Virus record (IMG/VR): IMGVR_UViG_3300021959_004274
Span: 28,188 to 92,187 of that record
Direction: 5' to 3' (one strand)
DNA length: 64,000 nucleotides
Origin: a virus
Shown: piece by piece, positions 1-64,000 of the stretch
Layout of the letters: every line of letters begins with the position of its first letter
How positions within the stretch are numbered: the stretch's first letter is position 1
Position numbers and translations under genes: made by a program
The notes under the pieces: generated by a model
Seen by the model: only the letters and a program-made list of their open reading frames with translations
What the model was told of the DNA's origin: nothing
Databases searched by the model: none

Positions 1-160
1 CAGCTGTACCTTCAACTGCCGCGATTGTTCCGCCTTCGTTCTGGATTTCTTTACATGCGGCTTCAACTGTTGCTAAACCTGTATTTACTGTACATACGTA
101 AGTAGTTGGGCCTAGACCTTGTGATGCTGAAACTGATGCGTTATTTGATAAAACTGCCAT
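1..160 (-). CDS. Partial small phage protein (N-terminal 53 residues)
   Basis: The reading frame starts with ATG at 160 (MAVLSNNASVSASQGLG...) and runs off the left edge, so only the N-terminus is visible. A good ribosome binding site (AAGGAG) lies about 10 nt upstream. The Ser/Thr/Ala-rich start resembles a virion or surface protein, but I do not recognise the family. A possible late promoter box lies at 206-213. Confidence 0.6.
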   Translation of the reverse strand, partial: MAVLSNNASVSASQGLGPTTYVCTVNTGLATVEAACKEIQNEGGTIAAVEGTA

Positions 161-205
161 AATAATATCTCCTTAATGTGTGGGAAATAATTTCTTCCCT
201 AAACT

Positions 206-213
206 TATTTAGT
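206..213 (-). promoter_or_regulatory. Possible late promoter (ACTAAATA)
   Basis: Read on the minus strand the sequence is ACTAAATA, one or two changes from the late box TATAAATA/GATAAATA used elsewhere in the window, 45 nt before the ATG at 160. A short GGGAA/TTCCC inverted repeat (182-199) lies in the leader. Weak match, so tentative. Confidence 0.3.
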
Positions 214-240
214 CCAATTTGATCGTATTTAAAGCGTAGT

Positions 241-489
241 TTATTTGATTTTTCTAGGTTTGATTCGATCTACTGAAGGTCTAATAGGTATGTCTATGCA
301 GTTTGTAGGTGCTACAAACATATTGTATTCACCGTCTATGTATCTTAGCTCGTAATTGATTATACTGGTTTGTAGAATAGAGTGTACTTCGCAGGCTATT
401 TGTGATGTAAAGTCAGGAACAAATGTTTGATCTTCGCATAGTTGTTCGCCATTGACAATGACGCAAATGCCAATTAAGTACCCCCACAT
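241..489 (-). CDS. Hypothetical protein, 82 aa
   Basis: Unrecognised small protein starting MWGYLIGICVIVNGEQLC, with a hydrophobic first 13 residues, three cysteines and a basic C-terminus (RIKPRKIK). Its ATG overlaps the stop codon of the upstream gene (TAATG junction), so it is translationally coupled as the last gene of the 3.7-0.2 kb run. No function can be assigned. Confidence 0.6.
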   Translation of the reverse strand: MWGYLIGICVIVNGEQLCEDQTFVPDFTSQIACEVHSILQTSIINYELRYIDGEYNMFVAPTNCIDIPIRPSVDRIKPRKIK

Positions 490-1064
490 TATTCAGTGCC
501 AGGACTTACCTTACTTACTTTTTGTAACAGCATGTATAAGTCTGTGTTGACAGGACGTCTAACAGTTTGTAGTACACGCATTATAACTTGATTACGATCT
601 GATTTGCTAATACGTTTATGCCAATCCTGTACTAATCTACGTAGCCACATCTGATCGCTAGTTACCACTCGTCCAAATCTTCTGTATAAAATCATTAACA
701 ATTGGTCGTAGTCTCTTTCATCTAACTGACCATCTGCTACTGCTCTGATAACACGTTTTAGTCTTAGTTCAGGAATAATGATATCCCAATTATTAAATAG
801 TTTATCTGCATACTGCCTTTGTTGCATTACTAATGTAAGTAGGTTGTACATGTCTGTCATTGACTGCCTAAAGCCAGTAAAGTTTTGTTGTTTAATAGTA
901 TCTTTAGCATATCTAACTGCTGACTTTTTATCAAGATAATAAACAACACGTAGCATTAACATATGGTCATAGACAAGTCCTGCCAAAGTGTTAACGTCTG
1001 TACCTTTGACTTGTTCAAGTCTACGATACATTCTTGACTCAATGATGCTTTTGATAAATTCCAT
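489..1064 (-). CDS. Hypothetical protein, 191 aa, helical
   Basis: Strongly charged, probably all-helical protein rich in Arg, Leu and Tyr (for example RRLVQDWHKRISKSDRNQVI), without a motif that I recognise. Both ends form TAATG overlaps with neighbours, so it is coupled to the nucleotidyltransferase-ligase fusion upstream. It could be a partner of that protein or a virion component; neither is shown by the sequence. Confidence 0.6.
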   Translation of the reverse strand: MEFIKSIIESRMYRRLEQVKGTDVNTLAGLVYDHMLMLRVVYYLDKKSAVRYAKDTIKQQNFTGFRQSMTDMYNLLTLVMQQRQYADKLFNNWDIIIPELRLKRVIRAVADGQLDERDYDQLLMILYRRFGRVVTSDQMWLRRLVQDWHKRISKSDRNQVIMRVLQTVRRPVNTDLYMLLQKVSKVSPGTE

Positions 1065-2866
1065 TATTTTATATTCTTTGCAAAGTTTGATTTTGAAAAT
1101 CTTAAACGATCAACATACTTAAGGCCACCTGCTACATAACCTTCGTGTCCTGATTCTCCATCTATTGTAGCACTAATGCCGCCACCTTGTTGATCTAATG
1201 CTCTAACTATCTGTGTTTTAATAACAGCAATAGCATTGAATATGTTAAAAATTAATTCAACAACTTTTATATTCTCGCCTACATAGTTAGCAAGTCTTTC
1301 ACCTTTGCCTTGTGAAACTTTAGTTATTGCCCAATTAGCAAAGCTGTTGGCCATATTATTAAAGTTACCTTCTCTAACTTTAAAGTTAGCAAACTGTTTC
1401 ATTAATTGTGGCAAGTCTGATAGTTGTAATTCTCTTAATTTTCCTGGCATAAAGAAACGATCAATAGCTCTACTATTTGACAAAATCTTAGATTCAATTT
1501 GATCTAGTTTATCTGTTGGAACATCTACCTTAGGTGTTTCTTTCATTTTAGGGCCTACAAATAAGATAGGACCTGTAGGTAATTTTTCTATAGCATGGAA
1601 AGGTTGTCCTGCATCTTCTGGACCTGTTAAGAATGTGTGTATAGCAACACCTGCTTTACTTGCACCTATTTGTTTGCCTAGGTCAGTGTCTGCGTCAACT
1701 GAATATGTTACTGTGTTTGGCGTAAACACAAACTTACTACCTTGTTTTGCTGGTCTACCTGCATAGAGTAAATCGCCTTTAAAGAAACCTTGAAGGCCTT
1801 TAGGTGTTTGTGCTTCTAATGGTGCCCAAAGAGCTTTATACATATTAATTAATTCAGTACGATCGCCACCACGCATCAGCATAATTTTTTCTAGTTCTTC
1901 TGGACTTGTTGCTAGTCCAGAGTATGACTTAGCAGTAAAGCCTGACTTGTCTGTTAATATAAACTTACCGTTGCTGTCTCGGCCAAATATAATTGCTGGC
2001 TTGCCATCCCATTTAATTGTAATGTCTTGTGCTGAATTTGGCAACCATTTTAGATCTCTTATAGCACCTAGAGCACCGTGACTAGCATCATTGAATATCA
2101 TATCTTCTGGATGTTCAATTCTTGCCGCTTCTGTAATAACTTTCATTCCTAGGTTAACTAATCTATCTCTTGTATGTGCAATCCAATTAACTTCTGTTGA
2201 TTCAAACTGTAGTCCATCTTTTTCAAATGACTCTCTAGCATCTGCTACCAATGATTCGTATTCAGGGTCTTTACGTGCTTGTGCTAGTATACTTTCCACA
2301 CTGGCTAAATCTTTACGTGAGCCACCAATTAGCATTTTAGCAATTTCGTCTGGCTTGTTTGATATAACTTTGTTTGTTTCTCTTGACACTAGTCCATACT
2401 TGTATGACCACTTCATACCTCTAGCTTTAGCAATACTGGCTAATAAGATAGCACGGTGTACACCTTTGTATTCTGAATCTGGTGATGCGTTTAACGCAAA
2501 CTGTTGCCATTTAGGATCACCAAACATAAAGTCTACTTGTACATAGCCGTCTTGTGGATCACCGTTGATAGGACATTTATAGTGTACTGAGTCACCTGAC
2601 TTAGCAACGTCAGTGCTATTAACACCTTTTGATATTAGTTTATTATATAATTCGTCTTTGGTATGCTTACTAGCATCAACTGCTAGATCTAAATCACCTG
2701 ACGTAGGCTTCTTACCTGTTGAACCTAGCATGTTATCTAGTAAAGGTAATCCTGTTAGTGATTCAAGATATTTTACAGTTGGCTTAACATCAACAAGATT
2801 AATTCTTTGTGTTAAAGGATTGCCTTGTTGATCTTTAAATACGTTGCCGCCCTCAAATAGTTCCAT
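1064..2866 (-). CDS. Nucleotidyltransferase and ligase-like fusion protein, 600 aa
   Basis: Seen: residues about 48-112 carry a polymerase-beta/MNT-type nucleotidyltransferase signature, with GS at 48-49, a DLD pair (D58, D60) and a third carboxylate in VDF (D112). Residues about 281-412 resemble a covalent nucleotidyltransferase (DNA/RNA ligase) core: IKWDG with the candidate adenylated Lys285 (motif I), FFKGDLLY at 361-368 (motif III-like) and AGVAIHTF near 405-412 (motif IV-like). I could not locate a convincing motif V. Proteins of this layout occur as uncharacterised proteins in marine T4-like phages, as I recall. Inference: an end-modifying or sealing enzyme for nucleic acid, possibly tRNA or RNA repair. 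Coupled by TAATG junctions to both neighbours. Confidence 0.6.
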   Translation of the reverse strand: MELFEGGNVFKDQQGNPLTQRINLVDVKPTVKYLESLTGLPLLDNMLGSTGKKPTSGDLDLAVDASKHTKDELYNKLISKGVNSTDVAKSGDSVHYKCPINGDPQDGYVQVDFMFGDPKWQQFALNASPDSEYKGVHRAILLASIAKARGMKWSYKYGLVSRETNKVISNKPDEIAKMLIGGSRKDLASVESILAQARKDPEYESLVADARESFEKDGLQFESTEVNWIAHTRDRLVNLGMKVITEAARIEHPEDMIFNDASHGALGAIRDLKWLPNSAQDITIKWDGKPAIIFGRDSNGKFILTDKSGFTAKSYSGLATSPEELEKIMLMRGGDRTELINMYKALWAPLEAQTPKGLQGFFKGDLLYAGRPAKQGSKFVFTPNTVTYSVDADTDLGKQIGASKAGVAIHTFLTGPEDAGQPFHAIEKLPTGPILFVGPKMKETPKVDVPTDKLDQIESKILSNSRAIDRFFMPGKLRELQLSDLPQLMKQFANFKVREGNFNNMANSFANWAITKVSQGKGERLANYVGENIKVVELIFNIFNAIAVIKTQIVRALDQQGGGISATIDGESGHEGYVAGGLKYVDRLRFSKSNFAKNIK

Positions 2867-3423
2867 TATGCCTGGCCCTGAGCTTTTAGTAATTTTTCTA
2901 GATCTCTATAGGTTTGAGAATTTCTATCAACTTCTTGTCCGCACACTGTAATTTTACCAGCATTTGTAGATACTTTACAATCCTGCTGTGGTGCTAGAGT
3001 TGATCTCTGATTGTCTGTTGATGCTGTACCATCTAATTCGTCTTGTCCACTACGTGCTTGTGACACTGCTAATAGACCTGCCACTGCTTTTTGTACTAGA
3101 GCTTTGTCTCTTGGGTTTTGTACTAATGGATCAACTAAGTTTTGATACATGGCTTTAATATCTTGCGGAGCACTTTGTACAGTATATGGTTGTAGTACAG
3201 TAGCATCAAACCATTTTTGTAACGCACTCTTAACTTGTGCTGGGTTTAATTCTTCGTAGCCATTTTTGGCTTCTGATTGATTAAGATAATTGATCCAGGC
3301 TGGAACTGCTTTTTTAGCAAACGTAGCAATAAAGTTTGCATTTTGGTTTTTTCCTATAGCATTTTTTAATTTTCCAAAAATGCCTGGTGCTTCTTGTACT
3401 TGGATTATTTCATTAATCTTCAT
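2866..3423 (-). CDS. Hypothetical protein, 185 aa
   Basis: Soluble protein with an Ala/Gln-rich helical centre and a Ser/Thr/Gln-rich linker at about 125-145. It has two cysteines in the C-terminal part (QDCKVST and ITVCGQEVD). It overlaps the upstream gene by 11 nt and the downstream fusion gene by a TAATG junction. No family recognised; the N-terminus MKINEIIQVQEAPGIF resembles the short leader seen on many marine phage virion or core proteins (MKxxExxxxEAPG), but that is only a hint. Confidence 0.6.
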   Translation of the reverse strand: MKINEIIQVQEAPGIFGKLKNAIGKNQNANFIATFAKKAVPAWINYLNQSEAKNGYEELNPAQVKSALQKWFDATVLQPYTVQSAPQDIKAMYQNLVDPLVQNPRDKALVQKAVAGLLAVSQARSGQDELDGTASTDNQRSTLAPQQDCKVSTNAGKITVCGQEVDRNSQTYRDLEKLLKAQGQA

Positions 3424-3658
3424 CTTTACGTCTCACTGACCGAGCAAATTTTTTAGGGTCTCTTGATTTGATGGCGTTAACAAACTTACGCTGTAAATCT
3501 TCTGCTTGTTCTCGAGTGTAAAGATTATCGATTTGTTCAAAAATATTGATAGCAGACTGGATTATGTTATTAGCACGACTCTCAACTAGGTGATTTTTGT
3601 CTTTGCTAATGTGCATTGAGCTCAATTCATCTAAAATACTTTTTGTTTTACGTTGCAT
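3413..3658 (-). CDS. Small conserved-type phage protein, 81 aa
   Basis: Short charged helical protein (MQRKTKSILDELSSMHISKD... RSVRRKDED). It is the first gene after a late promoter box (GATAAATA at 3683-3690, 24 nt upstream), with GGAAAC as the probable ribosome binding site. So it is likely expressed late with the following three or four genes. Function unknown. Confidence 0.6.
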   Translation of the reverse strand: MQRKTKSILDELSSMHISKDKNHLVESRANNIIQSAINIFEQIDNLYTREQAEDLQRKFVNAIKSRDPKKFARSVRRKDED

Positions 3659-3682
3659 AAGTTAAGTTTCCGTTAGTGATAG

Positions 3683-3690
3683 TATTTATC
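3683..3690 (-). promoter_or_regulatory. T4-type late promoter, GATAAATA
   Basis: The minus strand reads GATAAATA, matching the recurrent late -10 box of this genome, in the gap between gp41 and the 81 aa gene. Predicted transcript start is near 3677, giving a leader of about 20 nt with an RBS. It should drive the operon from 3658 down to 241. Confidence 0.65.
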
Positions 3691-3692
3691 AC

Positions 3693-5096
3693 TTAACTTG
3701 ATTTTAGATTAGAAAGCATCTGCTTGAGCTTGTTGCCTTGTACATCTGCTGTAACTTTGGCTGACTCGCCCTCTGGTTCTGTTACTGTTTTTTCACCAAC
3801 TGTGGTAGTTGTTTTGATAGATTTCATTAGTTCACTAGGATTTGTTTGAGTGTATGCTGACTGTTGATCCTCTGCTAGATCTGTAATACGCAAACTTTCT
3901 ACATTAAACTCTAAGTCTACTTTACTGCCTACACCACTAGAACTTCTAGTTTTCATTAACTGTATTTGATAACGACCACGCTCACGCATAGCTCTCGATG
4001 TAAATATACCAAACACATTATCAGCAGTATTAATTTTACTCAAGCCACCTGCAATATGACTATGATCAAATTCTACTTCTTCAACTGCCGCTCTGTTTAA
4101 CTGCGATGCTGTAACAAAGATAATGTCTAGTTCTTTTGCTAGGTTACGTAACTCTTCACTTACATATTTGTCTTTAACAAACAAATCGTTTGGTGACACT
4201 TTAGCACTCACAGGCATAATCAAATCTAAATAGTCAACACAAAGGAAGTCTACTTTAGTTTTTGTTTGTATTTCTAATTCTTTTAAGTATGCTCTAATGT
4301 CATTAACGTTTGACTGTGCAGGCATATATTTGATTCTAAGTTTACCTGACTTCTTGCCTACAAGTTTAACTTTCATTTCAACATCTTCAAGTTTCTTAAA
4401 GATTTCTTTTGAACTAGTGTTAGTCATCATACTATCAAGTCGCATAGCACACAATCCTTCACTAAGTTCTAGTGTAATGTAAGCACCGTTAAGTCCTAGT
4501 TGGCTCCAGTTCACTGCCAAGTTCTGCATAAACAAACTTTTACCCGAACCAGATCCGCCTGCAAATATCTGTAGTTCACCTCTGTTGAATCCACCATACA
4601 ACGGTCTATCTAATGCTGACCAGCCCGACGACACTTGTCCGTTTTTACTTTTTAATAGTTCAAGTCTGCCTTTAGGATCCTCAAAGTAATCTGTACCCAT
4701 GTCTTTGGTTAACGATATTTGTACAGCATCTTTGATTAATTTTTCTACAGGATTGTAGTTGCCTTTTTCTAACATGTCTGCTGACTTAAGAATAGCACGT
4801 TCTAGTTCTTGACGTCTAGTAAACGACTCAAACTCTTCCATAAACCAACTGTAATGATCATCTGTTAAGTCAGGAAGATGTTGTAGTTTAGTTTTACTAA
4901 CTGCTTGTACTTGCTCAAACGTAGGAATAGCCTTGTGCTTGTCCACATGCTCTTTAATAAATTTGGCCGCTTCTTGTAGACTACGATCAAAGTTTTCTGG
5001 ATTGTAGATATTCTGCACACGGATATAGCTCTGAGCATCCTGTAGCATCATTTCTAAAAATAGTTTTTGTACTTCTAATGTATATTCTGTTGCCAT
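3693..5096 (-). CDS. 41: Replicative DNA helicase (T4 gp41-like, DnaB family)
   Basis: Hexameric 5'-3' helicase that unwinds the phage fork together with the primase encoded just upstream. Walker A is GGSGSGKS at about 180-187, and Walker B with the following hydrophobic strand is VDFLCVDYLDL at about 282-292. The N-terminal 130 residues are helical, as in DnaB/gp41. At 467 aa it has the usual length for gp41. Residues after about 400 form a Thr/Glu-rich low-complexity tail. The pair with the primase matches the T4 primosome order. The late promoter at 3683-3690 lies downstream and does not serve it. Confidence 0.93.
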   Translation of the reverse strand: MATEYTLEVQKLFLEMMLQDAQSYIRVQNIYNPENFDRSLQEAAKFIKEHVDKHKAIPTFEQVQAVSKTKLQHLPDLTDDHYSWFMEEFESFTRRQELERAILKSADMLEKGNYNPVEKLIKDAVQISLTKDMGTDYFEDPKGRLELLKSKNGQVSSGWSALDRPLYGGFNRGELQIFAGGSGSGKSLFMQNLAVNWSQLGLNGAYITLELSEGLCAMRLDSMMTNTSSKEIFKKLEDVEMKVKLVGKKSGKLRIKYMPAQSNVNDIRAYLKELEIQTKTKVDFLCVDYLDLIMPVSAKVSPNDLFVKDKYVSEELRNLAKELDIIFVTASQLNRAAVEEVEFDHSHIAGGLSKINTADNVFGIFTSRAMRERGRYQIQLMKTRSSSGVGSKVDLEFNVESLRITDLAEDQQSAYTQTNPSELMKSIKTTTTVGEKTVTEPEGESAKVTADVQGNKLKQMLSNLKSS

Positions 5097-5110
5097 GTGT
5101 ATATTATACG

Positions 5111-6082
5111 TTACCTAATAGTTTTAACAAGTCTGCGTTTTGCCAATTCTATCTTGATTTTACTAGTTTCACGACTGTTCATAATAGTTATCAAGGTTCC
5201 TAATCTACCATAATGTTTTACAGCATCGTTAACATCTTTAACATGCTCGGGCCAGTCTGGTATTGATACTGCCCAGCCTAGTTCTACTGCACGATCAATT
5301 AATTTTAGTCCAGCTTCGTCTTGATCAGGCACTACTGTTATCTGTTTGTGCTGTTGTTTTAATATTTGTGCTTGTTTATCACTGACTGTATTGTGTAAAA
5401 CTGCTACTGCGTTAATGCTTAATGCGTCAAACAATCCTTCTACTACCACTAACTGTGTCCAATGTTCTTGTTGTAGATCTAATCCAAACACATAGCCTGC
5501 TTGTTGTTCATTGATATACTTTGGTGTACGATCATCTAAGTAACGTGCTGACCAACCTACTACATCACCTTGATAAGTGTAAGGAACTACAATACGTTTT
5601 GCGTTACGTCCATCAACCTCAGGCGATATCATATAAGGATAGTCTTCCCAATCTATTCCTCTGTTGCGTAAGTATTCTATAAACTCTGCATCACCTGTTT
5701 CTAGTAAGCGTAGTTCTTCAGGTAAGTCCTTATGTTCAAACTCTACTTTAACTTCTACTTCACGCTGTTGTTCTACTAGTTGTGCTATATCCTTATGCTT
5801 AAGACTTTCTAAATTTAACCCTGCTATTGTATTTTGATCTAAGCCCATCCACGATAACAGTTTACGTGCTTTATAACTTAGTGTACGTCCTAGTTTAAAA
5901 CTTGCTTTGAAACCACAGTTAAAACAATGATAACTCCAATCTTCGCCGTTTTGTTTGATACCACCACGTTGTCTTTTATCCTGTCTTTCACCGTTGTGTT
6001 CACAGCAGACAGCATTAAACGATACCCAGCCACTGGAAGTACGTTTATGTTTTGCAGGAATAACAGTCGTAATATCTAACAT
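5111..6082 (-). CDS. 61: DNA primase (T4 gp61-like)
   Basis: Synthesises RNA primers for lagging-strand replication with gp41. Seen: an N-terminal zinc-binding region with C26, C27, H29 and C53/C56 (YHCFNCGF), then a TOPRIM core with LVVVEGLFDAL (E215) and VVPDQDEAG (D253, D255). Length 323 aa is close to T4 gp61. It sits 14 nt upstream of the helicase gene and overlaps the SGNH hydrolase gene by one base (TAATG type), forming a primosome operon. Confidence 0.92.
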   Translation of the reverse strand: MLDITTVIPAKHKRTSSGWVSFNAVCCEHNGERQDKRQRGGIKQNGEDWSYHCFNCGFKASFKLGRTLSYKARKLLSWMGLDQNTIAGLNLESLKHKDIAQLVEQQREVEVKVEFEHKDLPEELRLLETGDAEFIEYLRNRGIDWEDYPYMISPEVDGRNAKRIVVPYTYQGDVVGWSARYLDDRTPKYINEQQAGYVFGLDLQQEHWTQLVVVEGLFDALSINAVAVLHNTVSDKQAQILKQQHKQITVVPDQDEAGLKLIDRAVELGWAVSIPDWPEHVKDVNDAVKHYGRLGTLITIMNSRETSKIKIELAKRRLVKTIR

Positions 6083-6798
6083 TAAGTTAGTATAACATCA
6101 TTTATTTGAGAATACAACATTTCTGATAAAATTTGGTGACCTTTTTCATTTGGATGATGTCCGGGTGCGTGTATTTGTTTTGTATCTGTACGTGCTTGTA
6201 GTATGTCTTGTAAGTTTTGGTCAGGCCATTCTAGTGTATCTGTATACTCTACCAGAGTTCCAGGATTATATAAGTTAAATTGCATCAACGGAATATTTTT
6301 AGTTTTACTGATACCATCAAAAAAATAAACTGCTTGTTGATAGTTTAGTTTTGATAGCTCATCGCAGTGGCTTAGTGTTAGGTATTGTTTACCAAATTGT
6401 TGCCATTCTTTAGGAATAACATCACTACCAAAGTTTACCCAAGTAGAATGTACATATTTGTTCCACGCTGGATCATTTGAATAACTTACATGTTCTGGAT
6501 TATACCAAGTTTGTCTATCTGGTGCAGTTAGTCCTACTAAACAAAGAGTATCTGACCAATCTGTATTTTCTAAAAACCAAAGGAAGTTCCACATTGTACT
6601 TTGTAGGCTGGCACCTGGGTGTCCATAATTTTCGTAAGGTACACCAAGTTTATCTGCTATGAGTCCTGAAAAGCAATGACTAAGCCTGTAGTCATCATTT
6701 TGTGTAAAGCAACACTCCCATTCAGGATGCGAGGGATCTACTAGTTCATCACCGTAAATCCAACTATCGCCAAATACGGCTAGTTTTTTAATGTTCAA
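6082..6798 (-). CDS. SGNH/GDSL-like hydrolase, 238 aa
   Basis: Block I is GDSW at 10-13 with the nucleophile Ser12, and the C-terminal block is GHHPNEKGH with the catalytic-type His. Between them a typical alpha/beta hydrolase pattern is seen (NYGHPGAS, LVGLTAPDR). Such proteins remove acyl groups from lipids or polysaccharide. In a phage this could act on host surface sugars or on virion glycans; this is inference. The start appears to be TTG placed directly after the TAG of the upstream structural gene, with no clear RBS, so translation is probably coupled. Confidence 0.7.
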   Translation of the reverse strand: MNIKKLAVFGDSWIYGDELVDPSHPEWECCFTQNDDYRLSHCFSGLIADKLGVPYENYGHPGASLQSTMWNFLWFLENTDWSDTLCLVGLTAPDRQTWYNPEHVSYSNDPAWNKYVHSTWVNFGSDVIPKEWQQFGKQYLTLSHCDELSKLNYQQAVYFFDGISKTKNIPLMQFNLYNPGTLVEYTDTLEWPDQNLQDILQARTDTKQIHAPGHHPNEKGHQILSEMLYSQINDVILT

Positions 6799-7551
6799 CT
6801 ATCTAATTTTTACGTCTGTTATACTACCAGATGTTTTCTCAATGGTTAATCTTAAGTAAGGATGAAACCCATTGATATTTATATAGCCTGTAGTTGATGA
6901 GGCAGATAATGCTACAGCAGATCCTATGTCGTACCATGGACCACTAGTGTCAACAGTACCTTCTACTTTTATATTACCTGTAAATGTACTTGGAGTATAT
7001 TGTAATGTTTGTAAGCCTTGATCATTACTGGTCCAAGTTGATGAATTAAATGTTGATACGTTACCATGATTAGGAATAGTAATTGAACGACTTGCTGTGT
7101 GAGCAGGCATAACAGAATCTAAGATTTCAACAACGCCACGGGCACCGGCATTGTCATCTACAAATCCAGGATTGTATATTGCACTTGAACTTTGTTTACG
7201 TTCAAGCGTATAGTATCCTGTCTGTGCTGATACTATATCAAGTTCAGCTTCTGTTATTGTAACCTTAGCTCGACCTTTGACTAGGTCAATGGCTTCTAGG
7301 TCTTTACTTAGAATTAATTCATCACCGTTACTGTGAATTAATCTAAATGTTACTGTTGTATCTGTTAGCGATACTGGCTTCTGATCTTGATTAACGAATC
7401 TAAACGTTAATACATTGTCAGTGCCTTTATGAAGTTTTAAATCTTTTGCGTACACGGGTGCCCACCTCACTGAAGTTATGTTCGTGTTGGAATAATCATT
7501 TAATATTACCAACTGGTCCTGATTATATAAATAGACTTGAGTATTATACAT
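6799..7551 (-). CDS. Probable virion protein (baseplate or fibre type), 250 aa
   Basis: Beta-rich protein. Residues about 35-120 look like the N-terminal domain of phage BppU-type proteins, with alternating strands such as VTFRLIHSNGDELILSK and RAKVTITEAE. The C-terminal third is a discoidin-like beta domain that contains TPSTFTGNIKVEGTVD and GFHPYLRLTIEKTSG. The ATG begins 6 nt after a late box (GATAAATA, 7558-7565) and no Shine-Dalgarno is present, suggesting a leaderless late mRNA. Exact virion position unknown. Confidence 0.55.
   Translation of the reverse strand: MYNTQVYLYNQDQLVILNDYSNTNITSVRWAPVYAKDLKLHKGTDNVLTFRFVNQDQKPVSLTDTTVTFRLIHSNGDELILSKDLEAIDLVKGRAKVTITEAELDIVSAQTGYYTLERKQSSSAIYNPGFVDDNAGARGVVEILDSVMPAHTASRSITIPNHGNVSTFNSSTWTSNDQGLQTLQYTPSTFTGNIKVEGTVDTSGPWYDIGSAVALSASSTTGYININGFHPYLRLTIEKTSGSITDVKIR
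7526..7533 (+). promoter_or_regulatory. T4-type late promoter, TATAAATA (plus strand)
   Basis: Perfect TATAAATA on the plus strand, 35 nt before the ATG at 7569. It lies inside the 5' end of the opposite-strand gene, so the two divergent late promoters (this and 7558-7565) overlap their transcripts. Confidence 0.65.
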
Positions 7552-7557
7552 ATAACA

Positions 7558-7565
7558 TATTTATC
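7558..7565 (-). promoter_or_regulatory. T4-type late promoter, GATAAATA, predicted leaderless
   Basis: On the minus strand GATAAATA is followed by 6 nt and then ATG at 7551. With T4 late spacing, the transcript start falls on or next to the start codon. Confidence 0.6.
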
Positions 7566-7568
7566 AAC

Positions 7569-7946
7569 ATGTCAAACGATTTTTTTAAACAACTGTCAGA
7601 GAAGTATCCATTTATCACTGTGGTGATGTATGGCAATGCAGAGTACGTAGGTATTGTGCAGAATCGTGATCACCTAGTGACCACAATGTATGACTTTGGG
7701 CGTATCATTGACATTGAAATGAAACAAAGATTCTTAGAATTAGCAGAAACTTGGTGGTGGGAATCAAACAGATCAATTCCAATTAATATTTTCTTACGTG
7801 AAGAATGGGCTCAGTTTAAACCATTCCTACAAACATTTATTAATAAAGATTTAGAAATATTATACGGTCCTGCCACTTCATTAACAGACCTTGCTAAAAA
7901 GCGTACTAAGAAAAAATCAATTACACTTGTACGCCGAGTAGACTAA
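7569..7946 (+). CDS. Hypothetical protein, 125 aa, plus strand
   Basis: The start at 7569 (MSNDFFKQLSEKYPF) is chosen because it follows the late box TATAAATA at 7526-7533; a longer upstream frame has no credible start. The protein is soluble, with an aromatic stretch AETWWWESNRSIPI and a basic tail (KKRTKKKSITLVRRVD). It converges with the polymerase III-like gene and overlaps it by 4 nt at the stops. Family seen, as I recall, in other marine T4-like phages without function. Confidence 0.6.
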   Translation: MSNDFFKQLSEKYPFITVVMYGNAEYVGIVQNRDHLVTTMYDFGRIIDIEMKQRFLELAETWWWESNRSIPINIFLREEWAQFKPFLQTFINKDLEILYGPATSLTDLAKKRTKKKSITLVRRVD

Positions 7947-8515
7947 ACCAATTCACTTAACAAATTCATATGTAAGGCAACCAGTACTGCGTAACTAACT
8001 GCGTGTGCTTTCTTAAAATAATAACTATCATCATCTGGCACCGTCCAAATATCTTCTGCAATAGTTTTCCAGTCTTTGCCTAGCAAGTGTCTTTTGCCTG
8101 GACGTATTAAAGCCAAAAACATAGCCATCCTGGGTATTGAATTTACTTCCATGTTTTTAATAAGATCATAATGATTACCAATGTGTATAATCTTTTCTAC
8201 AAATGATTGATCTTTAAGTAATTCCCAACGAGGTTCTTGATTAAGCATTTGATCATAGTGCTGTTGATCACGAATTAGTTTGTAAACATTAACATTCAAA
8301 AAGTCAATCTTAACATAGCCACGTTCTTCTGCTGACTCATAGTCAATACTAGCACAGTCATTGATTGGATCATAAGGTATTTCAGTTACATACACACCGG
8401 AGTTGTGTCTGCGTACTCCATCCTCACGATCTTGACGAGCAGAAGTATGCTCAATTAGTTTGAGTATATCCTCTCTATCTGCAAAATCAATATCAATGTC
8501 TGACTTAAACTTCAT
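7943..8515 (-). CDS. Miniature DNA polymerase III alpha-like protein, 190 aa
   Basis: Start at 8515 forms a TAATG overlap with the upstream gene. Colinear with the catalytic core of bacterial DnaE (C-family polymerase): SDIDIDF at 5-11 (palm Asp pair, compare DFDVDF), HNSGVYV near 37-43 (compare HAGGVVI), VKIDFLN near 68-74 with Asp71 (compare VKFDFLG), ALIRPGKRHL near 135-144 (compare ALFRPGPL) and FKKAHAVSYAVL near 167-178 (compare FNKSHSAAYALV). All three catalytic-type aspartates are present. The PHP, thumb, beta-binding and tau-binding parts of the about 1,100 aa enzyme are absent. Role unknown: short gap filling, regulation, or a non-polymerase function. Lies with UvsW and a gp62-like gene. 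Confidence 0.65.
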   Translation of the reverse strand: MKFKSDIDIDFADREDILKLIEHTSARQDREDGVRRHNSGVYVTEIPYDPINDCASIDYESAEERGYVKIDFLNVNVYKLIRDQQHYDQMLNQEPRWELLKDQSFVEKIIHIGNHYDLIKNMEVNSIPRMAMFLALIRPGKRHLLGKDWKTIAEDIWTVPDDDSYYFKKAHAVSYAVLVALHMNLLSELV

Positions 8516-9216
8516 TACCAACCTGCCTGCTTTAACATTTCTCTAAGATATTCTGTATCACCTGGATAATCTTTTAATTTTTTATGCCAACGTTCTGGAT
8601 CAATGAAATCATACACAATAGCTAGTTGTTCTTGTGTTAGGTTTTCTAAAAACTCGTGCCCCGAATCACAGTTAAAAATAGTCCAGCCTGTAATCCGTCC
8701 TGCGGTGATTAAATGACATATCTTGTTTGAGTTACCATACCGTAAAAAATGTTCTGTAGGATTGTTTGTGTCGTATGCCCAAGCAACACCTGTTTCTAAT
8801 GCACGTGTTAGTGCATCTGTTGCTGGTTCTTTGTATACCCATTCTTTTAAGAACTCATCATACAGTTTGTCAGTTCCCCAATAGTCTATACGTTTATTTC
8901 CCTTTAATAACCAATCAGCAAAACGTTCTGCGTTAACCACACGTGCATTAACACAATAGTTGCCAAACTTAATAAATGCTTTATAGTATGCAGATGTAGC
9001 AAAGTCGTCAAATGTTTTTTGTTTTGCTGAGCCTTGTGTTAGTTCATAAAAGCGTATAAAGTTTGTAAAGCCAATCCGACTTGCTGGTGTATCTTTATCT
9101 TGGAAACGTTTCTTTTGTTCGCAGACATGCACAGACAGTGTAGACTCTCTGGCAAATGATCTTTCACAATACTTACATTTATAAGTCAGCTTTAATTCGC
9201 TTGTCGTCCCAGCCAT
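8515..9216 (-). CDS. C2HC zinc-finger protein, 233 aa
   Basis: Residues about 10-32 (TYKCKYCERSFARES and then HVCEQ) form a classical zinc-finger pattern, CxxC-x12-H-x-C with conserved Phe, as in C2H2/C2HC fingers of eukaryotic type. The remaining 200 residues are helical, with several Trp and Tyr, and unrecognised. It overlaps the upstream gp62-like gene by 38 nt and is coupled to the polymerase III-like gene, so a DNA-binding role in replication or recombination is plausible but not shown. Confidence 0.6.
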   Translation of the reverse strand: MAGTTSELKLTYKCKYCERSFARESTLSVHVCEQKKRFQDKDTPASRIGFTNFIRFYELTQGSAKQKTFDDFATSAYYKAFIKFGNYCVNARVVNAERFADWLLKGNKRIDYWGTDKLYDEFLKEWVYKEPATDALTRALETGVAWAYDTNNPTEHFLRYGNSNKICHLITAGRITGWTIFNCDSGHEFLENLTQEQLAIVYDFIDPERWHKKLKDYPGDTEYLREMLKQAGW

Positions 9217-9658
9217 GTTCTTTTGCTAGTTCCTTAATATCTTTTGTTGTTAATAATGACAGTTGTAAATCAAGTTCATCTGATTTCATATTTGGATACA
9301 GTTCACTTAAAAACTTTCTTGCTTTATTGTTTGACGTGCCTTCTTTCTTTTTGGCCGCTAACCAATAATGAAACTGATTACCCATCTTAGGACTTACCAC
9401 AGTACACATTAACCATTGTAGTTTTGGATGCTTGTTTAAGTCAAAGAAGTACTTGTTAACTGCCTCGTTAGTTGCTTGTAAATAATATGATTGTAAGTCT
9501 GCACGTCCGCCAACACTGGCTCCGTACCTTAACATTAGGTAAGTAGAAAATTGTTTACGCTCTTCGTCTGTAAACTTATCATAATAGTTTCGATCTTTAC
9601 GATCAAACGCCGCCATTTCATTACCAATGTATAATGGACTTGTTTTATCTGCTGGCAT
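9179..9658 (-). CDS. 62: Clamp loader small subunit-like protein (gp62-like), 159 aa
   Basis: Helical protein, with a pattern I associate with marine gp62: a central region where a KHPKLQWLMCTVVSPK segment precedes a FHYWLAAKKKEG segment, and a C-terminal LSLLTTKDIKELAKEHGWDD helix pair. T4 gp62 (187 aa) pairs with gp44 to load the sliding clamp. Neither gp44 nor gp45 is recognised in this window. The neighbourhood (UvsW, zinc-finger, polymerase III-like) fits replication. Call is from pattern memory only. Confidence 0.42.
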   Translation of the reverse strand: MPADKTSPLYIGNEMAAFDRKDRNYYDKFTDEERKQFSTYLMLRYGASVGGRADLQSYYLQATNEAVNKYFFDLNKHPKLQWLMCTVVSPKMGNQFHYWLAAKKKEGTSNNKARKFLSELYPNMKSDELDLQLSLLTTKDIKELAKEHGWDDKRIKADL

Positions 9659-10158
9659 TAGAATACCTTATCGTATTGTACTACTTCACAGTTACGTGAT
9701 ATATCCTTAACAAAATATATACATTCAGGTTCTTTTTCGTCCCCTAATGGTATAGTTAATAGTTGTCCGTTTTTAAGTTTAGGACAATACCAATTAACAT
9801 CATTATACACGTCAACAATTTCTATGTCAAGGAATGTGCTTCTGAATCCTGTTAATGGATTAAACTGAAATGCTTTAAATCCTCTGTCGTTAATTGATGT
9901 TAATGGTAATACTTCTAAATTACCACAGTCAGGCTCACCAATTAATATTTGCCAATCCACTGGCATTTTAATTTCGTAATTACCTATGCGTAATACTAGT
10001 GCAGGACTGTTAAATGATTCTAAAAAGATCAATGGTATCCAATGATGATCTGGGTTGGCTGGATCTGAATTGTCCAGTACACTAAAACGCATATCATCAA
10101 CTTCTTCGGGCAGTTGATCTAATTCATATCTTATGTTATCTAAAGTTAATATTCTCAT
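9658..10158 (-). CDS. Conserved-type marine phage protein, 166 aa
   Basis: Contains SINDRGFKAFQFNPL in the centre, a segment I recall as strongly conserved in uncharacterised proteins of marine T4-like phages, often near core replication genes. The rest is beta-rich with acidic loops (LDQLPEEVDDMRFSVLD). Function unknown. It lies 31 nt after UvsW and is coupled to the gp62-like gene by one base. Confidence 0.6.
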   Translation of the reverse strand: MRILTLDNIRYELDQLPEEVDDMRFSVLDNSDPANPDHHWIPLIFLESFNSPALVLRIGNYEIKMPVDWQILIGEPDCGNLEVLPLTSINDRGFKAFQFNPLTGFRSTFLDIEIVDVYNDVNWYCPKLKNGQLLTIPLGDEKEPECIYFVKDISRNCEVVQYDKVF

Positions 10159-10189
10159 ACTGTTATTGTATAGTCCTGTTTAAGTTTTG

Positions 10190-11650
10190 TCAATCTTGCC
10201 ACTCCGTTTTTTCTACCGTAAATGGATAGTTTGCTTCTCGATAAAATTGTTTACGTTTAGTTAAATGCCTTTTAGCAAATTTACAGGTTGATGTTATATC
10301 CCAAATTTGCACAAAATCTTTATCCTCAGCCTTTCTAATGCCTCGACCAATACTCTGAATAACCCGTACAAAACTTTTACCAGGCTCCACAAGCACCAAA
10401 TTGAAAATCCGAGGAATGTTAATACCAACAGCGGCAACACCATAAGTAGCAACAATAACTCTATCGTCCATTGTGGCCACTTCGTCATAGGATTCCTTTC
10501 TATCATTTGCTTTAGTTCCTCCTGAAACAAACACTGATCCAGGTATAAGTTCTGTTAAACGTTTACCTGGTGCTATACGATCTACAAGAATAAGTGTATT
10601 GCCTGACTCTTTAATTGAGTTAATTAGCCCAGCAATATACTTCATGCGGTCTTCTGTTTCTAGTAGATAACGTAATTCACTTTGATAATCTCTGTATTCA
10701 ACGTGATCAACTAACTGTACAATATTAACATGACAGTTTGCCAACACTCCTTCTTGCTGTAGTTCATTTGCACTCAGTCTACCAATAACCTCACCTAAAC
10801 TACATTTCAAACTCATAAACTCATATTCTTCTTTGGGTACTGTACCAGTTAATCCCCAACGTATAGGAACATGTGACATTGGTCCTGTTAATAATGTTCT
10901 AAGTGCATCCGCTTTGGCCATGTGTACTTCATCTACCATGACACAGACTACGTCATGTAAAAACTCATCTATTGTGATATCAATATCTTTAGCACGAGTT
11001 TTCTTCATCATAATGTTTAGACTCTGCCAAGTACAAATAGTATGTGTCTTGCCAAACTCTTTACGATCACCAAAGAACACACCTACGTCTAATCCCATGT
11101 TAATGTAATCTTCTTCAGTTTGCGTGACTAGACTTTTATTTGGAACAATAACTATTGTACGACCATGTGCTTCACATCTATGACTTAGCACAGCAGTGAT
11201 TAAAGTTTTACCTGCACCTGTGGCTACTTCTTGTATGCACTGTGGATTTTCTAAGAACTTATTAACTATCTCAACTTGATAGTCACGTAACATGATTGGT
11301 TGGCCTTTAGCAGGATGGTTAGGTGGCCAAACATAGTCTGCATAACTATCTTCTTTAACTTTTTCAAATCCATAGTTAGTTGAATAGTCACGGATGTCTT
11401 CTAGTTCAATATCATAATTAAACTCTTCTAATACAGGAATAATATCTGGCAATAGGTTAACATAAGTTGATCCACCTAGTTGAAAGAACCCTACCTTACC
11501 ATCCCATCGTCCTAGTCTCACTGCTGGCATATATCTAGCACCTGGGACTTCGTATTTGAATTTATTGGTCAGCGTTTTACGAGCGTCAAGTTCAAGACCT
11601 TCAATCTTTACATTAACTTCATCACGGACTATGATTTTACAATTTCGCAT
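10190..11650 (-). CDS. uvsW: UvsW-type SF2 DNA helicase
   Basis: ATP-dependent helicase that remodels R-loops, forks and recombination intermediates and in T4 shifts replication from origin to recombination mode. Seen: an N-terminal domain (about 1-110) of the UvsW type with GRWDGKVGFF, Walker A ATGAGKT at 143-149, DEVH at 240-243, GLTGTVP (motif III) and an Arg-rich motif VI (IQSIGRGIRK). Length 486 aa matches T4 UvsW. Upstream are TATACT and TATAAT-like hexamers within 25 nt of the ATG, no clear -35 box and no clear RBS. Confidence 0.93.
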   Translation of the reverse strand: MRNCKIIVRDEVNVKIEGLELDARKTLTNKFKYEVPGARYMPAVRLGRWDGKVGFFQLGGSTYVNLLPDIIPVLEEFNYDIELEDIRDYSTNYGFEKVKEDSYADYVWPPNHPAKGQPIMLRDYQVEIVNKFLENPQCIQEVATGAGKTLITAVLSHRCEAHGRTIVIVPNKSLVTQTEEDYINMGLDVGVFFGDRKEFGKTHTICTWQSLNIMMKKTRAKDIDITIDEFLHDVVCVMVDEVHMAKADALRTLLTGPMSHVPIRWGLTGTVPKEEYEFMSLKCSLGEVIGRLSANELQQEGVLANCHVNIVQLVDHVEYRDYQSELRYLLETEDRMKYIAGLINSIKESGNTLILVDRIAPGKRLTELIPGSVFVSGGTKANDRKESYDEVATMDDRVIVATYGVAAVGINIPRIFNLVLVEPGKSFVRVIQSIGRGIRKAEDKDFVQIWDITSTCKFAKRHLTKRKQFYREANYPFTVEKTEWQD

Positions 11651-11666
11651 ATTATATATTATATAG

Positions 11667-11708
11667 TATAAAAGGTGAAAGGCACACTATTTTGGTAATG
11701 TGCCTTTC
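11667..11708 (-). terminator. Probable terminator after the AAA ATPase gene
   Basis: A perfect 10 bp stem (11677-11686 with 11699-11708, GAAAGGCACA/TGTGCCTTTC) with a 12 nt loop, followed on the minus strand by ACCTTTTA. Only four consecutive T, so a moderate-strength terminator is likely. It lies just upstream of the uvsW start region. Confidence 0.5.
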
Positions 11709-11710
11709 CA

Positions 11711-11750
11711 TAGTCAGTTAGAAAGTGTTAGGAGCGAAACTAACTGACTA
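11711..11750. repeat. 11 bp inverted repeat between the AAA ATPase and uvsW
   Basis: TAGTCAGTTAG at 11711-11721 is repeated inverted at 11740-11750, around an 18 nt loop. It lies 5 nt past the stop of the AAA ATPase gene and before the terminator hairpin, so an early transcript would carry two consecutive stem-loops. Confidence 0.6.
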
Positions 11751-11754
11751 AAAA

Positions 11755-12567
11755 CTATGCCGCCCTGCGTTTCATACAAGTTACTTCTGCCATCTCACGC
11801 CAGTTGTTTTGTGATACCTTGCGTAAGTCAGCAACTTTAAGGGCCATACGTAAACTTACTTCATTTAACTTCTCGCAGTTTTCTGTTAAGAAGTCTAAGA
11901 TTTCTTCTTGCTGTATACCTGATAAATCATAATCTTTAAACAGAGCACCAGTACCAGCAATCTGTTTAATACGTAATAGTTTATCACGCATAGTGTCTAA
12001 TGTCAAGTCTAAGTAGTGACATCTTGATTGAACTGCTTCTAAATGGTCTTGTAACTTTTTACTTTTAACATTGTTAAATTTAACGTTAGTGATAAAAATT
12101 GCTGAACCTTCAAAGTTAAATGTGTCAGGAACACCTTCGTTGCGTAGTTTGTATGAATCTGTGTTCCAGCATATCTTACGTGTCTTCTTACTATCAAGTG
12201 CGGCCTTAATAATGTTCAATGATAATTCATCTTGTAACACTGAGTCGCAGTCGTCAAACACTAAAACATTATCTTTTTCTTTGTAGTTGAATAGTTTACA
12301 GTATAGACCAATAGCACTCATAGCACCTTTAACAACATCATATGGCTTTGGCCTAGATCCTAGTTCGCTGTATATTCCAGCTTTTTCTAACTGCTGTTCA
12401 ACACCATATGATTTACCAACTCCTGGAGGGCCTACTACAATCATAGCTCTGATATCACCGTTGATGCAGGCTTTGGTCATTTCGTCTAGGATGTTGAATC
12501 TTTTGGAAATACGTTCGATGATTTGCTCATCTGTTTCTTTTGTAAATTTTATTGTCTTTGCTGACAT
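11755..12567 (-). CDS. AAA family ATPase, 270 aa
   Basis: Walker A GPPGVGKS at 46-53, Walker B NVLVFDDCDS near 100-109, a sensor-1-like FITNVKF and a possible arginine finger (AVQSRCHY). The C-terminal 80 residues form a helical lid. Related ATPases are found in marine T4-like phages without a fixed role; it is not an obvious gp44, since clamp-loader motifs such as SRC are only partly met. It is transcribed from a near-consensus sigma70 promoter (12601-12629) with an AAGGAGCG ribosome binding site, so expected early. Confidence 0.7.
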   Translation of the reverse strand: MSAKTIKFTKETDEQIIERISKRFNILDEMTKACINGDIRAMIVVGPPGVGKSYGVEQQLEKAGIYSELGSRPKPYDVVKGAMSAIGLYCKLFNYKEKDNVLVFDDCDSVLQDELSLNIIKAALDSKKTRKICWNTDSYKLRNEGVPDTFNFEGSAIFITNVKFNNVKSKKLQDHLEAVQSRCHYLDLTLDTMRDKLLRIKQIAGTGALFKDYDLSGIQQEEILDFLTENCEKLNEVSLRMALKVADLRKVSQNNWREMAEVTCMKRRAA

Positions 12568-12600
12568 ATTCGCTCCTTAATATGTTTACCTAACTTTAAT

Positions 12601-12629
12601 AGTATAAGATCTTAGTAATTAATTGTCAA
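12601..12629 (-). promoter_or_regulatory. Early sigma70 promoter for the AAA ATPase gene
   Basis: Minus strand reads TTGACA (12624-12629), a 17 nt spacer and TATACT (12601-12606). The leader contains a 16-mer (plus strand AATATGTTTACCTAAC, 12579-12594) that is repeated exactly in the leader of the gene at 13472. Confidence 0.8.
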
Positions 12630-12798
12630 CCGTTTTCATTACTTTTTCTTTAATTAGATCTAATATATCTTCTAGATCGTTAGCATCAATGCTGATACCC
12701 ATTTGAGTTAACTGTTGATCTAACTTGGTAATATTATCTATGGACACTTCTTCAACTTGTGCCCATAGATTTTGATTTATATATTCTTCGTAACTCAT
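12619..12798 (-). CDS. Hypothetical small acidic protein, 59 aa
   Basis: The ATG at 12798 is chosen because it follows the upstream stop by one base; a longer frame to 12939 would overlap the upstream gene. Sequence MSYEEYINQNLWAQVEEV then helical and acidic to the end. No family recognised. Its 3' end overlaps the -35 region of the promoter for the AAA ATPase. Confidence 0.5.
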   Translation of the reverse strand: MSYEEYINQNLWAQVEEVSIDNITKLDQQLTQMGISIDANDLEDILDLIKEKVMKTVDN

Positions 12799-12799
12799 A

Positions 12800-13150
12800 C
12801 TACCACCATGAATTGTAATAAACTTTTCTGCCACCAGCAAGTTCACCCCTGGCTTCTGCAATAAAAGCCAAGTCTTGATCTTTGTAGTATTCGTCTGCTG
12901 GACCGCCAAAGAAGAAGCCTTGTGTTTCTGGAAGATCACGCATTAGAACAGAGTTCTCTAACAACTCAAGATCGTCAAGTGTTAGTTCAACTTCAACACA
13001 ATTAAAACTATCTTCTGTGTTGCCAGTTTTAGCTCTCCATAACTTTTCCATAAAGCCATGTAAGTTAGGATGCTTTCTCCAGTAACTAATTTCTCTAGAT
13101 TTTTTACTAGTTGTTTTTGCTCGACTGTATGCTGTCATATCTAAACCCAT
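12800..13150 (-). CDS. Conserved MGLDM-type phage protein, 116 aa
   Basis: The start at 13150 has a good RBS (AAGGAG). Features: the N-terminal MGLDMTAYSRAK, WRKHPNLHGFMEKLW, SFNCVEVELTLDDLE, LPETQGFFFG, and a C-terminal KVYYNSWW. I recall this pattern in a widespread family of small phage and bacterial proteins, sometimes mislabelled phosphoglycerate kinase; its real function is unknown. It lies in the early small-gene run behind the promoter at 13507-13535. Confidence 0.65.
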   Translation of the reverse strand: MGLDMTAYSRAKTTSKKSREISYWRKHPNLHGFMEKLWRAKTGNTEDSFNCVEVELTLDDLELLENSVLMRDLPETQGFFFGGPADEYYKDQDLAFIAEARGELAGGRKVYYNSWW

Positions 13151-13160
13151 AACTGTCTCC

Positions 13161-13472
13161 TTATCTATATAAGTGGCCTGAACCACAATTATTTTCTAAG
13201 TAATCAATGTCTTTATACAAGTTAAATCTAACCCCTTTTGCTGGTGCATTCCAACCTGCTGGTTTGTAAACGTCGCCTGTTGTTTTTTCAATAAAAGCAA
13301 CAACGCTACGTGATTCAAGTTCGCCGTTATCTTCAACATAACCGTCAACTATTTTAATATACTTGCGACCTTCTTGTGCGGCAAATCCTCTTTTTACGTG
13401 AGTGAGTCCTTGACTATCAAAGTCACGTTGTAAACCTGCTATGTATCTGTCAATTAATTTGTTTAAGTCCAC
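13161..13472 (-). CDS. Conserved-type small phage protein, 103 aa
   Basis: GTG start at 13472 with AGGAGCG 4-10 nt upstream. Mixed alpha/beta protein with a central SRSVVAFIEKTTGDVYKPAGW segment typical of an early phage family of unknown function. It is served by a strong sigma70 promoter at 13507-13535. Its stop precedes the RBS of the next gene by a few bases. Confidence 0.65.
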   Translation of the reverse strand: MDLNKLIDRYIAGLQRDFDSQGLTHVKRGFAAQEGRKYIKIVDGYVEDNGELESRSVVAFIEKTTGDVYKPAGWNAPAKGVRFNLYKDIDYLENNCGSGHLYR

Positions 13473-13506
13473 GTTTCGCTCCTAAATATGTTTACCTAAC
13501 AATAAT

Positions 13507-13535
13507 ACTATAGCAAATTTGGATTTTTTGGTCAA
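13507..13535 (-). promoter_or_regulatory. Early sigma70 promoter
   Basis: Minus strand TTGACC (13530-13535), 17 nt, TATAGT (13507-13512). Its -35 box overlaps the stop codon of the 45 aa gene upstream. The leader shares a 16-mer with that of the AAA ATPase gene. Confidence 0.8.
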
Positions 13536-13669
13536 CCAAAATATAGGTGATATACTAGTGTACCCACAGTAAAATAAACGCCAACTATTGCACAGATAAG
13601 TCCGTGTTCTAATGTATTAAATTTTTGTATTAAACGCTCGTATGCTACTTGGTCTGCTGTTTTCTTCAT
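13532..13669 (-). CDS. Small membrane protein, 45 aa
   Basis: Short gene with ATG at 13669, RBS AAGGAG and its own consensus promoter. A basic/polar N-terminus (MKKTADQVAYERLIQKFN) is followed by one hydrophobic segment (LICAIVGVYFTVGTLVYHLYFG) that fits a single membrane span. The combination of an exact-consensus early promoter, RBS and membrane span suggests a real early protein acting on the host envelope; its target is unknown. Confidence 0.65.
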   Translation of the reverse strand: MKKTADQVAYERLIQKFNTLEHGLICAIVGVYFTVGTLVYHLYFG

Positions 13670-13702
13670 AGGTTCTCCTTAATTTATTAGTTTATATCCA
13701 TA

Positions 13703-13731
13703 ATTATAGACTATTCTGTATTTTTTGTCAA
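13703..13731 (-). promoter_or_regulatory. Early sigma70 promoter, full consensus
   Basis: Minus strand TTGACA (13726-13731), 17 nt spacer, TATAAT (13703-13708). Directs the 45 aa membrane protein gene and probably the run of small genes downstream. Confidence 0.85.
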
Positions 13732-13773
13732 GAGAAAAGACTATATATTGTGTGTTTAAGGGGTAATATTCAT

Positions 13774-13800
13774 AAAAAAAGCACTACATTTAGTAGTGCT
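13774..13800 (-). terminator. Rho-independent terminator after the 220 aa virion gene
   Basis: Minus strand stem AGCACTAC/GTAGTGCT (13780-13800) with a 5 nt loop followed by seven T. It separates the late transcript of the 13842-14504 gene from the early promoter at 13703-13731. Confidence 0.8.
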
Positions 13801-13810
13801 TCTTCTATTT

Positions 13811-13826
13811 TAGCTCAGTGGTAGAG
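13811..13826 (+). other. tRNA D-arm-like sequence fragment
   Basis: TAGCTCAGTGGTAGAG matches the tRNA position 8-23 consensus exactly. No anticodon arm or TTCGA T-arm follows within 80 nt, so this is not a tRNA gene. It may be a relic of one or chance. It lies between the terminator and the stop codon of the 220 aa gene. Confidence 0.4.
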
Positions 13827-13841
13827 TTTGTTACGGATAAA

Positions 13842-14504
13842 TTAAAAAGCTGGATCGTATGCCCAAGTTGGAATAGTTAAATTGGCTGTCATTGTTAATG
13901 TTTCGCCATTACCAACTATTGGCCACATACCTTCAGGTGTTACATCATATGCTTCACCGTTAAGTTGACCATTCGATAAAGTTTTATCTACTCGCATAAA
14001 GTGAGTTAAATCTTCACCTTCTTCTTCGTTAGCAACCATAATTACTGGTGCGTCTACTGTTGGTTGTGATGTACCTGCTAATAATTTATTATAAACTTCA
14101 GTACCTAATCTTGTTTCTCCAACAGTGTTAGCGATGTATGCTTGATCTTCTGCCGAAAATGGTACTGACCAGTCATCACCGTTTGCTTTTGCTTTGTCAA
14201 GAAAGTAACTTAATGGAATAGTAACATTTGGATGTCCTACACCATTACATTCTAATTTACCTAATCCTAAATCAGCTGTATCATCTGTGCCTGTAACTGT
14301 AACTTCCCAGGATGTATCGCCTGATACTGCTTCGTCTAACTCAAACGAAAATAATTCGTTTTCAGGTTTGTCGCCATCTGTGTGTGCGTCAGTATCTGCA
14401 GTTACCGCGCCATTATAGACTTCGACTCCTCCTACTGTGACCACTACATTTAGTGATCCGGATGCGTCATGAGCACATCCATATTGTTTAAAAGTTCTTG
14501 CCAT
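13842..14504 (-). CDS. Probable virion protein, 220 aa
   Basis: Monocistronic late gene: late box at 14542-14549, GGAG ribosome binding site, and terminator at 13774-13800. Its isolation suggests high expression. Sequence is acidic and beta-rich (LNVVVTVGGVEVYNGAV, TSWEVTVTGTDDTADLG) with Asp/Gly/Thr-rich loops, as in capsid decoration or surface proteins. No family recognised; virion role is inferred. Confidence 0.55.
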   Translation of the reverse strand: MARTFKQYGCAHDASGSLNVVVTVGGVEVYNGAVTADTDAHTDGDKPENELFSFELDEAVSGDTSWEVTVTGTDDTADLGLGKLECNGVGHPNVTIPLSYFLDKAKANGDDWSVPFSAEDQAYIANTVGETRLGTEVYNKLLAGTSQPTVDAPVIMVANEEEGEDLTHFMRVDKTLSNGQLNGEAYDVTPEGMWPIVGNGETLTMTANLTIPTWAYDPAF

Positions 14505-14540
14505 TTTTTAATCTCCGTATTTAAGCATGCCTTGCTACGT

Positions 14541-15260
14541 TTATTTATCTTTCTGCCAGTATTCAATTAAATTATTGTTTATTTCGTGTGGTTTAGGATC
14601 TCCGTGAAATACTACAATACTGGTATCAACATCTAACTTAATATCTATTTCGTCTTTGTGTGGATATCCTCTTGTTTTAACATCTATTCCTCCATGTAAT
14701 ACTTGCCAGCGATACGATTTTATTTTGTTTTCAGGTAGTTGTCTTTTAGTTTCAACTATTTCAGTATCAATATAATTCTGATCACCGTGATATTGAAACA
14801 TTATTCGATCTGAATTATCTTTAAATTTAGTCCAGACATGTTCATAGTTAGTAGTATCAAACACCATAACACTAGAATTAATGGCTCGTCTATGAGGTTT
14901 CCATATACATTTAAAGTCTCTAACAGCCCAGAAGTTTTGCATTGACAGTTTACTCATCCAGTCTAGGTTACCTGTAATAATAACATCAAGGTCCATATAG
15001 ATAATAGGACCTGCGTACAGTTTAGGATTGAATAATTGTGTTTTGTACCACCAGGCCTTTTTTGGACCTTCGCTGTTCTGTGATGTTAGTGTGTGTTTTA
15101 TATATTTGTTAGGAACATCACGTTCTTGTTCTGTCCAAACATGAAAGCGTATGGGATTAGAAACATTACGTTGAATACTGTCGTGCAGTATATCAACATA
15201 GTCCCAACTATAATAATTGCCGTGTATTAAACAGCCAAAGTCTATTACTCTATCGCCCAT
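14541..15260 (-). CDS. GT-A type glycosyltransferase, 239 aa
   Basis: Carries IIYMDLDVIITG with the metal-binding DxD (D90, D92), a substrate-facing KKAWWYKTQLF segment before it, and a C-terminal VVFHGDPKPHE similar to the HGxxKPW end of glycosyltransferase family 8 proteins. So it likely moves a sugar from a nucleotide sugar to an acceptor. Overlaps the upstream GT-B-like gene by 16 nt. The acceptor is unknown: virion protein, DNA base or host glycan. Confidence 0.72.
   Translation of the reverse strand: MGDRVIDFGCLIHGNYYSWDYVDILHDSIQRNVSNPIRFHVWTEQERDVPNKYIKHTLTSQNSEGPKKAWWYKTQLFNPKLYAGPIIYMDLDVIITGNLDWMSKLSMQNFWAVRDFKCIWKPHRRAINSSVMVFDTTNYEHVWTKFKDNSDRIMFQYHGDQNYIDTEIVETKRQLPENKIKSYRWQVLHGGIDVKTRGYPHKDEIDIKLDVDTSIVVFHGDPKPHEINNNLIEYWQKDK
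14542..14549 (-). promoter_or_regulatory. T4-type late promoter, GATAAATA
   Basis: Minus strand GATAAATA, 38 nt before the ATG at 14504. It overlaps the stop codon of the upstream glycosyltransferase gene. Confidence 0.65.
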
Positions 15261-16096
15261 TGTAGTCTATTGTACCAAACACCATTTTTAATTTCATCCA
15301 CTGTATATTCTGTATGTGCTATTTCAACGTACCATTGTGTTCTATCTGGAATAACAGGATCGTCTAAGTCAGTGTACTTATTACTACATGGATAGGCTAG
15401 ACTAGTTTCATCAACAATAACTGGACAGCCCTGTATCAAACTTTGTACAGCAGGTCCTGCTGAATTATAGTTTACTGTTGCCCAATAGTTAAATTTAAGA
15501 TCAAAGTCATCATAGGTATCGGATAATTTTTGAGGTGTTTCAAATTGATAATCTAAAAACTCTGTTCTATCAAACACTGATCTAGGATGTGGCCTAATAA
15601 CCATGGGTCTATCTGTGTGCTGTTCAATTGTTTGTATTTCTTCTTGTAACCAATGTTCTATACCGTGTAGTTCGCTTACTTGTTCACTTTTAGCGTGTTG
15701 TAGACAAATTAGTATAGGTTCTTTAGCATAGTGTCTACGCTGTGGTGCTAGTTCCGGTAAGCCTAGTTTCTTTGGTCTATCCCAATCTAAATTAACAGTA
15801 TGTCCGTAATGACCTTGTGCTGTGATGTGGTTTACGGCTACTTTCCAGGTAAAGTTGCGTTGTAGGGCGCCTACTTCAAGGATTAGACATGGTTTATTAA
15901 GGTTTTTGAAGTGCTGATAAACATCATAGTTGCCACGCATACGACCTGCCCATAAGCAAGACCATATAACGGCTATGTCTGCATTTAAATCGTTTTCAAC
16001 TATTCTGTAATGTTTCTTTGCACTCTCTAAGAATGCTTCTATGACCGGCTTTGAGTTTAAACTACAATAGTCCGGAAAATACGTAAGTGTTTTCAT
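15245..16096 (-). CDS. GT-B-like sugar transferase paralog 1, 284 aa
   Basis: The start at 16096 (MKTLTYFPDYCSLN) is used because the frame upstream runs into the divergent gene. The C-terminal part has MVIRPHPRS, then TVNYNSAGPAVQSLIQGCPVI and a CSN cluster, a layout that resembles capsule polysaccharide (KpsS/KpsC-like) transferases. The same C-terminal block is in the proteins at 16944 and 17873. N-terminal LNADIAVIWSCLWAGRM looks like a Rossmann half-domain. Acts presumably on the same glycan as its neighbours. Confidence 0.6.
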   Translation of the reverse strand: MKTLTYFPDYCSLNSKPVIEAFLESAKKHYRIVENDLNADIAVIWSCLWAGRMRGNYDVYQHFKNLNKPCLILEVGALQRNFTWKVAVNHITAQGHYGHTVNLDWDRPKKLGLPELAPQRRHYAKEPILICLQHAKSEQVSELHGIEHWLQEEIQTIEQHTDRPMVIRPHPRSVFDRTEFLDYQFETPQKLSDTYDDFDLKFNYWATVNYNSAGPAVQSLIQGCPVIVDETSLAYPCSNKYTDLDDPVIPDRTQWYVEIAHTEYTVDEIKNGVWYNRLQWAIE

Positions 16097-16101
16097 ATGT
16101 G

Positions 16102-16109
16102 TGTAAATA
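16102..16109 (+). promoter_or_regulatory. Possible late promoter, TGTAAATA, predicted leaderless
   Basis: TGTAAATA on the plus strand, then exactly 5 nt to the ATG at 16115. One mismatch from TATAAATA; the spacing is the same as in the other leaderless candidates. Confidence 0.45.
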
Positions 16110-16114
16110 CTTAT

Positions 16115-16954
16115 ATGAGATATGCTGTCATCACTACATTTCACCCACCAGGATTAACACAATACGCACAAACAATGATTGACACGTTTGAGCAATATTG
16201 GCCAGACACGGTGGACTTATACTGCTATGCAGAAGACTGCAAACCCATAACTACTAAACCTAATGTACACATCTTTGATTTGCATCAACGTTGCCTTGAT
16301 CTGGTTAACTTTAAGAATAAATTTAAAAATGTTCCGTGGGCTAATGGACTGCAGATGAAAGAGTCTGGCCTGCCATTTAAAGACAATAACTTTAAGTGGG
16401 ATGCCGTTAGATTTAGTAATAAAGTATTTACCGTAATTGATGCTTGTACCACACTAGATTATGACTGGGTAATATGGTTAGATGCTGACTCAAAAACGTT
16501 TGCACCTGTAACTGAATCATTCTTAGCAGAAGTATGTCCTAGTAGCAATTTTGTTAGTTACCTAGGTCGTAGAGCCAAATATCATAGCGAATGTGGCTGG
16601 GTAGCATATAACACAAAACATCGTGACTGTCAGGACTTTATGTCTTCTTGGAAAGACTTATATGTTAACGAAGGTATATTTAATTTAAAAGAGTTTCATG
16701 ACAGTTATGTATTTGATGTACTACGTCAGCAATATCAGCAAACAAAAAATACAGAATTCTTTAACCTGTCGCCCGAGCTACAAGGCAAAGGTCCAGGGCA
16801 TCCTTTTATTGCTAGTAAGTTAGGAACAGTAATGGATCATATGAAAGGCACCAGGCGTAAAGAGCTAGGACACAGTTTATCTGATGATGTTACTATAAAA
16901 AATCAAGGAATAAATCAAAACGTTGATTACTGGAAATCAGTTATTAAGACTTAG
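16115..16954 (+). CDS. GT-A type glycosyltransferase, 279 aa, plus strand
   Basis: Start at 16115 (MRYAVITTFHPPG). Has a DxD in DYDWVIWLDADSKTF (D123, D125) and an upstream AVRFSNKVFTVIDA, the usual donor-binding layout of GT-A enzymes. It sits within a minus-strand island of similar function, reversed. It ends 11 nt inside the 3' end of the opposite gene. No Shine-Dalgarno is seen. Sugar and acceptor are unknown. Confidence 0.68.
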   Translation: MRYAVITTFHPPGLTQYAQTMIDTFEQYWPDTVDLYCYAEDCKPITTKPNVHIFDLHQRCLDLVNFKNKFKNVPWANGLQMKESGLPFKDNNFKWDAVRFSNKVFTVIDACTTLDYDWVIWLDADSKTFAPVTESFLAEVCPSSNFVSYLGRRAKYHSECGWVAYNTKHRDCQDFMSSWKDLYVNEGIFNLKEFHDSYVFDVLRQQYQQTKNTEFFNLSPELQGKGPGHPFIASKLGTVMDHMKGTRRKELGHSLSDDVTIKNQGINQNVDYWKSVIKT

Positions 16955-17876
16955 GTAATCTTTCTCTCATAAAATGCCAGGCACTGCCACGAGTAACTTC
17001 ATCTGTAGACCAATGGCATTGACTTAGTCTATGATAGAAATCATTTCTATCAAACAATTCAGGATTTTCTATGTTGTTAAGATCAGTATTACAAATAGGA
17101 TAACACTGACTACGTTTAGGAACAGGATCTGTAACAAATACAGGAACCCCAGACATTATACTTGCTACTCCAGGAGAACTGTTGTACGTTACAGTAGCAT
17201 GAGTACGTTTTAGTTGTTCTGTTATGTTAATGTCTAAGGGACGTTGTTTTCTAATATTAGTCCAGGGAGATATATCAAGTTGATCTAGTGTAAGTAGGTC
17301 ACCTGGGTGGCCTCTAACAATAATATCTCTCTGTGTTTTTGTTCTAATATGATTAATAGTTTGAGTTGCCCACTCAATGACATTAGCGCCATTCATTGAC
17401 CAACCACCGTTGCGTTGTAGACATAACAATATTTCAGGACCAGTATGCCAATCAACATCTACAAATTTATAGTTTCTTTTAATTTTATTCCAGCGAGTTA
17501 GATCTCTGTCTTGATCAAAATACCAAGCATCGTTGGCAAATATTCCATCTAATCCATACCGTTGATACTTGTTAATATCTGACATATCTAAAAATTGAAA
17601 CAAATTGCTATCAATAATTAAACTATGTTTACCATGCTGACGTTGATGATCTATTGCGTTTTTTCTAATCATTAAATGAGGTGCTTGTTTACTACCTTCA
17701 TGAACATAACCCTGAATAACAGCAACATCACAATTAGGAATAACACGATTATCCTCAACTACAATAACCTGATCTCCAGCAAGTGCAACACCTTGAGCCC
17801 AACTATTTAAAATCATTTTTTTAAATTCGTTTTTACTCAGTCGAGGTATGCCCGATAGATAAACTGCTACTCTCAC
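16944..17876 (-). CDS. GT-B-like sugar transferase paralog 2, 310 aa
   Basis: C-terminal block HATVTYNSSPGVASIMSGV, PVFVTDP, two Cys (CYPICNTDL) and a final STDEVTRGSAWHFMRE, colinear with the proteins at 15245 and 17873. The middle has DIIVRGHPGD, equivalent to the RPHPRS of paralog 1. The N-terminal half carries a Rossmann-like AVIQGYVHEG region. Overlaps the upstream bifunctional gene by 4 nt (ATGA-type). Likely contributes to the same glycan pathway. Confidence 0.6.
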   Translation of the reverse strand: MRVAVYLSGIPRLSKNEFKKMILNSWAQGVALAGDQVIVVEDNRVIPNCDVAVIQGYVHEGSKQAPHLMIRKNAIDHQRQHGKHSLIIDSNLFQFLDMSDINKYQRYGLDGIFANDAWYFDQDRDLTRWNKIKRNYKFVDVDWHTGPEILLCLQRNGGWSMNGANVIEWATQTINHIRTKTQRDIIVRGHPGDLLTLDQLDISPWTNIRKQRPLDINITEQLKRTHATVTYNSSPGVASIMSGVPVFVTDPVPKRSQCYPICNTDLNNIENPELFDRNDFYHRLSQCHWSTDEVTRGSAWHFMRERLPKS

Positions 17877-19621
17877 TTACTATACCACTCCTGTAATAAT
17901 CTCCAGGCTGTACCGTCCTGAAGTTCACCTTGCGTAAATTGATGATAGGCAAGATTACAAAGTAGATAGTATACTTCATCTTCTGTTGGTATAACTGGTG
18001 TTTCTAATAAACTAAGATCGTTTGAACACAACGGCGAGGCCGCATTTTGTCCTAATACAAAAGCAGGCTTACCTTCCATTAAAGATTCAACAGCGGCTAT
18101 TGAATTATAAGTTACTGTACAATGTACGTCATCCAGGAGAGCTTTTTGTATGGTATCTTCAAGCACACGTTCCTTTCTTGTTTTCTTTAAACGTATCTCA
18201 ATGGGCCTATCTGTATATTTTTCAATTTCTTTTATAGTTGTTTCCATCCAGACATCTAAATCTTCACCATAAAAGCTCATAGCTTTATCACTAGGAGGTA
18301 CTACTAATATCTTACTGCCTGATGTAAACTTTTTAGTATATCCGTTTGCTTTAGTAAAACGGTCACTGGGCACATCTCTTAACTCTCCGCAATACTGTAA
18401 ACTATTTTTAGTTACTCTATGCCATAGTTTTGATTTACCGTTGCCATAGTAGCCAGTATCAACAAAATAAAAGTCTCTATTCTTTTCTCGGCACCAATCA
18501 AAGATGTGTCGTTTGGTTATACCTCTAAACACAATAGGTCTAGTATCCTGATCAGCATGTCCTTCGTAAACTGTTTTCCAATCAGTCAAACTTCCGCCTG
18601 CGCCTGTAGTAAAAAAATCTACTACTTTGTCCCACTTATAACCTTTTTTAATCAATGATTCACTTAATTCTTCCATATCGCTTATTCCTAATACTGAATC
18701 TGTTTTGTGATGATTTTTTAATCTATTAACAAAGTCTGCTAACTTAGGTGTATCATCATATACATGATGTACATCGTCTAATATTTTTTTAAGATCTGTA
18801 AAATACTTTTTATATTCTATAGAATATTGAAGTTGATCTACTCCAACTATTCTTTTTAAGTCTTGTTCTTGCTGTTGGTTATATTCGTCTAAATACTCTA
18901 ACCAAAGATCACCATACTGTACTTGACTCCAACTGCCTATGCCTGCTAGTTGATATTCTTTAGGTAAGGTATTGTCGTCAAACCAAGGACCGCCATCTGT
19001 ATAATGTATGGCACCAGGTTTACCCCAATCCTTTTCTTCATAATAACCTGACAACCAGTTCCAAGTTGGTTGTAAAAATCTTATATTAGATTCTTTTGTC
19101 CATTCAAATCTATGTAAGTAACTTAGCGGTTGTTTATTAATATTATCTAAACTCAGTCTACGACAATCTCTATGCTCACAATTAAATACCATCATCGACG
19201 ACCAATTCTTTTTAGGATACACAGACTGTGTTTTACCGTCCATTTTTAATTTTGTTTTTGGACTGTATCCATAATTTTCATGAGGAACTACAGAAACAGA
19301 ATTGCCAAACTCATCAATATTGTCGTAAACTTCTTTAATATCTTGTGTCCATAAAAAATCACAGTCACAAAATATTGCTTTACCTTGATAGTTCATTAAG
19401 TAAGGAACTAAAAATCTTGTGTAAGTAAATTCTGTTGATGCTGTATGTTCACGCTTACGTGTTATTATCTTGTCACGTTCTAGCTCATCTAGTTTGAGGT
19501 AATGTATTTTAACAGGAGCAGAAGCGTGTTTTAATATGCTGTAGGCACAAACATCTGCGGCTATGGGTTCACGTGAATCCCATCCTATAAAAACATTGAT
19601 TACTGTATGAGGTATTGACAT
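17873..19621 (-). CDS. Bifunctional GT-A plus GT-B-like glycosyltransferase, 582 aa
   Basis: Residues about 1-240 form a family 8-like GT-A domain: IGWDSREPIAADV near 12-24, STEFTYTRFLVPYL, and the metal site FCDCDFLW (D86, D88). Residues about 330-582 are the third copy of the GT-B-like domain: VDTGYYGN, IEIRLKKTR, TVTYNSIAAVESLMEGKPA, a CSNDL cluster and GELQDGTAWRLLQE. The two are joined by a charged linker around 240-320. Presumably two successive sugar additions by one protein. A weak late-like box lies at 19650-19657. Confidence 0.68.
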   Translation of the reverse strand: MSIPHTVINVFIGWDSREPIAADVCAYSILKHASAPVKIHYLKLDELERDKIITRKREHTASTEFTYTRFLVPYLMNYQGKAIFCDCDFLWTQDIKEVYDNIDEFGNSVSVVPHENYGYSPKTKLKMDGKTQSVYPKKNWSSMMVFNCEHRDCRRLSLDNINKQPLSYLHRFEWTKESNIRFLQPTWNWLSGYYEEKDWGKPGAIHYTDGGPWFDDNTLPKEYQLAGIGSWSQVQYGDLWLEYLDEYNQQQEQDLKRIVGVDQLQYSIEYKKYFTDLKKILDDVHHVYDDTPKLADFVNRLKNHHKTDSVLGISDMEELSESLIKKGYKWDKVVDFFTTGAGGSLTDWKTVYEGHADQDTRPIVFRGITKRHIFDWCREKNRDFYFVDTGYYGNGKSKLWHRVTKNSLQYCGELRDVPSDRFTKANGYTKKFTSGSKILVVPPSDKAMSFYGEDLDVWMETTIKEIEKYTDRPIEIRLKKTRKERVLEDTIQKALLDDVHCTVTYNSIAAVESLMEGKPAFVLGQNAASPLCSNDLSLLETPVIPTEDEVYYLLCNLAYHQFTQGELQDGTAWRLLQEWYSK

Positions 19622-19649
19622 TAAACTTAATAATTAACTACTAAGTTTA

Positions 19650-19657
19650 TATTTATT
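19650..19657 (-). promoter_or_regulatory. Possible late promoter, AATAAATA
   Basis: Minus strand AATAAATA, 28 nt before the ATG at 19621, in the only gap of this gene run. The first base differs from the usual T/G/C. No clear RBS follows. Confidence 0.35.
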
Positions 19658-20423
19658 AGTATGTGCGGAAGTCTCTTATGCTTTTGTCTAACCACATAAG
19701 CACTAGATCTTGTTGACTAACATAGTTGCGTTGATTAAGACTTTTTACTGCTGATTCAGGAATAAGATTTTGTTCTGCTAAATCAAACCAGGTAGCAGTT
19801 TTATAATCTAATTTTTTAAAATTAGGTTGTTTGTAGACAATGGCGTGTATCCAAGGATCGTTACGATCTTTTTTAAAGAAACCACCACTACAATCCCAAC
19901 CATTTATTGCTAACTGGTGTATTAGACCTACTAATGTCCAGTGATAGTATTCATTTGAATATTGGTCAGAAATAATTTTAGTTCTTTCTACACAGGTGGT
20001 TTCAGGTACACTAACGATTAACATACCATTATCTCTACACAGGTCATACCAATGTCCTAGTGTTTGCAAAGGATTAATTGCATATTGAAGTATATTAGGT
20101 GCGTTAATAACATCAAATGAATTTGGTTTAAGGCCTGTGTTTTCCATGTCAGCCTCAACTATTTCTACAATATTGTGATGTTTTAGATCTTTATCAAATC
20201 TATTTTTAATATCAACACCGGTACATTTGATATTCAATGGTATTTGACGTTCATTTTCATCTTCAACTGTACGTGTTGCCCACCAATACATGTCATGGCC
20301 AAGTCCACAACCTATGTCTAGCATAGTACCTATAGACTCCATAAAGTCTGGGTGTTGGTCTAGTAACTCTAACGTTTCTAAACTCAGTTGATGTGCTTCT
20401 TTGTCAAATAACTGTTTATACAC
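19656..20423 (-). CDS. Class I SAM-dependent methyltransferase, 255 aa
   Basis: Motif I MLDIGCGLGHD (about 34-44), an acidic motif II (CTGVDIKNR) and motif post-I-like VEADMENTGLKPNSFDVINAPNILQ. The fold is of the small-molecule/sugar methyltransferase type. GTG start at 20423 with GGAAG upstream; overlaps UvsY by 8 nt. Placed directly upstream of the glycosyltransferase island, so O-methylation of a sugar is a reasonable guess. Substrate is not shown. Confidence 0.72.
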   Translation of the reverse strand: MYKQLFDKEAHQLSLETLELLDQHPDFMESIGTMLDIGCGLGHDMYWWATRTVEDENERQIPLNIKCTGVDIKNRFDKDLKHHNIVEIVEADMENTGLKPNSFDVINAPNILQYAINPLQTLGHWYDLCRDNGMLIVSVPETTCVERTKIISDQYSNEYYHWTLVGLIHQLAINGWDCSGGFFKKDRNDPWIHAIVYKQPNFKKLDYKTATWFDLAEQNLIPESAVKSLNQRNYVSQQDLVLMWLDKSIRDFRTY

Positions 20424-20871
20424 TAATATCTTCCATGCCTGATGTTCTTAAGCGAACAACATGACCTAGCATAAAGTTTTTGCTTTCAAAGCCTTTTAGT
20501 ATGCCTAGCCATTTGTTTCTAAGTAAAGCAACATCATTGATCAGTGTTTCAAAGTCAATAACTTCATCCTCGCCATCTACATACTTTTCTGCATCACGTG
20601 ATGTCAATGCTCTTTGATATGCTTCTAAATACTTCTGAAAGTGCTTACGTCTAATCTTACGTAACTGTATATTTAGATAGTTTAAAATTGCTTCAATTTC
20701 TTGTAATTGATTAAAACGATGTTCTGTGATGCCAGGTAAGTCTCTAATGTTCTTTTCTACATTACCGTATATTGAGCATTCCTGTTTTGCTTTAATTAAT
20801 TCATTTTCATAATGTAATAACATGTCAGGAATTTTTGAAATGTCTTTTGTAACATCACTATACCAACTCAT
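20416..20871 (-). CDS. uvsY: UvsY-like recombination mediator
   Basis: In T4, UvsY loads the RecA-like UvsX onto gp32-coated single-stranded DNA. The 151 aa size, helical basic sequence (LRKIRRKHFQKYLEAYQRALTSR has the UvsY-type KYL...RALTSRDAEKYVDGE segment) and position two genes after UvsX fit. Coupled by one-base overlap to the acidic small gene upstream. Confidence 0.82.
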   Translation of the reverse strand: MSWYSDVTKDISKIPDMLLHYENELIKAKQECSIYGNVEKNIRDLPGITEHRFNQLQEIEAILNYLNIQLRKIRRKHFQKYLEAYQRALTSRDAEKYVDGEDEVIDFETLINDVALLRNKWLGILKGFESKNFMLGHVVRLRTSGMEDISV

Positions 20872-21140
20872 TAATAATCCTCGCCTTCATTGTCGTCTTC
20901 TTCATACTCATCGCCCCAAGGATCTAAACCATCATCATCGTCGTCGAGAGTTTCGTCATAATCTAATAGTGCATCTTTGATGTCATCATCCTCATATAGA
21001 TTTGATTCTTTAATTTCTTTTGGGCTGACACCTTGTACATCTACTAGAGTATGTACTAGATCAATAGCGGCCTCTTTATAGTGACTTTCATTGATATGGC
21101 CTTTAAGTGTTTCAAAAATATCAGCGATTGCGTTCAGCAT
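20871..21140 (-). CDS. Small acidic protein between UvsX and UvsY, 89 aa
   Basis: N-terminal half is helical (MLNAIADIFETLKGHIN, AIDLVHTLVDVQGVSP). The C-terminal half is an acidic tail of Asp and Glu (DETLDDDDDGLDPWGDE). Such tails mimic nucleic acid or bind basic proteins. Its place inside the recombination operon suggests a link to UvsX/UvsY, but nothing more can be said. Confidence 0.6.
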   Translation of the reverse strand: MLNAIADIFETLKGHINESHYKEAAIDLVHTLVDVQGVSPKEIKESNLYEDDDIKDALLDYDETLDDDDDGLDPWGDEYEEDDNEGEDY

Positions 21141-21141
21141 T

Positions 21142-22275
21142 TTATTCCTCTGTCTCCTCTGTTTGAACTGCTTCGGCTTCGTCTATTGCTTTCATTTCCA
21201 TTTCTGTAGCAACATCGATACTTGCCTCTACATCTGCTATATTTACTTCTTTTGATTGATTTTTGAGGTGTTCCATAACCTTATCTAAACAACCTTGTTC
21301 GTTTGATTCCCAGGCTTTACGGAACTGTTTAATTTCACCAGCACTGTCTGGTTCACCAAAACGTAGTCTATTACCATCTTTAACTAGTAAGCCTGCTTTT
21401 TCAGCCATATCAACTAATCCTGAATATGGGTTCATACCTGTTTCATATGGAATCTTAACCTGTACTGATTCAAATGGTTTAGCATAACGAGTCTTCATAA
21501 TTTTACATGCGGCTCTAATACCCATAACATCTGATACTTTGTTACCATCTTCGTCTTCTTTTAGTTTTAGTTTACGCATAGCAACAACAATACTTGAAGC
21601 ATAGATAAAGCCTTGTCCACCTGATATTTTATCATCTGGATCAAACATGTCCTGACTTGCGTAAGTGTGGTTAGTACATACCATGCCAACGTTAGCAGAA
21701 CCAAACATGTTAACGCAGTTACGAACTAAGGCTGTTAGTGCTTTAGGCTTACGTCCCATATCACCTTTTAAGTCACCTTTTTGGAACTGATCAACATCTG
21801 TAGGAGTTAGTAACATACCTAAACTGTCAATAACAAATAGTACCTTAGGACGATCTTCTTCTGCCATAGCACGATATTCACCCATAAAGTCGTTGATAGT
21901 TTTTGCTACATCATCAATCATGGCCATGTTGAGTTTAAGTAGCTTATCTTCAGATGTATCAACATCCAATGCCTGTAACCAATTTTCATCTAAGGCGTTT
22001 TCACTATCAATTAAGACAACAAAGATGCCTTGCTTTTGTGCTTCTTTAACAATGTTACCTGAACAGATATAACTTTTACCCGCACCTGATTCACCAGCAA
22101 ACACAGTTACTTTGCCTAGCGGAATACCTTTAGTAAAGTCTCCCGAAATCAAATAATTAAGGGCATAATTACCTGTTGATACCCAGTCTGTTGGATCGTT
22201 AAATCCTATTGATAGTCCTGCAATGCTTTTGCTGATACTCTTTCTAAACTTACTTACATCAAATGGTTTGGCCAT
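21142..22275 (-). CDS. uvsX: UvsX recombinase (RecA family)
   Basis: Strand-exchange protein for recombination-dependent replication. Walker A GESGAGKS at 61-68, Walker B VLFVIDSLG near 145-153, and a DNA-binding loop region around FIYASSIVVAMRK. Length 377 aa is typical (T4 UvsX 391 aa). The C-terminus is Glu-rich (EAVQTEETEE), as in T4. It lies one base from the radical SAM cassette upstream, which separates it from gp32. Confidence 0.95.
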   Translation of the reverse strand: MAKPFDVSKFRKSISKSIAGLSIGFNDPTDWVSTGNYALNYLISGDFTKGIPLGKVTVFAGESGAGKSYICSGNIVKEAQKQGIFVVLIDSENALDENWLQALDVDTSEDKLLKLNMAMIDDVAKTINDFMGEYRAMAEEDRPKVLFVIDSLGMLLTPTDVDQFQKGDLKGDMGRKPKALTALVRNCVNMFGSANVGMVCTNHTYASQDMFDPDDKISGGQGFIYASSIVVAMRKLKLKEDEDGNKVSDVMGIRAACKIMKTRYAKPFESVQVKIPYETGMNPYSGLVDMAEKAGLLVKDGNRLRFGEPDSAGEIKQFRKAWESNEQGCLDKVMEHLKNQSKEVNIADVEASIDVATEMEMKAIDEAEAVQTEETEE

Positions 22276-22276
22276 G

Positions 22277-23296
22277 CTATTCTCCTAGTTCTATGTCAAA
22301 GTAGTCTTGGTAACTTATACCACGCAGTTTATCCTGCTCTGTTACAAAGTCCACTAGTTCTTTTGTGTTATTATAACTTGATGCTACTAAATGTTCAAGT
22401 TGTTTGAGCAACAATATGTCCGTTTTTTGGAAAAGTTCTTTTGCTCGTAGTGTAAATGGGTTTGTGGCTTTTATGCTTAGTTGTTCAGGAAACTCTAGTA
22501 ATCCATAACTAAAAGGTATTCCTACAGAGTCTGCATAACGCAACATATTTTCCAAATCACAGATAGTAAACACATTCAGAGTACTCCAAAATCCTAGTTC
22601 TATTAAGTTACTAGTGTCTGCTAATTGTTTATACTCTTTTACCACCTGGTCCCATTTTTTCCAACTTACAGGCCACCGTGCATATTCATTAACCTGTTCA
22701 GTACCATCAAAACTTAAAGTAATTGTAACTTTAATCTTACGTTCTAACAGCATTTTTACTTCCGGTATTACCGTTGTGCCGTTAGTGTTTATTCTAACTA
22801 TTTTAACATTAGGTGGTAAGTTGTTTAACAACCGTTTATAGTTTTTACTATAACTTGGTTCGCCACCGTTTATATCTAATTCTACTATACGATCTTGTGG
22901 TAGGCTATCAAAAGCAGTAACGTTTTCTAATTTAATAATGTTTTTCTTTAAACTGCCTATAGTAGTTGACAATCCTTCATAACAAAACTGACAAGCAGAG
23001 TTACAAACATTATCTAGCACCCCACCTACAATTAAGTAATCACTGTGGAATTTTTTAAGTAACGTATGTCTACTTTGTGTGTCTAATCTAATACTTTGTT
23101 TGGCTGTTTGTTCAGTTATTTGACAGCGTACACATTCATTAGGATGTGTTTCGGCCTGTTTTAATTTCTGAGCCCAGTCACTGGATTCCATTTCTTCATA
23201 GGAATTAAAGCGTGGAGCATCAACCATATGTCCACAACGACTAACTGTGCCGTCTTCGTTCAATCTAGCAAAGTGGTTAAATCTTGGGCAAAACAT
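22277..23296 (-). CDS. Radical SAM protein A with N-terminal Cys cluster, 339 aa
   Basis: Radical SAM [4Fe-4S] motif CNSACQFC (C98, C102, C105), then a DINGGEPSYS segment (GGE motif) and INTNG. Unusually, a second cysteine set precedes it (C3, C21, C55, C58), like an auxiliary-cluster (SPASM/twitch-type) ligand set moved to the N-terminus. The enzyme should make a 5'-deoxyadenosyl radical to modify a peptide, sugar or small molecule. It overlaps the sulfotransferase gene by 20 nt. Same architecture as the protein at 23894. Confidence 0.8.
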   Translation of the reverse strand: MFCPRFNHFARLNEDGTVSRCGHMVDAPRFNSYEEMESSDWAQKLKQAETHPNECVRCQITEQTAKQSIRLDTQSRHTLLKKFHSDYLIVGGVLDNVCNSACQFCYEGLSTTIGSLKKNIIKLENVTAFDSLPQDRIVELDINGGEPSYSKNYKRLLNNLPPNVKIVRINTNGTTVIPEVKMLLERKIKVTITLSFDGTEQVNEYARWPVSWKKWDQVVKEYKQLADTSNLIELGFWSTLNVFTICDLENMLRYADSVGIPFSYGLLEFPEQLSIKATNPFTLRAKELFQKTDILLLKQLEHLVASSYNNTKELVDFVTEQDKLRGISYQDYFDIELGE

Positions 23297-23909
23297 GATA
23301 TGCCTTTCCTATCAGAGTTGAGTATTCTGTTGGACATCTTTCATTAAGATGATTAAACATTTCTTTAACTGTCCAGCTTTGTCCAGTTAATTCATCTAAA
23401 ATAATCTGATCTATAGTAAATGCTGTTGCCAGTCCCGGACTATTAACAACATCTAACAAATCAATGTCTGTGTTTTTATCTTTAACAATATTGATATTTT
23501 GACAATACTGATTCATCATATTAATATTATGAAAATAAATTTTTGCATCTGTATCTAAGTATCTTGCAAGATTAATTATCCATTGATATTGATGTGCAAA
23601 ATGCCTATCCAATATTATACCTTGCTTAAGATAGTGCTTAACAGTATCCACATTGAGATGGGTATTGTTATACAGATATGTTTGTACTCCACTAATATAG
23701 CGTTCTTTTGGATTTCTAATAAACACATCTACAACACTAAGTTTCCTAATTTGCTCATTGATTATTTTTTTAAAATTTTTGTCCTGAGCAATAGCATCCA
23801 TTGATGTGCTACCACATTTAAAGATAGGATAAAAAAACTTATTAATTTCATGAAAGTCGTAGACTTCAACTCTATTTGGAAACAGTATGTCATCTAACCG
23901 TGTAAGCAT
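23277..23909 (-). CDS. Sulfotransferase-like protein 1, 210 aa
   Basis: PAPS-binding signature: 5'-phosphosulfate loop YPIFKCGSTSMDAI (K31, S34, T35, S36) and 3'-phosphate site VFIRNPKERYISG (R65, S73, G74). It is short for the family but has both binding motifs. Would transfer sulfate from PAPS to a hydroxyl or amino group of a glycan or peptide. Embedded between two radical SAM genes with 16-20 nt overlaps, so they are very likely one pathway. Confidence 0.72.
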   Translation of the reverse strand: MLTRLDDILFPNRVEVYDFHEINKFFYPIFKCGSTSMDAIAQDKNFKKIINEQIRKLSVVDVFIRNPKERYISGVQTYLYNNTHLNVDTVKHYLKQGIILDRHFAHQYQWIINLARYLDTDAKIYFHNINMMNQYCQNINIVKDKNTDIDLLDVVNSPGLATAFTIDQIILDELTGQSWTVKEMFNHLNERCPTEYSTLIGKAYHVLPKI

Positions 23910-25042
23910 TTATACATTTCCTTAAAGAGTTGTTTGCTGTGTAGTTTTCTAAGTTGATCTAATCTTTTTAAGTATGTTAATAAAATATCTTTTTTCTTTT
24001 CAAATGGTCTATCTAAGAAATTTAACATATTACGATAACTGTCTTCTAATAGGTATCCTGGATTAGCATCAATTTTTTCTTGTAATAAGTCTTTGAGATA
24101 GGTCAATGTAGAATCGGGTAAATTTCTTATATCAAAAAATACTGGTGATTCAATTGGATTAACAATAAAACTGTTGTTATGAAATCCTAGCTTTTGTAAA
24201 AACTTAATACAATCAAATATTGAAAGATAGTTTAAAGGAATCCATAACATATTAAAACTTACTTTATGATCTAAGTTTCTTATTATTTCTAAGTTGTCTA
24301 AAAAGTCTTGCCACTTACCACCATATCTAATATACTCAAACTGATCTTCCATTGATTCTACACTTATTGTCCAATGTACATTTTTAAATTGACATATTAA
24401 GTCAAACACAGGTGTGCCTGTTTTACTTAAATTAGTGTTTATTCTTAAATTAACATCAGGGTTTACTTCTAATAATAATTTAAGTAGTTCTTCATTTTCT
24501 TTCATTAATAATGGTTCACCGCCAGCCATGTATACATGTTTTAGTTGATGTGCATTACTAAAAACAAATTGTTTAAGTTCTTCTACACGTTCAGCTGGAA
24601 CCTGTGGCTTTTCAAGTTTTAATTCAGCTACCCATTTACTTGAATATTCTGGACCACAATATACGCAGGAAAAGTTACATGAATTTGACCATCTTATATC
24701 AATTTTGTGTAAGTCAAATTGATCTGTAGTTTTATATGTGTCCAACGATGTGTTACGTAGTTCTTTAAGATAAAATACTCTATCACTAACAATATCAAAA
24801 CTTTTTTTACCTGCCTCTAATTGATAACACCCTTGACATCCTTGCCCAGGTTTGTTATCTAACATTGTTTGTTTTATTTCAGTATTCTGATCTAGTATTT
24901 CTTTTAATGTATTATCTTTTAAATTGCCAATGGGTAAACGATTACGAATACAATTTTGCACTGTTCCGTCCCCATTGTACATAAATCCAGTCCATGGAAT
25001 AGGACAAAAGTTTTTATTTGTTAGGTAAGTTTTACTGTCCAT
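23894..25042 (-). CDS. Radical SAM protein B with N-terminal Cys cluster, 382 aa
   Basis: Radical SAM motif CNFSCVYC (C122, C126, C129), MAGGEPLL and INTNLS. N-terminal auxiliary cysteines at C13, C31, C69 and C72 (PGQGCQGCYQ), with IGNLKDNTLKEIL, a segment typical of SPASM regions. The phage twitch-type radical SAM family fits. Paralogous in layout to the protein at 22277. It overlaps the SDR gene by 11 nt. Substrate unknown. Confidence 0.82.
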   Translation of the reverse strand: MDSKTYLTNKNFCPIPWTGFMYNGDGTVQNCIRNRLPIGNLKDNTLKEILDQNTEIKQTMLDNKPGQGCQGCYQLEAGKKSFDIVSDRVFYLKELRNTSLDTYKTTDQFDLHKIDIRWSNSCNFSCVYCGPEYSSKWVAELKLEKPQVPAERVEELKQFVFSNAHQLKHVYMAGGEPLLMKENEELLKLLLEVNPDVNLRINTNLSKTGTPVFDLICQFKNVHWTISVESMEDQFEYIRYGGKWQDFLDNLEIIRNLDHKVSFNMLWIPLNYLSIFDCIKFLQKLGFHNNSFIVNPIESPVFFDIRNLPDSTLTYLKDLLQEKIDANPGYLLEDSYRNMLNFLDRPFEKKKDILLTYLKRLDQLRKLHSKQLFKEMYKCLHG

Positions 25043-25568
25043 AATCTACACCAAGTGCAAATTCATATACTCGTAGTCCGGGTTTAACTGATTCAATAAT
25101 GTTAATCATTGACTCTGCCCAGGCATCTACATCACAGGCTTGAGTGCTACTGTGTGGTCCTGTATTAACTTCTCCAGGTCTAATTAATGTAATTTTAGGC
25201 CACAGTGTGGATAATGCTAATTGCAAACTAGCATTTTCTAATGCAACCTTCTGTGAGTAATATGGAATATGCTCATCACAATCAGGACCTGACATAGTCA
25301 TCATAGTACTAATAACTATAATTTCTTTACCTTCCTGACCTTTCCATCTATTGTGTATTTCAAACAATAAATCTGTTTGTGCAAAGCCTTGCTGTGCATT
25401 GTTAATAAACATATCACACGATTCAATTTGATCTGCTACACGATTTATATTACGTATATCATTTCCATCTCGCTTGGAAAGACCTATAACGGTATGTCCA
25501 CGCTGTTTATATTGACGTGTTAGTGCTTGGCCAATGCCAGAAGAGTGTCCTGTAATTGCTATTTTCAT
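25032..25568 (-). CDS. Short-chain dehydrogenase/reductase, 178 aa
   Basis: NAD(P)-binding TGHSSGIG at 6-13, a NNA motif at 56-58, and the catalytic YxxxK (Y103 and K107) with an upstream Ser near 87. It is shorter than the usual 250 aa SDR. Oxidises or reduces a hydroxyl/keto group. First gene of the SDR-radical SAM-sulfotransferase-radical SAM cassette between gp32 and UvsX. Confidence 0.8.
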   Translation of the reverse strand: MKIAITGHSSGIGQALTRQYKQRGHTVIGLSKRDGNDIRNINRVADQIESCDMFINNAQQGFAQTDLLFEIHNRWKGQEGKEIIVISTMMTMSGPDCDEHIPYYSQKVALENASLQLALSTLWPKITLIRPGEVNTGPHSSTQACDVDAWAESMINIIESVKPGLRVYEFALGVDYGQ

Positions 25569-25593
25569 AATAATAGTTATAAAGAAAGATTGA

Positions 25594-25614
25594 GCGGTAA
25601 AATTAAATTACCGC
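25594..25614 (-). terminator. Hairpin after gp32, possible weak terminator
   Basis: GCGGTAA (25594-25600) pairs with TTACCGC (25608-25614). The minus strand continues TCAATCTTTCTTT with no T-run, so partial read-through into the cassette is likely. Confidence 0.45.
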
Positions 25615-25633
25615 CCAATATCACAACTACTTA

Positions 25634-26644
25634 TTATGATTTTCTTGCACGGATCATAGCAAGAATATCTTCTGCTTTAGATCCACCTGCAGGTGCCGCC
25701 GCTGTTTCTGCTACTGGCTCTGGAGCCGGTGCTGTTTCAACTGCTGGTGCAGGAGCAACTGTTGGTTCAGGAGTAGCCGCTGGTGCTGTTTCCTGTACAG
25801 GAGTTGCTGTTGGTGCTGGTGTAACACTAACTGATGGTGCGTTTTGTGGAACCTGCATGCCTGATGGTCTGTAGTAAGCACCCCAACGCTCTGCGTCATA
25901 TGGTCTGCCATCTACTGATGCTTCAAACATTTCTTTCATAACTTTAAGTTCTTGCTCACTAGGCTTCTTAGGTAAGAAGTCAGCAAGTGTGTATAAGCCG
26001 TGTTCGTTAACTGCGGCTTGTTCTGCTTCTGTTAATGCAGACTCTTTTCTTGCCCATTGTGATGTTGTATAATCAGCATAACCACCTTTTTGTGTTTTAG
26101 TTACACGGAAGTCTAAACCATTTGTATAATCTGTTGGTAGTTCTTCCATATCTGGATCCATTAAACTTGACTTAATAAGAGTAAAGATTTGAGGACTCAT
26201 AATAAAACGTCTAATAGGATTAGCTGGTGTTGTGTCATCTTCTAAAGGATTTTGTCTAACAAAACCTTGGAATACGTAGGATTTCTTTTTCCAATACTTA
26301 CGACCCATTTCTTCTAATGAACTGTCCTTAAACCATGTTCTAACTTCTGCTAGAATAGGACACGAATCACCCCACATTTCTACACATGGTACTTGAACTA
26401 ATACGTTCTTATTATCCATTTCGCCTTTAACGCCGTTAAATGGTAAACGGATCATGTTACGTTCTACCCAAAAGAATGTGTTGTTTGGATCTGCGTCTGG
26501 AAGGAATCTGATTGTTGCTGATTCGCCTTCTTTGATGTTCCAGTGTGGATAAATTGCGTTATCACCGGTGTATGATTGGTTGTTGCCTTGACTGCGTGAT
26601 TCTGCCGCCTGTAATTTTGCTCTAATATCTGCTAAACTTGCCAT
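25634..26644 (-). CDS. 32: Single-stranded DNA-binding protein (gp32-like)
   Basis: Coats ssDNA in replication, repair and recombination. The N-terminal LAST-like MASLADIRAKLQAAESRSQ, an aromatic-rich OB-fold core (FFWVERNMIRLPF, RKYWKKKSYVFQGFVRQNP) and a C-terminal short basic/acidic end fit gp32. An unusual Pro/Ala/Glu/Thr-rich linker (about 270-322) precedes KAEDILAMIRARKS. Zinc-site residues are C87 and C95 in PCVEMWGDSCP. It has a sigma70 promoter (26713-26741), an AAAGGAG RBS and a long 70 nt leader that may hold autoregulatory structure. Confidence 0.92.
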   Translation of the reverse strand: MASLADIRAKLQAAESRSQGNNQSYTGDNAIYPHWNIKEGESATIRFLPDADPNNTFFWVERNMIRLPFNGVKGEMDNKNVLVQVPCVEMWGDSCPILAEVRTWFKDSSLEEMGRKYWKKKSYVFQGFVRQNPLEDDTTPANPIRRFIMSPQIFTLIKSSLMDPDMEELPTDYTNGLDFRVTKTQKGGYADYTTSQWARKESALTEAEQAAVNEHGLYTLADFLPKKPSEQELKVMKEMFEASVDGRPYDAERWGAYYRPSGMQVPQNAPSVSVTPAPTATPVQETAPAATPEPTVAPAPAVETAPAPEPVAETAAAPAGGSKAEDILAMIRARKS

Positions 26645-26712
26645 AATGTATTTCTCCTTTATGTGCCATAATAATTTGCCTTAATGTGTGCCTAATAAAA
26701 CACTACCTTAAT

Positions 26713-26741
26713 AGTGTAATATAATTTATTTATGCTGTCAA
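26713..26741 (-). promoter_or_regulatory. sigma70 promoter for gp32
   Basis: Minus strand TTGACA (26736-26741), 17 nt, TACACT (26713-26718). A CATAAATA late-like box lies within the spacer (minus strand), so the gene may be served both early and late. Confidence 0.75.
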
Positions 26742-26773
26742 CAATAATATTGGTATATTTTACCAAATGGTCA

Positions 26774-26804
26774 TAAAAAAAGCACATAAACTAAATTATG
26801 TGCT
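26774..26804 (-). terminator. Rho-independent terminator after the 601 aa gene
   Basis: Minus strand stem AGCACATA/TATGTGCT (26781-26804) with a loop of about 8 nt followed by seven T. It separates the late 601 aa gene from the gp32 promoter. Confidence 0.8.
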
Positions 26805-26831
26805 TTCTTTGAGGGTTTGTCAAAAACTACA

Positions 26832-28637
26832 TTACCAATTGATTAATGTTTTTAATCTCTCAACGTAGTTTTCTTCTACTTTATATATTTTACCATCTAC
26901 TTCAAACTCTTTTTTGCCATCACGTTTAGCGTTAGCAAGTGCTAATGAAAATTCATTACCTTCGTCTACATCATCTTCGTTAACTGCGTCAGGTTGTACA
27001 TTTGAAATAGCAGTTCTTAACAGTTTACCAGTTTCAGTTCTAAACTCAACTGCTTCGTCTGTTACTGTTTCAACTGTACCTTTAGTACCTTTGACTGTAA
27101 CAATTTGATCACCTACTGATGGTGTGTATTCTTCTGTTACTGTATCTTCAGCCGCTAATACACCTGCCAGGTCTTTCATTTTACCAATATATGCTGGTTT
27201 GTCTGGATCCTGGTTTAAGCCTGGAGTTTTAACTTCTTCCCAATCTGACTTTTTACTTTGATACTTTTTCTCAAACTCTTCGTCTGATAGTTCTTCTAAG
27301 TCTAGGTGTAGCTCTTTCATTTTACCTTCTTCAAGTTCTACATCTTCCATTGGCACATCAGCGTCTCTTGCGTCCCACTCTGCGTCTGCATCTTCTTGAG
27401 CCGCTTCTAATGCTTCGTTGTGTAACTCGCCGCCTGGCTGTACCATTTGTGTACACCATTCGTCTGTTAGTTTATTGTTGCCGTCACCGTTACACCAAGC
27501 ATTTAATGATTTAGGATCTACAAATGCTTTATTTTGTTCTTTATCAACAACTACTGTGTAGCGTACACCACCGTAGCCTGGTTCACCATCATCACCAGCA
27601 AATTCCCATTCCATTTCGCTTTCCCATGAATCTGGATCAAAACCTTCGTTTACATCGTATGACATTTCTTCTGCCCACGATTCAAATTCTTTAATTTCTT
27701 TCATTGACTTACCCTCTAGTTCAAGTTTAGCCAACACTGGTATTGCTGACTCTACTCTTTGATCTAATAATCTTTCAGTAAATAATTCACGCACACGTTC
27801 CACTACTTCTTGTTGTGGTTGTTCACTGCTGTTGTATTCTTCAAATGCTTTATGATATCCACGTTTACCAATCATTGATTTAACTTTACGTTTAATATCC
27901 CCAAAGTGTCTAAGGCCACGTTCTGCAAGTTCTGTTGATTCAGAGTCTTGCCAGTCCTTACCACGTGCATATCTAGTAAAAGCACCTAGTGTTTCAATAT
28001 CACTAACCAGTTCACAAATGTACTGACCAAATGAGTCATATGGATTACCACCTTCACTTACATGTCTTGCCATAGCACGACCACCATATAGTTTATTAAA
28101 TGGTAGTTTGAAACGTTCGCCATCTGATGTTTCAACGTAAAGTGCGGCTACATTTCTGTATCGCTGATCACCTTGTTCTTCATCAATTGGTCTTGAATGT
28201 ACTATTTTAAGTTTTGCTTCTTTAGTAGGTCTTGTGTATGATGTCTTTTTAAATCCGTAGTATTTTGATTCAGTGACTTGTGCCATTGTTTGCATAGCAA
28301 ATTTTAGTTTATTCATATGTTTTAGACTAAACTCTAACATGTTACGTTTAGCAAAGTGGCGTAATTGATATAAAAAGTCATACCAATCTTTTTTATCTTC
28401 TGAATCCATACCTTTACCAAGCACATCACCATAGTAAACTTCTAACTCGCCTTTAGGGTTAATAGTAACTACTACTGTGCCGTAGTTTTGTTCTCCAACT
28501 TTATAGCTAAATGAGAATAAGTCTGCCTGTGTAGCATCAGATGTTTCTTTGCCTTTTGCGTCACGAGTGGTTAACTCAAAACTCTTAGCAACAAGTAGGT
28601 CAAACAGTTTCTGTCTTGTGTCTTCTAATGATATCAT
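26832..28637 (-). CDS. Large hypothetical phage protein, 601 aa, late
   Basis: The N-terminal half (about 1-280) is alpha/beta, with YNYSYK-type strands and basic stretches; residues about 350-470 are acidic; residues about 515-560 resemble a KOW/SH3-like barrel (YTPSVGDQIVTVKGTKGTV). I recall homologs as hypothetical proteins in marine T4-like phages. The ATG starts exactly 5 nt after a late box (28643-28650), with no RBS, and a terminator follows, so it is a monocistronic late gene. Probably virion or virion-associated; not shown. Confidence 0.6.
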   Translation of the reverse strand: MISLEDTRQKLFDLLVAKSFELTTRDAKGKETSDATQADLFSFSYKVGEQNYGTVVVTINPKGELEVYYGDVLGKGMDSEDKKDWYDFLYQLRHFAKRNMLEFSLKHMNKLKFAMQTMAQVTESKYYGFKKTSYTRPTKEAKLKIVHSRPIDEEQGDQRYRNVAALYVETSDGERFKLPFNKLYGGRAMARHVSEGGNPYDSFGQYICELVSDIETLGAFTRYARGKDWQDSESTELAERGLRHFGDIKRKVKSMIGKRGYHKAFEEYNSSEQPQQEVVERVRELFTERLLDQRVESAIPVLAKLELEGKSMKEIKEFESWAEEMSYDVNEGFDPDSWESEMEWEFAGDDGEPGYGGVRYTVVVDKEQNKAFVDPKSLNAWCNGDGNNKLTDEWCTQMVQPGGELHNEALEAAQEDADAEWDARDADVPMEDVELEEGKMKELHLDLEELSDEEFEKKYQSKKSDWEEVKTPGLNQDPDKPAYIGKMKDLAGVLAAEDTVTEEYTPSVGDQIVTVKGTKGTVETVTDEAVEFRTETGKLLRTAISNVQPDAVNEDDVDEGNEFSLALANAKRDGKKEFEVDGKIYKVEENYVERLKTLINW

Positions 28638-28642
28638 AAGTG

Positions 28643-28650
28643 TATTTATC
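28643..28650 (-). promoter_or_regulatory. T4-type late promoter, GATAAATA, predicted leaderless
   Basis: Minus strand GATAAATA followed by CACTT and then ATG at 28637, so the transcript is predicted to begin at the start codon. Confidence 0.65.
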
Positions 28651-28659
28651 TAATCATAA

Positions 28660-30225
28660 TTAAATCATTATGAATGGAAGTGGCTCCACAATATCATCAT
28701 TGTGATCACGTAAGTTGTCACCAATGTTTTTATGATATTCCTGTAGTTGTTGCATCATACGCACACCCAATACTGTTGCCATAACTAAGTCGTCATGCTC
28801 ACCTGGTTTAGCCGCATAACTTGTGCCGTGTGCTACAAAGTTTTTAAGTTCACTGACTAAAGGTCTTGATTTAATTTTTAGTTTATTTGATTCAATTAAA
28901 TTTTTAAGTTTAGCACAGGCAGATATTTTTGACTTGTTTGTGGTATTAAAACCTTTACGATAACGTCTACCATTGCCCATTGTTTTTGTTTCACTTAAGA
29001 ATATGCCAGGAATGTTTTCCTCACCAAACTCTGCTAGACTTATCAATGCCGCTTCACCTAGAGTGTTGTTTTCTACCGAATAGTATATTGAGTTTTGATC
29101 TTCTAAGGTTTCGTTTAAGTGTCTAATAATATCAACAAACACACGAACCTGTTCAGGTATAGTTGTTCTATTATGTTTCCATTCTGCTACTTGTTCTGTT
29201 GTTGTAGCATTAATAACCTGCATAGCGGAGTAATCGCCACCTGTTCCTAAACTTGGATCCCAGGCCACTACATAGATATCACCCTTTTCAGGTTTACTGT
29301 ACCATCGTACTTGTCCCATTTGCCGTATAGGATCAATACCCTGAAGATCTATTAACTTAGTAGGTGCAATCAATGTTTCATCATTGATAATAAATTCACA
29401 ATCCATTTCACGTCTAAAACGTTCATCTCCTAGTTTAGCACGTTCTTCTTTAGCCCATTGCTCATCTCTATCTGGATGTTCATTCCAATATGATCTATAT
29501 GCTCTAAATCCGTTAACACCTAGGTCAGTTGGGTTGCCATGTTCGTCTTCTGTTTTGTTTGCTTGTTTCCATAGTAAAGCAAACTGATCTTCATCTGAGT
29601 TAGGTGTTGATGTAATAATCGCTTTACCACCAGTGGTAAGTGTGGGTGAGATTGAAGTCCAGAACTCTCGGGCAATAGTAGGTCTCACAAAAGCAAACTC
29701 GTCACAGTATAGCATTGAAATGGACATACCTCGTCCAGTGTTTTCAGTTGTTGTTTGTGCTACTATACGACTGCCGTTGTCAAATTCTATACTACCTTTA
29801 TTATAACTAACAGCACCTGCTCTGATATGATCTGGACATGACTCATAAGCATATCTAACACGTTGCATAATTTCTTGTGCGCCTGCGTATTTGTGTGCGG
29901 CTACTAGCACAGTTGAATCTGGAACAAACATAGCATACCATAACAAGTAGCCAGCGGCTGATGTTGACTTGCCTGTTTGCCTAGGCATCATTGATATACT
30001 AAATCTATTATCGTGGTAAGTATTGATTAATCTTTCTTGATATTCGTAAGGTTTATACTTCATATTACCATGTATAGGATGCTGTATGGTAAAGAAGTTA
30101 CTCATAAAATACATTGGGCCAGATTTAGGATCAGCACATTTTTTAAATTCTTGTAACTGTGCTGTTGTGAATTCTGTTTTCTTGTGTGCTTTTTTAATTA
30201 ATACGCCGTCTAGTGATTTAGCCAT
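28660..30225 (-). CDS. 17: Terminase large subunit (gp17-like)
   Basis: DNA-packaging motor. Walker A PRQTGKS at 81-87, Walker B MLYCDEFAF with D175/E176, and a coupling TSTPNS segment; the nuclease domain begins with VVAWDPSLGTGGDYSAM (D323) and ends near GEHDDLVMA. Start at 30225 (MAKSLDGVLI) is chosen because of an AGGAAG RBS; a nine-residue longer frame has none. Length 521 aa is usual. The gene is 2 nt from the small gene upstream. Confidence 0.95.
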   Translation of the reverse strand: MAKSLDGVLIKKAHKKTEFTTAQLQEFKKCADPKSGPMYFMSNFFTIQHPIHGNMKYKPYEYQERLINTYHDNRFSISMMPRQTGKSTSAAGYLLWYAMFVPDSTVLVAAHKYAGAQEIMQRVRYAYESCPDHIRAGAVSYNKGSIEFDNGSRIVAQTTTENTGRGMSISMLYCDEFAFVRPTIAREFWTSISPTLTTGGKAIITSTPNSDEDQFALLWKQANKTEDEHGNPTDLGVNGFRAYRSYWNEHPDRDEQWAKEERAKLGDERFRREMDCEFIINDETLIAPTKLIDLQGIDPIRQMGQVRWYSKPEKGDIYVVAWDPSLGTGGDYSAMQVINATTTEQVAEWKHNRTTIPEQVRVFVDIIRHLNETLEDQNSIYYSVENNTLGEAALISLAEFGEENIPGIFLSETKTMGNGRRYRKGFNTTNKSKISACAKLKNLIESNKLKIKSRPLVSELKNFVAHGTSYAAKPGEHDDLVMATVLGVRMMQQLQEYHKNIGDNLRDHNDDIVEPLPFIMI

Positions 30226-30226
30226 A

Positions 30227-30421
30227 TCACTTCCTTGGCATTGGATTTTCACCAGTTAGATGGGGTTGTGCAAACCATAACTTAAACCATTCAGGTGTAC
30301 CTGGCTGTATATTATGTTTTTTCATATACTCGCTTTTCTCGGTGGCAGTGTAACTCATATTTTCTCCCATAGTAGGAGTTGAGTTTACACCTGCCAAGTG
30401 TTTAAGCTCTTCTATATTCAT
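30227..30421 (-). CDS. Small conserved protein upstream of gp17, 64 aa
   Basis: Ends in PGTPEWFKLWFAQPHLTGE, a segment I recall as a conserved small gene next to gp17 in marine T4-like phages. It may help packaging or bind the terminase; function unproven. Adjacent gene spacing of 1-5 nt supports coupling with gp17. Confidence 0.62.
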   Translation of the reverse strand: MNIEELKHLAGVNSTPTMGENMSYTATEKSEYMKKHNIQPGTPEWFKLWFAQPHLTGENPMPRK

Positions 30422-30425
30422 ACTA

Positions 30426-31076
30426 CTATTTAACGTCTATTGGTCTCTTTTTAACTGCTACTATGCCGTATGCTTTTTCTGCAAACGTTTGTTCTGTTGC
30501 TTTATCTAGTGCTTGTGATTCTAAGGTATTTGTTATTTCAATATCAAACCCTGCTTTAACTATTAGATTCATTAGCATACGATCTGTCATTACAGAATAG
30601 TTGTTTGGATGTGCTTCGTGGTTTCTTACATTATGTGGTTGTGCTGTTTCTATATACAACTTACCTTTTTGTTTTAACACTCTATTAAATTCTAACAATG
30701 TAATATAAGGAAATGGTGATTTTTCTAAATCACGTCTACAGTAAATAAAGTCAACACTTTCGTCCTTATCTGACAAAAAACTAGTATGTTCGTAACGAAC
30801 TTTGTGCCCTTTATCTTGACAAAGCTGAACTTCATCTTTAAATGATGTAATGCCTGTAACATTTTTATATTTTTCTTTTTTTGCTACATCTAAAAAGTAA
30901 CCTGCTGAGCAACCTATATCTAATATTGTTGCTGTTTTTTTAATTTTAAGAGGTTTAATCATAAGATTATAAACTTCTTCTGTTGTTATTTTATTGAATT
31001 CATTTTCAGGTTCAGCTATACGCTGTGTTTGAATAAATTCATTATAGAGCTTAAATTTTACTGTGTCGAACTTCAT
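30426..31076 (-). CDS. Class I SAM methyltransferase, 216 aa
   Basis: Motif I ATILDIGCSAGYF (DIGCSAG about 53-59), motif II-like VTGITSF, and a motif IV-like SVDFIYCRRDLEKSPFPY; C-terminal EITNTLESQ. Resembles small-molecule or sugar methyltransferases more than DNA-base enzymes (no NPPY-type motif). AAGGAAA upstream. Together with the next gene (a sulfotransferase) it forms a small modification pair inserted between gp17 and other genes. Confidence 0.7.
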   Translation of the reverse strand: MKFDTVKFKLYNEFIQTQRIAEPENEFNKITTEEVYNLMIKPLKIKKTATILDIGCSAGYFLDVAKKEKYKNVTGITSFKDEVQLCQDKGHKVRYEHTSFLSDKDESVDFIYCRRDLEKSPFPYITLLEFNRVLKQKGKLYIETAQPHNVRNHEAHPNNYSVMTDRMLMNLIVKAGFDIEITNTLESQALDKATEQTFAEKAYGIVAVKKRPIDVK

Positions 31077-31107
31077 GATATTTCCTTAAAAGTGTTTGTA
31101 TTACTTA

Positions 31108-31800
31108 TTAGTTGTTTCGATAGTGAATAAATTTTGTTGAATTGATTATAGCGTAGTCAGGTTCGAGCATTCGTTTCACCTGAGCTTTATACTCCTCAGA
31201 TGCCAAGGTTTGCTTAATTAGGTCTTGTATTTGACTCATAATTGGATCTTGCTGACTAGTTACATTACTATTTTTATAAACATTGTCAGACGGTTCATTT
31301 AGACCAAAATGAGTTTGTAAGTTGGGCTTTAAATGATAAGGGTGCCACCAAAAGTAGTTTCTAGGTAATTCTGGAAGTATTGATTGATAAAAATAATATT
31401 GTGGCCAAGTATGATCATCAAACCAACAGACCTGATCTGCCATTATTCTTTCTACTATAGGCCAATATGTTCTTAAATCATCTATAGTAAATGCCTTAGA
31501 ATTTTCTGACCAGGGAGGAAACATGATATTAGATTGTAAATATTGTGCAAACCCAGATACTAGTCTAAGAAGTGGATCTCTAAGAATAACTGTAATTGAT
31601 TGTAACTTAGTTTTAGTTTGTGGGATGTCTCTATAATTAAAAGTGGTCCAGCCATTTTCAACTAGCCAACTGTTAGTAAAACTACTGGCGTTCTTAGGAA
31701 TGTTAACATAAAAAGTAGCACCATCAGGGCTTAATAAACCGCCGCCCCACTTTTGTGAAAATAACGATTTAGTTAAATGTCTTGCTAATTGTTCGTACAT
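31108..31800 (-). CDS. Sulfotransferase-like protein 2, 230 aa
   Basis: PAPS-binding motifs YVNIPKNASSF (about 31-41) and VILRDPLLRLVSGF (R74, S82, G83), as in the Sulfotransfer family. Probably transfers sulfate to a glycan or peptide. Different in sequence from the protein at 23277, so not a recent duplicate. It overlaps the upstream 205 aa gene by 1 nt and is followed by the methyltransferase. Confidence 0.72.
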   Translation of the reverse strand: MYEQLARHLTKSLFSQKWGGGLLSPDGATFYVNIPKNASSFTNSWLVENGWTTFNYRDIPQTKTKLQSITVILRDPLLRLVSGFAQYLQSNIMFPPWSENSKAFTIDDLRTYWPIVERIMADQVCWFDDHTWPQYYFYQSILPELPRNYFWWHPYHLKPNLQTHFGLNEPSDNVYKNSNVTSQQDPIMSQIQDLIKQTLASEEYKAQVKRMLEPDYAIINSTKFIHYRNN

Positions 31801-32417
31801 TATATTGCCTTTTCTGTGTATTCACTCTTGTTCCATCCTAGCAAATATTTAGCCTTCCAGTCGTTTTGTGTAAACCCTTTAAGGTGTTGCCATTCATCTC
31901 TTTCACGCCATATCTGTCTTGCTGAGTCTTCAAAGTCCAACCGATTTATTTTATCTTCAAACGCATATAGTTTATCTCTAAACTCATTAAAGTCGTTGAA
32001 GTCACATTCAACATGTAGTACTTCAAAAACTTCCCCGTCATCTCTAACATAGTCTATGTCAAAGTCCCAACCCCATTGTTGACGTGTGCGTAACAGTAAG
32101 TCTGCTTGTGGAATAGTTTTTTGTAGTTCTAACAGTTGTTCTCTGGCTTGGTCAGCAAAACTAGCACGGTGTAAAATCATTGCGTGATCTAACAAGAGTC
32201 TAGGATGATCTAAAGTTAGCCATTGTTCTTGCCATAGTCTATGATTGAGTATTGGTTGATCTAAAGGATGACCTTCTGCTTCATAATAGCGTTGTTCTGC
32301 TTGAGTTAACTCAAAGCCATCTTTATCGTAATAGTGGAAATCTTTATTGGTGAGTTGCTCCACTGCTAGTGTACAAAGGGGGTTTTGTACTAGTGGAACA
32401 TTAACTCGTTGAAACAT
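31800..32417 (-). CDS. Hypothetical protein, 205 aa
   Basis: Helical, with many Trp, His and acidic residues (YYDKDGFELTQAEQRYYEAEGHPL, WGWDFDIDYVRDD, CDFNDFNEF). It has a long helix (LREQLLELQKTIPQ-like) in the middle. Familiar as an unannotated marine phage gene; I cannot name the family. Lies in the run between gp17 and the tail genes. Confidence 0.55.
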   Translation of the reverse strand: MFQRVNVPLVQNPLCTLAVEQLTNKDFHYYDKDGFELTQAEQRYYEAEGHPLDQPILNHRLWQEQWLTLDHPRLLLDHAMILHRASFADQAREQLLELQKTIPQADLLLRTRQQWGWDFDIDYVRDDGEVFEVLHVECDFNDFNEFRDKLYAFEDKINRLDFEDSARQIWRERDEWQHLKGFTQNDWKAKYLLGWNKSEYTEKAI

Positions 32418-32418
32418 G

Positions 32419-32994
32419 TTAACCGCGTGATTGCTTAGGGCCTTGGCGACACTTCCACTTTTTATCTGTAGAGCAGTAGTATTTGCCGTGTTTGCAATTA
32501 TCTAAGTTTTCTTCTTTAACGCAACTGCCTGGTTCGCCACGCTTCTTGCCTGGAACTTTTTTATAACCTTTCCAGCATTTGTCATAGACTTTGCTGTTAG
32601 GATGAGCTTCGTGCATACCAAAGTTGCCTGATGTAGAAGCTTGTTTAATGCCTTTTTCTTCTGCGTAGGCGTCTACTGACATAGCAAGTTGGAAATCAAG
32701 TACTGTAAGACCCTTAACGTCAAACGTAGACGTCTTTACTTTAACTTCTGTAACGTCTTGTGTTACTTCTGCAAAGTGATCCATTTTCTCAGATAGGTCA
32801 TTAATAAAGCCTATCATTTCTTCTGCTTGTCTGTGATCTTGGCAAACATACATTGTTTGTATTTCTCGATGATCTAACATTTCCCAGTCTGGTAAGAACT
32901 TATTTTTAATCTTATCAAGTTGCTCGTGACTAGGAACAAACTCTTCTACATCGTTTGCTCTAAATTGACCTTCTCGGAATTCTTCAAATCTCAT
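32419..32994 (-). CDS. Pterin-4a-carbinolamine dehydratase-like protein with Cys tail, 191 aa
   Basis: Residues about 35-115 match the pterin dehydratase layout: WEMLDHREIQTMYVC, a helix with QAEEMIGFINDLSEKMDHFAE, and VKVKTSTFDVKGLTVLDFQLA (the usual THxxxGLTxxDxxLA block, with TF instead of TH). The active-site HHP is replaced by MDHFAE, so activity is doubtful. The C-terminal 50 residues hold a Cys cluster (YDKCWKGYKK, GSCVKEE, CKHGKYYC) that I recall as a tail on several marine phage proteins. Overlaps the nuclease gene by 4 nt. Confidence 0.6.
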   Translation of the reverse strand: MRFEEFREGQFRANDVEEFVPSHEQLDKIKNKFLPDWEMLDHREIQTMYVCQDHRQAEEMIGFINDLSEKMDHFAEVTQDVTEVKVKTSTFDVKGLTVLDFQLAMSVDAYAEEKGIKQASTSGNFGMHEAHPNSKVYDKCWKGYKKVPGKKRGEPGSCVKEENLDNCKHGKYYCSTDKKWKCRQGPKQSRG

Positions 32995-33407
32995 AACTTG
33001 ACCTTGCCTTCTCGCAATAGCTTTTCTCTATTGGCCATGTGTTTGATCTGTATCTCTTCTTTTGAGCCACCAAAGTAAGCAACAGCATGTCCTTCTTCTA
33101 CCAAGACGTCTGTTACCATACGTCCATCATTTGTAGTAAAGTCACCTAGAATACGACCAAACTTGCCTTTTGAATCATATTCTTTACATTTAAGTATAGA
33201 CTTCTTACCTAATAGTTGTTTGAGTCTGTCTTTAGCGGCCAGTCCAAACTTCTTTTCTGTTAAATCTCTTGTTCTTGATTCTGGAGTATCAATACCCATG
33301 ATGCGTACACGTTCGTCCTTTAGCATCACGCCAAATCCTAAATCAATATCTATGTCAACTGTATCGCCGTCAACTACACGTTTAATTACTGCTTGATACT
33401 CGTACAT
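32991..33407 (-). CDS. Staphylococcal nuclease-like endonuclease, 138 aa
   Basis: Single SNase domain. VVDGDTVDIDIDLGFG, VRIMGIDTPESR (the Arg and Asp of the active site) and VLVEEGHAVAYFGG match the family, with KFGRILGDF in place of KYGRxLG. Could degrade host nucleic acid or take part in processing. No signal peptide is seen. Directly follows the Cys-rich small gene (1 base between them). Confidence 0.82.
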   Translation of the reverse strand: MYEYQAVIKRVVDGDTVDIDIDLGFGVMLKDERVRIMGIDTPESRTRDLTEKKFGLAAKDRLKQLLGKKSILKCKEYDSKGKFGRILGDFTTNDGRMVTDVLVEEGHAVAYFGGSKEEIQIKHMANREKLLREGKVKL

Positions 33408-33551
33408 TTAATCCCTCACGTCTGCTGTTGTTATATTTGTGGGCTCTTCATCATCGCTATCGCAGTCTTTACAATAGCAATCTGGGCACTCCCAACATTC
33501 TGTGCATGATTGTCCACAGTGTGCGGAACAACCACAGTGTTCACATTTCAT
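33408..33551 (-). CDS. Cysteine-rich mini-protein, 47 aa
   Basis: A short frame with ATG at 33551 overlapping the upstream stop (ATGA) and its own stop directly before the nuclease start. Ten cysteines lie in the first 30 residues (C3, 6, 8, 12, 16, 19, 22, 25, 27, 30), beginning MKCEHCGCSAHCGQSCTEC, followed by an acidic tail. The spacing suits zinc or iron-sulfur binding, or a metallothionein-like role. No known family. Tight junctions on both sides support a real gene. Confidence 0.62.
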   Translation of the reverse strand: MKCEHCGCSAHCGQSCTECWECPDCYCKDCDSDDEEPTNITTADVRD

Positions 33552-33904
33552 CGAGGATATCCTTTAAAAGGTTGAACGGTTGATTGTTTGTTTGTGTCTT
33601 CAGGTTCACTACTAGGACCTTTAATCATGTCCTGCACTGGAATACCTAATGCTTTACATGCTTCTCGATACATTTCTGCTTCTTCTTCGGTATATGTACC
33701 AATGTACATTTTGTTACCCATGGCTGATTCAATATCAATGTCATCTAATGCCTCTGGATAGCGACCCATTAGCATACTGGCACGATATAGGCCATAATAT
33801 CTATCTGCATTTGTAGAAGTCAACGCACCCGGTGATGCGGCATCATGCGTAGGTATTATTTTACCTTTATGATTTTTTTCTGTAATAAACTGTTTAGCTC
33901 TCAT
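33548..33904 (-). CDS. Hypothetical protein, 118 aa
   Basis: Starts MRAKQFITEKNHKGKI, a start pattern (MRAxEFxxE) I recall on small marine phage proteins of the packaging/core region. Central LYRASMLMGRYPEALDDIDIES and a Pro/Ser/Glu-rich C-terminus. Overlaps both neighbours by 4 nt. Function unknown. Confidence 0.6.
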   Translation of the reverse strand: MRAKQFITEKNHKGKIIPTHDAASPGALTSTNADRYYGLYRASMLMGRYPEALDDIDIESAMGNKMYIGTYTEEEAEMYREACKALGIPVQDMIKGPSSEPEDTNKQSTVQPFKGYPR

Positions 33905-34182
33905 TCTTCTTCAATAATCTCTAAAACTAATTCACCTTGACCTTTTATTAGTCTGTGATATTGTTCACTAGCAATAAAATATGTTTCATTCTCTTCTAGT
34001 TCAACCGGCAATTCGTTATCAAACTGTAATTGCCAACCTTGTCCTTCTATTACTTTTATCTGTCTGTCATTAGCATCACGATGCCAGGCTAAATCTGTTT
34101 CTTCAACAGTTCCTTCAAACCGTCTGTAGATAGTATTATCTAAACGTGTTTCAAAGTATGGTTTGTTACCACCACTGACCAC
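33901..34182 (-). CDS. Small cupin-like protein, 93 aa
   Basis: GTG start at 34182 with GGAG 7 nt upstream. Beta-strand pattern DLAWHRDANDRQIKVIEGQGWQ and YFIASEQYHRLIKGQGELVLEI matches a small cupin fold with His residues in metal-binding type positions. Common, as I recall, as an unannotated gene in marine phages; no activity known. Overlaps the 187 aa gene by 17 nt. Confidence 0.55.
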   Translation of the reverse strand: MVSGGNKPYFETRLDNTIYRRFEGTVEETDLAWHRDANDRQIKVIEGQGWQLQFDNELPVELEENETYFIASEQYHRLIKGQGELVLEIIEEE

Positions 34183-34729
34183 CTTTAACTCCTAAACTTT
34201 TATATCTTGGTGTACGACAAGCCCAATAGCCTGCTTTAGTTTTATCATTCTTTTGTTTACAGTTGTGTCTAGCAACAAATGATTTTACTCTTTCTGGATT
34301 ACCCGACTTAACTGATAAGCCAGTTGTGTCGCCCCAACTAACTTTTTTAACTTTACCTGTTTTAGGATTTTTAACGTAGACATAAAACTTCTTAGATCCA
34401 CCACGTTTAGGTTTATTAAGTTCTACTTTCTTACCTTGGTATTCTGCTTCAGATATAGCATCATCTGCAAATGGTTGATCTAACGGTACTTTGTATCCGT
34501 TTTTAAGAGTAACAACTTGGCCAATATCTGATTCTAATAAGTCCTGATCTTCCCAGTCTGGTGTGTAGTTACCTTCTTTGATCTGCTGTCTAGCATAGTT
34601 AAACAACGCAAAGTAATTATCGCTACCAGGGCGAAATATATTCTCCCTGATAGGAATATTTTTGTCAATGTGATACTGGAACGCTTGTTCTATTGTGTTA
34701 GGTCGTTCTAATACTTCACGAACAAGCAT
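34166..34729 (-). CDS. Basic hypothetical protein, 187 aa
   Basis: Acidic N-terminal half and basic C-terminal half: KKFYVYVKNPKTGKVKKVSWGD, then ARHNCKQKNDKTKAGYWACR, a Cys-containing motif I recall in DUF-type proteins of marine phages. Likely a virion or packaged protein; unproven. It is preceded by the 439 aa acidic protein gene by 4 nt. Confidence 0.58.
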   Translation of the reverse strand: MLVREVLERPNTIEQAFQYHIDKNIPIRENIFRPGSDNYFALFNYARQQIKEGNYTPDWEDQDLLESDIGQVVTLKNGYKVPLDQPFADDAISEAEYQGKKVELNKPKRGGSKKFYVYVKNPKTGKVKKVSWGDTTGLSVKSGNPERVKSFVARHNCKQKNDKTKAGYWACRTPRYKSLGVKGGQWW

Positions 34730-34733
34730 GGTA

Positions 34734-36053
34734 TTAACCTTTGTATTCTTTGTATAAGTCTAAAAGGCTTTCTTCTAACTCTTTGCTGTCGTGTAGTTTA
34801 ACACTGTCACCACGTAGTGCTGACTTGTCTTTAGGACCATTTAAACCACCTGACTGTTTGTTTAACTGTGTGTCAACATCAGCATATTTAGGATCAGGTG
34901 AATTAGCAAGTTCTTCTCCTACTTCCTCGTGTTCTTCTTCTGGTTTATATTCTTTATAACCATCTGAACGCATACCCGATAGTGCTAATAGTTGTTTAAC
35001 CATATCAACGTGATCGCCCTGAGCATTAATGTTTACTGACTCATTGCCTTGATCATCAATTGATTGTGTTAGTTGTACACTTTCATTAATTTGTGTTGCT
35101 TCTGTAACTACTTCTTCTGCAGGAAGTAAATCAGCAAGTTTTGATTCAAATTGTCTTGTTAATTCATCTACTTCTACTTCTTCAATACCTTCCTTCTTAG
35201 GACGACCACGCTCTCTCTTAGGTGCATCTGGGTCAACTATTGCATCTACTGGTTCCAATGATGTAACTTTAGTACCTTTTTGTGTATAGTGATAGTGTCT
35301 ACGTGAACCATCTTTAAATGTAACAGTAAAACCTGCTTCATCATCTTTGTATGGATCCATTTCAACTTCATGACCATTTGCTTCATGCTTTTTAATAATG
35401 TCAGATACATGATTTGGATCATAGTATTCTAAAATGCTTTCATCTGCTTCTACTGATTCTTCAATACCACACGCCGCCATAAATCTTTCTTTGTCAAAGC
35501 GTGGATTTTGTTTAGCAAAAACATCTGCGTGATGTTGTGCTAGTTCTGCTTTCTTAGCTGGTTCAGCATTTTTAATTAAGTCTGCTACCATTTGAAAATC
35601 TTTACGTGTTGGGCCTTCAGAAATTACTTCTTCTTCTTGTGCATCATCTTCATGCACATCAATTGACTCTTCTACTTCTTCTTTGTCCTCGTCCTCGTCC
35701 TCGTCTTTATCTTCTGTTTTGCCTTTTTTAGCATCTAACATTTTCTGAAAAGCCGCTTTCTGTGCTGGACTTTGTGCTTCTGTAATTGATTCTTCTTCAG
35801 CTTCTACTGACTCGTTAGTAGGCTCAGTTTGTACTGCTAGTGTCGGAACACCTGCTAGTTTAGCATAGTCAGCTGGCTCACTTGGTGCATACTCTGTATA
35901 CACATTGTCACCAGTTACTGTTGTTTCAACTGCTTCAGCCGGAGCAGGTGCAGTTGTCATTGCTTCAGCAGACTTAATTGCCGCCTGTTGATCTTCTGTT
36001 GGGTTTTCAATTGCTTTTAATCTTTCTAAAACATCATACATTTCGTTTGCCAT
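34734..36053 (-). CDS. Large acidic protein with AT-hook-like motif, 439 aa
   Basis: Long, low-complexity acidic stretches (TEDKDEDEDEDKEEVEES) and Ala/Glu/Pro-rich N-terminal region; a folded central part about 200-275 (YDPNHVSDIIKKHEANGHEV, KDGSRRHYHYTQ). RERGRPKKEG near 287 contains the AT-hook core RGRP. Size, acidity and position beside terminase and head completion genes suit a prohead core or internal protein, but this is inference. Confidence 0.5.
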   Translation of the reverse strand: MANEMYDVLERLKAIENPTEDQQAAIKSAEAMTTAPAPAEAVETTVTGDNVYTEYAPSEPADYAKLAGVPTLAVQTEPTNESVEAEEESITEAQSPAQKAAFQKMLDAKKGKTEDKDEDEDEDKEEVEESIDVHEDDAQEEEVISEGPTRKDFQMVADLIKNAEPAKKAELAQHHADVFAKQNPRFDKERFMAACGIEESVEADESILEYYDPNHVSDIIKKHEANGHEVEMDPYKDDEAGFTVTFKDGSRRHYHYTQKGTKVTSLEPVDAIVDPDAPKRERGRPKKEGIEEVEVDELTRQFESKLADLLPAEEVVTEATQINESVQLTQSIDDQGNESVNINAQGDHVDMVKQLLALSGMRSDGYKEYKPEEEHEEVGEELANSPDPKYADVDTQLNKQSGGLNGPKDKSALRGDSVKLHDSKELEESLLDLYKEYKG

Positions 36054-36065
36054 GGGTTTGTCCTC

Positions 36066-36659
36066 TTATCTAGCCGCTGACTTTACGTCAGGCTTTTTAT
36101 TTTTAGTACTACCCACTGGACTCTTATCGCCCTGAGGTAAGTCGTTAGTAGTTTCGGCTTTAGGGGTTGCGCCTCCTGCTACTTCAAATTTTGCGTCACC
36201 TGCATTTTCTATTGCATCTTCTGGCTTAGCGTGATTTTCTTTTGCTTCTTTTTGTTCTTTAGTTTCTTCAGGATACTCTTTTTCTAACAGTGGGCCTTCT
36301 TCTGGTTCACTGCCTTCATTGTTTTCCCAACTATCAGCAAAGTGTTTAGTGATAACTTTAATTTGTGACTTAGGTTTACGTGAGCATTCTTCAATTAATG
36401 CGTAAAGTTCATCTGCTGATGCTGGATAGTTTAGTTCAATTTCAAACATACAAACTTCCATGTTTTTTGTACCAGGAAAGTCTAATGGATCTTCCATTAC
36501 TGGAGTAGTCTTAGGCTCAGTCATTTTAATAATGTCATAACGGCTTAACTTTTCTTCCATGTGTTTGATACAGTCAGCATCACAGCCGCCTGCAACTTTA
36601 ATTTTATATGAGTACGTTTGTGTCGACTCTGTTAAATATTGTTTAAATGTTTTATTCAT
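36066..36659 (-). CDS. Hypothetical acidic protein, 197 aa
   Basis: N-terminal about 105 residues form a ferredoxin-like alpha/beta pattern with four cysteines (GGCDADCIKHM, EVCMFEIELNYPAS, EECSRKPK). The C-terminal half is disordered and Glu/Lys/Pro-rich. It is the first gene after a late box (36684-36691) with an AGGGG RBS. Start residues MNKTFKQYLTES match the class of short N-terminal tags found on virion proteins here. Confidence 0.58.
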   Translation of the reverse strand: MNKTFKQYLTESTQTYSYKIKVAGGCDADCIKHMEEKLSRYDIIKMTEPKTTPVMEDPLDFPGTKNMEVCMFEIELNYPASADELYALIEECSRKPKSQIKVITKHFADSWENNEGSEPEEGPLLEKEYPEETKEQKEAKENHAKPEDAIENAGDAKFEVAGGATPKAETTNDLPQGDKSPVGSTKNKKPDVKSAAR

Positions 36660-36683
36660 AATTTCATATTCCCCTATTGATAG

Positions 36684-36691
36684 TATTTATG
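36684..36691 (-). promoter_or_regulatory. T4-type late promoter, CATAAATA
   Basis: Minus strand CATAAATA, 24 nt before the ATG at 36659, with AGGGGAA ahead of the start. Lies in the gap after gp16 and should drive the late packaging-region genes toward gp17. Confidence 0.6.
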
Positions 36692-36697
36692 CTACTA

Positions 36698-37204
36698 TTA
36701 CTCTTTTGGGTCATCTTTTCTAAGTAACTCTTTTAGTAATTCGTTACGATCAAGTATATGACCGTGCCCTTCTTCAACTTCTTCACCTTTTTTATGTGTA
36801 AGCTGTCTTTCTTTTTGATCTAGCTGTGCTTTTTTAAGTTGTAGATCAATCATACGTAACTTTTTGTTTAGTTTTGCTGTTTTTGCTGTGATAGCATGTC
36901 CTAATAGCCCACTAGCAACACCAAAAATCTCTGACGAAAAGCGACTATCCACATTCATACCCAAATCCATTAAGTCCTTGTACGATGATTTAGCAAGTTC
37001 AGCTAGTTCATCCATTTCGCCATCGCCGGCTTCTAGCCCTTTAACAGCAGGTAGTGCATCTTCAATTTTTTCTATATTTGAAAGTGTTTCTTGTGGAAGT
37101 TGTGGTTTGCCATTAGTCTCCTGAGGTAGAGGTTCAGTAACATCAATACTATCTTCCTTTTCGTTAGTATCTAAATTAAAAATTTCTTCTAGTTTTTTTG
37201 TCAT
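36698..37204 (-). CDS. 16: Terminase small subunit (gp16-like)
   Basis: Central helical hairpin (SSYKDLMDLGMNVDSRFSSE, then IFGVASGLLGHAITAKTAKLNK) with charged flanks is the T4 gp16 pattern, and 168 aa matches T4 gp16 (164 aa). Recognises DNA and stimulates gp17. It follows the gp4-like gene with a one-base overlap. N- and C-termini are acidic and probably disordered. Confidence 0.75.
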   Translation of the reverse strand: MTKKLEEIFNLDTNEKEDSIDVTEPLPQETNGKPQLPQETLSNIEKIEDALPAVKGLEAGDGEMDELAELAKSSYKDLMDLGMNVDSRFSSEIFGVASGLLGHAITAKTAKLNKKLRMIDLQLKKAQLDQKERQLTHKKGEEVEEGHGHILDRNELLKELLRKDDPKE

Positions 37205-37638
37205 TATCTTGCACCACTTCTAAAAATATCTTCTTCTGTAACTACTCTAAAACGTAGTCCGTTTTGTTTACACCACTTAGCGGCCTGTTCCCATTTAGCA
37301 TGATTAATTGCTACAGTTTCTGCTAGTCTACGATTCTGGTTTTTACTTTCTATAATACTTTGATTCTTAGGCTTAATTTCTACCAGCTCTGTTATTAATT
37401 TACCTGTTTTGTCTTGGTACTGAACTAAAAAGTCAGGTATGTAGTTTGTCTGTTTACCTGTAAACGGGTGTATATAGGGGATTTTAACGCATTCACTAGC
37501 CCATTTGACTACACTAGGATGACTGTCACAAAATTGCATGAAAGCACTTTCCCAACTAGATCTGAATGTAGGCATTCTACTACCTACAAACTTTTCTGGG
37601 TTTTTTACAGTAAATTTGCCTTTGTGAAATTTGGCCAT
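37204..37638 (-). CDS. 4: Head completion protein (gp4-like, TnsA-type nuclease fold)
   Basis: Seen: TFRSSWESAFMQFCDSHPSV, WASECVKIPYIHP, YIPDFLVQYQD and LVEIKPK, the D...ExK core of TnsA-like nucleases, as in T4 gp4 (50). Adds to filled heads in T4. 144 aa fits. Starts three bases after the upstream stop. The N-terminus is basic (AKFHKGKF). Confidence 0.85.
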   Translation of the reverse strand: MAKFHKGKFTVKNPEKFVGSRMPTFRSSWESAFMQFCDSHPSVVKWASECVKIPYIHPFTGKQTNYIPDFLVQYQDKTGKLITELVEIKPKNQSIIESKNQNRRLAETVAINHAKWEQAAKWCKQNGLRFRVVTEEDIFRSGAR

Positions 37639-37641
37639 TTA

Positions 37642-38001
37642 CTATACCTGCACATTTCTGGCAGCATAGTAATTAGGTTGTTGAACTACACTGACACCAA
37701 TAAGAGTTGACTTTGATCTTAATCCATTAAGATAGTATGCTAGAGTAGCATTCACAGTAACGCCGTCTTGGCCTTTGAATTCTTCTAAAAGTTCTAGTGG
37801 TGGTTTTTCGTAACCTGTTGCAATTTGAAAAAACACTGCTGTAAAATCATCAGCAATTTTTGCATCACGAAATGTTTGTGCAAAGAATCCTCTAACAATA
37901 TCATATTCGTTAGGGTTTACTTTGATTTCTTTTTTATAAAAATTGTCAAAGATTAAATAAGATGAATCAGACGTTGATTTTTTTACGTTAACTGTTCCCA
38001 T
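37642..38001 (-). CDS. Hypothetical protein, 119 aa, probable virion
   Basis: Sequence SYLIFDNFYKKEIKVNPNEYD, FFAQTFRDAKIADDFTAVFFQ and a C-terminal ATLAYYLNGLRSKSTLIGV. Located between a tail-tube-like gene and gp4. The upstream GTTAAATA box with a 5 nt spacer before ATG resembles the leaderless late layout, although an AAAGG is also present. No family recognised. Confidence 0.58.
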   Translation of the reverse strand: MGTVNVKKSTSDSSYLIFDNFYKKEIKVNPNEYDIVRGFFAQTFRDAKIADDFTAVFFQIATGYEKPPLELLEEFKGQDGVTVNATLAYYLNGLRSKSTLIGVSVVQQPNYYAARNVQV

Positions 38002-38022
38002 GTTTATATTTAACCTTTAAAA

Positions 38023-39396
38023 TTATTGCCCTGTTATTTTAGTAGAGCTATCAACAAAAGTATCTTTTTCTGTTACTAGTGCGGCTACTTTTGGTTGATC
38101 TTGACCTACAACAGGATTGTTAACTGCTGTAGCTACGCCAACATTTTGACCGTTACTTGTTACATTGTCTGTAGTTTTTGGTGTTTGCGTTCCTCCTGGT
38201 GATGGGTTAGAACCAGTTTTTACACCTACTGTGGCCACTGTTGCTGGTTTTGTTTGTTTAATAGGAAACACTGTGCCGCCTGAAACAGGATTTCCTGTAG
38301 TTTTTTTAACAGTATTTCTTACTTCTTGATTGACTTCTTCTTTAAATGTGTCACCAGGACTATCCATATTTTTATAAGTGTAAATTGCACGTCCAGCTTT
38401 TGCCGCGGCTCCTAATAGGTTACCTGAACTTAAATCTTCAAATGCACCAACACCTGCATCTAGTAAACCGCCCTGGCCAAAGAAGGAGTTAGTAGAGCCT
38501 GGACGACTTAATGCACTTGGTTCGGTATCATAATGTTCTTGACTTCCAAAGCCTGGAACTTGACCTGTACCAATAGCACCACTACCGTACTTGACTGACT
38601 CATACTTGATCGACATTGAGTTAGTCATTGTATCGCCACCTGCTGAATAATCATAAGTGTCGTGTCTAAAGTCTGTAATAATAGGATTTACTAGTGTGTA
38701 CGAAACAAAACTGTGTTGGTTGAATCCATAAATTGTAATATCTTTAAAGAACTGTGGCTTATTACGGGCACCACTAACACCTTCGCCAATATAACCCCAG
38801 TCGTTACCAATTCTATCTGGAGCATAAATGTCTCTTGCATTTTGGTCTGCTGAGTTACCAGGGCCGCTAAATGCACTAGTTTCTCCCATTACTCTACCTA
38901 AGTCAATAGGTAAAAGCCCGTTTAAGAAGTTTGACATTGATGAACCTGCATTTGTATTTGTTGATTGTGTTGATTGATTACCACCATAGCCCTGACTAGG
39001 ATCTTTATAAAAGTAATTGTAGTAACTAAACCATAATGATCTTACTATATCACTGTTGTCATCATGAAATTCAATCTGTACTGGTTCGTAATTGATTTTT
39101 GTTTGTACGTTACGTTTTCTATTATATGAATTTAATGTATCAACATCAAACGTATAACTTGGTAATTGTACTGTTTTTGTAAGAACACTTATTCGTGAAC
39201 TATCTCTGGCACCAAAAAGTTTGGTTAACCCAGGTATTTCAGTTGTATTAATATTGAAATACACATGGAAGAGGAATTTGAGTCTAGGTGCGTTAGCATA
39301 GCCAGCTGACCTAAAGGTCTTGCTGGCGTGCCTGTAATCTTTTAAGTAGTCGCTACCCAGGAACCCCTTCAGAACGTTGTCGAAGAAGCCTGCCAT
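38023..39396 (-). CDS. Tail-tube-fold protein (gp48/gp54-like), 457 aa
   Basis: The N-terminal about 130 residues are of tail-tube type: LKFLFHVYFNIN, RISVLTKTVQLPSYTFDVDTLNSYNRKRNVQTK and PVQIEFHDDNSDIVRSLWF, resembling the T4 gp19 family used by gp48 and gp54 (tube cap and initiator). Residues about 330-457 are Gly/Thr/Val-rich. It follows gp19 by 5 nt. Which of the two T4 proteins it equals is not decided. Confidence 0.65.
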   Translation of the reverse strand: MAGFFDNVLKGFLGSDYLKDYRHASKTFRSAGYANAPRLKFLFHVYFNINTTEIPGLTKLFGARDSSRISVLTKTVQLPSYTFDVDTLNSYNRKRNVQTKINYEPVQIEFHDDNSDIVRSLWFSYYNYFYKDPSQGYGGNQSTQSTNTNAGSSMSNFLNGLLPIDLGRVMGETSAFSGPGNSADQNARDIYAPDRIGNDWGYIGEGVSGARNKPQFFKDITIYGFNQHSFVSYTLVNPIITDFRHDTYDYSAGGDTMTNSMSIKYESVKYGSGAIGTGQVPGFGSQEHYDTEPSALSRPGSTNSFFGQGGLLDAGVGAFEDLSSGNLLGAAAKAGRAIYTYKNMDSPGDTFKEEVNQEVRNTVKKTTGNPVSGGTVFPIKQTKPATVATVGVKTGSNPSPGGTQTPKTTDNVTSNGQNVGVATAVNNPVVGQDQPKVAALVTEKDTFVDSSTKITGQ

Positions 39397-39401
39397 TTAT
39401 A

Positions 39402-40019
39402 TTAGCCTGTTACTACTGAACCTAGTGCTCTACCAACGCCAACACCTACGCCACTACCTAGTGGTGTTTGTACTGCGTTATCAAATCTAATGTTTAGTGT
39501 AACTGTTGCTGGTGCTGACTCACTGTATGATAAGTCATTATAGTTAACTGTTGTTAAATAGCAACCATATAGTTCCCATGTTTCTAAAACTACTGGTTCG
39601 TTAGCGCCATTACCACCGTCTAATACTTCGCAACGTGTTAGGAATTTATAGTCAATACCTGCTGAAGCAGAAGCTTGTTCCATAAAGTCATATTGTTTCT
39701 GTAATTGTTCGCCAACTAATTTAGCAACGTTACCGCCTGCATCATCACGTAAATTAACTGTTGCATCACCCCAAGTATGTTTACCAGCCATTCTCATTTT
39801 TGAGTTGTAAAGATCGATAGTGATATCGTCAAAACTAACTTCAGGTCTAGTAAAGTCAATAACTTGTTTTGTCATTTCAGTTCTTGGTGTTGATACACCA
39901 AAGTTTTCAAATACCGTTCTGAAGCGATATTTGAGTTTAGGCATTAATAAGCCTTGTGTACTAGCACTCTGATCACTCGCTAAAGGAACAGTCATTCTTG
40001 TTAAAGATGAAACCGCCAT
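39402..40019 (-). CDS. 19: Tail tube protein (gp19-like)
   Basis: Forms the inner tube of the contractile tail. LKYRFRTVFENFG, VIDFTRPEVSFDDITIDLYNSKM and YGCYLTTVNYNDLSYSESAP match the tube fold; 205 aa. A strong late box (40048-40055) and AAGGAG RBS precede it, matching a high-copy protein. The terminator just upstream isolates it from gp18. Confidence 0.88.
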   Translation of the reverse strand: MAVSSLTRMTVPLASDQSASTQGLLMPKLKYRFRTVFENFGVSTPRTEMTKQVIDFTRPEVSFDDITIDLYNSKMRMAGKHTWGDATVNLRDDAGGNVAKLVGEQLQKQYDFMEQASASAGIDYKFLTRCEVLDGGNGANEPVVLETWELYGCYLTTVNYNDLSYSESAPATVTLNIRFDNAVQTPLGSGVGVGVGRALGSVVTG

Positions 40020-40047
40020 TTTTAAATCTCCTTCTTGGTTATGCTAA

Positions 40048-40055
40048 TATTTATC
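40048..40055 (-). promoter_or_regulatory. T4-type late promoter, GATAAATA, for gp19
   Basis: Minus strand GATAAATA, 28 nt before the ATG at 40019; RBS AAGGAG follows. Confidence 0.7.
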
Positions 40056-40068
40056 ATCTGACAATCAC

Positions 40069-40092
40069 AAAAAATGGCACCGAAGTGCCATT
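40069..40092 (-). terminator. Rho-independent terminator after gp18
   Basis: Minus strand stem AATGGCAC/GTGCCATT with a TTCG loop (40073-40092), then six T. The C(UUCG)G loop is an extra-stable terminator hairpin. Confidence 0.88.
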
Positions 40093-40119
40093 ATCTGCGT
40101 ATATAATGATTATACTATT

Positions 40120-43100
40120 TTATAAATTACCTGCTTCAATATCGCCAGTATTTTTAATTCTTACTGGAATATAAATAAACTCAACTGCTTTAGTTGGTTC
40201 AATAGCAATATCAATATAAAGTTCATTTCTATCAATACGTGCTGGTGTGTTGTTTGTTTCATCACAAACAACTAGGTAATCGTAAATACCACGTTTAGCA
40301 GTAACATCGTTTAATAGTTGCTCAATTGCACCTTTAACTTCATCACGTGTGATCTTGTCGTTTGGTTCAAACATCCAGTTTTTACCAACTGCTTCAAGTT
40401 TCTTACGTAAGTAAGCAACTAAACGTGACACGTTAATTCTGTCTAGTGCTGATGAAGCACCTGCAACAGTTTTGTTACCATAGTTAGTTAAACCACTACC
40501 TGGAATAAATGTTAGTGGATTAACTCTGTTTTCGTATAATGTATCTCTTGCTGATTCTCTGTTAGCAACTTGTACAAAGTCACCTGTTTGAGCGTCAACA
40601 TAACCTAATGCTGATACGTTATCAATTAAGCCACGTCTGTTACCAGCCGGTGCTAACCATGGATAACCAATTTCGTCATTTCTAATAATTGTTCTTAACA
40701 TCGCATGTGATGCTGGAACAACCACTGAGTTACCTGATAAGTCGTTTGCTCTACCTGATGGGTAAAACACAGCCGCATATGGATCGTTAGTAACCAAACC
40801 GTCTTCTGAATCAGTTCCTAAACCGCCTGCGTCTGTTGCCCAGTTAATTATTTCTTCTGAATTGTCTGACAATCTAAACGGTGTATCACCAACAACAAAA
40901 CCAGTGTTGTTTCTGTCGTTGTTTAATAGCACCATGTTTTGCATTAATTCAGGATAACCTGGACATGCTAATAAGTTAAAGTCTCTTTGTTCTTCACGGA
41001 TTGCTGTATTTGTGTCAATACCTGCTTTAAGAGCCGCTACAACTAATTGACGTTGTGCTTTTCTGCCCATGTATGGTGAACCATCTGCACGATTTCCTGA
41101 AACAGTTACCCATGCATCTTTCTGTGATGGTAATGTATCATCAGGGAATGTTGTGCTGTTAAAGTAGTTTACTTTATATTCTTTAACGTTGTAACCTGAA
41201 CGTCTTGTATTGAATAACAATGTACCTGCTGGATATAATGCTGGAGTTGGTGCATCAATATCTAAATAGTTACTTGTTGTTAACGCAGTAATTGTTGCTA
41301 TGTCGCCTGTAATAGGATCAACTGTACCTGCTGTTGACCAACGAGCATCTGCAAATACAATACCGTTTTCAGTTGTTTGATCAGCGTTATCAATAGTTAC
41401 CCATTGATCTGTACCATCAACAGCCTCCCAACGTTTAATTAATGGATAGTTTTCTAAATCTGAAGTATCTAACCATAAGTCACCGTATGCTAATGCTGTT
41501 TTAGCAGTATCGTTTTGTGTAGTAGGAGCACTTGCACCAACTTGGATACCTTTAGCATTGGTATTTGATAAATCAAACCCACGTACATCATTAGTTACGT
41601 TTCTATAACCTTTCCAGTTTGAACCATCATGTATCATAACATCTACTTCATCAATTGCTGAATAGTACCATTTTGTACCATTTGCTGGATCTTGTGTTGG
41701 TTCAGAACCTTTTGCTTCATATGTTAATGTATTCCAGTTTGAAATAATTACACTCAGAAGATCTGCTGATGATCTCATGTTGCCTGATAATTGTGAAATA
41801 CCAGTTACGCCATACGCATCCTGTGTTGGTGTACCAACTGTGTCTGTAATTTTAATTACTCCACCTTGTGTATGTTTGATTGTTAAGTAACCATCTGTTA
41901 CACTAGCAACTGTATTAGCAACGTTAGCCGCATTAAATGCCGCCGCATAGTCAGCAATAGTAGTACCTGATAGTGTAGCAGTTACTGGAGTTGACATTGT
42001 AGTTGAACCTTTAACACTTGCTGAAATAGTAAATGCGTCAGCGTTTGTCATTGTAGGACTTACTACAGTTGATGTGGCTACTGTGTCACCTGTTTGTGAA
42101 CGTACATGTAATTTTAATGTAGCAGTGTAGTTTTCTGACCAATCTAAGTAGCCGTATACAACACCTGCTGAAATGTTTCTACCGCCACCAGCGGCATCAA
42201 GTTCTTTGTTTGCTGTGGCATCATCAGCATATAAAGGAACTGTTAATGTAGCCCATGAGTCTGTGTTTACATCATATTGTTTAACAACAATGTTAGCACC
42301 TTGGTTAACTGAAGTTGTTTTCTGCCATAAAGATCCTGTTGGTCTTGGAGCAGTATCAGTTGTTTTCCAACGTGGTAATTCTGTGTGTTTTCCTTGTACA
42401 AATTCAGGAGCGTAATATGTTCCTGCTGTAATACCTAAATCTGTTAACAGTGTACCTGTACCGTTAGCAATAGTCCATGCGCCGTCTGCTGATGAACCTT
42501 CTGGAGTTACGTCTGAGTCAGCATAAATTTCTAACTTACCGTTAACAGCCGCGGCTGTTATACCTGTAATATTATTTGAATTAATTTCTGCCGCTAATGT
42601 TGTAACTGTAGTACCTGTTGAAGTAACAGTTGTGCCATTAATCACTAAAGTATGACCACCTGTTAACACTGGGTTTGTTGTACTACTTTGCACTGAGTAG
42701 TGAGCATTTTGCCAATCGTCTGAACCAACTAACACCCATGTGTTATCTGATTTTTTATAGTAGACAGGGTTTGATGCGTTTGTTGTAACAACAGCATAAT
42801 CACCAATTGCACCAACTGATGAGTTAGGCACACCTGCTGTTACATCATCTGTTGATGTAATAGCTATTGGTTTTTTGTTTGTAAATTTACCTGTTGTTTT
42901 GCTCCACTCAAATAGACCCCATTCTGTTTCTGTAGTGTCTAACCAATATGAGTTATCGTCTGCATCGCCTGCTGGACGAGTTAATCTTGCTGTTAAGCCT
43001 GCTAAGTCAATATCAACACGTTGAATATAAGCTCTGTTAGAAACACCTAACACTGAGTGAGCCGCTAATAAACCATATTCATTTAATTCATAACCGTTAA

Positions 43101-43350
43101 GCGGAGTACCACTTGTCGTTGAATAAAAGAATGGATTACCATATAGTGTTGCTAATTCTCTTTGGCTAGTAATTAATTGTACTTTGTTTGCGTTAGCCGC
43201 AGTTGTTGCTGAAGCTACGCCAGTTCCTGTACCACTTATCTTGTTTTGTGCTGTTGCGATAAGCATGTATGGAATCGAATTTGATGCGGAAGGTAAGTAT
43301 TGACTTTCGTCAACTATACTTACTTCTACGCCTGGGGATACTAATGCCAT
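40120..43350 (-). CDS. 18: Tail sheath protein (gp18-like), enlarged, 1076 aa
   Basis: The N-terminus (SPGVEVSIVDESQYLPSASN) and C-terminus (LVAYLRKKLEAVGKNWMFEPND, YIDIAIEPTKAVEFIYIPVRI) are the conserved gp18 core, with the canonical C-terminal half from about 720. T4 gp18 has 659 aa; this protein has an about 500-residue insertion from about 120 to 690 built of beta-rich modules with repeated xWxDxxx WVxV patterns, perhaps surface domains. RBS AGAGG; late box at 43396-43403. Confidence 0.9.
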   Translation of the reverse strand: MALVSPGVEVSIVDESQYLPSASNSIPYMLIATAQNKISGTGTGVASATTAANANKVQLITSQRELATLYGNPFFYSTTSGTPLNGYELNEYGLLAAHSVLGVSNRAYIQRVDIDLAGLTARLTRPAGDADDNSYWLDTTETEWGLFEWSKTTGKFTNKKPIAITSTDDVTAGVPNSSVGAIGDYAVVTTNASNPVYYKKSDNTWVLVGSDDWQNAHYSVQSSTTNPVLTGGHTLVINGTTVTSTGTTVTTLAAEINSNNITGITAAAVNGKLEIYADSDVTPEGSSADGAWTIANGTGTLLTDLGITAGTYYAPEFVQGKHTELPRWKTTDTAPRPTGSLWQKTTSVNQGANIVVKQYDVNTDSWATLTVPLYADDATANKELDAAGGGRNISAGVVYGYLDWSENYTATLKLHVRSQTGDTVATSTVVSPTMTNADAFTISASVKGSTTMSTPVTATLSGTTIADYAAAFNAANVANTVASVTDGYLTIKHTQGGVIKITDTVGTPTQDAYGVTGISQLSGNMRSSADLLSVIISNWNTLTYEAKGSEPTQDPANGTKWYYSAIDEVDVMIHDGSNWKGYRNVTNDVRGFDLSNTNAKGIQVGASAPTTQNDTAKTALAYGDLWLDTSDLENYPLIKRWEAVDGTDQWVTIDNADQTTENGIVFADARWSTAGTVDPITGDIATITALTTSNYLDIDAPTPALYPAGTLLFNTRRSGYNVKEYKVNYFNSTTFPDDTLPSQKDAWVTVSGNRADGSPYMGRKAQRQLVVAALKAGIDTNTAIREEQRDFNLLACPGYPELMQNMVLLNNDRNNTGFVVGDTPFRLSDNSEEIINWATDAGGLGTDSEDGLVTNDPYAAVFYPSGRANDLSGNSVVVPASHAMLRTIIRNDEIGYPWLAPAGNRRGLIDNVSALGYVDAQTGDFVQVANRESARDTLYENRVNPLTFIPGSGLTNYGNKTVAGASSALDRINVSRLVAYLRKKLEAVGKNWMFEPNDKITRDEVKGAIEQLLNDVTAKRGIYDYLVVCDETNNTPARIDRNELYIDIAIEPTKAVEFIYIPVRIKNTGDIEAGNL

Positions 43351-43395
43351 AATATTTTTCCTCTTGTATAAATCAGTTCTTTTAACTGTTACGAA

Positions 43396-43403
43396 TATTT
43401 ATG
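43396..43403 (-). promoter_or_regulatory. T4-type late promoter, CATAAATA, for gp18
   Basis: Minus strand CATAAATA, 45 nt before the ATG at 43350, with AGAGGAAAAA as RBS. Confidence 0.65.
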
Positions 43404-43452
43404 CTATTAGCCCTAAAACTGCCTGTTTAAAGTGCCTTTGCAAAGGTTTTGC

Positions 43453-43460
43453 TATAAATA
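43453..43460 (+). promoter_or_regulatory. T4-type late promoter, TATAAATA, predicted leaderless
   Basis: TATAAATA on the plus strand then exactly 5 nt (CCTAC) before ATG at 43466. Just upstream is a perfect 12 bp palindrome CCTTTGCAAAGG (43435-43446). Confidence 0.62.
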
Positions 43461-43465
43461 CCTAC

Positions 43466-43813
43466 ATGAATCGCCCTATATGCAAGGCTTGTAACCATCA
43501 CCCAGCCGCTATTAACTATAAGAAGGAAGGTAAGACACATTACCGTAGCCGTTGTGCGATCTGCATAAACAAACATCGTAAAATTAAAACACCTACACCT
43601 AGGTGGTTAATCAAAGGATATAAGAAAAAATTAAACTGTGATATTTGTAGTTTTAGAGCAAAGCACGGTAGTCAAATACAAGTCTACCATATAGATGGAA
43701 ACTTAAACAATAACGAATTAATTAATTTAAGATCGGTTTGTTTAAATTGTGGTGTGATTATACAGAGGCAGGATTCAACATGGAAGCCTGGAGATCTTGC
43801 TCCAGATTCCTAA
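43466..43813 (+). CDS. HNH-like zinc-ribbon nuclease, 115 aa
   Basis: ATG at 43466 lies 5 nt after a perfect late box; a 34-residue longer frame is less likely. Motifs: CKACNHHP, YRSRCAICIN, CDICSFRA, VYHIDGNLNNNELINLRSVCLNC (HNH-like His and Asn residues with two zinc-ribbon pairs). I recall homologs as small HNH-type proteins in marine phages. Its 3' end overlaps the opposite gp1 gene by 56 nt. Confidence 0.68.
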   Translation: MNRPICKACNHHPAAINYKKEGKTHYRSRCAICINKHRKIKTPTPRWLIKGYKKKLNCDICSFRAKHGSQIQVYHIDGNLNNNELINLRSVCLNCGVIIQRQDSTWKPGDLAPDS

Positions 43814-44444
43814 CAGACAATAGTTTTTCAATTTGAGCATACAAATCATCCATTGATCCATTATTATCTAAAGTAGCATCAAAGTCTGTACCAACCCAAT
43901 CGTATTCCGAACGGTGAATTTTATACACATGTTCTAAATTTTGTCTTGCGTTTGCTACTACTAATTTATCTGAAATGGTATTTGCTTTGATTGCTTCGGT
44001 ATACCAATTTGGTCTTTTACCTCTAACTACCTGGACGCAGACAGCACCTAAACTTTTTAGCATTTTAACTTCGTTTTTAAAACGTACATCGCTAATAACA
44101 ATATCATCATCTGTTTTACGTAGTTTGTTTTCTAAACTTGCTAACCACATATCATCGTGAAATTGTCCACGGATAACATCTGTTCCAACGTGCTGTAAAA
44201 TCCAACGTGGAGTTAGATGTGGAATGCCTAGCCGTTTTGCCCACCATTCATCTACTTGTTCTCTCCATTCGCGACTTGATTTGCTACGTCCTTCCAGCAT
44301 TTCACGGTCCCAACCAAATATTTCGCACATAGCATTTTTTAAGTTACCTGCAAAACTTTCTCTTCTAAACTCGTGTAAGTTAACAAGATAGTCTGCGACA
44401 GTATCTTTACCTGATCCTATAAGTCCGCTAATTGCTATGATCAT
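43758..44444 (-). CDS. 1: Deoxynucleoside monophosphate kinase (gp1-like)
   Basis: P-loop GLIGSGKDT at about 7-15 and a following LVNLHEFRRESFAGNLK match dNMP kinase; this enzyme phosphorylates dGMP, dTMP (and hydroxymethyl-dCMP in T4). ATG at 44444 forms an ATGA overlap with the upstream exonuclease gene; the longer 249 aa frame has no support. Length 228 aa is right for the family. Confidence 0.87.
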   Translation of the reverse strand: MIIAISGLIGSGKDTVADYLVNLHEFRRESFAGNLKNAMCEIFGWDREMLEGRSKSSREWREQVDEWWAKRLGIPHLTPRWILQHVGTDVIRGQFHDDMWLASLENKLRKTDDDIVISDVRFKNEVKMLKSLGAVCVQVVRGKRPNWYTEAIKANTISDKLVVANARQNLEHVYKIHRSEYDWVGTDFDATLDNNGSMDDLYAQIEKLLSVRNLEQDLQASMLNPASV

Positions 44445-44965
44445 TTTAGTTTGTTTATCCCTAAGTGTTTGATACAGTCTTGTAGCATTGTAATTTGTCG
44501 TTTGCAATCATCTAGTGCATGATGACTAGCTGACTTGGGTTGAGGTAAATCTGGCCAAAGAGCATAAACAGTTCTAGCATCACGCACATGATAAAACTTC
44601 CACGGTAAAGGGATACCATGTTCTTTAAAAGCATGTTCTAATATGTTCATGTCAAAACAAATGCCATTTGCCCATATGCGATCACTTTGCCATATCAGTT
44701 TACCAAGTTCGTCTAAACAGTCGTGTAAATCTCTTCTACCTACTTCTTCAAACACTTCTCGCTGTGCTTCAGGTCCTTGTGTTGCCCACCATTCAATGGT
44801 AGTATCATCAACTTTACGATTTGGCTGACTATCTGTACTTACTCTAGCATAAAAGTGTCTGTCAGGCCATCCTGTAGATAATGGGTCAAATACCTGAGCC
44901 GCTATAGTCATAATCATAGCGTCTGGGCCTGTGCCTAGTGTTTCTATATCAATCATTAAATCCAT
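44441..44965 (-). CDS. dexA: DexA-like 3'-5' exonuclease (DEDDh)
   Basis: DEDDh exonuclease signature: D6 and E8 in MIDIETLG, D105 in ICFDMN, H148 and D153 in HHALDDC. 174 aa. In T4, DexA removes nucleotides from DNA ends. Next to the dNMP kinase, it may recycle nucleotides for phage DNA. Promoter not identified. Confidence 0.82.
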   Translation of the reverse strand: MDLMIDIETLGTGPDAMIMTIAAQVFDPLSTGWPDRHFYARVSTDSQPNRKVDDTTIEWWATQGPEAQREVFEEVGRRDLHDCLDELGKLIWQSDRIWANGICFDMNILEHAFKEHGIPLPWKFYHVRDARTVYALWPDLPQPKSASHHALDDCKRQITMLQDCIKHLGINKLK

Positions 44966-45001
44966 ACTAGTATTATACTACCAGTTGAATATTAAGTCAA
45001 C

Positions 45002-45412
45002 CTATTTAAACTTTTTTGGTTTACGTTGAGGACGTGTTGGACGTTTTGGATAAGAAGCACGTTTTTTAAACGGGTCTGTTGGTTTGCGTCTTTTTGATTG
45101 TGTGCGTTTTTGTAAGTCTCTACGATGAAACTGATTTAACGCCTGCATAATACGACTTGCTACATTTAGTTTTTTAGTTTTTTTAGCCCTACGTGCTTGT
45201 CTTACTTTAGTTCTGGCACGTGTTTTTTTCATTTGAGCACGTTTTTTTACATCAATGGCACCACCACAGTCTGATGGTTTGCCTACAATACGACCAGCTC
45301 TTGGACCAGTATCGCAACGCCATTTCATTTTAACCTTGGCTGAACCACCAGCACCACCTTTGCCTGTACGTGCAAAGATTTGGCCTTCACCAATAATTTC
45401 AAATATTTTCAT
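45002..45412 (-). CDS. Basic virion-type protein, 136 aa
   Basis: ATG at 45412 overlaps the gp13 stop (TAATG). Starts MKIFEIIGEGQIFARTGKGG, and then RCDTGPRAGRIVGKPSDC (a Cys-containing motif I recall in marine phages) and a very basic KKTRARTKVRQARRAKKTKK run. The basic C-terminus suggests DNA binding or packaging with DNA. Function unknown. Confidence 0.65.
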   Translation of the reverse strand: MKIFEIIGEGQIFARTGKGGAGGSAKVKMKWRCDTGPRAGRIVGKPSDCGGAIDVKKRAQMKKTRARTKVRQARRAKKTKKLNVASRIMQALNQFHRRDLQKRTQSKRRKPTDPFKKRASYPKRPTRPQRKPKKFK

Positions 45413-46167
45413 TAACCAATTACCCAAGTAAGTGGTTGTGAGTGGTCTGTGTATGTTGCTAGTTCGTCAATTAGTCTGTCCATTTCTGCTTGTGCTTCTG
45501 ATTTAAGTGCAGAACCATTTAAAGCAGTACCACCTTGTGGACCAGCAATTGAAGCAAATTTTTCTCTAGCTTCACCTATGATCATTTTACTTGCGGCAAA
45601 TGTATAATCTCTTAACCACTGCTTCATAGCATTGTCTTGTAGTAAAATAATTTCTGGTTTTAAGTTATATGTCCAAAGTAATATTTTTTCACCTGATGAT
45701 TTAGGATCCCTAACTAGATTTAATTGTTTTGTTACAGGATTAAATGTATAATTCATGTAGCCACCAAACATTCTTGCGGCCATTTCAACGTATTGAGTGT
45801 ACATATCATATGTTGCTAATCCGCCGCCATATGAATAGTTTAGCAAATAAACGTTTAATGTTGCAGAACTAAATGGGTCAAAACTTGATGAGTAAGGGCC
45901 TGTAGCGTCTCCCATAGTACGTCTAAACACTTGTCTAACTGAACTAACTTCTTGCGGAAGTGTGTAAGTGTTTTGATTTTCTTGCATTTCTAAAACAGCA
46001 TAACTTTCCTCATAGGCATTTTGAGCTCTTTGTCTGTAAGTAGTTAATGCTTTACTGTATGCTACTTCATAGTGATCAGGATCTAATTCAACGTCAACAA
46101 TACCGCCACCAAGGCGTTTCTCAACATAGTTGAATAGTTCATCTTTTAATGTAGTTAAATCTGCCAT
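45412..46167 (-). CDS. 13: Neck protein (gp13-like)
   Basis: Conserved pattern: ELDPDHYEVAYSKALTTYRQRAQN, EVSSVRQVFRRTMGD, ARMFGGYMNYTFNPVTKQLNLVRDP and IIGEAREKFASIAGPQGGTALN, matching marine gp13 neck homologs. 251 aa. Late box at 46188-46195 and GGAG RBS. Joins the head to the tail with gp14. Confidence 0.75.
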   Translation of the reverse strand: MADLTTLKDELFNYVEKRLGGGIVDVELDPDHYEVAYSKALTTYRQRAQNAYEESYAVLEMQENQNTYTLPQEVSSVRQVFRRTMGDATGPYSSSFDPFSSATLNVYLLNYSYGGGLATYDMYTQYVEMAARMFGGYMNYTFNPVTKQLNLVRDPKSSGEKILLWTYNLKPEIILLQDNAMKQWLRDYTFAASKMIIGEAREKFASIAGPQGGTALNGSALKSEAQAEMDRLIDELATYTDHSQPLTWVIG

Positions 46168-46187
46168 TTATAGTTCTCCGTTAATAG

Positions 46188-46195
46188 TATTTATC
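46188..46195 (-). promoter_or_regulatory. T4-type late promoter, GATAAATA, for gp13
   Basis: Minus strand GATAAATA, 20 nt before the ATG at 46167. Placed within the gap after the 379 aa gene. Confidence 0.68.
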
Positions 46196-46213
46196 AACTC
46201 GGCAGAGTATTGA

Positions 46214-47353
46214 TTAAGTTGCTTTAATGATGATTAAGTTTTCGTTGAAACGACCGTTGACTGCTGTGCCTGTAGTTTTTAAATTATCAAACAATTTACG
46301 ACTATCTGGTTTGCCTGCCATACGCAACTCTTTTAAAAATTCTTGTGGCTTACGCAAGGTTTTTTGACTTGACTTGTTAGTGTCAAAGCCTAGGATACTT
46401 GTGCCTTTGACTGCAAACACTTTGGCGTATTCGTCAGCAACATAGTATTGTAGTTTACGATTTTTAACATTGTATACCCAAAGCTCACTTGCTTTAAGTA
46501 TTCTTGTTGGTTCAACAGTTTCTAATTTAAGCTCATCATATCTACGTAGGTGTTTTAATTTAGAAACTTGCTTCTCAGGACTTACAGGTTTTTTACGTCT
46601 AACGCCAGTCTTGGCCTTCTTACTCTGATGATATGCGTCTAATTCTGCTATAATCGCTGTACAGTACGAGATCATGTTCTTCTGCTGGGTCTTAGTATAA
46701 CAAGCATAGCCCTCGCTTAAATCAGCGTCTATGTCGGCTATAGCCTCCTCTAATTCTTTTTTCTGTCTAATCCACATATCTTTTATTATAGAAACGTGCT
46801 GTGCCAGAATATTATAACTGGCTAATATCTGTCTAATACCTTCAGGCTTTTCACTGGCTTTAATGGTACCTTCAAGATACTTGTCCCATATCTCGTCAAT
46901 TTCACCAGCGGCGTCATGTGCTTTGCCAATCATAATTTCTTGTATGTTTGGTCTATTGGGTTTTTCTTTTTCTGCGTCATCGTCAGCATCAGCTGATCGT
47001 TGACTGTTTACTATTGCGGCATGACTGGCCTTTAAGATGTGTTCTTTTTCGTGGTCTGTTAGTTCAAGGCCAACCATAGACATTCTTGAATACCATCCAC
47101 TGGTTATTGGTGTCCAAACGTCTTTAATTTTGCTAATAGATTTGGCTAAATCTTTATGCTTATTAAGCTCAAGCCATTCTACTAACCATTTCTTAGCTGT
47201 TTTTTTGTCTTGTGTGTAATTATACCAATAGGTTCTGCTACTGAGCTCAATATTTCTATTCTCAGGAGTGGGTTGAGCATCAAATAATCTTTCTTCGCCA
47301 TAATGCTTTTTATCTTCTATAGATACTTTTGCTTTCTTAATGGCTGTGTTCAA
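46214..47353 (-). CDS. Hypothetical protein, 379 aa
   Basis: TTG start at 47353, preceded by GGGAG 8 nt upstream and overlapping the previous stop (TTGA). Charged helical N-terminal two thirds with SSRTYWYNYTQDKKTAKKWLVEWL, then an alpha/beta C-terminal part (LWVYNVKNRKLQYYVADEYAKVFA). I recall homologs as unassigned proteins in T4-like marine phages, near the neck genes. Transcribed from the early promoter at 47642-47670, so it may be non-virion. Confidence 0.6.
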   Translation of the reverse strand: MNTAIKKAKVSIEDKKHYGEERLFDAQPTPENRNIELSSRTYWYNYTQDKKTAKKWLVEWLELNKHKDLAKSISKIKDVWTPITSGWYSRMSMVGLELTDHEKEHILKASHAAIVNSQRSADADDDAEKEKPNRPNIQEIMIGKAHDAAGEIDEIWDKYLEGTIKASEKPEGIRQILASYNILAQHVSIIKDMWIRQKKELEEAIADIDADLSEGYACYTKTQQKNMISYCTAIIAELDAYHQSKKAKTGVRRKKPVSPEKQVSKLKHLRRYDELKLETVEPTRILKASELWVYNVKNRKLQYYVADEYAKVFAVKGTSILGFDTNKSSQKTLRKPQEFLKELRMAGKPDSRKLFDNLKTTGTAVNGRFNENLIIIKAT

Positions 47354-47613
47354 AGTAATGCTCCCATGGTTATCATTTTGTTAATGTCATTTATCATAAT
47401 ATTTGTTTCATCTAATTTTTCTAAAAAACGCTTGGTAGGTTTGTGTTGTCTACGGCATTCAATTTCTTCTATACTTAATTCAGTTATTAGTATATCTGCA
47501 TTTTTTAACATTATATATAAGTCTTCTCGAATTTTATAGTCAAAACCGTTGATTTTTTGTTCTAACTGCTGTCTTAGACGTTGCCAGTCCAACGATGATT
47601 GTATTTTATCCAT
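47350..47613 (-). CDS. Small hypothetical protein, 87 aa
   Basis: Helical, charged (DWQRLRQQLEQKINGFDYKIRED). First gene after a consensus sigma70 promoter; overlaps the 379 aa gene by 4 nt, with a TTG start downstream. Function unknown; early expression inferred. Confidence 0.58.
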   Translation of the reverse strand: MDKIQSSLDWQRLRQQLEQKINGFDYKIREDLYIMLKNADILITELSIEEIECRRQHKPTKRFLEKLDETNIMINDINKMITMGALL

Positions 47614-47641
47614 CTTGTTAGTGTATACTAAAATTTCTTAT

Positions 47642-47670
47642 ATTATAATACTTTTTGGATTTATTGTCAA
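47642..47670 (-). promoter_or_regulatory. Early sigma70 promoter, full consensus
   Basis: Minus strand TTGACA (47665-47670), 17 nt, TATAAT (47642-47647). Divergent to the gp14 late promoter 14 nt away. No other phage consensus needed. Confidence 0.85.
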
Positions 47671-47683
47671 GGTGCTAAAAGAC

Positions 47684-47691
47684 GATAAATA
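47684..47691 (+). promoter_or_regulatory. T4-type late promoter, GATAAATA, for gp14 operon
   Basis: GATAAATA on the plus strand, 20 nt before the ATG at 47712; RBS AGGAAAC is at 47701-47707. Confidence 0.7.
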
Positions 47692-47711
47692 ATACAAAAT
47701 AGGAAACAGAA

Positions 47712-48836
47712 ATGCCAAAATTAAGTCTGTATAGACCAAATAAAACAAATGATTACAAGTTCTTAGATAACACAATCAGAGAAATGTATACTGTTGGTGG
47801 ACTAGATTTGTATGTACACAAATACCTTGGTCCTAAAACTGTAGGTGATTCAGCAACTAGAGACAATGAAGATGCTACTAGACCGTTATATGATGAATCT
47901 AATCCACTGTTTATTGAAGATCTATTGTTTTTAGAAAATAGAGATCGTGAATATGATGATAGCATATACATCATGCGTGGCGTATATAATGCACAGGATA
48001 TTGATTTTGATCTTACACAGTTTGGTTTATTCTTAAACGGCGACACAGTATTTGTAACATTCCATTACAACGATATGGTTGACACCTTAGGTCGTAAACT
48101 TATGGCTGGCGACGTACTTGAGTTTCCTAACTTAAAAGATTATCATCCCTTAGACACATCGGGTCCTAAAGCACTACCACGATATTATGTAGTACAAGAT
48201 GCAAGTTTTGCATCTGAAGGTTTTTCACAAACTTGGCTACCACACTTATGGCGTGTTAAATTAACACCACTTACAGCAAGTCAAGAATACAATGATATTC
48301 TTAACAAGCCAATGGATCCAGACAATCCAAGTGCAGGTACCATTGAAGACTTTGTAAGTCAGAAGAAGAAAAATATTGAAATCAATGATGCTATTCTACA
48401 ACAAGCAGAAGCAGAAGTACCACAAAGTGGTTATGATAATTCAGGTTTTTATGTAGTTGGCACTAACGAAACTGACGAATCAGATGTTGATGCTACACCT
48501 AAAGCAGATGGTTACCTAGTAGGTTACTTAACAGGTAATAACATTCCGCCTAATGCACAATCAGTAACATCGGGTGTTGCGTTTCCTAGTAACCCAGACA
48601 CAGGTGATTACGCATTAAGACTAGACTACTTCCCTAATAGATTATTCCGTTATGATGGAGTGCGTTGGGTTAAAGTTGAAGATGGCGTTAGAACTGATCT
48701 TACTCCTGGTAGCGATAATAAAACACAGCGTAGTGGATTTGTTAATAACTCACAAAATATTACAACAACAGACAGAGGCACAGTTCCAAGTCGTCAATCA
48801 CTATCAGACTTGCTCAAGCCTACAAAGGATAACTAA
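47712..48836 (+). CDS. 14: Neck protein (gp14-like)
   Basis: T4 gp14 forms the head-tail neck with gp13. MPKLSLYRPNKTNDYKFLDNTIREMYTVGG, FIEDLLFLENRDREYDD, and QTWLPHLWRVKLTPLTASQEYNDIL match the marine gp14 family. 374 aa, with an acidic C-terminal extension. Precedes gp15 with a TAATG junction. Confidence 0.82.
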   Translation: MPKLSLYRPNKTNDYKFLDNTIREMYTVGGLDLYVHKYLGPKTVGDSATRDNEDATRPLYDESNPLFIEDLLFLENRDREYDDSIYIMRGVYNAQDIDFDLTQFGLFLNGDTVFVTFHYNDMVDTLGRKLMAGDVLEFPNLKDYHPLDTSGPKALPRYYVVQDASFASEGFSQTWLPHLWRVKLTPLTASQEYNDILNKPMDPDNPSAGTIEDFVSQKKKNIEINDAILQQAEAEVPQSGYDNSGFYVVGTNETDESDVDATPKADGYLVGYLTGNNIPPNAQSVTSGVAFPSNPDTGDYALRLDYFPNRLFRYDGVRWVKVEDGVRTDLTPGSDNKTQRSGFVNNSQNITTTDRGTVPSRQSLSDLLKPTKDN

Positions 48837-50215
48837 TGGCATTACAGAGTTTCTTTTATGATGAACAGATAAGAAGATTCTTATTACAATTTACAAGAAT
48901 CTTTAGTAACTTTCAAGTTGAGTATGGTCGAGATGAGTCAGGTGCACCTACTTATGCCAGAATACCTGTGCGTTATGGTGATGCTAGTAAACAGGCTAGT
49001 GTTATTATGTCTGATAACTCAGCAAATAAAATGCCTAATACACCAATGATGACATTCTATATTACAGCAATGGATTATGCTAGAGATAGAATGCAAGATC
49101 CCACTTTTGTAGATAAAAAAGTATTTAGACAGCGTACCTGGGATGACACCACACAAACATACGAACAAACACAGGGTAATGCGTTTACAGTAGAACGTAT
49201 TATGCCAGTACCATATAACCTAACAATTAATTTAGATATATGGACATCAAATACAACAATGAAACTACAAGTACTTGAACAAGTATTAACATTGTTTAAT
49301 CCAAGTTTAGAAATACAATCAACAGACAATTATATTGATTGGACATCATTATCAGTGGTTGAACTAACAGGCACTAACTGGAGTTCACGTTCAATACCAA
49401 TGAATACAGAAACTGCTATTGATATTACTACACTAACATTTAGTTTACCAATTTGGATTAGTCCTCCTGCTAGAGTTACTAAAATGGGTGTGGTTCATAA
49501 AATTATTGCATCAGTATTTGACTCTAACGGCGATGCCAGAGAGGCGTTAGTTAACGATGATTTACTATTAGGTACACGTCAAAAAATTACACCATTTGGG
49601 TATCAAGTTGTGCTAGTAAACAACCAATTACAGTTGCTTAAACACAATGATATTGAAGCCAACGAAGATACGCTAAACCCTGCCGAAATACAAACATCCA
49701 CAGCAGATTGGCCTAGTCTGGTTGATGTATATGGTGAACTACGTGCTGGTATTAGTCAAATTAGACTAACAATACCTGGTACAGAATCAGAAGTTGTAGG
49801 TACTGTAGCTTTCCATCCAAGTGATGATAGTATTTTATTATTCACTATTGACGCAGATACAACACCAACTAATACACTAACAGCAGTTACAGCAGTTATT
49901 GACCCACTCACAAGTGGTCCAGGTGCAGGACTTGCCGCGGCAGTAAGTGGACAACGTTATCTATTATTAGAAGCAATAGGTGATGCAACCAATACAGATG
50001 CTTCAGATGCCTGGGGTGATATTGTTGCTTCAGCCAACGACATCATTGAATATGATGGTTCAAATTGGGCAGTTTCTTTCGACGCCAGTGCTAACAACAC
50101 TAAACAATATGTAAGCAATTTAACAACGAGTATTCAATATAAATGGGATGGCACTAGTTGGACTAAAAGCTATCAAGGTTTATATCCGGGCGGCGAATGG
50201 AGTCTAGTACTATAA
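48836..50215 (+). CDS. 15: Tail sheath completion protein (gp15-like)
   Basis: Starts MALQSFFYDEQIRRFLLQFTRIFSNFQVEYGRD, and ARIPVRYGDASKQ, as in the T4 gp15 N-terminus (FFYNSSFRRYATLMG...). Middle: VPYNLTINLDIWTSNTTMK, EQVLTLFNP. The C-terminal about 200 residues (LTIPGTESEVVGTVAFHP...) is an extra domain. 459 aa versus 272 in T4. Caps the sheath at the neck end. Confidence 0.82.
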   Translation: MALQSFFYDEQIRRFLLQFTRIFSNFQVEYGRDESGAPTYARIPVRYGDASKQASVIMSDNSANKMPNTPMMTFYITAMDYARDRMQDPTFVDKKVFRQRTWDDTTQTYEQTQGNAFTVERIMPVPYNLTINLDIWTSNTTMKLQVLEQVLTLFNPSLEIQSTDNYIDWTSLSVVELTGTNWSSRSIPMNTETAIDITTLTFSLPIWISPPARVTKMGVVHKIIASVFDSNGDAREALVNDDLLLGTRQKITPFGYQVVLVNNQLQLLKHNDIEANEDTLNPAEIQTSTADWPSLVDVYGELRAGISQIRLTIPGTESEVVGTVAFHPSDDSILLFTIDADTTPTNTLTAVTAVIDPLTSGPGAGLAAAVSGQRYLLLEAIGDATNTDASDAWGDIVASANDIIEYDGSNWAVSFDASANNTKQYVSNLTTSIQYKWDGTSWTKSYQGLYPGGEWSLVL

Positions 50216-50628
50216 ATGCTGTAGGCATTTGGCTTTACAGTAAATCAACAAACAGATATCTTTATCTACTAAGAAATGATCCTAAGCATCCAGGCACTTG
50301 GGGACTTCCTGGTGGCAAAGTAGAATCTGGTGAAAGCCTATTAGATGCTATTCAACGTGAGTGTCAAGAAGAACTTGGCAGTTATCCTGCTGTTGTTAAA
50401 CTAATACCTATAGAACATTTTACATCACCAGACAACAAGTTTGTCTATCATACATTCTTTGGATTATTAGAAGAAGAATTTATTCCTACCTTAAACAATG
50501 AACATTATGGTTATACTTGGATAACCTCAGGTGAAATACCTAAGCCTTTACATCCAGGTTTCTTTGCTACTATTAATGTTGATGAAATTCAGAGTAAAGT
50601 TAAAACTATCGAGTCTGGTCTAACTTAA
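50197..50628 (+). CDS. Nudix hydrolase, 143 aa
   Basis: Nudix box GKVESGESLLDAIQRECQEELG at about 40-61 (GX5EX7REUXEEXGU). Hydrolyses nucleoside diphosphate-linked substrates such as oxidised dNTPs, ADP-ribose or mRNA caps. Overlaps gp15 by 19 nt; last gene of this plus-strand block. Whether it acts in DNA precursor clean-up or on RNA ends is not shown. Confidence 0.85.
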   Translation: MESSTINAVGIWLYSKSTNRYLYLLRNDPKHPGTWGLPGGKVESGESLLDAIQRECQEELGSYPAVVKLIPIEHFTSPDNKFVYHTFFGLLEEEFIPTLNNEHYGYTWITSGEIPKPLHPGFFATINVDEIQSKVKTIESGLT

Positions 50629-50632
50629 CTTA

Positions 50633-51655
50633 TTATAGGCCCCACTTGTTGCTCAAGTAGTTCTCGATGTTCTGTATCTCTGCGGAGGTCAATGCCTTCT
50701 TGAACAGTATGGCCTCCGCTATGTAGCCTTCCATACCTTTTACTCCGCCGCCGTTCTCGTTGCCTAGGTCAAATGTTGTCTGTGATGCGTTGGTTGTTGC
50801 ACCAACTGTGCCTGTGAATGATAATGTTTTAGCAGTCTTGTCTTTTCTATACGCCAATCTTGCGGCATTGCCAGTCTGACTACCGTCAAATGCCAATGTG
50901 TGTATAGCCCAATTAGTGTTGGCTTCACTGGCTACTGTGGCTGTTACTCCTTCCATACCCACTGTCATAGCCGTGCCGTCAGCAAACATTTTTAGGTCAC
51001 CGCTGTTAGTGTCTGTCAGGTGCTTGATGCCCGTGGTGTCGACAAACTTGCTGACTATAAACATAGTAAATCCTGGTTGGCTTTGTAAATCTGTAAATGG
51101 GTTAATAGTCAAGTGATCATTACCGTCAAACTCTAGATAGCCATAGCCGTTCAATGGAACAGTATTTTCATAACTTGGACGTCTGGTTGCACCACCGCTT
51201 GGGTTAGCGTTGTGTGCCAATACAGACTTGTCAGTCCATTGTGTTATGTCTTGTTCATCTGTCGCACTTGGAACAAATTGATCAGTGTCAGCACCGTCAT
51301 ACCAGAACTGCAAGGTTACAAATGTTGTTGGAGCAACCGCTTCTTCAGGGTTTTCTACTGGATCTGGCAACACGCCCAATGGGGCTGATCCCCATGGTCT
51401 TCCTAAGGTTAACACTCCGCCGTCCACTGTGTTGTCAACAACTGTGTTGCTGGAATACTTGGTTGGTAGGAGGTTGATGTTCTCGACATTCAATTGTCTA
51501 TAATAGTTTTGTGTGCTGTCCAGGCTACCCGTGATGGAGTAGGAACCAGCACTGGCAGTAACTGTTTTGCCTTGGCGTTTAGCTTCAGCGATCTCTAGTT
51601 TCTGCTCTTGCTTGAGTTGTTTTGTTGATTGTGTTGATATTCCGTTAAGTGCCAT
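50633..51655 (-). CDS. Probable fibre/receptor-binding protein with LamG-like domain, 340 aa
   Basis: ATG at 51655 (MALNGISTQSTKQLKQ) follows a late box by 5 nt with no RBS. Residues about 115-340 look like a concanavalin/LamG domain: LQFWYDGADTDQFVP, YLEFDGNDHLTINPFTD, FTMFIVSKFVD, AEAILFKKALTSAEIQNIENYLSNKWG. Likely on the virion surface, binding host sugar. Monocistronic late. Confidence 0.62.
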   Translation of the reverse strand: MALNGISTQSTKQLKQEQKLEIAEAKRQGKTVTASAGSYSITGSLDSTQNYYRQLNVENINLLPTKYSSNTVVDNTVDGGVLTLGRPWGSAPLGVLPDPVENPEEAVAPTTFVTLQFWYDGADTDQFVPSATDEQDITQWTDKSVLAHNANPSGGATRRPSYENTVPLNGYGYLEFDGNDHLTINPFTDLQSQPGFTMFIVSKFVDTTGIKHLTDTNSGDLKMFADGTAMTVGMEGVTATVASEANTNWAIHTLAFDGSQTGNAARLAYRKDKTAKTLSFTGTVGATTNASQTTFDLGNENGGGVKGMEGYIAEAILFKKALTSAEIQNIENYLSNKWGL

Positions 51656-51660
51656 ATAAC

Positions 51661-51668
51661 TATTTATC
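51661..51668 (-). promoter_or_regulatory. T4-type late promoter, GATAAATA, predicted leaderless
   Basis: Minus strand GATAAATA, GTTAT, then ATG at 51655. Same 5 nt spacing as other leaderless genes. Confidence 0.65.
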
Positions 51669-51679
51669 AAGTTATATGA

Positions 51680-52399
51680 TTATATGTCGCAGTAGCTGAT
51701 CCACTCTTGATATGTCATGCGATGGAAGTTTGGCCTATTGTGCCATTCTTCATAGGTGCGTTGTCCTGTGTTAACATGATAAAAGTCAACACCTGGATAT
51801 GTTTCCATAAGTTCTAGCATCTGTTGACGCATCTTATGATCTTCTACTGTGTTATGTTTGTTGGGATCGTCTTCTGAAATGTAGATATTGTTGTTATACC
51901 CTTCACAAAACTGTCCATCAAATCCTAGTAAAAATATTTCTTTGTGTCCATCAAAGCAGGCTAACCACGCCGCTACAACAGCAGTACGACCTTTCATTGA
52001 TTGTGGTACTAAAAAGAATTCACCTGGATGTTCAATACACTTTCTAGCTGATGTATACACTGTAGCACGTTCTGTGTATTTAGAATCAATACACTCTTGT
52101 AGTTTACGTTCATCAAATGTAATAAAAAAGTCTACCTGCATTTCGTTATGCAGTTCACCGGTACCATATGTTTGAAGTTTTTTACGACCTAGTAATCCAC
52201 CTCTGTGACGTTCTAGTTTTTTGATTGGAAATGTTGAGCGTGATTCACCACTGGCTATAACTGCGGCACGACCTGAGATGTGTTGATTTTCAATAGGATT
52301 GTCAACCCATTCTTTTTCACTAACACGTTTTCCATCTTTAATTTTTGTATTAAGAATAACGTATTCACCATCATAGTCTTTGCGGTATATTTCTTCCAT
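51680..52399 (-). CDS. DUF115/GT-like protein in the fibre region, 239 aa
   Basis: Rossmann-type start GRAAVIASGESRSTFPI and a later HKEIFLLGFDGQFCEGYNNNIYI segment. This resembles DUF115/MptE-like or sialyltransferase-type folds, in which a Gly-rich loop and a LLGFD strand recur. Ends YQEWISYCDI. Placed after fibre genes, so a role in glycan modification of the tail or host surface is plausible; unproven. Confidence 0.45.
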   Translation of the reverse strand: MEEIYRKDYDGEYVILNTKIKDGKRVSEKEWVDNPIENQHISGRAAVIASGESRSTFPIKKLERHRGGLLGRKKLQTYGTGELHNEMQVDFFITFDERKLQECIDSKYTERATVYTSARKCIEHPGEFFLVPQSMKGRTAVVAAWLACFDGHKEIFLLGFDGQFCEGYNNNIYISEDDPNKHNTVEDHKMRQQMLELMETYPGVDFYHVNTGQRTYEEWHNRPNFHRMTYQEWISYCDI

Positions 52400-52406
52400 T
52401 GTTATA

Positions 52407-52946
52407 TTATACTGCCCTCGCTAGAAATCCTGAAAGTCTTGTTGCGGAATTAGAATTACCATATATTCCAGTTGCTCCTCCTGTTTGATAAGCATACAAT
52501 TCCATATAATCAGTAGAACCATTTAAATAAACTAATATTGTCTGGCTTATAAATCCATCATCTAAACTTGCTGATGTATAAGCATCACCAAATTCTGTAA
52601 CTGCTGTTCCATTTTTAGATATTCTAACAAAGAAATTTTGTAAATTTCCACCAACGCCTCCATTCACAGCACCAGTAATAGAATAATATCCAGCAACTGT
52701 TGGAGTAAATTGATATGTTGATGTATTAAAACAACTAGCTGTATCAAAATCTTCTGATGATAAAGTTACTTTAGTCCATGTTGCAGATGAAATAGTTTGA
52801 TTAGAAGGTAAATAAGCACTAAACGCTGGTGCATCTGTTATGACCTGACCAACATCTGCATTACCTGTTGTAGTTAAGTTATTAGAACCTAAATCTACAG
52901 CACCACCAAATGTACTTGTGCCTGTGCCCTTGATTGTTGTTGCCAT
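52407..52946 (-). CDS. Fibre-tip protein with C1q-like domain 1, 179 aa
   Basis: ATG at 52946 (MATTIKGTGTSTFGGAVDL). C-terminal 130 residues carry a C1q/TNF-like jelly-roll pattern: FSAYLPSNQTISSATWTKV, YQFTPTVAGYYSITGAV, ISKNGTAVTEF and TDYMELYAYQTGG. Such domains trimerise and bind receptors. Paralogous in pattern to the gene at 54259. Coupled in the fibre operon. Confidence 0.65.
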   Translation of the reverse strand: MATTIKGTGTSTFGGAVDLGSNNLTTTGNADVGQVITDAPAFSAYLPSNQTISSATWTKVTLSSEDFDTASCFNTSTYQFTPTVAGYYSITGAVNGGVGGNLQNFFVRISKNGTAVTEFGDAYTSASLDDGFISQTILVYLNGSTDYMELYAYQTGGATGIYGNSNSATRLSGFLARAV

Positions 52947-52947
52947 A

Positions 52948-53112
52948 TTATAATACTGTCCAAGTTGATCCATCACTGATAGTAATGGTTACACCATCAG
53001 CAATATCTACAGGACCTGCTGTGATAGCATTCTTGTTAATGCCTAAGGTGTAGTCAGTGTCTAATGTCACTGAGTTTTCTACAAATCCAACGCCGTTAAT
53101 TGTTATGCTCAT
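52948..53112 (-). CDS. Small fibre-associated protein, 54 aa
   Basis: Short frame from ATG at 53112 to TAA at 52948. YTLGINKNAITAGPVDIADGV and a final DGSTWTVL match a module that I recall in many marine phage fibre proteins (NxNAxxAGPxxIxxGVTVxIxxGSTWTV). The same module ends the protein at 57667. Fits between neighbours with 2-9 nt gaps. Confidence 0.62.
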   Translation of the reverse strand: MSITINGVGFVENSVTLDTDYTLGINKNAITAGPVDIADGVTITISDGSTWTVL

Positions 53113-53121
53113 ATGTTACTC

Positions 53122-54069
53122 CTAATTACCTTCTAGTGTTGCAACTCTTGCTTCTAATGCTTCTATCTTTGTGATAGCTTCTTGAAGTGCGGCTGTTAAT
53201 AATGGTACAAGTTTAGATTGGTCTATGCCTTGATAGTCAGGCACTTCTCTGGTTCCCATAACTGCTTCAGTCACTATATTACCATCATCGTCTAATACTG
53301 CTGGAGTAATTTCATACTCCTCTGTACGCATAGCATCTTTAGTTCCTGTCACTGCTTCAGGTACAACTGTCTGTGCTTCGTGTGCTAGGAATCCTTCACC
53401 ATGAGAACCATCTTGTGTCCATGACCATGTGCTTGGTTTAAGTTGTTTTAGTCTGTCTATGCTACCAGACATAGGTGCTACATTTTCTTTTAGACGATAG
53501 TCTGATGAGGTGTTATATGAAACTGCTGATGTTCCATTTTGTGCAATTTGTCCTATTATACTTCCGTTCCAAAAAAATCTTATGTATCCATATCCACTAC
53601 TAGCAGACGAAGGGTGTTTCACATCAACATAAGCCCCTGCTGTCATCCCTTGAAAATTTACTGTTGATTCTGCTGTATATCCTAAATTAAGATTTGAATA
53701 TTGGTCAATGGTCATAAGTGCATTACTGCCATAACCATTTCCCCAAAAATAAAATGCACCAGTGCCTTTAGTAGAAAGTGCTAAATTAATATTGGTATTT
53801 GTGCCAACTGTTTCTACCCTTCCAGTTCCACCACCACCTCTAATATTAATATAATCTGCTTGGTCAACCCCTAAAGAAGATATACCTGATACTGTTAGAG
53901 GACTTCCAGGACTACTTGTACCAACACCTACACGATTATTAGTAGCATCTACATGGAGTGTGCCTGAATCAATATCAACACTTCTGTCTGATTCTATAGT
54001 CAGTACATCACTTGCATTTAACTGAAGAGCTCCTGTGGTACTGGTAGGTGATTTGATACTAATAGTCAT
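53122..54069 (-). CDS. Tail fibre protein with S74 chaperone domain, 315 aa
   Basis: The C-terminal part is a peptidase S74 intramolecular chaperone: SSDYRLKENVAPMSG (Ser-Lys dyad with Lys in RLKEN), GFLAHEAQTVVPEAV, and a final coiled coil ALQEAITKIEALEARVATLEG. The domain folds trimeric fibres and cuts itself off. N-terminal 180 residues are repeats of beta type. Virion receptor-binding protein. Confidence 0.82.
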   Translation of the reverse strand: MTISIKSPTSTTGALQLNASDVLTIESDRSVDIDSGTLHVDATNNRVGVGTSSPGSPLTVSGISSLGVDQADYINIRGGGGTGRVETVGTNTNINLALSTKGTGAFYFWGNGYGSNALMTIDQYSNLNLGYTAESTVNFQGMTAGAYVDVKHPSSASSGYGYIRFFWNGSIIGQIAQNGTSAVSYNTSSDYRLKENVAPMSGSIDRLKQLKPSTWSWTQDGSHGEGFLAHEAQTVVPEAVTGTKDAMRTEEYEITPAVLDDDGNIVTEAVMGTREVPDYQGIDQSKLVPLLTAALQEAITKIEALEARVATLEGN

Positions 54070-54248
54070 TATGCTACTCCGTCAAGTTCTGCCTGTGTTG
54101 GTTGTGTTTCAGTAGGGTGATTCCATTCTTTGATGTAGTCACCTCGACCATCGCTATCATTTTGTAAAACGATTGTGCCTGTGTCAGGTGCAAAGTCGTC
54201 TGCTGTTAGGTTTGATCTTACTGCTAATATTTTATCGTATAGTGTCAT
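54069..54248 (-). CDS. Small fibre partner protein, XkdW-like, 59 aa
   Basis: Short frame from ATG at 54248 to the TAATG overlap with the next gene at 54069. Sequence VLQNDSDGRGDYIKEWNHPTETQPTQAEL resembles small tail proteins of the XkdW type. No other function known. Intergenic gaps are 0-10 nt. Confidence 0.58.
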   Translation of the reverse strand: MTLYDKILAVRSNLTADDFAPDTGTIVLQNDSDGRGDYIKEWNHPTETQPTQAELDGVA

Positions 54249-54258
54249 GTTTTTTCCC

Positions 54259-54867
54259 TTATGCTTGTTGTACTAAATAACCTTGAAATTTAGAACCGCT
54301 ATTAGATTGTCCCCAAAAGTAATCCACAAAACTACTTGTATGATTGCTTTGTACATATAATTCTACATAATCTGTAGAACCATTCATATAACACATAGTA
54401 GATATAGGTAATACTCCCCAGTTGCCAGTCACACCTAATCTTGATGCTCTACCTACTTCACTGCCATTTTTATATACAGCTACAAATATTGTATCTCCAG
54501 CAGTGCTACTATAATTTATTCTTATATGAGCTTGAAAATTATAATACCCAGCAACAGTTGGGGTAAAACGGTAGTTAGTTGCATTATCAAAACAATTAGC
54601 GGTATCAAATTCTTCTGTTCCTAATACAACTTTTGTCCAAGTGCTTGTAGAAAATGATTGGTCAACAGCCGCTTTTGCACTAAACGCTGGTGCATTGGTT
54701 GCTACATAACCATTACTATTAAATCGACCTACCTCTGTAGGATTATCAGCATTTCCTACACCAATCCTTAATGTACCATCAGGTGTAGCTGGTTGGTACA
54801 TAGTAAAGTTATTAGTACTTGTACTATCATAACCTATCTGAACTTTTTTTGATTTTATTGTACTCAT
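54259..54867 (-). CDS. Fibre-tip protein with C1q-like domain 2, 202 aa
   Basis: C-terminal 130 residues share the pattern of the gene at 52407: PAFSAKAAVDQSFSTSTWTKV, YRFTPTVAGYYNFQAHI, YKNGSEVGRASRLG and TDYVELYVQSN. N-terminal QIGYDSTSTNNFTMYQPATP is a fibre-head type. Likely receptor contact protein. Overlaps the small gene at 54867 by a TAATG junction. Confidence 0.65.
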   Translation of the reverse strand: MSTIKSKKVQIGYDSTSTNNFTMYQPATPDGTLRIGVGNADNPTEVGRFNSNGYVATNAPAFSAKAAVDQSFSTSTWTKVVLGTEEFDTANCFDNATNYRFTPTVAGYYNFQAHIRINYSSTAGDTIFVAVYKNGSEVGRASRLGVTGNWGVLPISTMCYMNGSTDYVELYVQSNHTSSFVDYFWGQSNSGSKFQGYLVQQA

Positions 54868-55031
54868 TAATCTGCCTCTTCTGGTGTGTTACCTAGTGCT
54901 ACCCAAGCAAGATATTCTTGGTAGTCTGTGTTTGCTGGGTCTAGTGGGATAGATATTTTTGTATTATCTTCTTTTGTTAGTTCTATTGAACCAACATTTC
55001 CATAAGCATCATTTATTATTTTATATTGCAT
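54867..55031 (-). CDS. Small fibre partner, copy 1, 54 aa
   Basis: ATG at 55031, 2 nt after the stop of the fibre gene at 55034. C-terminus NTDYQEYLAWVALGNTP then EEAD; the same ending recurs in the genes at 56288 and 57952. The N-terminal half is variable. Each copy follows directly a fibre gene with the same C-terminal domain, so it may be a fibre assembly partner. Confidence 0.68.
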   Translation of the reverse strand: MQYKIINDAYGNVGSIELTKEDNTKISIPLDPANTDYQEYLAWVALGNTPEEAD

Positions 55032-55033
55032 AT

Positions 55034-56278
55034 TTATAGTTCCGCACTAAAAGTTAATCTAGCACTAATTGTAGAATCAGCCGTTAATTGAATACATTTT
55101 CCACCACCCATACTAGCATTGGTTGCTGTTGTTGTATTAACAATTACTTTTGTATTATTTGAATCATTTGTAGCAATTGCCATAGCTGTAGCTTCTTGCC
55201 CTGTTACTCCAGGATAATGTAATCTCCAATCACCCACAGCACTATACCCAAGTGACGGAACGCTCCTCATAGTTTGTAATAAATGAATTAAAACATAAGT
55301 ATTCGTTGTGCTAAATGAAGTACCTTGCCCTACTGTTTCAGCTACATTGTTTCCACCAAAAGATTGAAAATACCTCTGACACCTAGCTAATTCCACGTCA
55401 TATGGTCTGTGTTCAAAGGGAGTAACGTTTTCACCTACTTCTAGTTGTACGCCTGTGATGTTGATGTAGTTAGAGGTAGAGTCTAAAAAATTAACTTGAT
55501 TGCTTGTAGAGGTTGCTGGAAAAGAGCTATTCCAAGTATTGTTTGTGCCTTGTCTATTTGCCGCATCAGCTAAAGGAAATGCTAATGCTAAACCTAGTCC
55601 ATTATCATTATCAATAACACCACCACTTGCTTGAATATTACTATCTGGAGTAATAGTAATTGTTTTCTTTTCCCATGTGTTTGCTGAATTAATAGTATAT
55701 TCTATTACATAGTCATATCTTGTTGCATCTATTTTTTGTGCCGCGACACAATAAGTTCCAGTCTTATTAGATTTAACCCAAAATGAAACTGTTATTTTTT
55801 TTGCATTTGATGTGCCATATTTTAGATGTTGAAGATGTTGACCTTCTATAAGATATGTTAAAATTCCAAATTCAGATGTTTCAATACTGGTATCTGCTGT
55901 TGTAACAGCAATTTTTAAAGATTTTGAAAATCCTTGTCCAGAAGGAGTATCTGTGTCTTGAGTTATAGCCACAACACCAGATATACCATTTTTTACATAT
56001 CTCCATCTATCTAAAGTAAAACCATTTGGGTCTGAAAATGAAGTTCCCCTTTGTGATATTTGCATATCACCATTGATGATAATGTTTCTAAATGAGGGTT
56101 GACTTGATAGGTAGTTGCCGCCCTGTACAGAAATATCACCTGCAAAACTAGCATTTTGATTAGTATCAAAAGTAACAGCAGTAGTGCCATTATTAGTCTG
56201 CAACTCTAGATTACCTGTGGTATCTGAAGTTTGTACTAAGCCGGTTGCTGTTGTTGTTCCTGATGATATTTTACTCAT
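55034..56278 (-). CDS. Tail fibre paralog A, 414 aa
   Basis: Conserved C-terminal domain begins at GNYLSSQPSFRNIIINGDM (about residue 55) with QISQRGTS; then SFWVKSNKTGTY, ITPDSN, NITGVQLEVGENVTPFEHRPYDVELARCQRYF and ends RLTFSAEL. The same domain is in the proteins at 56464 and 58126, ending SSEL and NAEL. Receptor-binding type. Followed by small partner copy 1. Confidence 0.72.
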   Translation of the reverse strand: MSKISSGTTTATGLVQTSDTTGNLELQTNNGTTAVTFDTNQNASFAGDISVQGGNYLSSQPSFRNIIINGDMQISQRGTSFSDPNGFTLDRWRYVKNGISGVVAITQDTDTPSGQGFSKSLKIAVTTADTSIETSEFGILTYLIEGQHLQHLKYGTSNAKKITVSFWVKSNKTGTYCVAAQKIDATRYDYVIEYTINSANTWEKKTITITPDSNIQASGGVIDNDNGLGLALAFPLADAANRQGTNNTWNSSFPATSTSNQVNFLDSTSNYINITGVQLEVGENVTPFEHRPYDVELARCQRYFQSFGGNNVAETVGQGTSFSTTNTYVLIHLLQTMRSVPSLGYSAVGDWRLHYPGVTGQEATAMAIATNDSNNTKVIVNTTTATNASMGGGKCIQLTADSTISARLTFSAEL

Positions 56279-56287
56279 GTGTTGTCC

Positions 56288-56461
56288 TTATTCGTCTGCC
56301 GGTTCTGGTGTGTTACCTAGTGCTACCCATTCTAAGTATTCTTGGTAGTCTGTGTTGTCTTGTGAAAATGGTATAAGCGTATATGTATCATCGCTAATTA
56401 TTTTTTTAACTTGATTTACTGTTTGTAATGCTTCATTTCTTACTAATTTATATGTAGCCAT
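56288..56461 (-). CDS. Small fibre partner, copy 2, 57 aa
   Basis: ATG at 56461, 2 nt after the stop of fibre paralog B. C-terminus NTDYQEYLEWVALGNTP then EPADE, identical in pattern to copies 1 and 3. N-terminal 35 residues (MATYKLVRNEALQTVNQ) differ. Confidence 0.68.
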   Translation of the reverse strand: MATYKLVRNEALQTVNQVKKIISDDTYTLIPFSQDNTDYQEYLEWVALGNTPEPADE

Positions 56462-56463
56462 AA

Positions 56464-57657
56464 TTATAACTCCGAGCTAAATGCTAATTTACAATCTGCA
56501 TTATTTGTGTCTATAAAACAAGCGTGACCTTGAGTTCTAGATAATCCTGATAAAGATATAAACTCGTTTGTTGTACCACCTTGACTCCAAATTGATACAC
56601 CTGTTGCATTGGAGAAACCATTACCCGCAAAGGCTCTAAAATTAGTTGCTGAAGCAACTTCAAGACTTGGGTCTGCTCTCATATTCACTGGAAATTTGAT
56701 GTTTGCATAAGCTACTGATGCTGTATACATAGCACCATTTGCTACTGCCCTTGAAGTTCCTTCACAATGTAAATAATAATACCTCTGACACATAGCTAAC
56801 TCTTGGCTATACATTCTGTGTTCAAAGTCACTAGCACCTTCTCCGACTTCGAGTTGGACGCCTGTGATGTTGATATAATTATTTACAGCGTCTGCGAGGT
56901 TAACTTGTCCAACAAATCTATTAGCTGGAGTATCAGTTCCCCATGTTGTTTGTAGTGTTCCAGAACTATTGTCTGTTCCAGCACATAAACCAAAAGTTAA
57001 ATCTAAACTTCTTCCATTGTCATTATCAAAAGCACTAACAGTATCTCCAACAAATGTCAATGTTTTCTTTTCCCAAGTGTCTGCTACGGTAATCGTATAT
57101 GATTTACATATCATTCTGGTATTATCAATATCTGATAATCGTATTATATATGTTCCAGTTTTATTAGATTTAACCCAAAAAGATACAGTTAAAGATTCAG
57201 CGTTTGCTGTGCCTTTTTTAAGATGTTGTAAGTTTTGTCCTTCTATACTTTGGTGCATTTGTAAAAAAGAATTAGCACTTAAACTAGCGTTAGCAGTAGT
57301 CCATAAAAATTTAATACTTTTATTAAAACCTTGTCCAGTAGGAACATCTGAGTCTTGAGATTGAGTAAATGTTCCAAATGTAGTTCCACCAATATCAAAT
57401 CTGTCTAATGTATAATATCCACTAGAAGTAATACTAGCTACACTCGTTGCCCTCTGTGCAATCCTCATATCACCATTGATGATAAGGTTACGGAAACTAC
57501 CACCACGAAGAGAGTTACCATTAGCATCTTGTAATCCGTTGGCTGTAACTTTGGCTTTGGTTACACCATCAGATTGTAATTCTATTTCGCCACTGGCATC
57601 AGCAGTATATTCAATACCACCTGTGCCTGTTGTCTTTGCGTTAATTGTTGATGCCAT
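56464..57657 (-). CDS. Tail fibre paralog B, 397 aa
   Basis: Starts MASTINAKTTGTGGIEYTADAS; C-terminal domain SFRNLIINGDMRIAQRATS, SFWVKSNKTGTY, NITGVQLEVGEGASDFEHRMYSQELAMCQRYY, ends FSSEL. Paralog of 55034 and 58126. Receptor-binding type; followed by small partner copy 2. Confidence 0.72.
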   Translation of the reverse strand: MASTINAKTTGTGGIEYTADASGEIELQSDGVTKAKVTANGLQDANGNSLRGGSFRNLIINGDMRIAQRATSVASITSSGYYTLDRFDIGGTTFGTFTQSQDSDVPTGQGFNKSIKFLWTTANASLSANSFLQMHQSIEGQNLQHLKKGTANAESLTVSFWVKSNKTGTYIIRLSDIDNTRMICKSYTITVADTWEKKTLTFVGDTVSAFDNDNGRSLDLTFGLCAGTDNSSGTLQTTWGTDTPANRFVGQVNLADAVNNYINITGVQLEVGEGASDFEHRMYSQELAMCQRYYYLHCEGTSRAVANGAMYTASVAYANIKFPVNMRADPSLEVASATNFRAFAGNGFSNATGVSIWSQGGTTNEFISLSGLSRTQGHACFIDTNNADCKLAFSSEL

Positions 57658-57666
57658 TTGCTATCC

Positions 57667-57930
57667 CTATAATACCACGTGTTTAGAACCTGAAGGTATT
57701 GTCAACGACACACCACTTTTTAATGTTAAAGGTCCTACCGTCATTATATTTTTACCTGTACCTACTGTGTAACTTTCAGACATTACCTGACTAGTTTCGT
57801 ATATTGCACCACCAGCAACCAGCCCTGGGTTTGCTACACGCACCCAAGCAGTTTTAGTTGAGTTGTATTGATACAACACACCATTTATTGTTGTTTGGTC
57901 ACCGTTACTTGGTGAAGTTGGAAATGCCAT
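57667..57930 (-). CDS. Small fibre-associated protein, 87 aa
   Basis: MAFPTSPSNGDQTTINGVLYQYNSTKTAWVRV, a common tail-fibre N-terminal motif, followed by YTVGTGKNIMTVGPLTLKSGV and a final SGSKHVVL, the same module as in the 54 aa protein at 52948. Lies between fibre paralog B and the small partner copy 3. Confidence 0.65.
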   Translation of the reverse strand: MAFPTSPSNGDQTTINGVLYQYNSTKTAWVRVANPGLVAGGAIYETSQVMSESYTVGTGKNIMTVGPLTLKSGVSLTIPSGSKHVVL

Positions 57931-57951
57931 AATATTAATCCTTTATTCTAT

Positions 57952-58125
57952 TTATTCGTCCGCTGGTTCTGGTGTATTACCTAGTGCTACCCAAGCAAGA
58001 TATTCTTGGTAGTCTGTGTTTGCTTCATCTACTGGAACACAAGCAACTTGCACTCCATTTTCTTTTTTAGAAAGCGATATTAAATCGTTATTAAACCCAA
58101 GTTGTTTTTGATATGTAATTGTCAT
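57952..58125 (-). CDS. Small fibre partner, copy 3, 57 aa
   Basis: ATG at 58125, directly after the stop codon (TAA) of fibre paralog C. C-terminus NTDYQEYLAWVALGNTP then EPADE. Upstream fibre has the same C-terminal domain as the others. Confidence 0.68.
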   Translation of the reverse strand: MTITYQKQLGFNNDLISLSKKENGVQVACVPVDEANTDYQEYLAWVALGNTPEPADE

Positions 58126-60549
58126 TTATAACTCCGCATTCGCTTGAAATGTTTGCCCAGAACCATTGTTAGTAATTACTACAGTCCCATGACCTTGTGT
58201 TAATCCTGATGCTACTCCAAAAGCAACCATGGCTGACATTGGGTTACCATAATTACTGGCAATAGAGGTTACTGCTAGACCACTACCAGCACTATTTAAT
58301 ACATATAAAGTTCCTGTGTAGGATAATGTTGGTTTTGCTCTCATCATTACAGGATATTGAATTGAAATTCTAGCTTCTGTTGATGATACATTGTAACCTG
58401 CACCAATAGTAGGATAAGTTGGAGCACCACCAAGATAAGAATCAGCAATATAAAAATACCTCTGACACATTGCTAACTCTGTACTATACATTCTGTGTTC
58501 AAAGGGGGTGGCTTGTGAACCTACTTCTAATTGCACACCTGTGATGTACAGTGTAGCACCATTTGTATTTACTAATCTATTTGCTGATGATGTTATAAAA
58601 TCATTAGTAGACTGCCAAGCACTAGCAGTGCCATTAAACTCACTACCACCACCTAACGCAAAACCTAATTCAGCTCCAACACTAGTGCCAGTCAACCATG
58701 TCCCACTTGTTGGTCCTGATATTGTTACAGTTTTATACTCCCATGTGTTAGCAGATGATATTGTATATTCAAATATATAAGATGTAGTATAAGAACCACC
58801 ATCTCTTAATGCACCAGCAAATGTACCAGTCAATGATGACTTCACCCAAAATGAAACTGTAACTGTTTTAGCACTAGCATTACCATAGTGTAAATGTTCT
58901 ATATTATTTCCTTCAAATCTATGTTGAACTAAAAAGTAATCTCCTGAAGCTTCTGTATAAGCAGATGAAGATGTAAATACTATTGAGTTTTTAAACCCTT
59001 GACCAGTAGGAACATCACTAGATTGTTGTGCTGTAAATTTACTAGATTGATTTGACACAATTCTCCATCTATCTACTGGAAAATTAGGACTACCAGAAAC
59101 TGCACTCGTCCCTCTCTGTGCAATCTTCATATCACCATTGATGATAAGGTTTCTAAATGAGGGTTGACTTGATAGATAGTTTCCGCCGGCTGATATACTA
59201 CCACTACTAATAACATTACCACCTGTAATATTACCAGTTGCTGAAATAGTTGAATCTGTAACAGTTACATTACCTGTTGCTACGTTACCACCGGCTGTTA
59301 AATTACCTGTAATAGCATAGTCGCCTGTTGTGCTGTCACCTGTTGAAGCACTTGTAGTATCTACCCAAACATTACTTGTTCCGTCATTGATGTATTCAAA
59401 TAATATTTCATCATCAGTGTCAAACCATTTGTCACCCACACTTGGCGATACAGGTGCTGTATTACCTGTTGTATATGTTGCACCACTGTCTGTGGCAACA
59501 TTACCAAAGTAGGTAACACCGTTACCATATGTTAACAGTGCTTGTCCTGTAGTACCATCTGTGCCGGTATAAGTTACATTGTCTACAGTGATAGTTGCGT
59601 CGCTAACAGTTACATTACCTGTTAATAAGTTACCACCTGTGATATTACCAGTAGCAGTAAACGGATATGACGCCAAAATATCATGTGTGCTTTCTCTAAT
59701 TGCTAGTGCGTCTGTCCAACTACTATCCCAAAATTGTAGTTTAATACCATCTGATGATACACCACCTCTAAGTGTTAAACTAGATGTGCTACTTAGACCA
59801 TGAGCACTTACTTCGCCTGTGGCAACTCTACCACTAACAGTAATTGAGCCTGCTGTTGAAATATTATTTGAACCAAGATTTGAAAGCAACGATGTTACAT
59901 TAGCATCAGTATAGCCTGCTGGTAGACCTGTCAGTTGGCTACCATCACCAATAAACGATCCAGAGGTTGTAATATTACCTGTAGCAGTGATAGTTGCGTC
60001 GTCAATAGTTACATTACCAGTTGTTAAGTTACCACCTGTAATGGTACCTGATAAGTTAATTGCTGTGTTGTTTACCCAAGCACTGCCATTGTATGTTAAT
60101 ATATCATTGCTTGATGTTGATGTAAGTGTAACGTCTGATAAGTTAGCAAACGAAGAACCCCCTGAGGAATGTTGTTCAAATGTTAATTCTGTAGTACCTA
60201 AAGTTACTGCACCATCAGTGGTTAATTTCCAAAATGTATCAGCATAAGATGTACCTTCGCTAACTATACATGTCATACCTGCTAATACTTCTTCATTTTG
60301 ATTAGCGTCTCGACTACGTACCCAGGTACCGTTAGAACCTGAACCCACCGAAGTTACTCGGTAGATGCCGTTTTCTGTTGCATCTGTTTGTGCTGTTACA
60401 AGGATTCTATCTTCTAAGGTAAGACTAACACCGTCAACGGTAGCTGGAGCGCCACCGCTGAGTGTTACGTTTGATGTTGTAACTACACGTACAGAGCTCT
60501 TTGCTGATTGTCCGGATAGTTGATGTGCCTTAGGCCTGGTTAAGGGCAT
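58126..60549 (-). CDS. Tail fibre paralog C, long form, 807 aa
   Basis: N-terminal domain (about 1-130) has VVTTSNVTLSGGAPATVDGV and LEDRILVTAQTDATENGIYRV, a common fibre head module. Middle: beta repeats with ATGNITGG-type units. The C-terminal about 340 residues repeat the shared domain (SFRNLIINGDMKIAQRGTS, FEHRMYSTELAMCQRYFY, ends NAEL). RBS GGGAGAGG. Probable main receptor-binding fibre of the three. Confidence 0.74.
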   Translation of the reverse strand: MPLTRPKAHQLSGQSAKSSVRVVTTSNVTLSGGAPATVDGVSLTLEDRILVTAQTDATENGIYRVTSVGSGSNGTWVRSRDANQNEEVLAGMTCIVSEGTSYADTFWKLTTDGAVTLGTTELTFEQHSSGGSSFANLSDVTLTSTSSNDILTYNGSAWVNNTAINLSGTITGGNLTTGNVTIDDATITATGNITTSGSFIGDGSQLTGLPAGYTDANVTSLLSNLGSNNISTAGSITVSGRVATGEVSAHGLSSTSSLTLRGGVSSDGIKLQFWDSSWTDALAIRESTHDILASYPFTATGNITGGNLLTGNVTVSDATITVDNVTYTGTDGTTGQALLTYGNGVTYFGNVATDSGATYTTGNTAPVSPSVGDKWFDTDDEILFEYINDGTSNVWVDTTSASTGDSTTGDYAITGNLTAGGNVATGNVTVTDSTISATGNITGGNVISSGSISAGGNYLSSQPSFRNLIINGDMKIAQRGTSAVSGSPNFPVDRWRIVSNQSSKFTAQQSSDVPTGQGFKNSIVFTSSSAYTEASGDYFLVQHRFEGNNIEHLHYGNASAKTVTVSFWVKSSLTGTFAGALRDGGSYTTSYIFEYTISSANTWEYKTVTISGPTSGTWLTGTSVGAELGFALGGGSEFNGTASAWQSTNDFITSSANRLVNTNGATLYITGVQLEVGSQATPFEHRMYSTELAMCQRYFYIADSYLGGAPTYPTIGAGYNVSSTEARISIQYPVMMRAKPTLSYTGTLYVLNSAGSGLAVTSIASNYGNPMSAMVAFGVASGLTQGHGTVVITNNGSGQTFQANAEL

Positions 60550-60560
60550 TTACCTCTCCC

Positions 60561-62057
60561 TTAGACTATATTACCTATTGTGTCTGCGTTATATTCGAAT
60601 GCTCTCCAACTTGAACCAGCTTTTACAACAACATTTCCTGTAGTATTTGACACATTAATAGTTAAATTTGTGTCACTTGTTGGAGTACATGTTCCAACAA
60701 ACTGAATATGATATGATCCTACTTGATCAAATATTGTAGTTCCTGAAGAAACACCATTATAAAAAAGTGTATATGAAACGCCTGCACCTTGTTGTCCAGA
60801 AGTAATTGCTGAGAAGAATTCAGACATATCTCCCGCACTTTCTGTATACCCAACCTCAATATTACCTATTGATTGATTGTCAAGAATTAAGTGTCCCATA
60901 AATTCATAATGTTTACCAGCTTTTAATGCTATGCTTTGGCCAAACGCACTTGTAGGAGTACTTTGGATAACATTGCCGTCTGCTGTTTGCCAAATAACAT
61001 GTGGAACAAACGCTGTTGTTTGTGTTGATCCATCATTTAAAGTGATTCCGCTATCGCTAACACTTGTATTACCTGTTGTTGATTGGAAAGTAGTTGCTGT
61101 AACAGTGCCATTAGCAGTTACATTATAACAATCAATAACTGCTGAAGCGTTTGCTATTGATAAGTCTCCATCAACTTGTAGGTCAGTTAGTGTACCTACT
61201 CCAGTAACATTTGGTTGATCAGCTGTTTTTAATGTACCCCATACGTTGGTAGCAAGTACATCACCTGTAACATTAACATTTCCTGAAGCAGTAACAGTAG
61301 CAGTTGTTACATCACCTGCTGTTGTTAAGTTACCACCTGTTACATTACCTGTTGCTACAACTGTTGCGCCTTGGACTGTGGCTGTTGAAATAACAGCAGT
61401 TGTACCTAAAATGTAATCACCTGATATGTTGCCTGTTGCTGTAACATCACCACTTGTTACAACATTTGGTGTTGTAATATTTGATGTGTTAATAACCGTT
61501 GTAGTAGGACTTGGATCTTGATAGTTGTTGGCAAAAAATGTTATTGGACCATTTTGTGTTAATGATACCACTGAATTGCCGTTGTTAAGAACTGTACCTG
61601 ATGTTGTTGAGTTACCAGATAAAATTGCATTTGTTACACCATCAGACTGGTAAATTTCTAACATTGTATCTACTTCTTTAAGAACAAGATTGCCAATGTG
61701 TAACGAACCACCAGAAATAAATGCTTCTTTAAATGGTACAGCTGAGCTACCTAAATTATAGGTATTAGCACTAGTAGGAATAATATTTCCTGTAACTGTT
61801 GAGTTTAGTGATACTACACCATTTGCCTGCGTTGGGCCATTTAATATAATTGTACCAGTACCTGCTGGGTTTAAGTCAATATTGCCGTTAGTGTTTGTTG
61901 ATGCAATAGTATTATCTGAAATCTGTAAATTTGTACCTACTGGGCCAGCCGCATAGACTTCATCAAAGTTATCGTTTAACTTGTCAAAAGCCGTGCGTAA
62001 TGGATCGCCGGTATTGTCGTTGGCTGTTACGCCGATGTTAACTGTTTGTTTTGCCAT
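60561..62057 (-). CDS. Long tail fibre-type protein, 498 aa
   Basis: N-terminus MAKQTVNIGVTANDNTGDPL, then RTAFDKLNDNFDEVYAA, a marine fibre attachment module. Middle: repeated ATGNVTGGN and VTATxxxx beta units; the C-terminal 130 residues (WQTADGNVIQSTPT, GKHYEFMGHLILD, SYHIQFVGTCTP) look like a C1q-type jelly roll. Late box (62085-62092) and AGAGG RBS. Confidence 0.68.
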   Translation of the reverse strand: MAKQTVNIGVTANDNTGDPLRTAFDKLNDNFDEVYAAGPVGTNLQISDNTIASTNTNGNIDLNPAGTGTIILNGPTQANGVVSLNSTVTGNIIPTSANTYNLGSSAVPFKEAFISGGSLHIGNLVLKEVDTMLEIYQSDGVTNAILSGNSTTSGTVLNNGNSVVSLTQNGPITFFANNYQDPSPTTTVINTSNITTPNVVTSGDVTATGNISGDYILGTTAVISTATVQGATVVATGNVTGGNLTTAGDVTTATVTASGNVNVTGDVLATNVWGTLKTADQPNVTGVGTLTDLQVDGDLSIANASAVIDCYNVTANGTVTATTFQSTTGNTSVSDSGITLNDGSTQTTAFVPHVIWQTADGNVIQSTPTSAFGQSIALKAGKHYEFMGHLILDNQSIGNIEVGYTESAGDMSEFFSAITSGQQGAGVSYTLFYNGVSSGTTIFDQVGSYHIQFVGTCTPTSDTNLTINVSNTTGNVVVKAGSSWRAFEYNADTIGNIV

Positions 62058-62084
62058 AGTCCAAAATCCTCTTTATTTGTATAT

Positions 62085-62092
62085 TATTTATC
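62085..62092 (-). promoter_or_regulatory. T4-type late promoter, GATAAATA, for the fibre operon
   Basis: Minus strand GATAAATA, 28 nt before the ATG at 62057. Probably directs the fibre operon down to 51680. Confidence 0.68.
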
Positions 62093-62123
62093 ACGAATTA
62101 AAAGTATTTAGATTTTAAGTCAA

Positions 62124-62150
62124 GAAAAAACCCGGACTAGCCGGGTTTCT
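62124..62150 (-). terminator. Rho-independent terminator after the 241 aa gene
   Basis: Minus strand stem ACCCGG/CCGGGT (62131-62147) with a short loop, then T6. Separates the 62168 gene from the fibre operon. Confidence 0.85.
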
Positions 62151-62167
62151 TCAAAAGGTTGTATAAC

Positions 62168-62893
62168 TTAGTGTTTAACCACTACTTCGATAACACCTTC
62201 GTCACCTTCATGTGCTTGTAAAGCCTTACCAATAACAGCACCCACTTTAGGATTTGCTTCAGCTTTAGCCATACCGTTACCAGCTGATACTAACATATCA
62301 CCTTTAGCAACTGGACCTTTAACTTTACATGGTACACGACCTTGTAGTGCAACCATTGCTGTGTGTTCTGCTTCTAGACCATCGTTCATTCTGTAGGCTG
62401 GTGCTGTTGAAACTACACCTGCTACTTTTGTACAATGTTCTTGATCACACATAGTAACTTCTTTTTCACCACCAAAGTGTAAAACTGTACCTGGCTCATA
62501 GTCAGCGTCTGCTTCATATTTTTCTGCCAAGTCAGCATACTCTGCTGATGATGCTGTACCGTAAATAGTACCAAACTTGTTAGCTGATGAACCAATATCA
62601 CCAACACCGTTAGTACCAGCTTTAGTAATAGTAGTAGTTGTAATACTAGCATTACCGCCGTCTGATGTTGTTGTTTTAGCGCCAACAATAGTAACGTTTC
62701 TTTCTAAGTTGTCTAAACGACGTAAGTCAGCTTTTGAACCTGTAACAACTAGTTCGTCTGCCGCTGGCTCCGCGTTAGCCGCTAACTCAACCAAGCTACC
62801 TGTTGAGTTATACTTGTATTTTTTTGTTCGATCAAATGAGAATGATGATGTTGTTGATCCTCCTGAGCGAACAAATCTTGCTGTATGTGACAT
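62168..62893 (-). CDS. Fibre/virion protein with C-terminal G2-like domain, 241 aa
   Basis: ATG at 62893 (MSHTARFVRSGGSTT) with AGGAG RBS. From about residue 120 it has SAEYADLAEKYEADADYEPG, VLHFGG, VAGVVSTAPAYRMN, VALQGRVPCKVKGPVAKGDML, a domain I recall at the C-terminal end of marine phage fibre proteins and similar to peptidase G2-type chaperones. Followed by a terminator. Confidence 0.7.
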   Translation of the reverse strand: MSHTARFVRSGGSTTSSFSFDRTKKYKYNSTGSLVELAANAEPAADELVVTGSKADLRRLDNLERNVTIVGAKTTTSDGGNASITTTTITKAGTNGVGDIGSSANKFGTIYGTASSAEYADLAEKYEADADYEPGTVLHFGGEKEVTMCDQEHCTKVAGVVSTAPAYRMNDGLEAEHTAMVALQGRVPCKVKGPVAKGDMLVSAGNGMAKAEANPKVGAVIGKALQAHEGDEGVIEVVVKH

Positions 62894-62918
62894 TTTTAAA
62901 TCTCCTAAAAATAATAGT

Positions 62919-62940
62919 ATGGGGGATGTCATCCCCCTAT
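62919..62940. repeat. Intergenic hairpin
   Basis: GGGGGAT (62921-62927) pairs with ATCCCCC (62931-62937), extended by flanking TAT/ATA. It is G/C-rich in an AT-rich genome, with no T-run, so it may stabilise or process the mRNA between the 62954 and 62893 genes. Confidence 0.6.
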
Positions 62941-62953
62941 ACTTCACTTACGA

Positions 62954-64000
62954 TTATGTTGCGAGGAACACTGCCTCAATTTCATCGTTTTCTGCAACTG
63001 TATCACTTGCAAATGTTATTGTACCGTTTGTTAAGTTAACAGTAATTTCTGCTGGTCTTAACAACTGTCTGTTCAAGAACACTTGATAGTAAGAAGCCTG
63101 TGTTAGGTCAAAACCTAATGTACCGGCTGTAAGAGCAAGTGTAGAACCTGTGTTATTAGTTGCGTTTGAACTTGTAACAACATAAACATTAGAATGGTTA
63201 TATTGTCCTAAGAAGTTCTGACCTGAGAATGTTAAGTTACCAGTAACAACAACGTCACCTGTAATTTCAACTTGTGTATCAGCACATTCAATAGTAACGT
63301 TACCTGCACCGTTTGCTAATGAAGCAACTGTTGAAGTTGTAGTAATTTGACGTACTTCAATCTTATCACCAGTTTCTGGAGCTTCAGTAAATGTCATTGC
63401 ATTGCCTGACACAGAGTAAGCAGTAGTTGGTAATTGAACCACACCGTTAATACTTACGATACATGATTGTGTAGTCTGATCACTGCCTAGTGTAAAGGCA
63501 GTTGTTGAACCATCACCGTCAAATGACTCTGACGCAATAACAGTAAATGATGGAACACCAAGTGCTTTAAACTCACTGTCTGTTACGTCCCATGCTTCAA
63601 CCTGGTCAGTTGATGAGTTGTAACGAATCATACCGGCTACACCAGATGGACGTTGTGCTGTTGTACCTACTGGAATTTTTATAGCATCAGTAGATTCAAT
63701 ACAAACTGTACAGTTAGCACTTGATGGAACACCACCAAAACCAACTGAGTTGATACCTGCATCAACATAAACTAGGTTAGCGTTTGATGTACCTTCAACA
63801 CGGAAGTCTACATCTTCAGCATCTTCGTTAACAATAACAGAACCATTACCTGTAAGGTTTAGTGTTGACAAATTACCGTCAACTGTACCTGCGTATACAG
63901 TGCCTGATGCTGTAACATTGGCCCCGTCAAAATCACGTGAACTTGAAATAGTAACAACGTTACCAACTAGATAATTATTGGAAGTATTAATATTACCTGT
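62954..64000 (-). CDS. Fibre-type virion protein, partial (start outside the window)
   Basis: The frame is open from the right edge to 62954, so a start at 63871 (TTG) is not real; upstream residues (TSNNYLVGNVVTISSSRDFDG...) continue the same beta-repeat. Features: NVTIECADTQVEITGDV, and a C-terminal YYQVFLNRQLLRPAEITVNLTNG. The GxNVTAS- and GTVYAGTVDGN-type segments are fibre-like. The gene ends before the hairpin at 62919. Full length unknown. Confidence 0.65.
   Translation of the reverse strand, partial: TGNINTSNNYLVGNVVTISSSRDFDGANVTASGTVYAGTVDGNLSTLNLTGNGSVIVNEDAEDVDFRVEGTSNANLVYVDAGINSVGFGGVPSSANCTVCIESTDAIKIPVGTTAQRPSGVAGMIRYNSSTDQVEAWDVTDSEFKALGVPSFTVIASESFDGDGSTTAFTLGSDQTTQSCIVSINGVVQLPTTAYSVSGNAMTFTEAPETGDKIEVRQITTTSTVASLANGAGNVTIECADTQVEITGDVVVTGNLTFSGQNFLGQYNHSNVYVVTSSNATNNTGSTLALTAGTLGFDLTQASYYQVFLNRQLLRPAEITVNLTNGTITFASDTVAENDEIEAVFLAT

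Follow-up and report, generated by a model that had tools for sequence, protein, structure and literature searches.

Introduction

Late transcription in phage T4 is a textbook system, and its products are assumed to be mRNAs led by a Shine-Dalgarno (SD) sequence. What, then, happens at late genes whose promoter box lies so close to the start codon that it occupies the position of the SD? This question is raised by a 64,000-nucleotide stretch of viral DNA (the window; bases 28188-92187 of a 92,187-bp IMG/VR contig, G000, which is itself a fragment), in which a first-pass annotation had read late boxes five or six nucleotides before start codons as promoters of leaderless late mRNAs. The T4 late box spans -13 to -6 and has no -35 element (PMC2988020), so an mRNA initiated after five spacer bases would begin with the A of the ATG, and the match to T4 +1 geometry claimed in that annotation agrees with the published positions. 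Here, we describe a late box that stands at exactly this spacing (N5) far more often than expected, precedes annotated gene starts, keeps the length of its spacer between orthologues and also occurs in a bidirectional form. These observations support the leaderless interpretation, and we consider it probable (roughly 0.85) that this phage group makes leaderless late mRNAs, alongside SD-led ones, from gp55-type late promoters that are fused to start codons.

Results

All five boxes and start codons of the first-pass annotation are found in the window, four at N5 and one at N6. On the minus strand, the late -10 box GATAAATA at 28643-28650 precedes the ATG at 28637 of a predicted leaderless gene for a virion structural protein (phrog_13484; 26832-28637), and the same box at 51661-51668 precedes the ATG at 51655 of a second one (phrog_10356; 50633-51655), both at N5. 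A third GATAAATA box (7558-7565, minus strand) lies at N6 from the ATG at 7551 of a BppU_N-like virion or baseplate protein (6799-7551, minus strand), whose mRNA is predicted to be leaderless or to have a 1-nt leader. On the plus strand, TATAAATA at 43453-43460 stands at N5 before the ATG at 43466 of a small HNH-endonuclease-like protein (43466-43813, predicted leaderless), and the late-type box TGTAAATA at 16102-16109, which deviates from NATAAATA by a G at -12, stands at N5 before the ATG at 16115 of an ORF with no PHROG or Pfam match (16115-16954, predicted leaderless), for which an in-frame ATG at 16097 is an alternative start. Two further minus-strand cases, both with a T at -12, were absent from the earlier annotation: the box GTTAAATA at 38007-38014, at N5 before the ATG at 38001 of a predicted leaderless gene for a 119-aa protein adjoining the tail-tube gene (37642-38001), and, with low confidence, a box-like GTTAAATA at 30427-30434, at N5 before the ATG at 30421 of a 64-aa ORF (30227-30421). 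The latter case is weaker and doubtful, as the upstream stop codon and the box share bases.

The box at 43453 is divergent from the tail sheath gene, which has its own box at 43403-43396 (minus strand). The sheath (40120-43350, minus strand) is unusually long at 1076 aa, as compared with 659 aa in T4, and the sheaths of Atu_ph07 and Phosso are near 1076 aa. A few bases ahead of the 43453 box, at 43435-43446, lies a perfect palindrome, CCTTTGCAAAGG; many relatives have related palindromes (CCCTTTTAAAGGT, AAAGG...CCTTT) ahead of the 43466 orthologue. This palindrome might terminate transcription in both directions or serve as an operator between the sheath and HNH-like genes.

The five genes had been set against eight other late genes of the window, said to have a box 20-45 nt upstream and a clear ribosome-binding site. 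The distances hold, and a clear purine-rich site (AAGGAG, GGAG or GAGG) is present in most of the eight, but it is weak at 3658 (ACGGAAAC). None of the five has an SD, as claimed, but this is partly forced by geometry, as the box takes up the SD position. In addition, several N5 genes sit within same-strand gene runs, and readthrough mRNA would carry them too.

Is the N5 spacing a chance product of A/T-rich DNA? In the window, TAAATA-N5-ATG occurs 7 times versus a mean of 2.2 (sd 1.3) in dinucleotide shuffles, and 0 of 100 shuffles reach 7. On the complete 92-kb contig, an ATG follows at exactly +5 after 6 of the 29 NATAAATA boxes (0.5 expected; p=1.2e-5), while every other offset from 0 to 12 has 0 or 1 ATG. 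All six of these ATGs open ORFs of at least 50 aa, and three lie outside the window (contig positions 14525, plus strand, and 28045 and 25197, minus strand).

A megablast of the first 25 kb against the 50,697 phage records of INPHARED found no near relatives. The tail sheath is of T4-superfamily type and closest to those of jumbo phages, e.g., PA5oct and Phosso. Using the sheath and the 51655 protein as queries, we retrieved 91 related IMG/VR loci, and the Pelagibacter phages HTVC008M and Mosig served as cultured comparison phages with the spike. Enrichment of N5 in relatives over control sequence had been set beforehand as a test of the leaderless reading, and the relatives show a sharp spike at +5: at 171 distinct NATAAATA sites in the 91 loci, 28 ATGs lie at +5 versus 0-8 at the other offsets below 16, with a separate broad leadered hump at 19-23 (near +18 to +24 for the relatives in general). 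The spike at +5 persists when -12 is G, C or T, whereas no peak appears for seven altered or permuted A/T-rich motifs and the sigma70-like TATAAT gives only a slight rise (23/603). The N5 starts in these loci group into 26 protein clusters, of which 24 correspond to real ORFs.

Among whole records the spike is clearest in G001-G003 and in the two cultured phages, where an ATG stands at +5 after 9 of 45 NATAAATA boxes (HTVC008M; p=1.6e-7) and 8 of 56 (Mosig; p=1.2e-5); the same trend is seen in the short fragments G004-G006, although their boxes are few. The peak is one base wide, the counts of ATAAATA-Nk-ATG for N4/N5/N6 being 1/9/1 in HTVC008M, 1/8/1 in Mosig and 3/18/3 in G002. In the spike-bearing records, starts at +5 with an ORF of at least 50 aa comprise 75 ATG, 0 GTG and 5 TTG. 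The GenBank annotation of HTVC008M makes no reference to the box, and all 12 of the phage's N5 ORFs of at least 50 aa begin exactly at annotated CDS starts, namely those of gp010, CsgF, gp019, head closure gp4, the tail-tube cap, a baseplate wedge protein, gp063, gp092, tail completion gp3, gp190, DNA-end protector gp2 and the tape measure. N5 ATGs of HTVC008M lie at 6280, 7562, 11972, 18943, 19456, 31132, 49760, 75559, 75830 and 142360 and, on the minus strand, at 16007 and 18916; those at 18916 and 18943 belong to one divergent element. Structural genes are headed by such boxes both in the window (virion proteins) and in HTVC008M (gp2, gp3, gp4 and tape measure). Spacing variants of N6 to N8 exist; an 8-nt secondary spacing is seen in one structural-protein family (MPRLSLY...; L057, L060, L062, L065) and in G006, and might reflect a 3-nt leader or a second-class start.

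The spike is not a general property of T4-like phages: usable N5 gene starts were not found in T4, Syn9, S-PM2, P-RSM1, S-SM2, KVP40, phiM12, 121Q or Phosso, which rules out ubiquity, and ATAAATA-N5-ATG is absent, or present a few times with no peak, in S-PM2, P-RSM1, S-SM2, KVP40, phiM12 and Phosso. T4 has two exact ATAAATA-N5-ATG hits, both heading short ORFs only; its N5 hits among ORFs of at least 40 aa, one of them within uvsW, have T or C at -12. PA5oct has a mild N5 excess only. An alphaproteobacterial host is not a sufficient cause either, as phiM12, Phosso and Atu_ph07 infect alphaproteobacteria and have no spike. Melnitz has four N5 hits, and gp3, the one examined, looks leadered, its annotated start lying 17 nt past the N5 ATG with a weak SD between. 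There, at 129200-129258 (L383 1-59), a strong terminator hairpin is followed directly by TATAAATA and then by the N5 ATG, which is out of frame and is possibly a leaderless uORF or a chance occurrence.

In two of the related loci (L027 at 12275 and L029 at 11740), divergent terminase-like and HNH-like genes are separated by 24 bp, and this intergene region contains a single shared TATTTA-NN-TAAATA palindrome at N5 to both ATGs. These sites prompted an unbiased scan of 2.9 million IMG/VR viral contigs for CAT-Nk-TATTTA-NN-TAAATA-Nk-ATG, with other values of k as controls. For k=4/5/6/7 the scan returned 6/102/24/7 stretches, or 6/61/10/5 when only distinct sequences are counted; at k=5, ORFs of at least 50 aa open from 172 of 204 arms and fall into 48 families. 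With a 4-nt core gap, k=5 gave 82 stretches (ORFs on 144 of 164 arms) versus 14 for k=7 (6 of 28 arms), and gp2/gp4 of HTVC008M belong to this k=5 set. Two large contigs found by the scan, G009 and G010, have 27 and 26 N5 sites, as compared with 3 and 1 for reversed-pattern controls. The excess at k=5, with ORFs usually on both sides, suggests that a single 30-bp element drives two divergent leaderless genes.

Orthologues keep the length of the spacer and not its sequence. In the 43466 HNH-like family, 14 of 23 distinct upstream regions have the box at N5 and 3 of 23 at N4, with N5 spacers as different as cctac, ctgct, accgt, actgt and ttagc. The gp2 and gp3 genes of HTVC008M and Mosig (39-44% identity) are all at N5 with different spacers, the 51655 orthologues in L085 and L089 retain N5 with other spacer sequences, and 10 of 18 orthologues of 38001 keep a TTAAATA box at N5 behind a variable spacer. 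A homologue of 16115 in G004 (38% identical) begins with CATAAATA-N5-ATG, and distant homologues of the 7551 protein in L236, L239, L305 and L324 are headed by bidirectional N5 promoters. Orthologues of 28637 (28-68% identity) carry the box either at 4-8 nt or, as a leadered form, at 19-23 nt, and such switching is what two alternative late modes predict. In several families some orthologues had no box near the start in this upstream comparison.

Discussion

How could a promoter that ends five bases before a gene express it? In the mechanism that we propose, a subset of gp55-type late promoters has become fused to start codons in this phage group, and RNA polymerase would initiate on the A of the ATG. 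Presumably, 70S ribosomes would bind the 5'-terminal AUG of the resulting leaderless late mRNA directly and so translate it, whereas the phage's other late genes would keep a 12-30 nt leader with an SD. Where two promoters overlap head to head, a 30-32 bp element (CAT-N5-TATTTA-N2/4-TAAATA-N5-ATG) would drive two divergent leaderless genes. It is known that 70S ribosomes attach to leaderless mRNAs at a 5'-terminal AUG, and such mRNAs are frequent in certain bacteria, among them alphaproteobacteria, to which SAR11 belongs (PMC9031893, PMC4117421).

The position of the RNA 5' end at A+1 is carried over from T4 geometry, and both promoter activity and the translation route at N5 genes are deduced from sequence; several observations fit them. 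Behind distal boxes, A is preferred at the same +6 site in the spike phages (58%) and in T4 (59%). SD-like 4-mers are found at 4 of 59 N5 genes versus 108 of 177 distal-box genes, a difference that shows the lack of an SD and not its cause, as the box fills the SD position. The two late translation modes suggested by the first-pass annotation fit these two peaks, one at +5 with no SD and one at about +18 to +35 with an SD. Terminators lie upstream of 8 of 59 N5 boxes versus 10 of 177 distal boxes, which is supportive but based on few cases. Homologues of gp55 are encoded by HTVC008M, Mosig, G002, G007, G010 and G011; two PHROG profiles found none on the source 92-kb fragment or on the N5-rich G001 and G009, and the sigma factor is therefore presumed for these. 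A box with T or C at -12 departs from the canonical T4 promoter.

Could the motif act in translation instead? TAAATA-N5-ATG might be an A/T-rich, SD-independent initiation element on an mRNA that begins further upstream, as the N5 genes have no SD and A/T-rich unstructured start contexts can substitute for one in some bacteria. Such an element would not explain why the same 8-mer lies 17-35 nt ahead of SD-led genes in the same genomes, why permuted A/T-rich motifs give no spike, or why some boxes directly follow terminator-like hairpins, and at the palindromes that serve two divergent genes nothing upstream could be co-transcribed in both directions; we regard this explanation as very unlikely. 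Even less credible is that the promoters are real but initiate at +7 to +10 from the box, or further on, leaving the N5 ATG unused in favour of a downstream ATG. Melnitz gp3, with its later annotated start and intervening weak SD, would suit this arrangement, but gene callers place 12 of 12 HTVC008M starts on the N5 ATG, several families are homologous right to residue 1, and the spike is a single base wide. Least probable of all is coincidence, in which TAAATA merely supplies the TAA or TAG that stops an upstream gene, and close packing or translational coupling accounts for the 8-nt gap: an upstream stop does lie inside the box at 30434 and at HTVC008M gp013/gp014, and this might still hold for 30421, but it is contradicted at divergent pairs and fails for isolated opposite-strand genes (43466, 16115), pelagiphages prefer the full NATAAATA box, and the equally compact T4 and cyanophages do not have the pattern. 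Leaderless transcription from fused late promoters is thus our preferred reading.

Might the ribosome be adapted as well? A phage-encoded bS21 has been proposed to favour late phage transcripts (PMC9723584), and bS21 is encoded by the larger N5 phages tested (source contig, G001, G002, HTVC008M and Mosig). The bS21 gene of the source contig (L224; contig 1133-1381, minus strand, outside the window; PF01165, E=2.9e-20) has a late-type box, GGTAAATA, 27 nt upstream and a strong SD (AAGGAG). As a marker of the N5 mode bS21 is only suggestive, since Atu_ph07, Phosso and 2.275.O also carry it and have no spike. With somewhat less than even confidence, we suggest that a large, mostly aquatic T4-superfamily group including SAR11 phages runs a second late-expression mode, in which gp55-class promoters joined directly to start codons, frequently as 30-32 bp two-way elements giving two divergent leaderless mRNAs, would bypass SD recognition late in infection, possibly with phage bS21 on remodelled ribosomes.

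A lineage including SAR11 phages thus appears to fuse the late promoter with the start codon, even using one palindrome for two genes. The arrangement supplies an exact criterion by which late genes can be located, and start codons corrected, in the genomes of aquatic viruses. It also leads one to ask how phage mRNAs made late in infection compete for ribosomes; the cultured HTVC008M and Mosig make the idea testable. In the full-text literature searched, which included few subscription papers, neither leaderless late mRNAs nor late promoters fused to start codons were found described for T4-superfamily phages; this is only weak evidence that no such report exists. The components are known, whereas their systematic fusion, its restriction to a lineage and the two-way form seem to be new.

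How does this arrangement relate to known systems? T4 late promoters (sigma gp55, coactivator gp33 and sliding clamp gp45) likewise use a TATAAATA-type box as sole promoter element and serve structural genes, and a gp55 homologue is present in related phages. In T4, however, most late boxes are about 12-35 nt upstream of the ATG, with an SD, and no gene starts at NATAAATA-N5-ATG; compared with the T4 box, -13 is unconstrained in the phages described here, and -12 varies too in some relatives. The cyanomyoviruses S-PM2 and Syn9 share the same degenerate NATAAATA late box (PMC2984593), but the +5 spike is absent in Syn9, S-PM2, P-RSM1 and S-SM2. Leaderless mRNAs such as lambda cI and those of Caulobacter, Sinorhizobium and Mycobacterium resemble the N5 genes in having a -10 element near the ATG, a preference for AUG and no SD (PMC4117421, PMC9031893). 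Those known cases involve bacterial sigma factors or single phage repressor genes, whereas here the arrangement seems to involve the promoter class of a phage late sigma factor and the genes of the virion.
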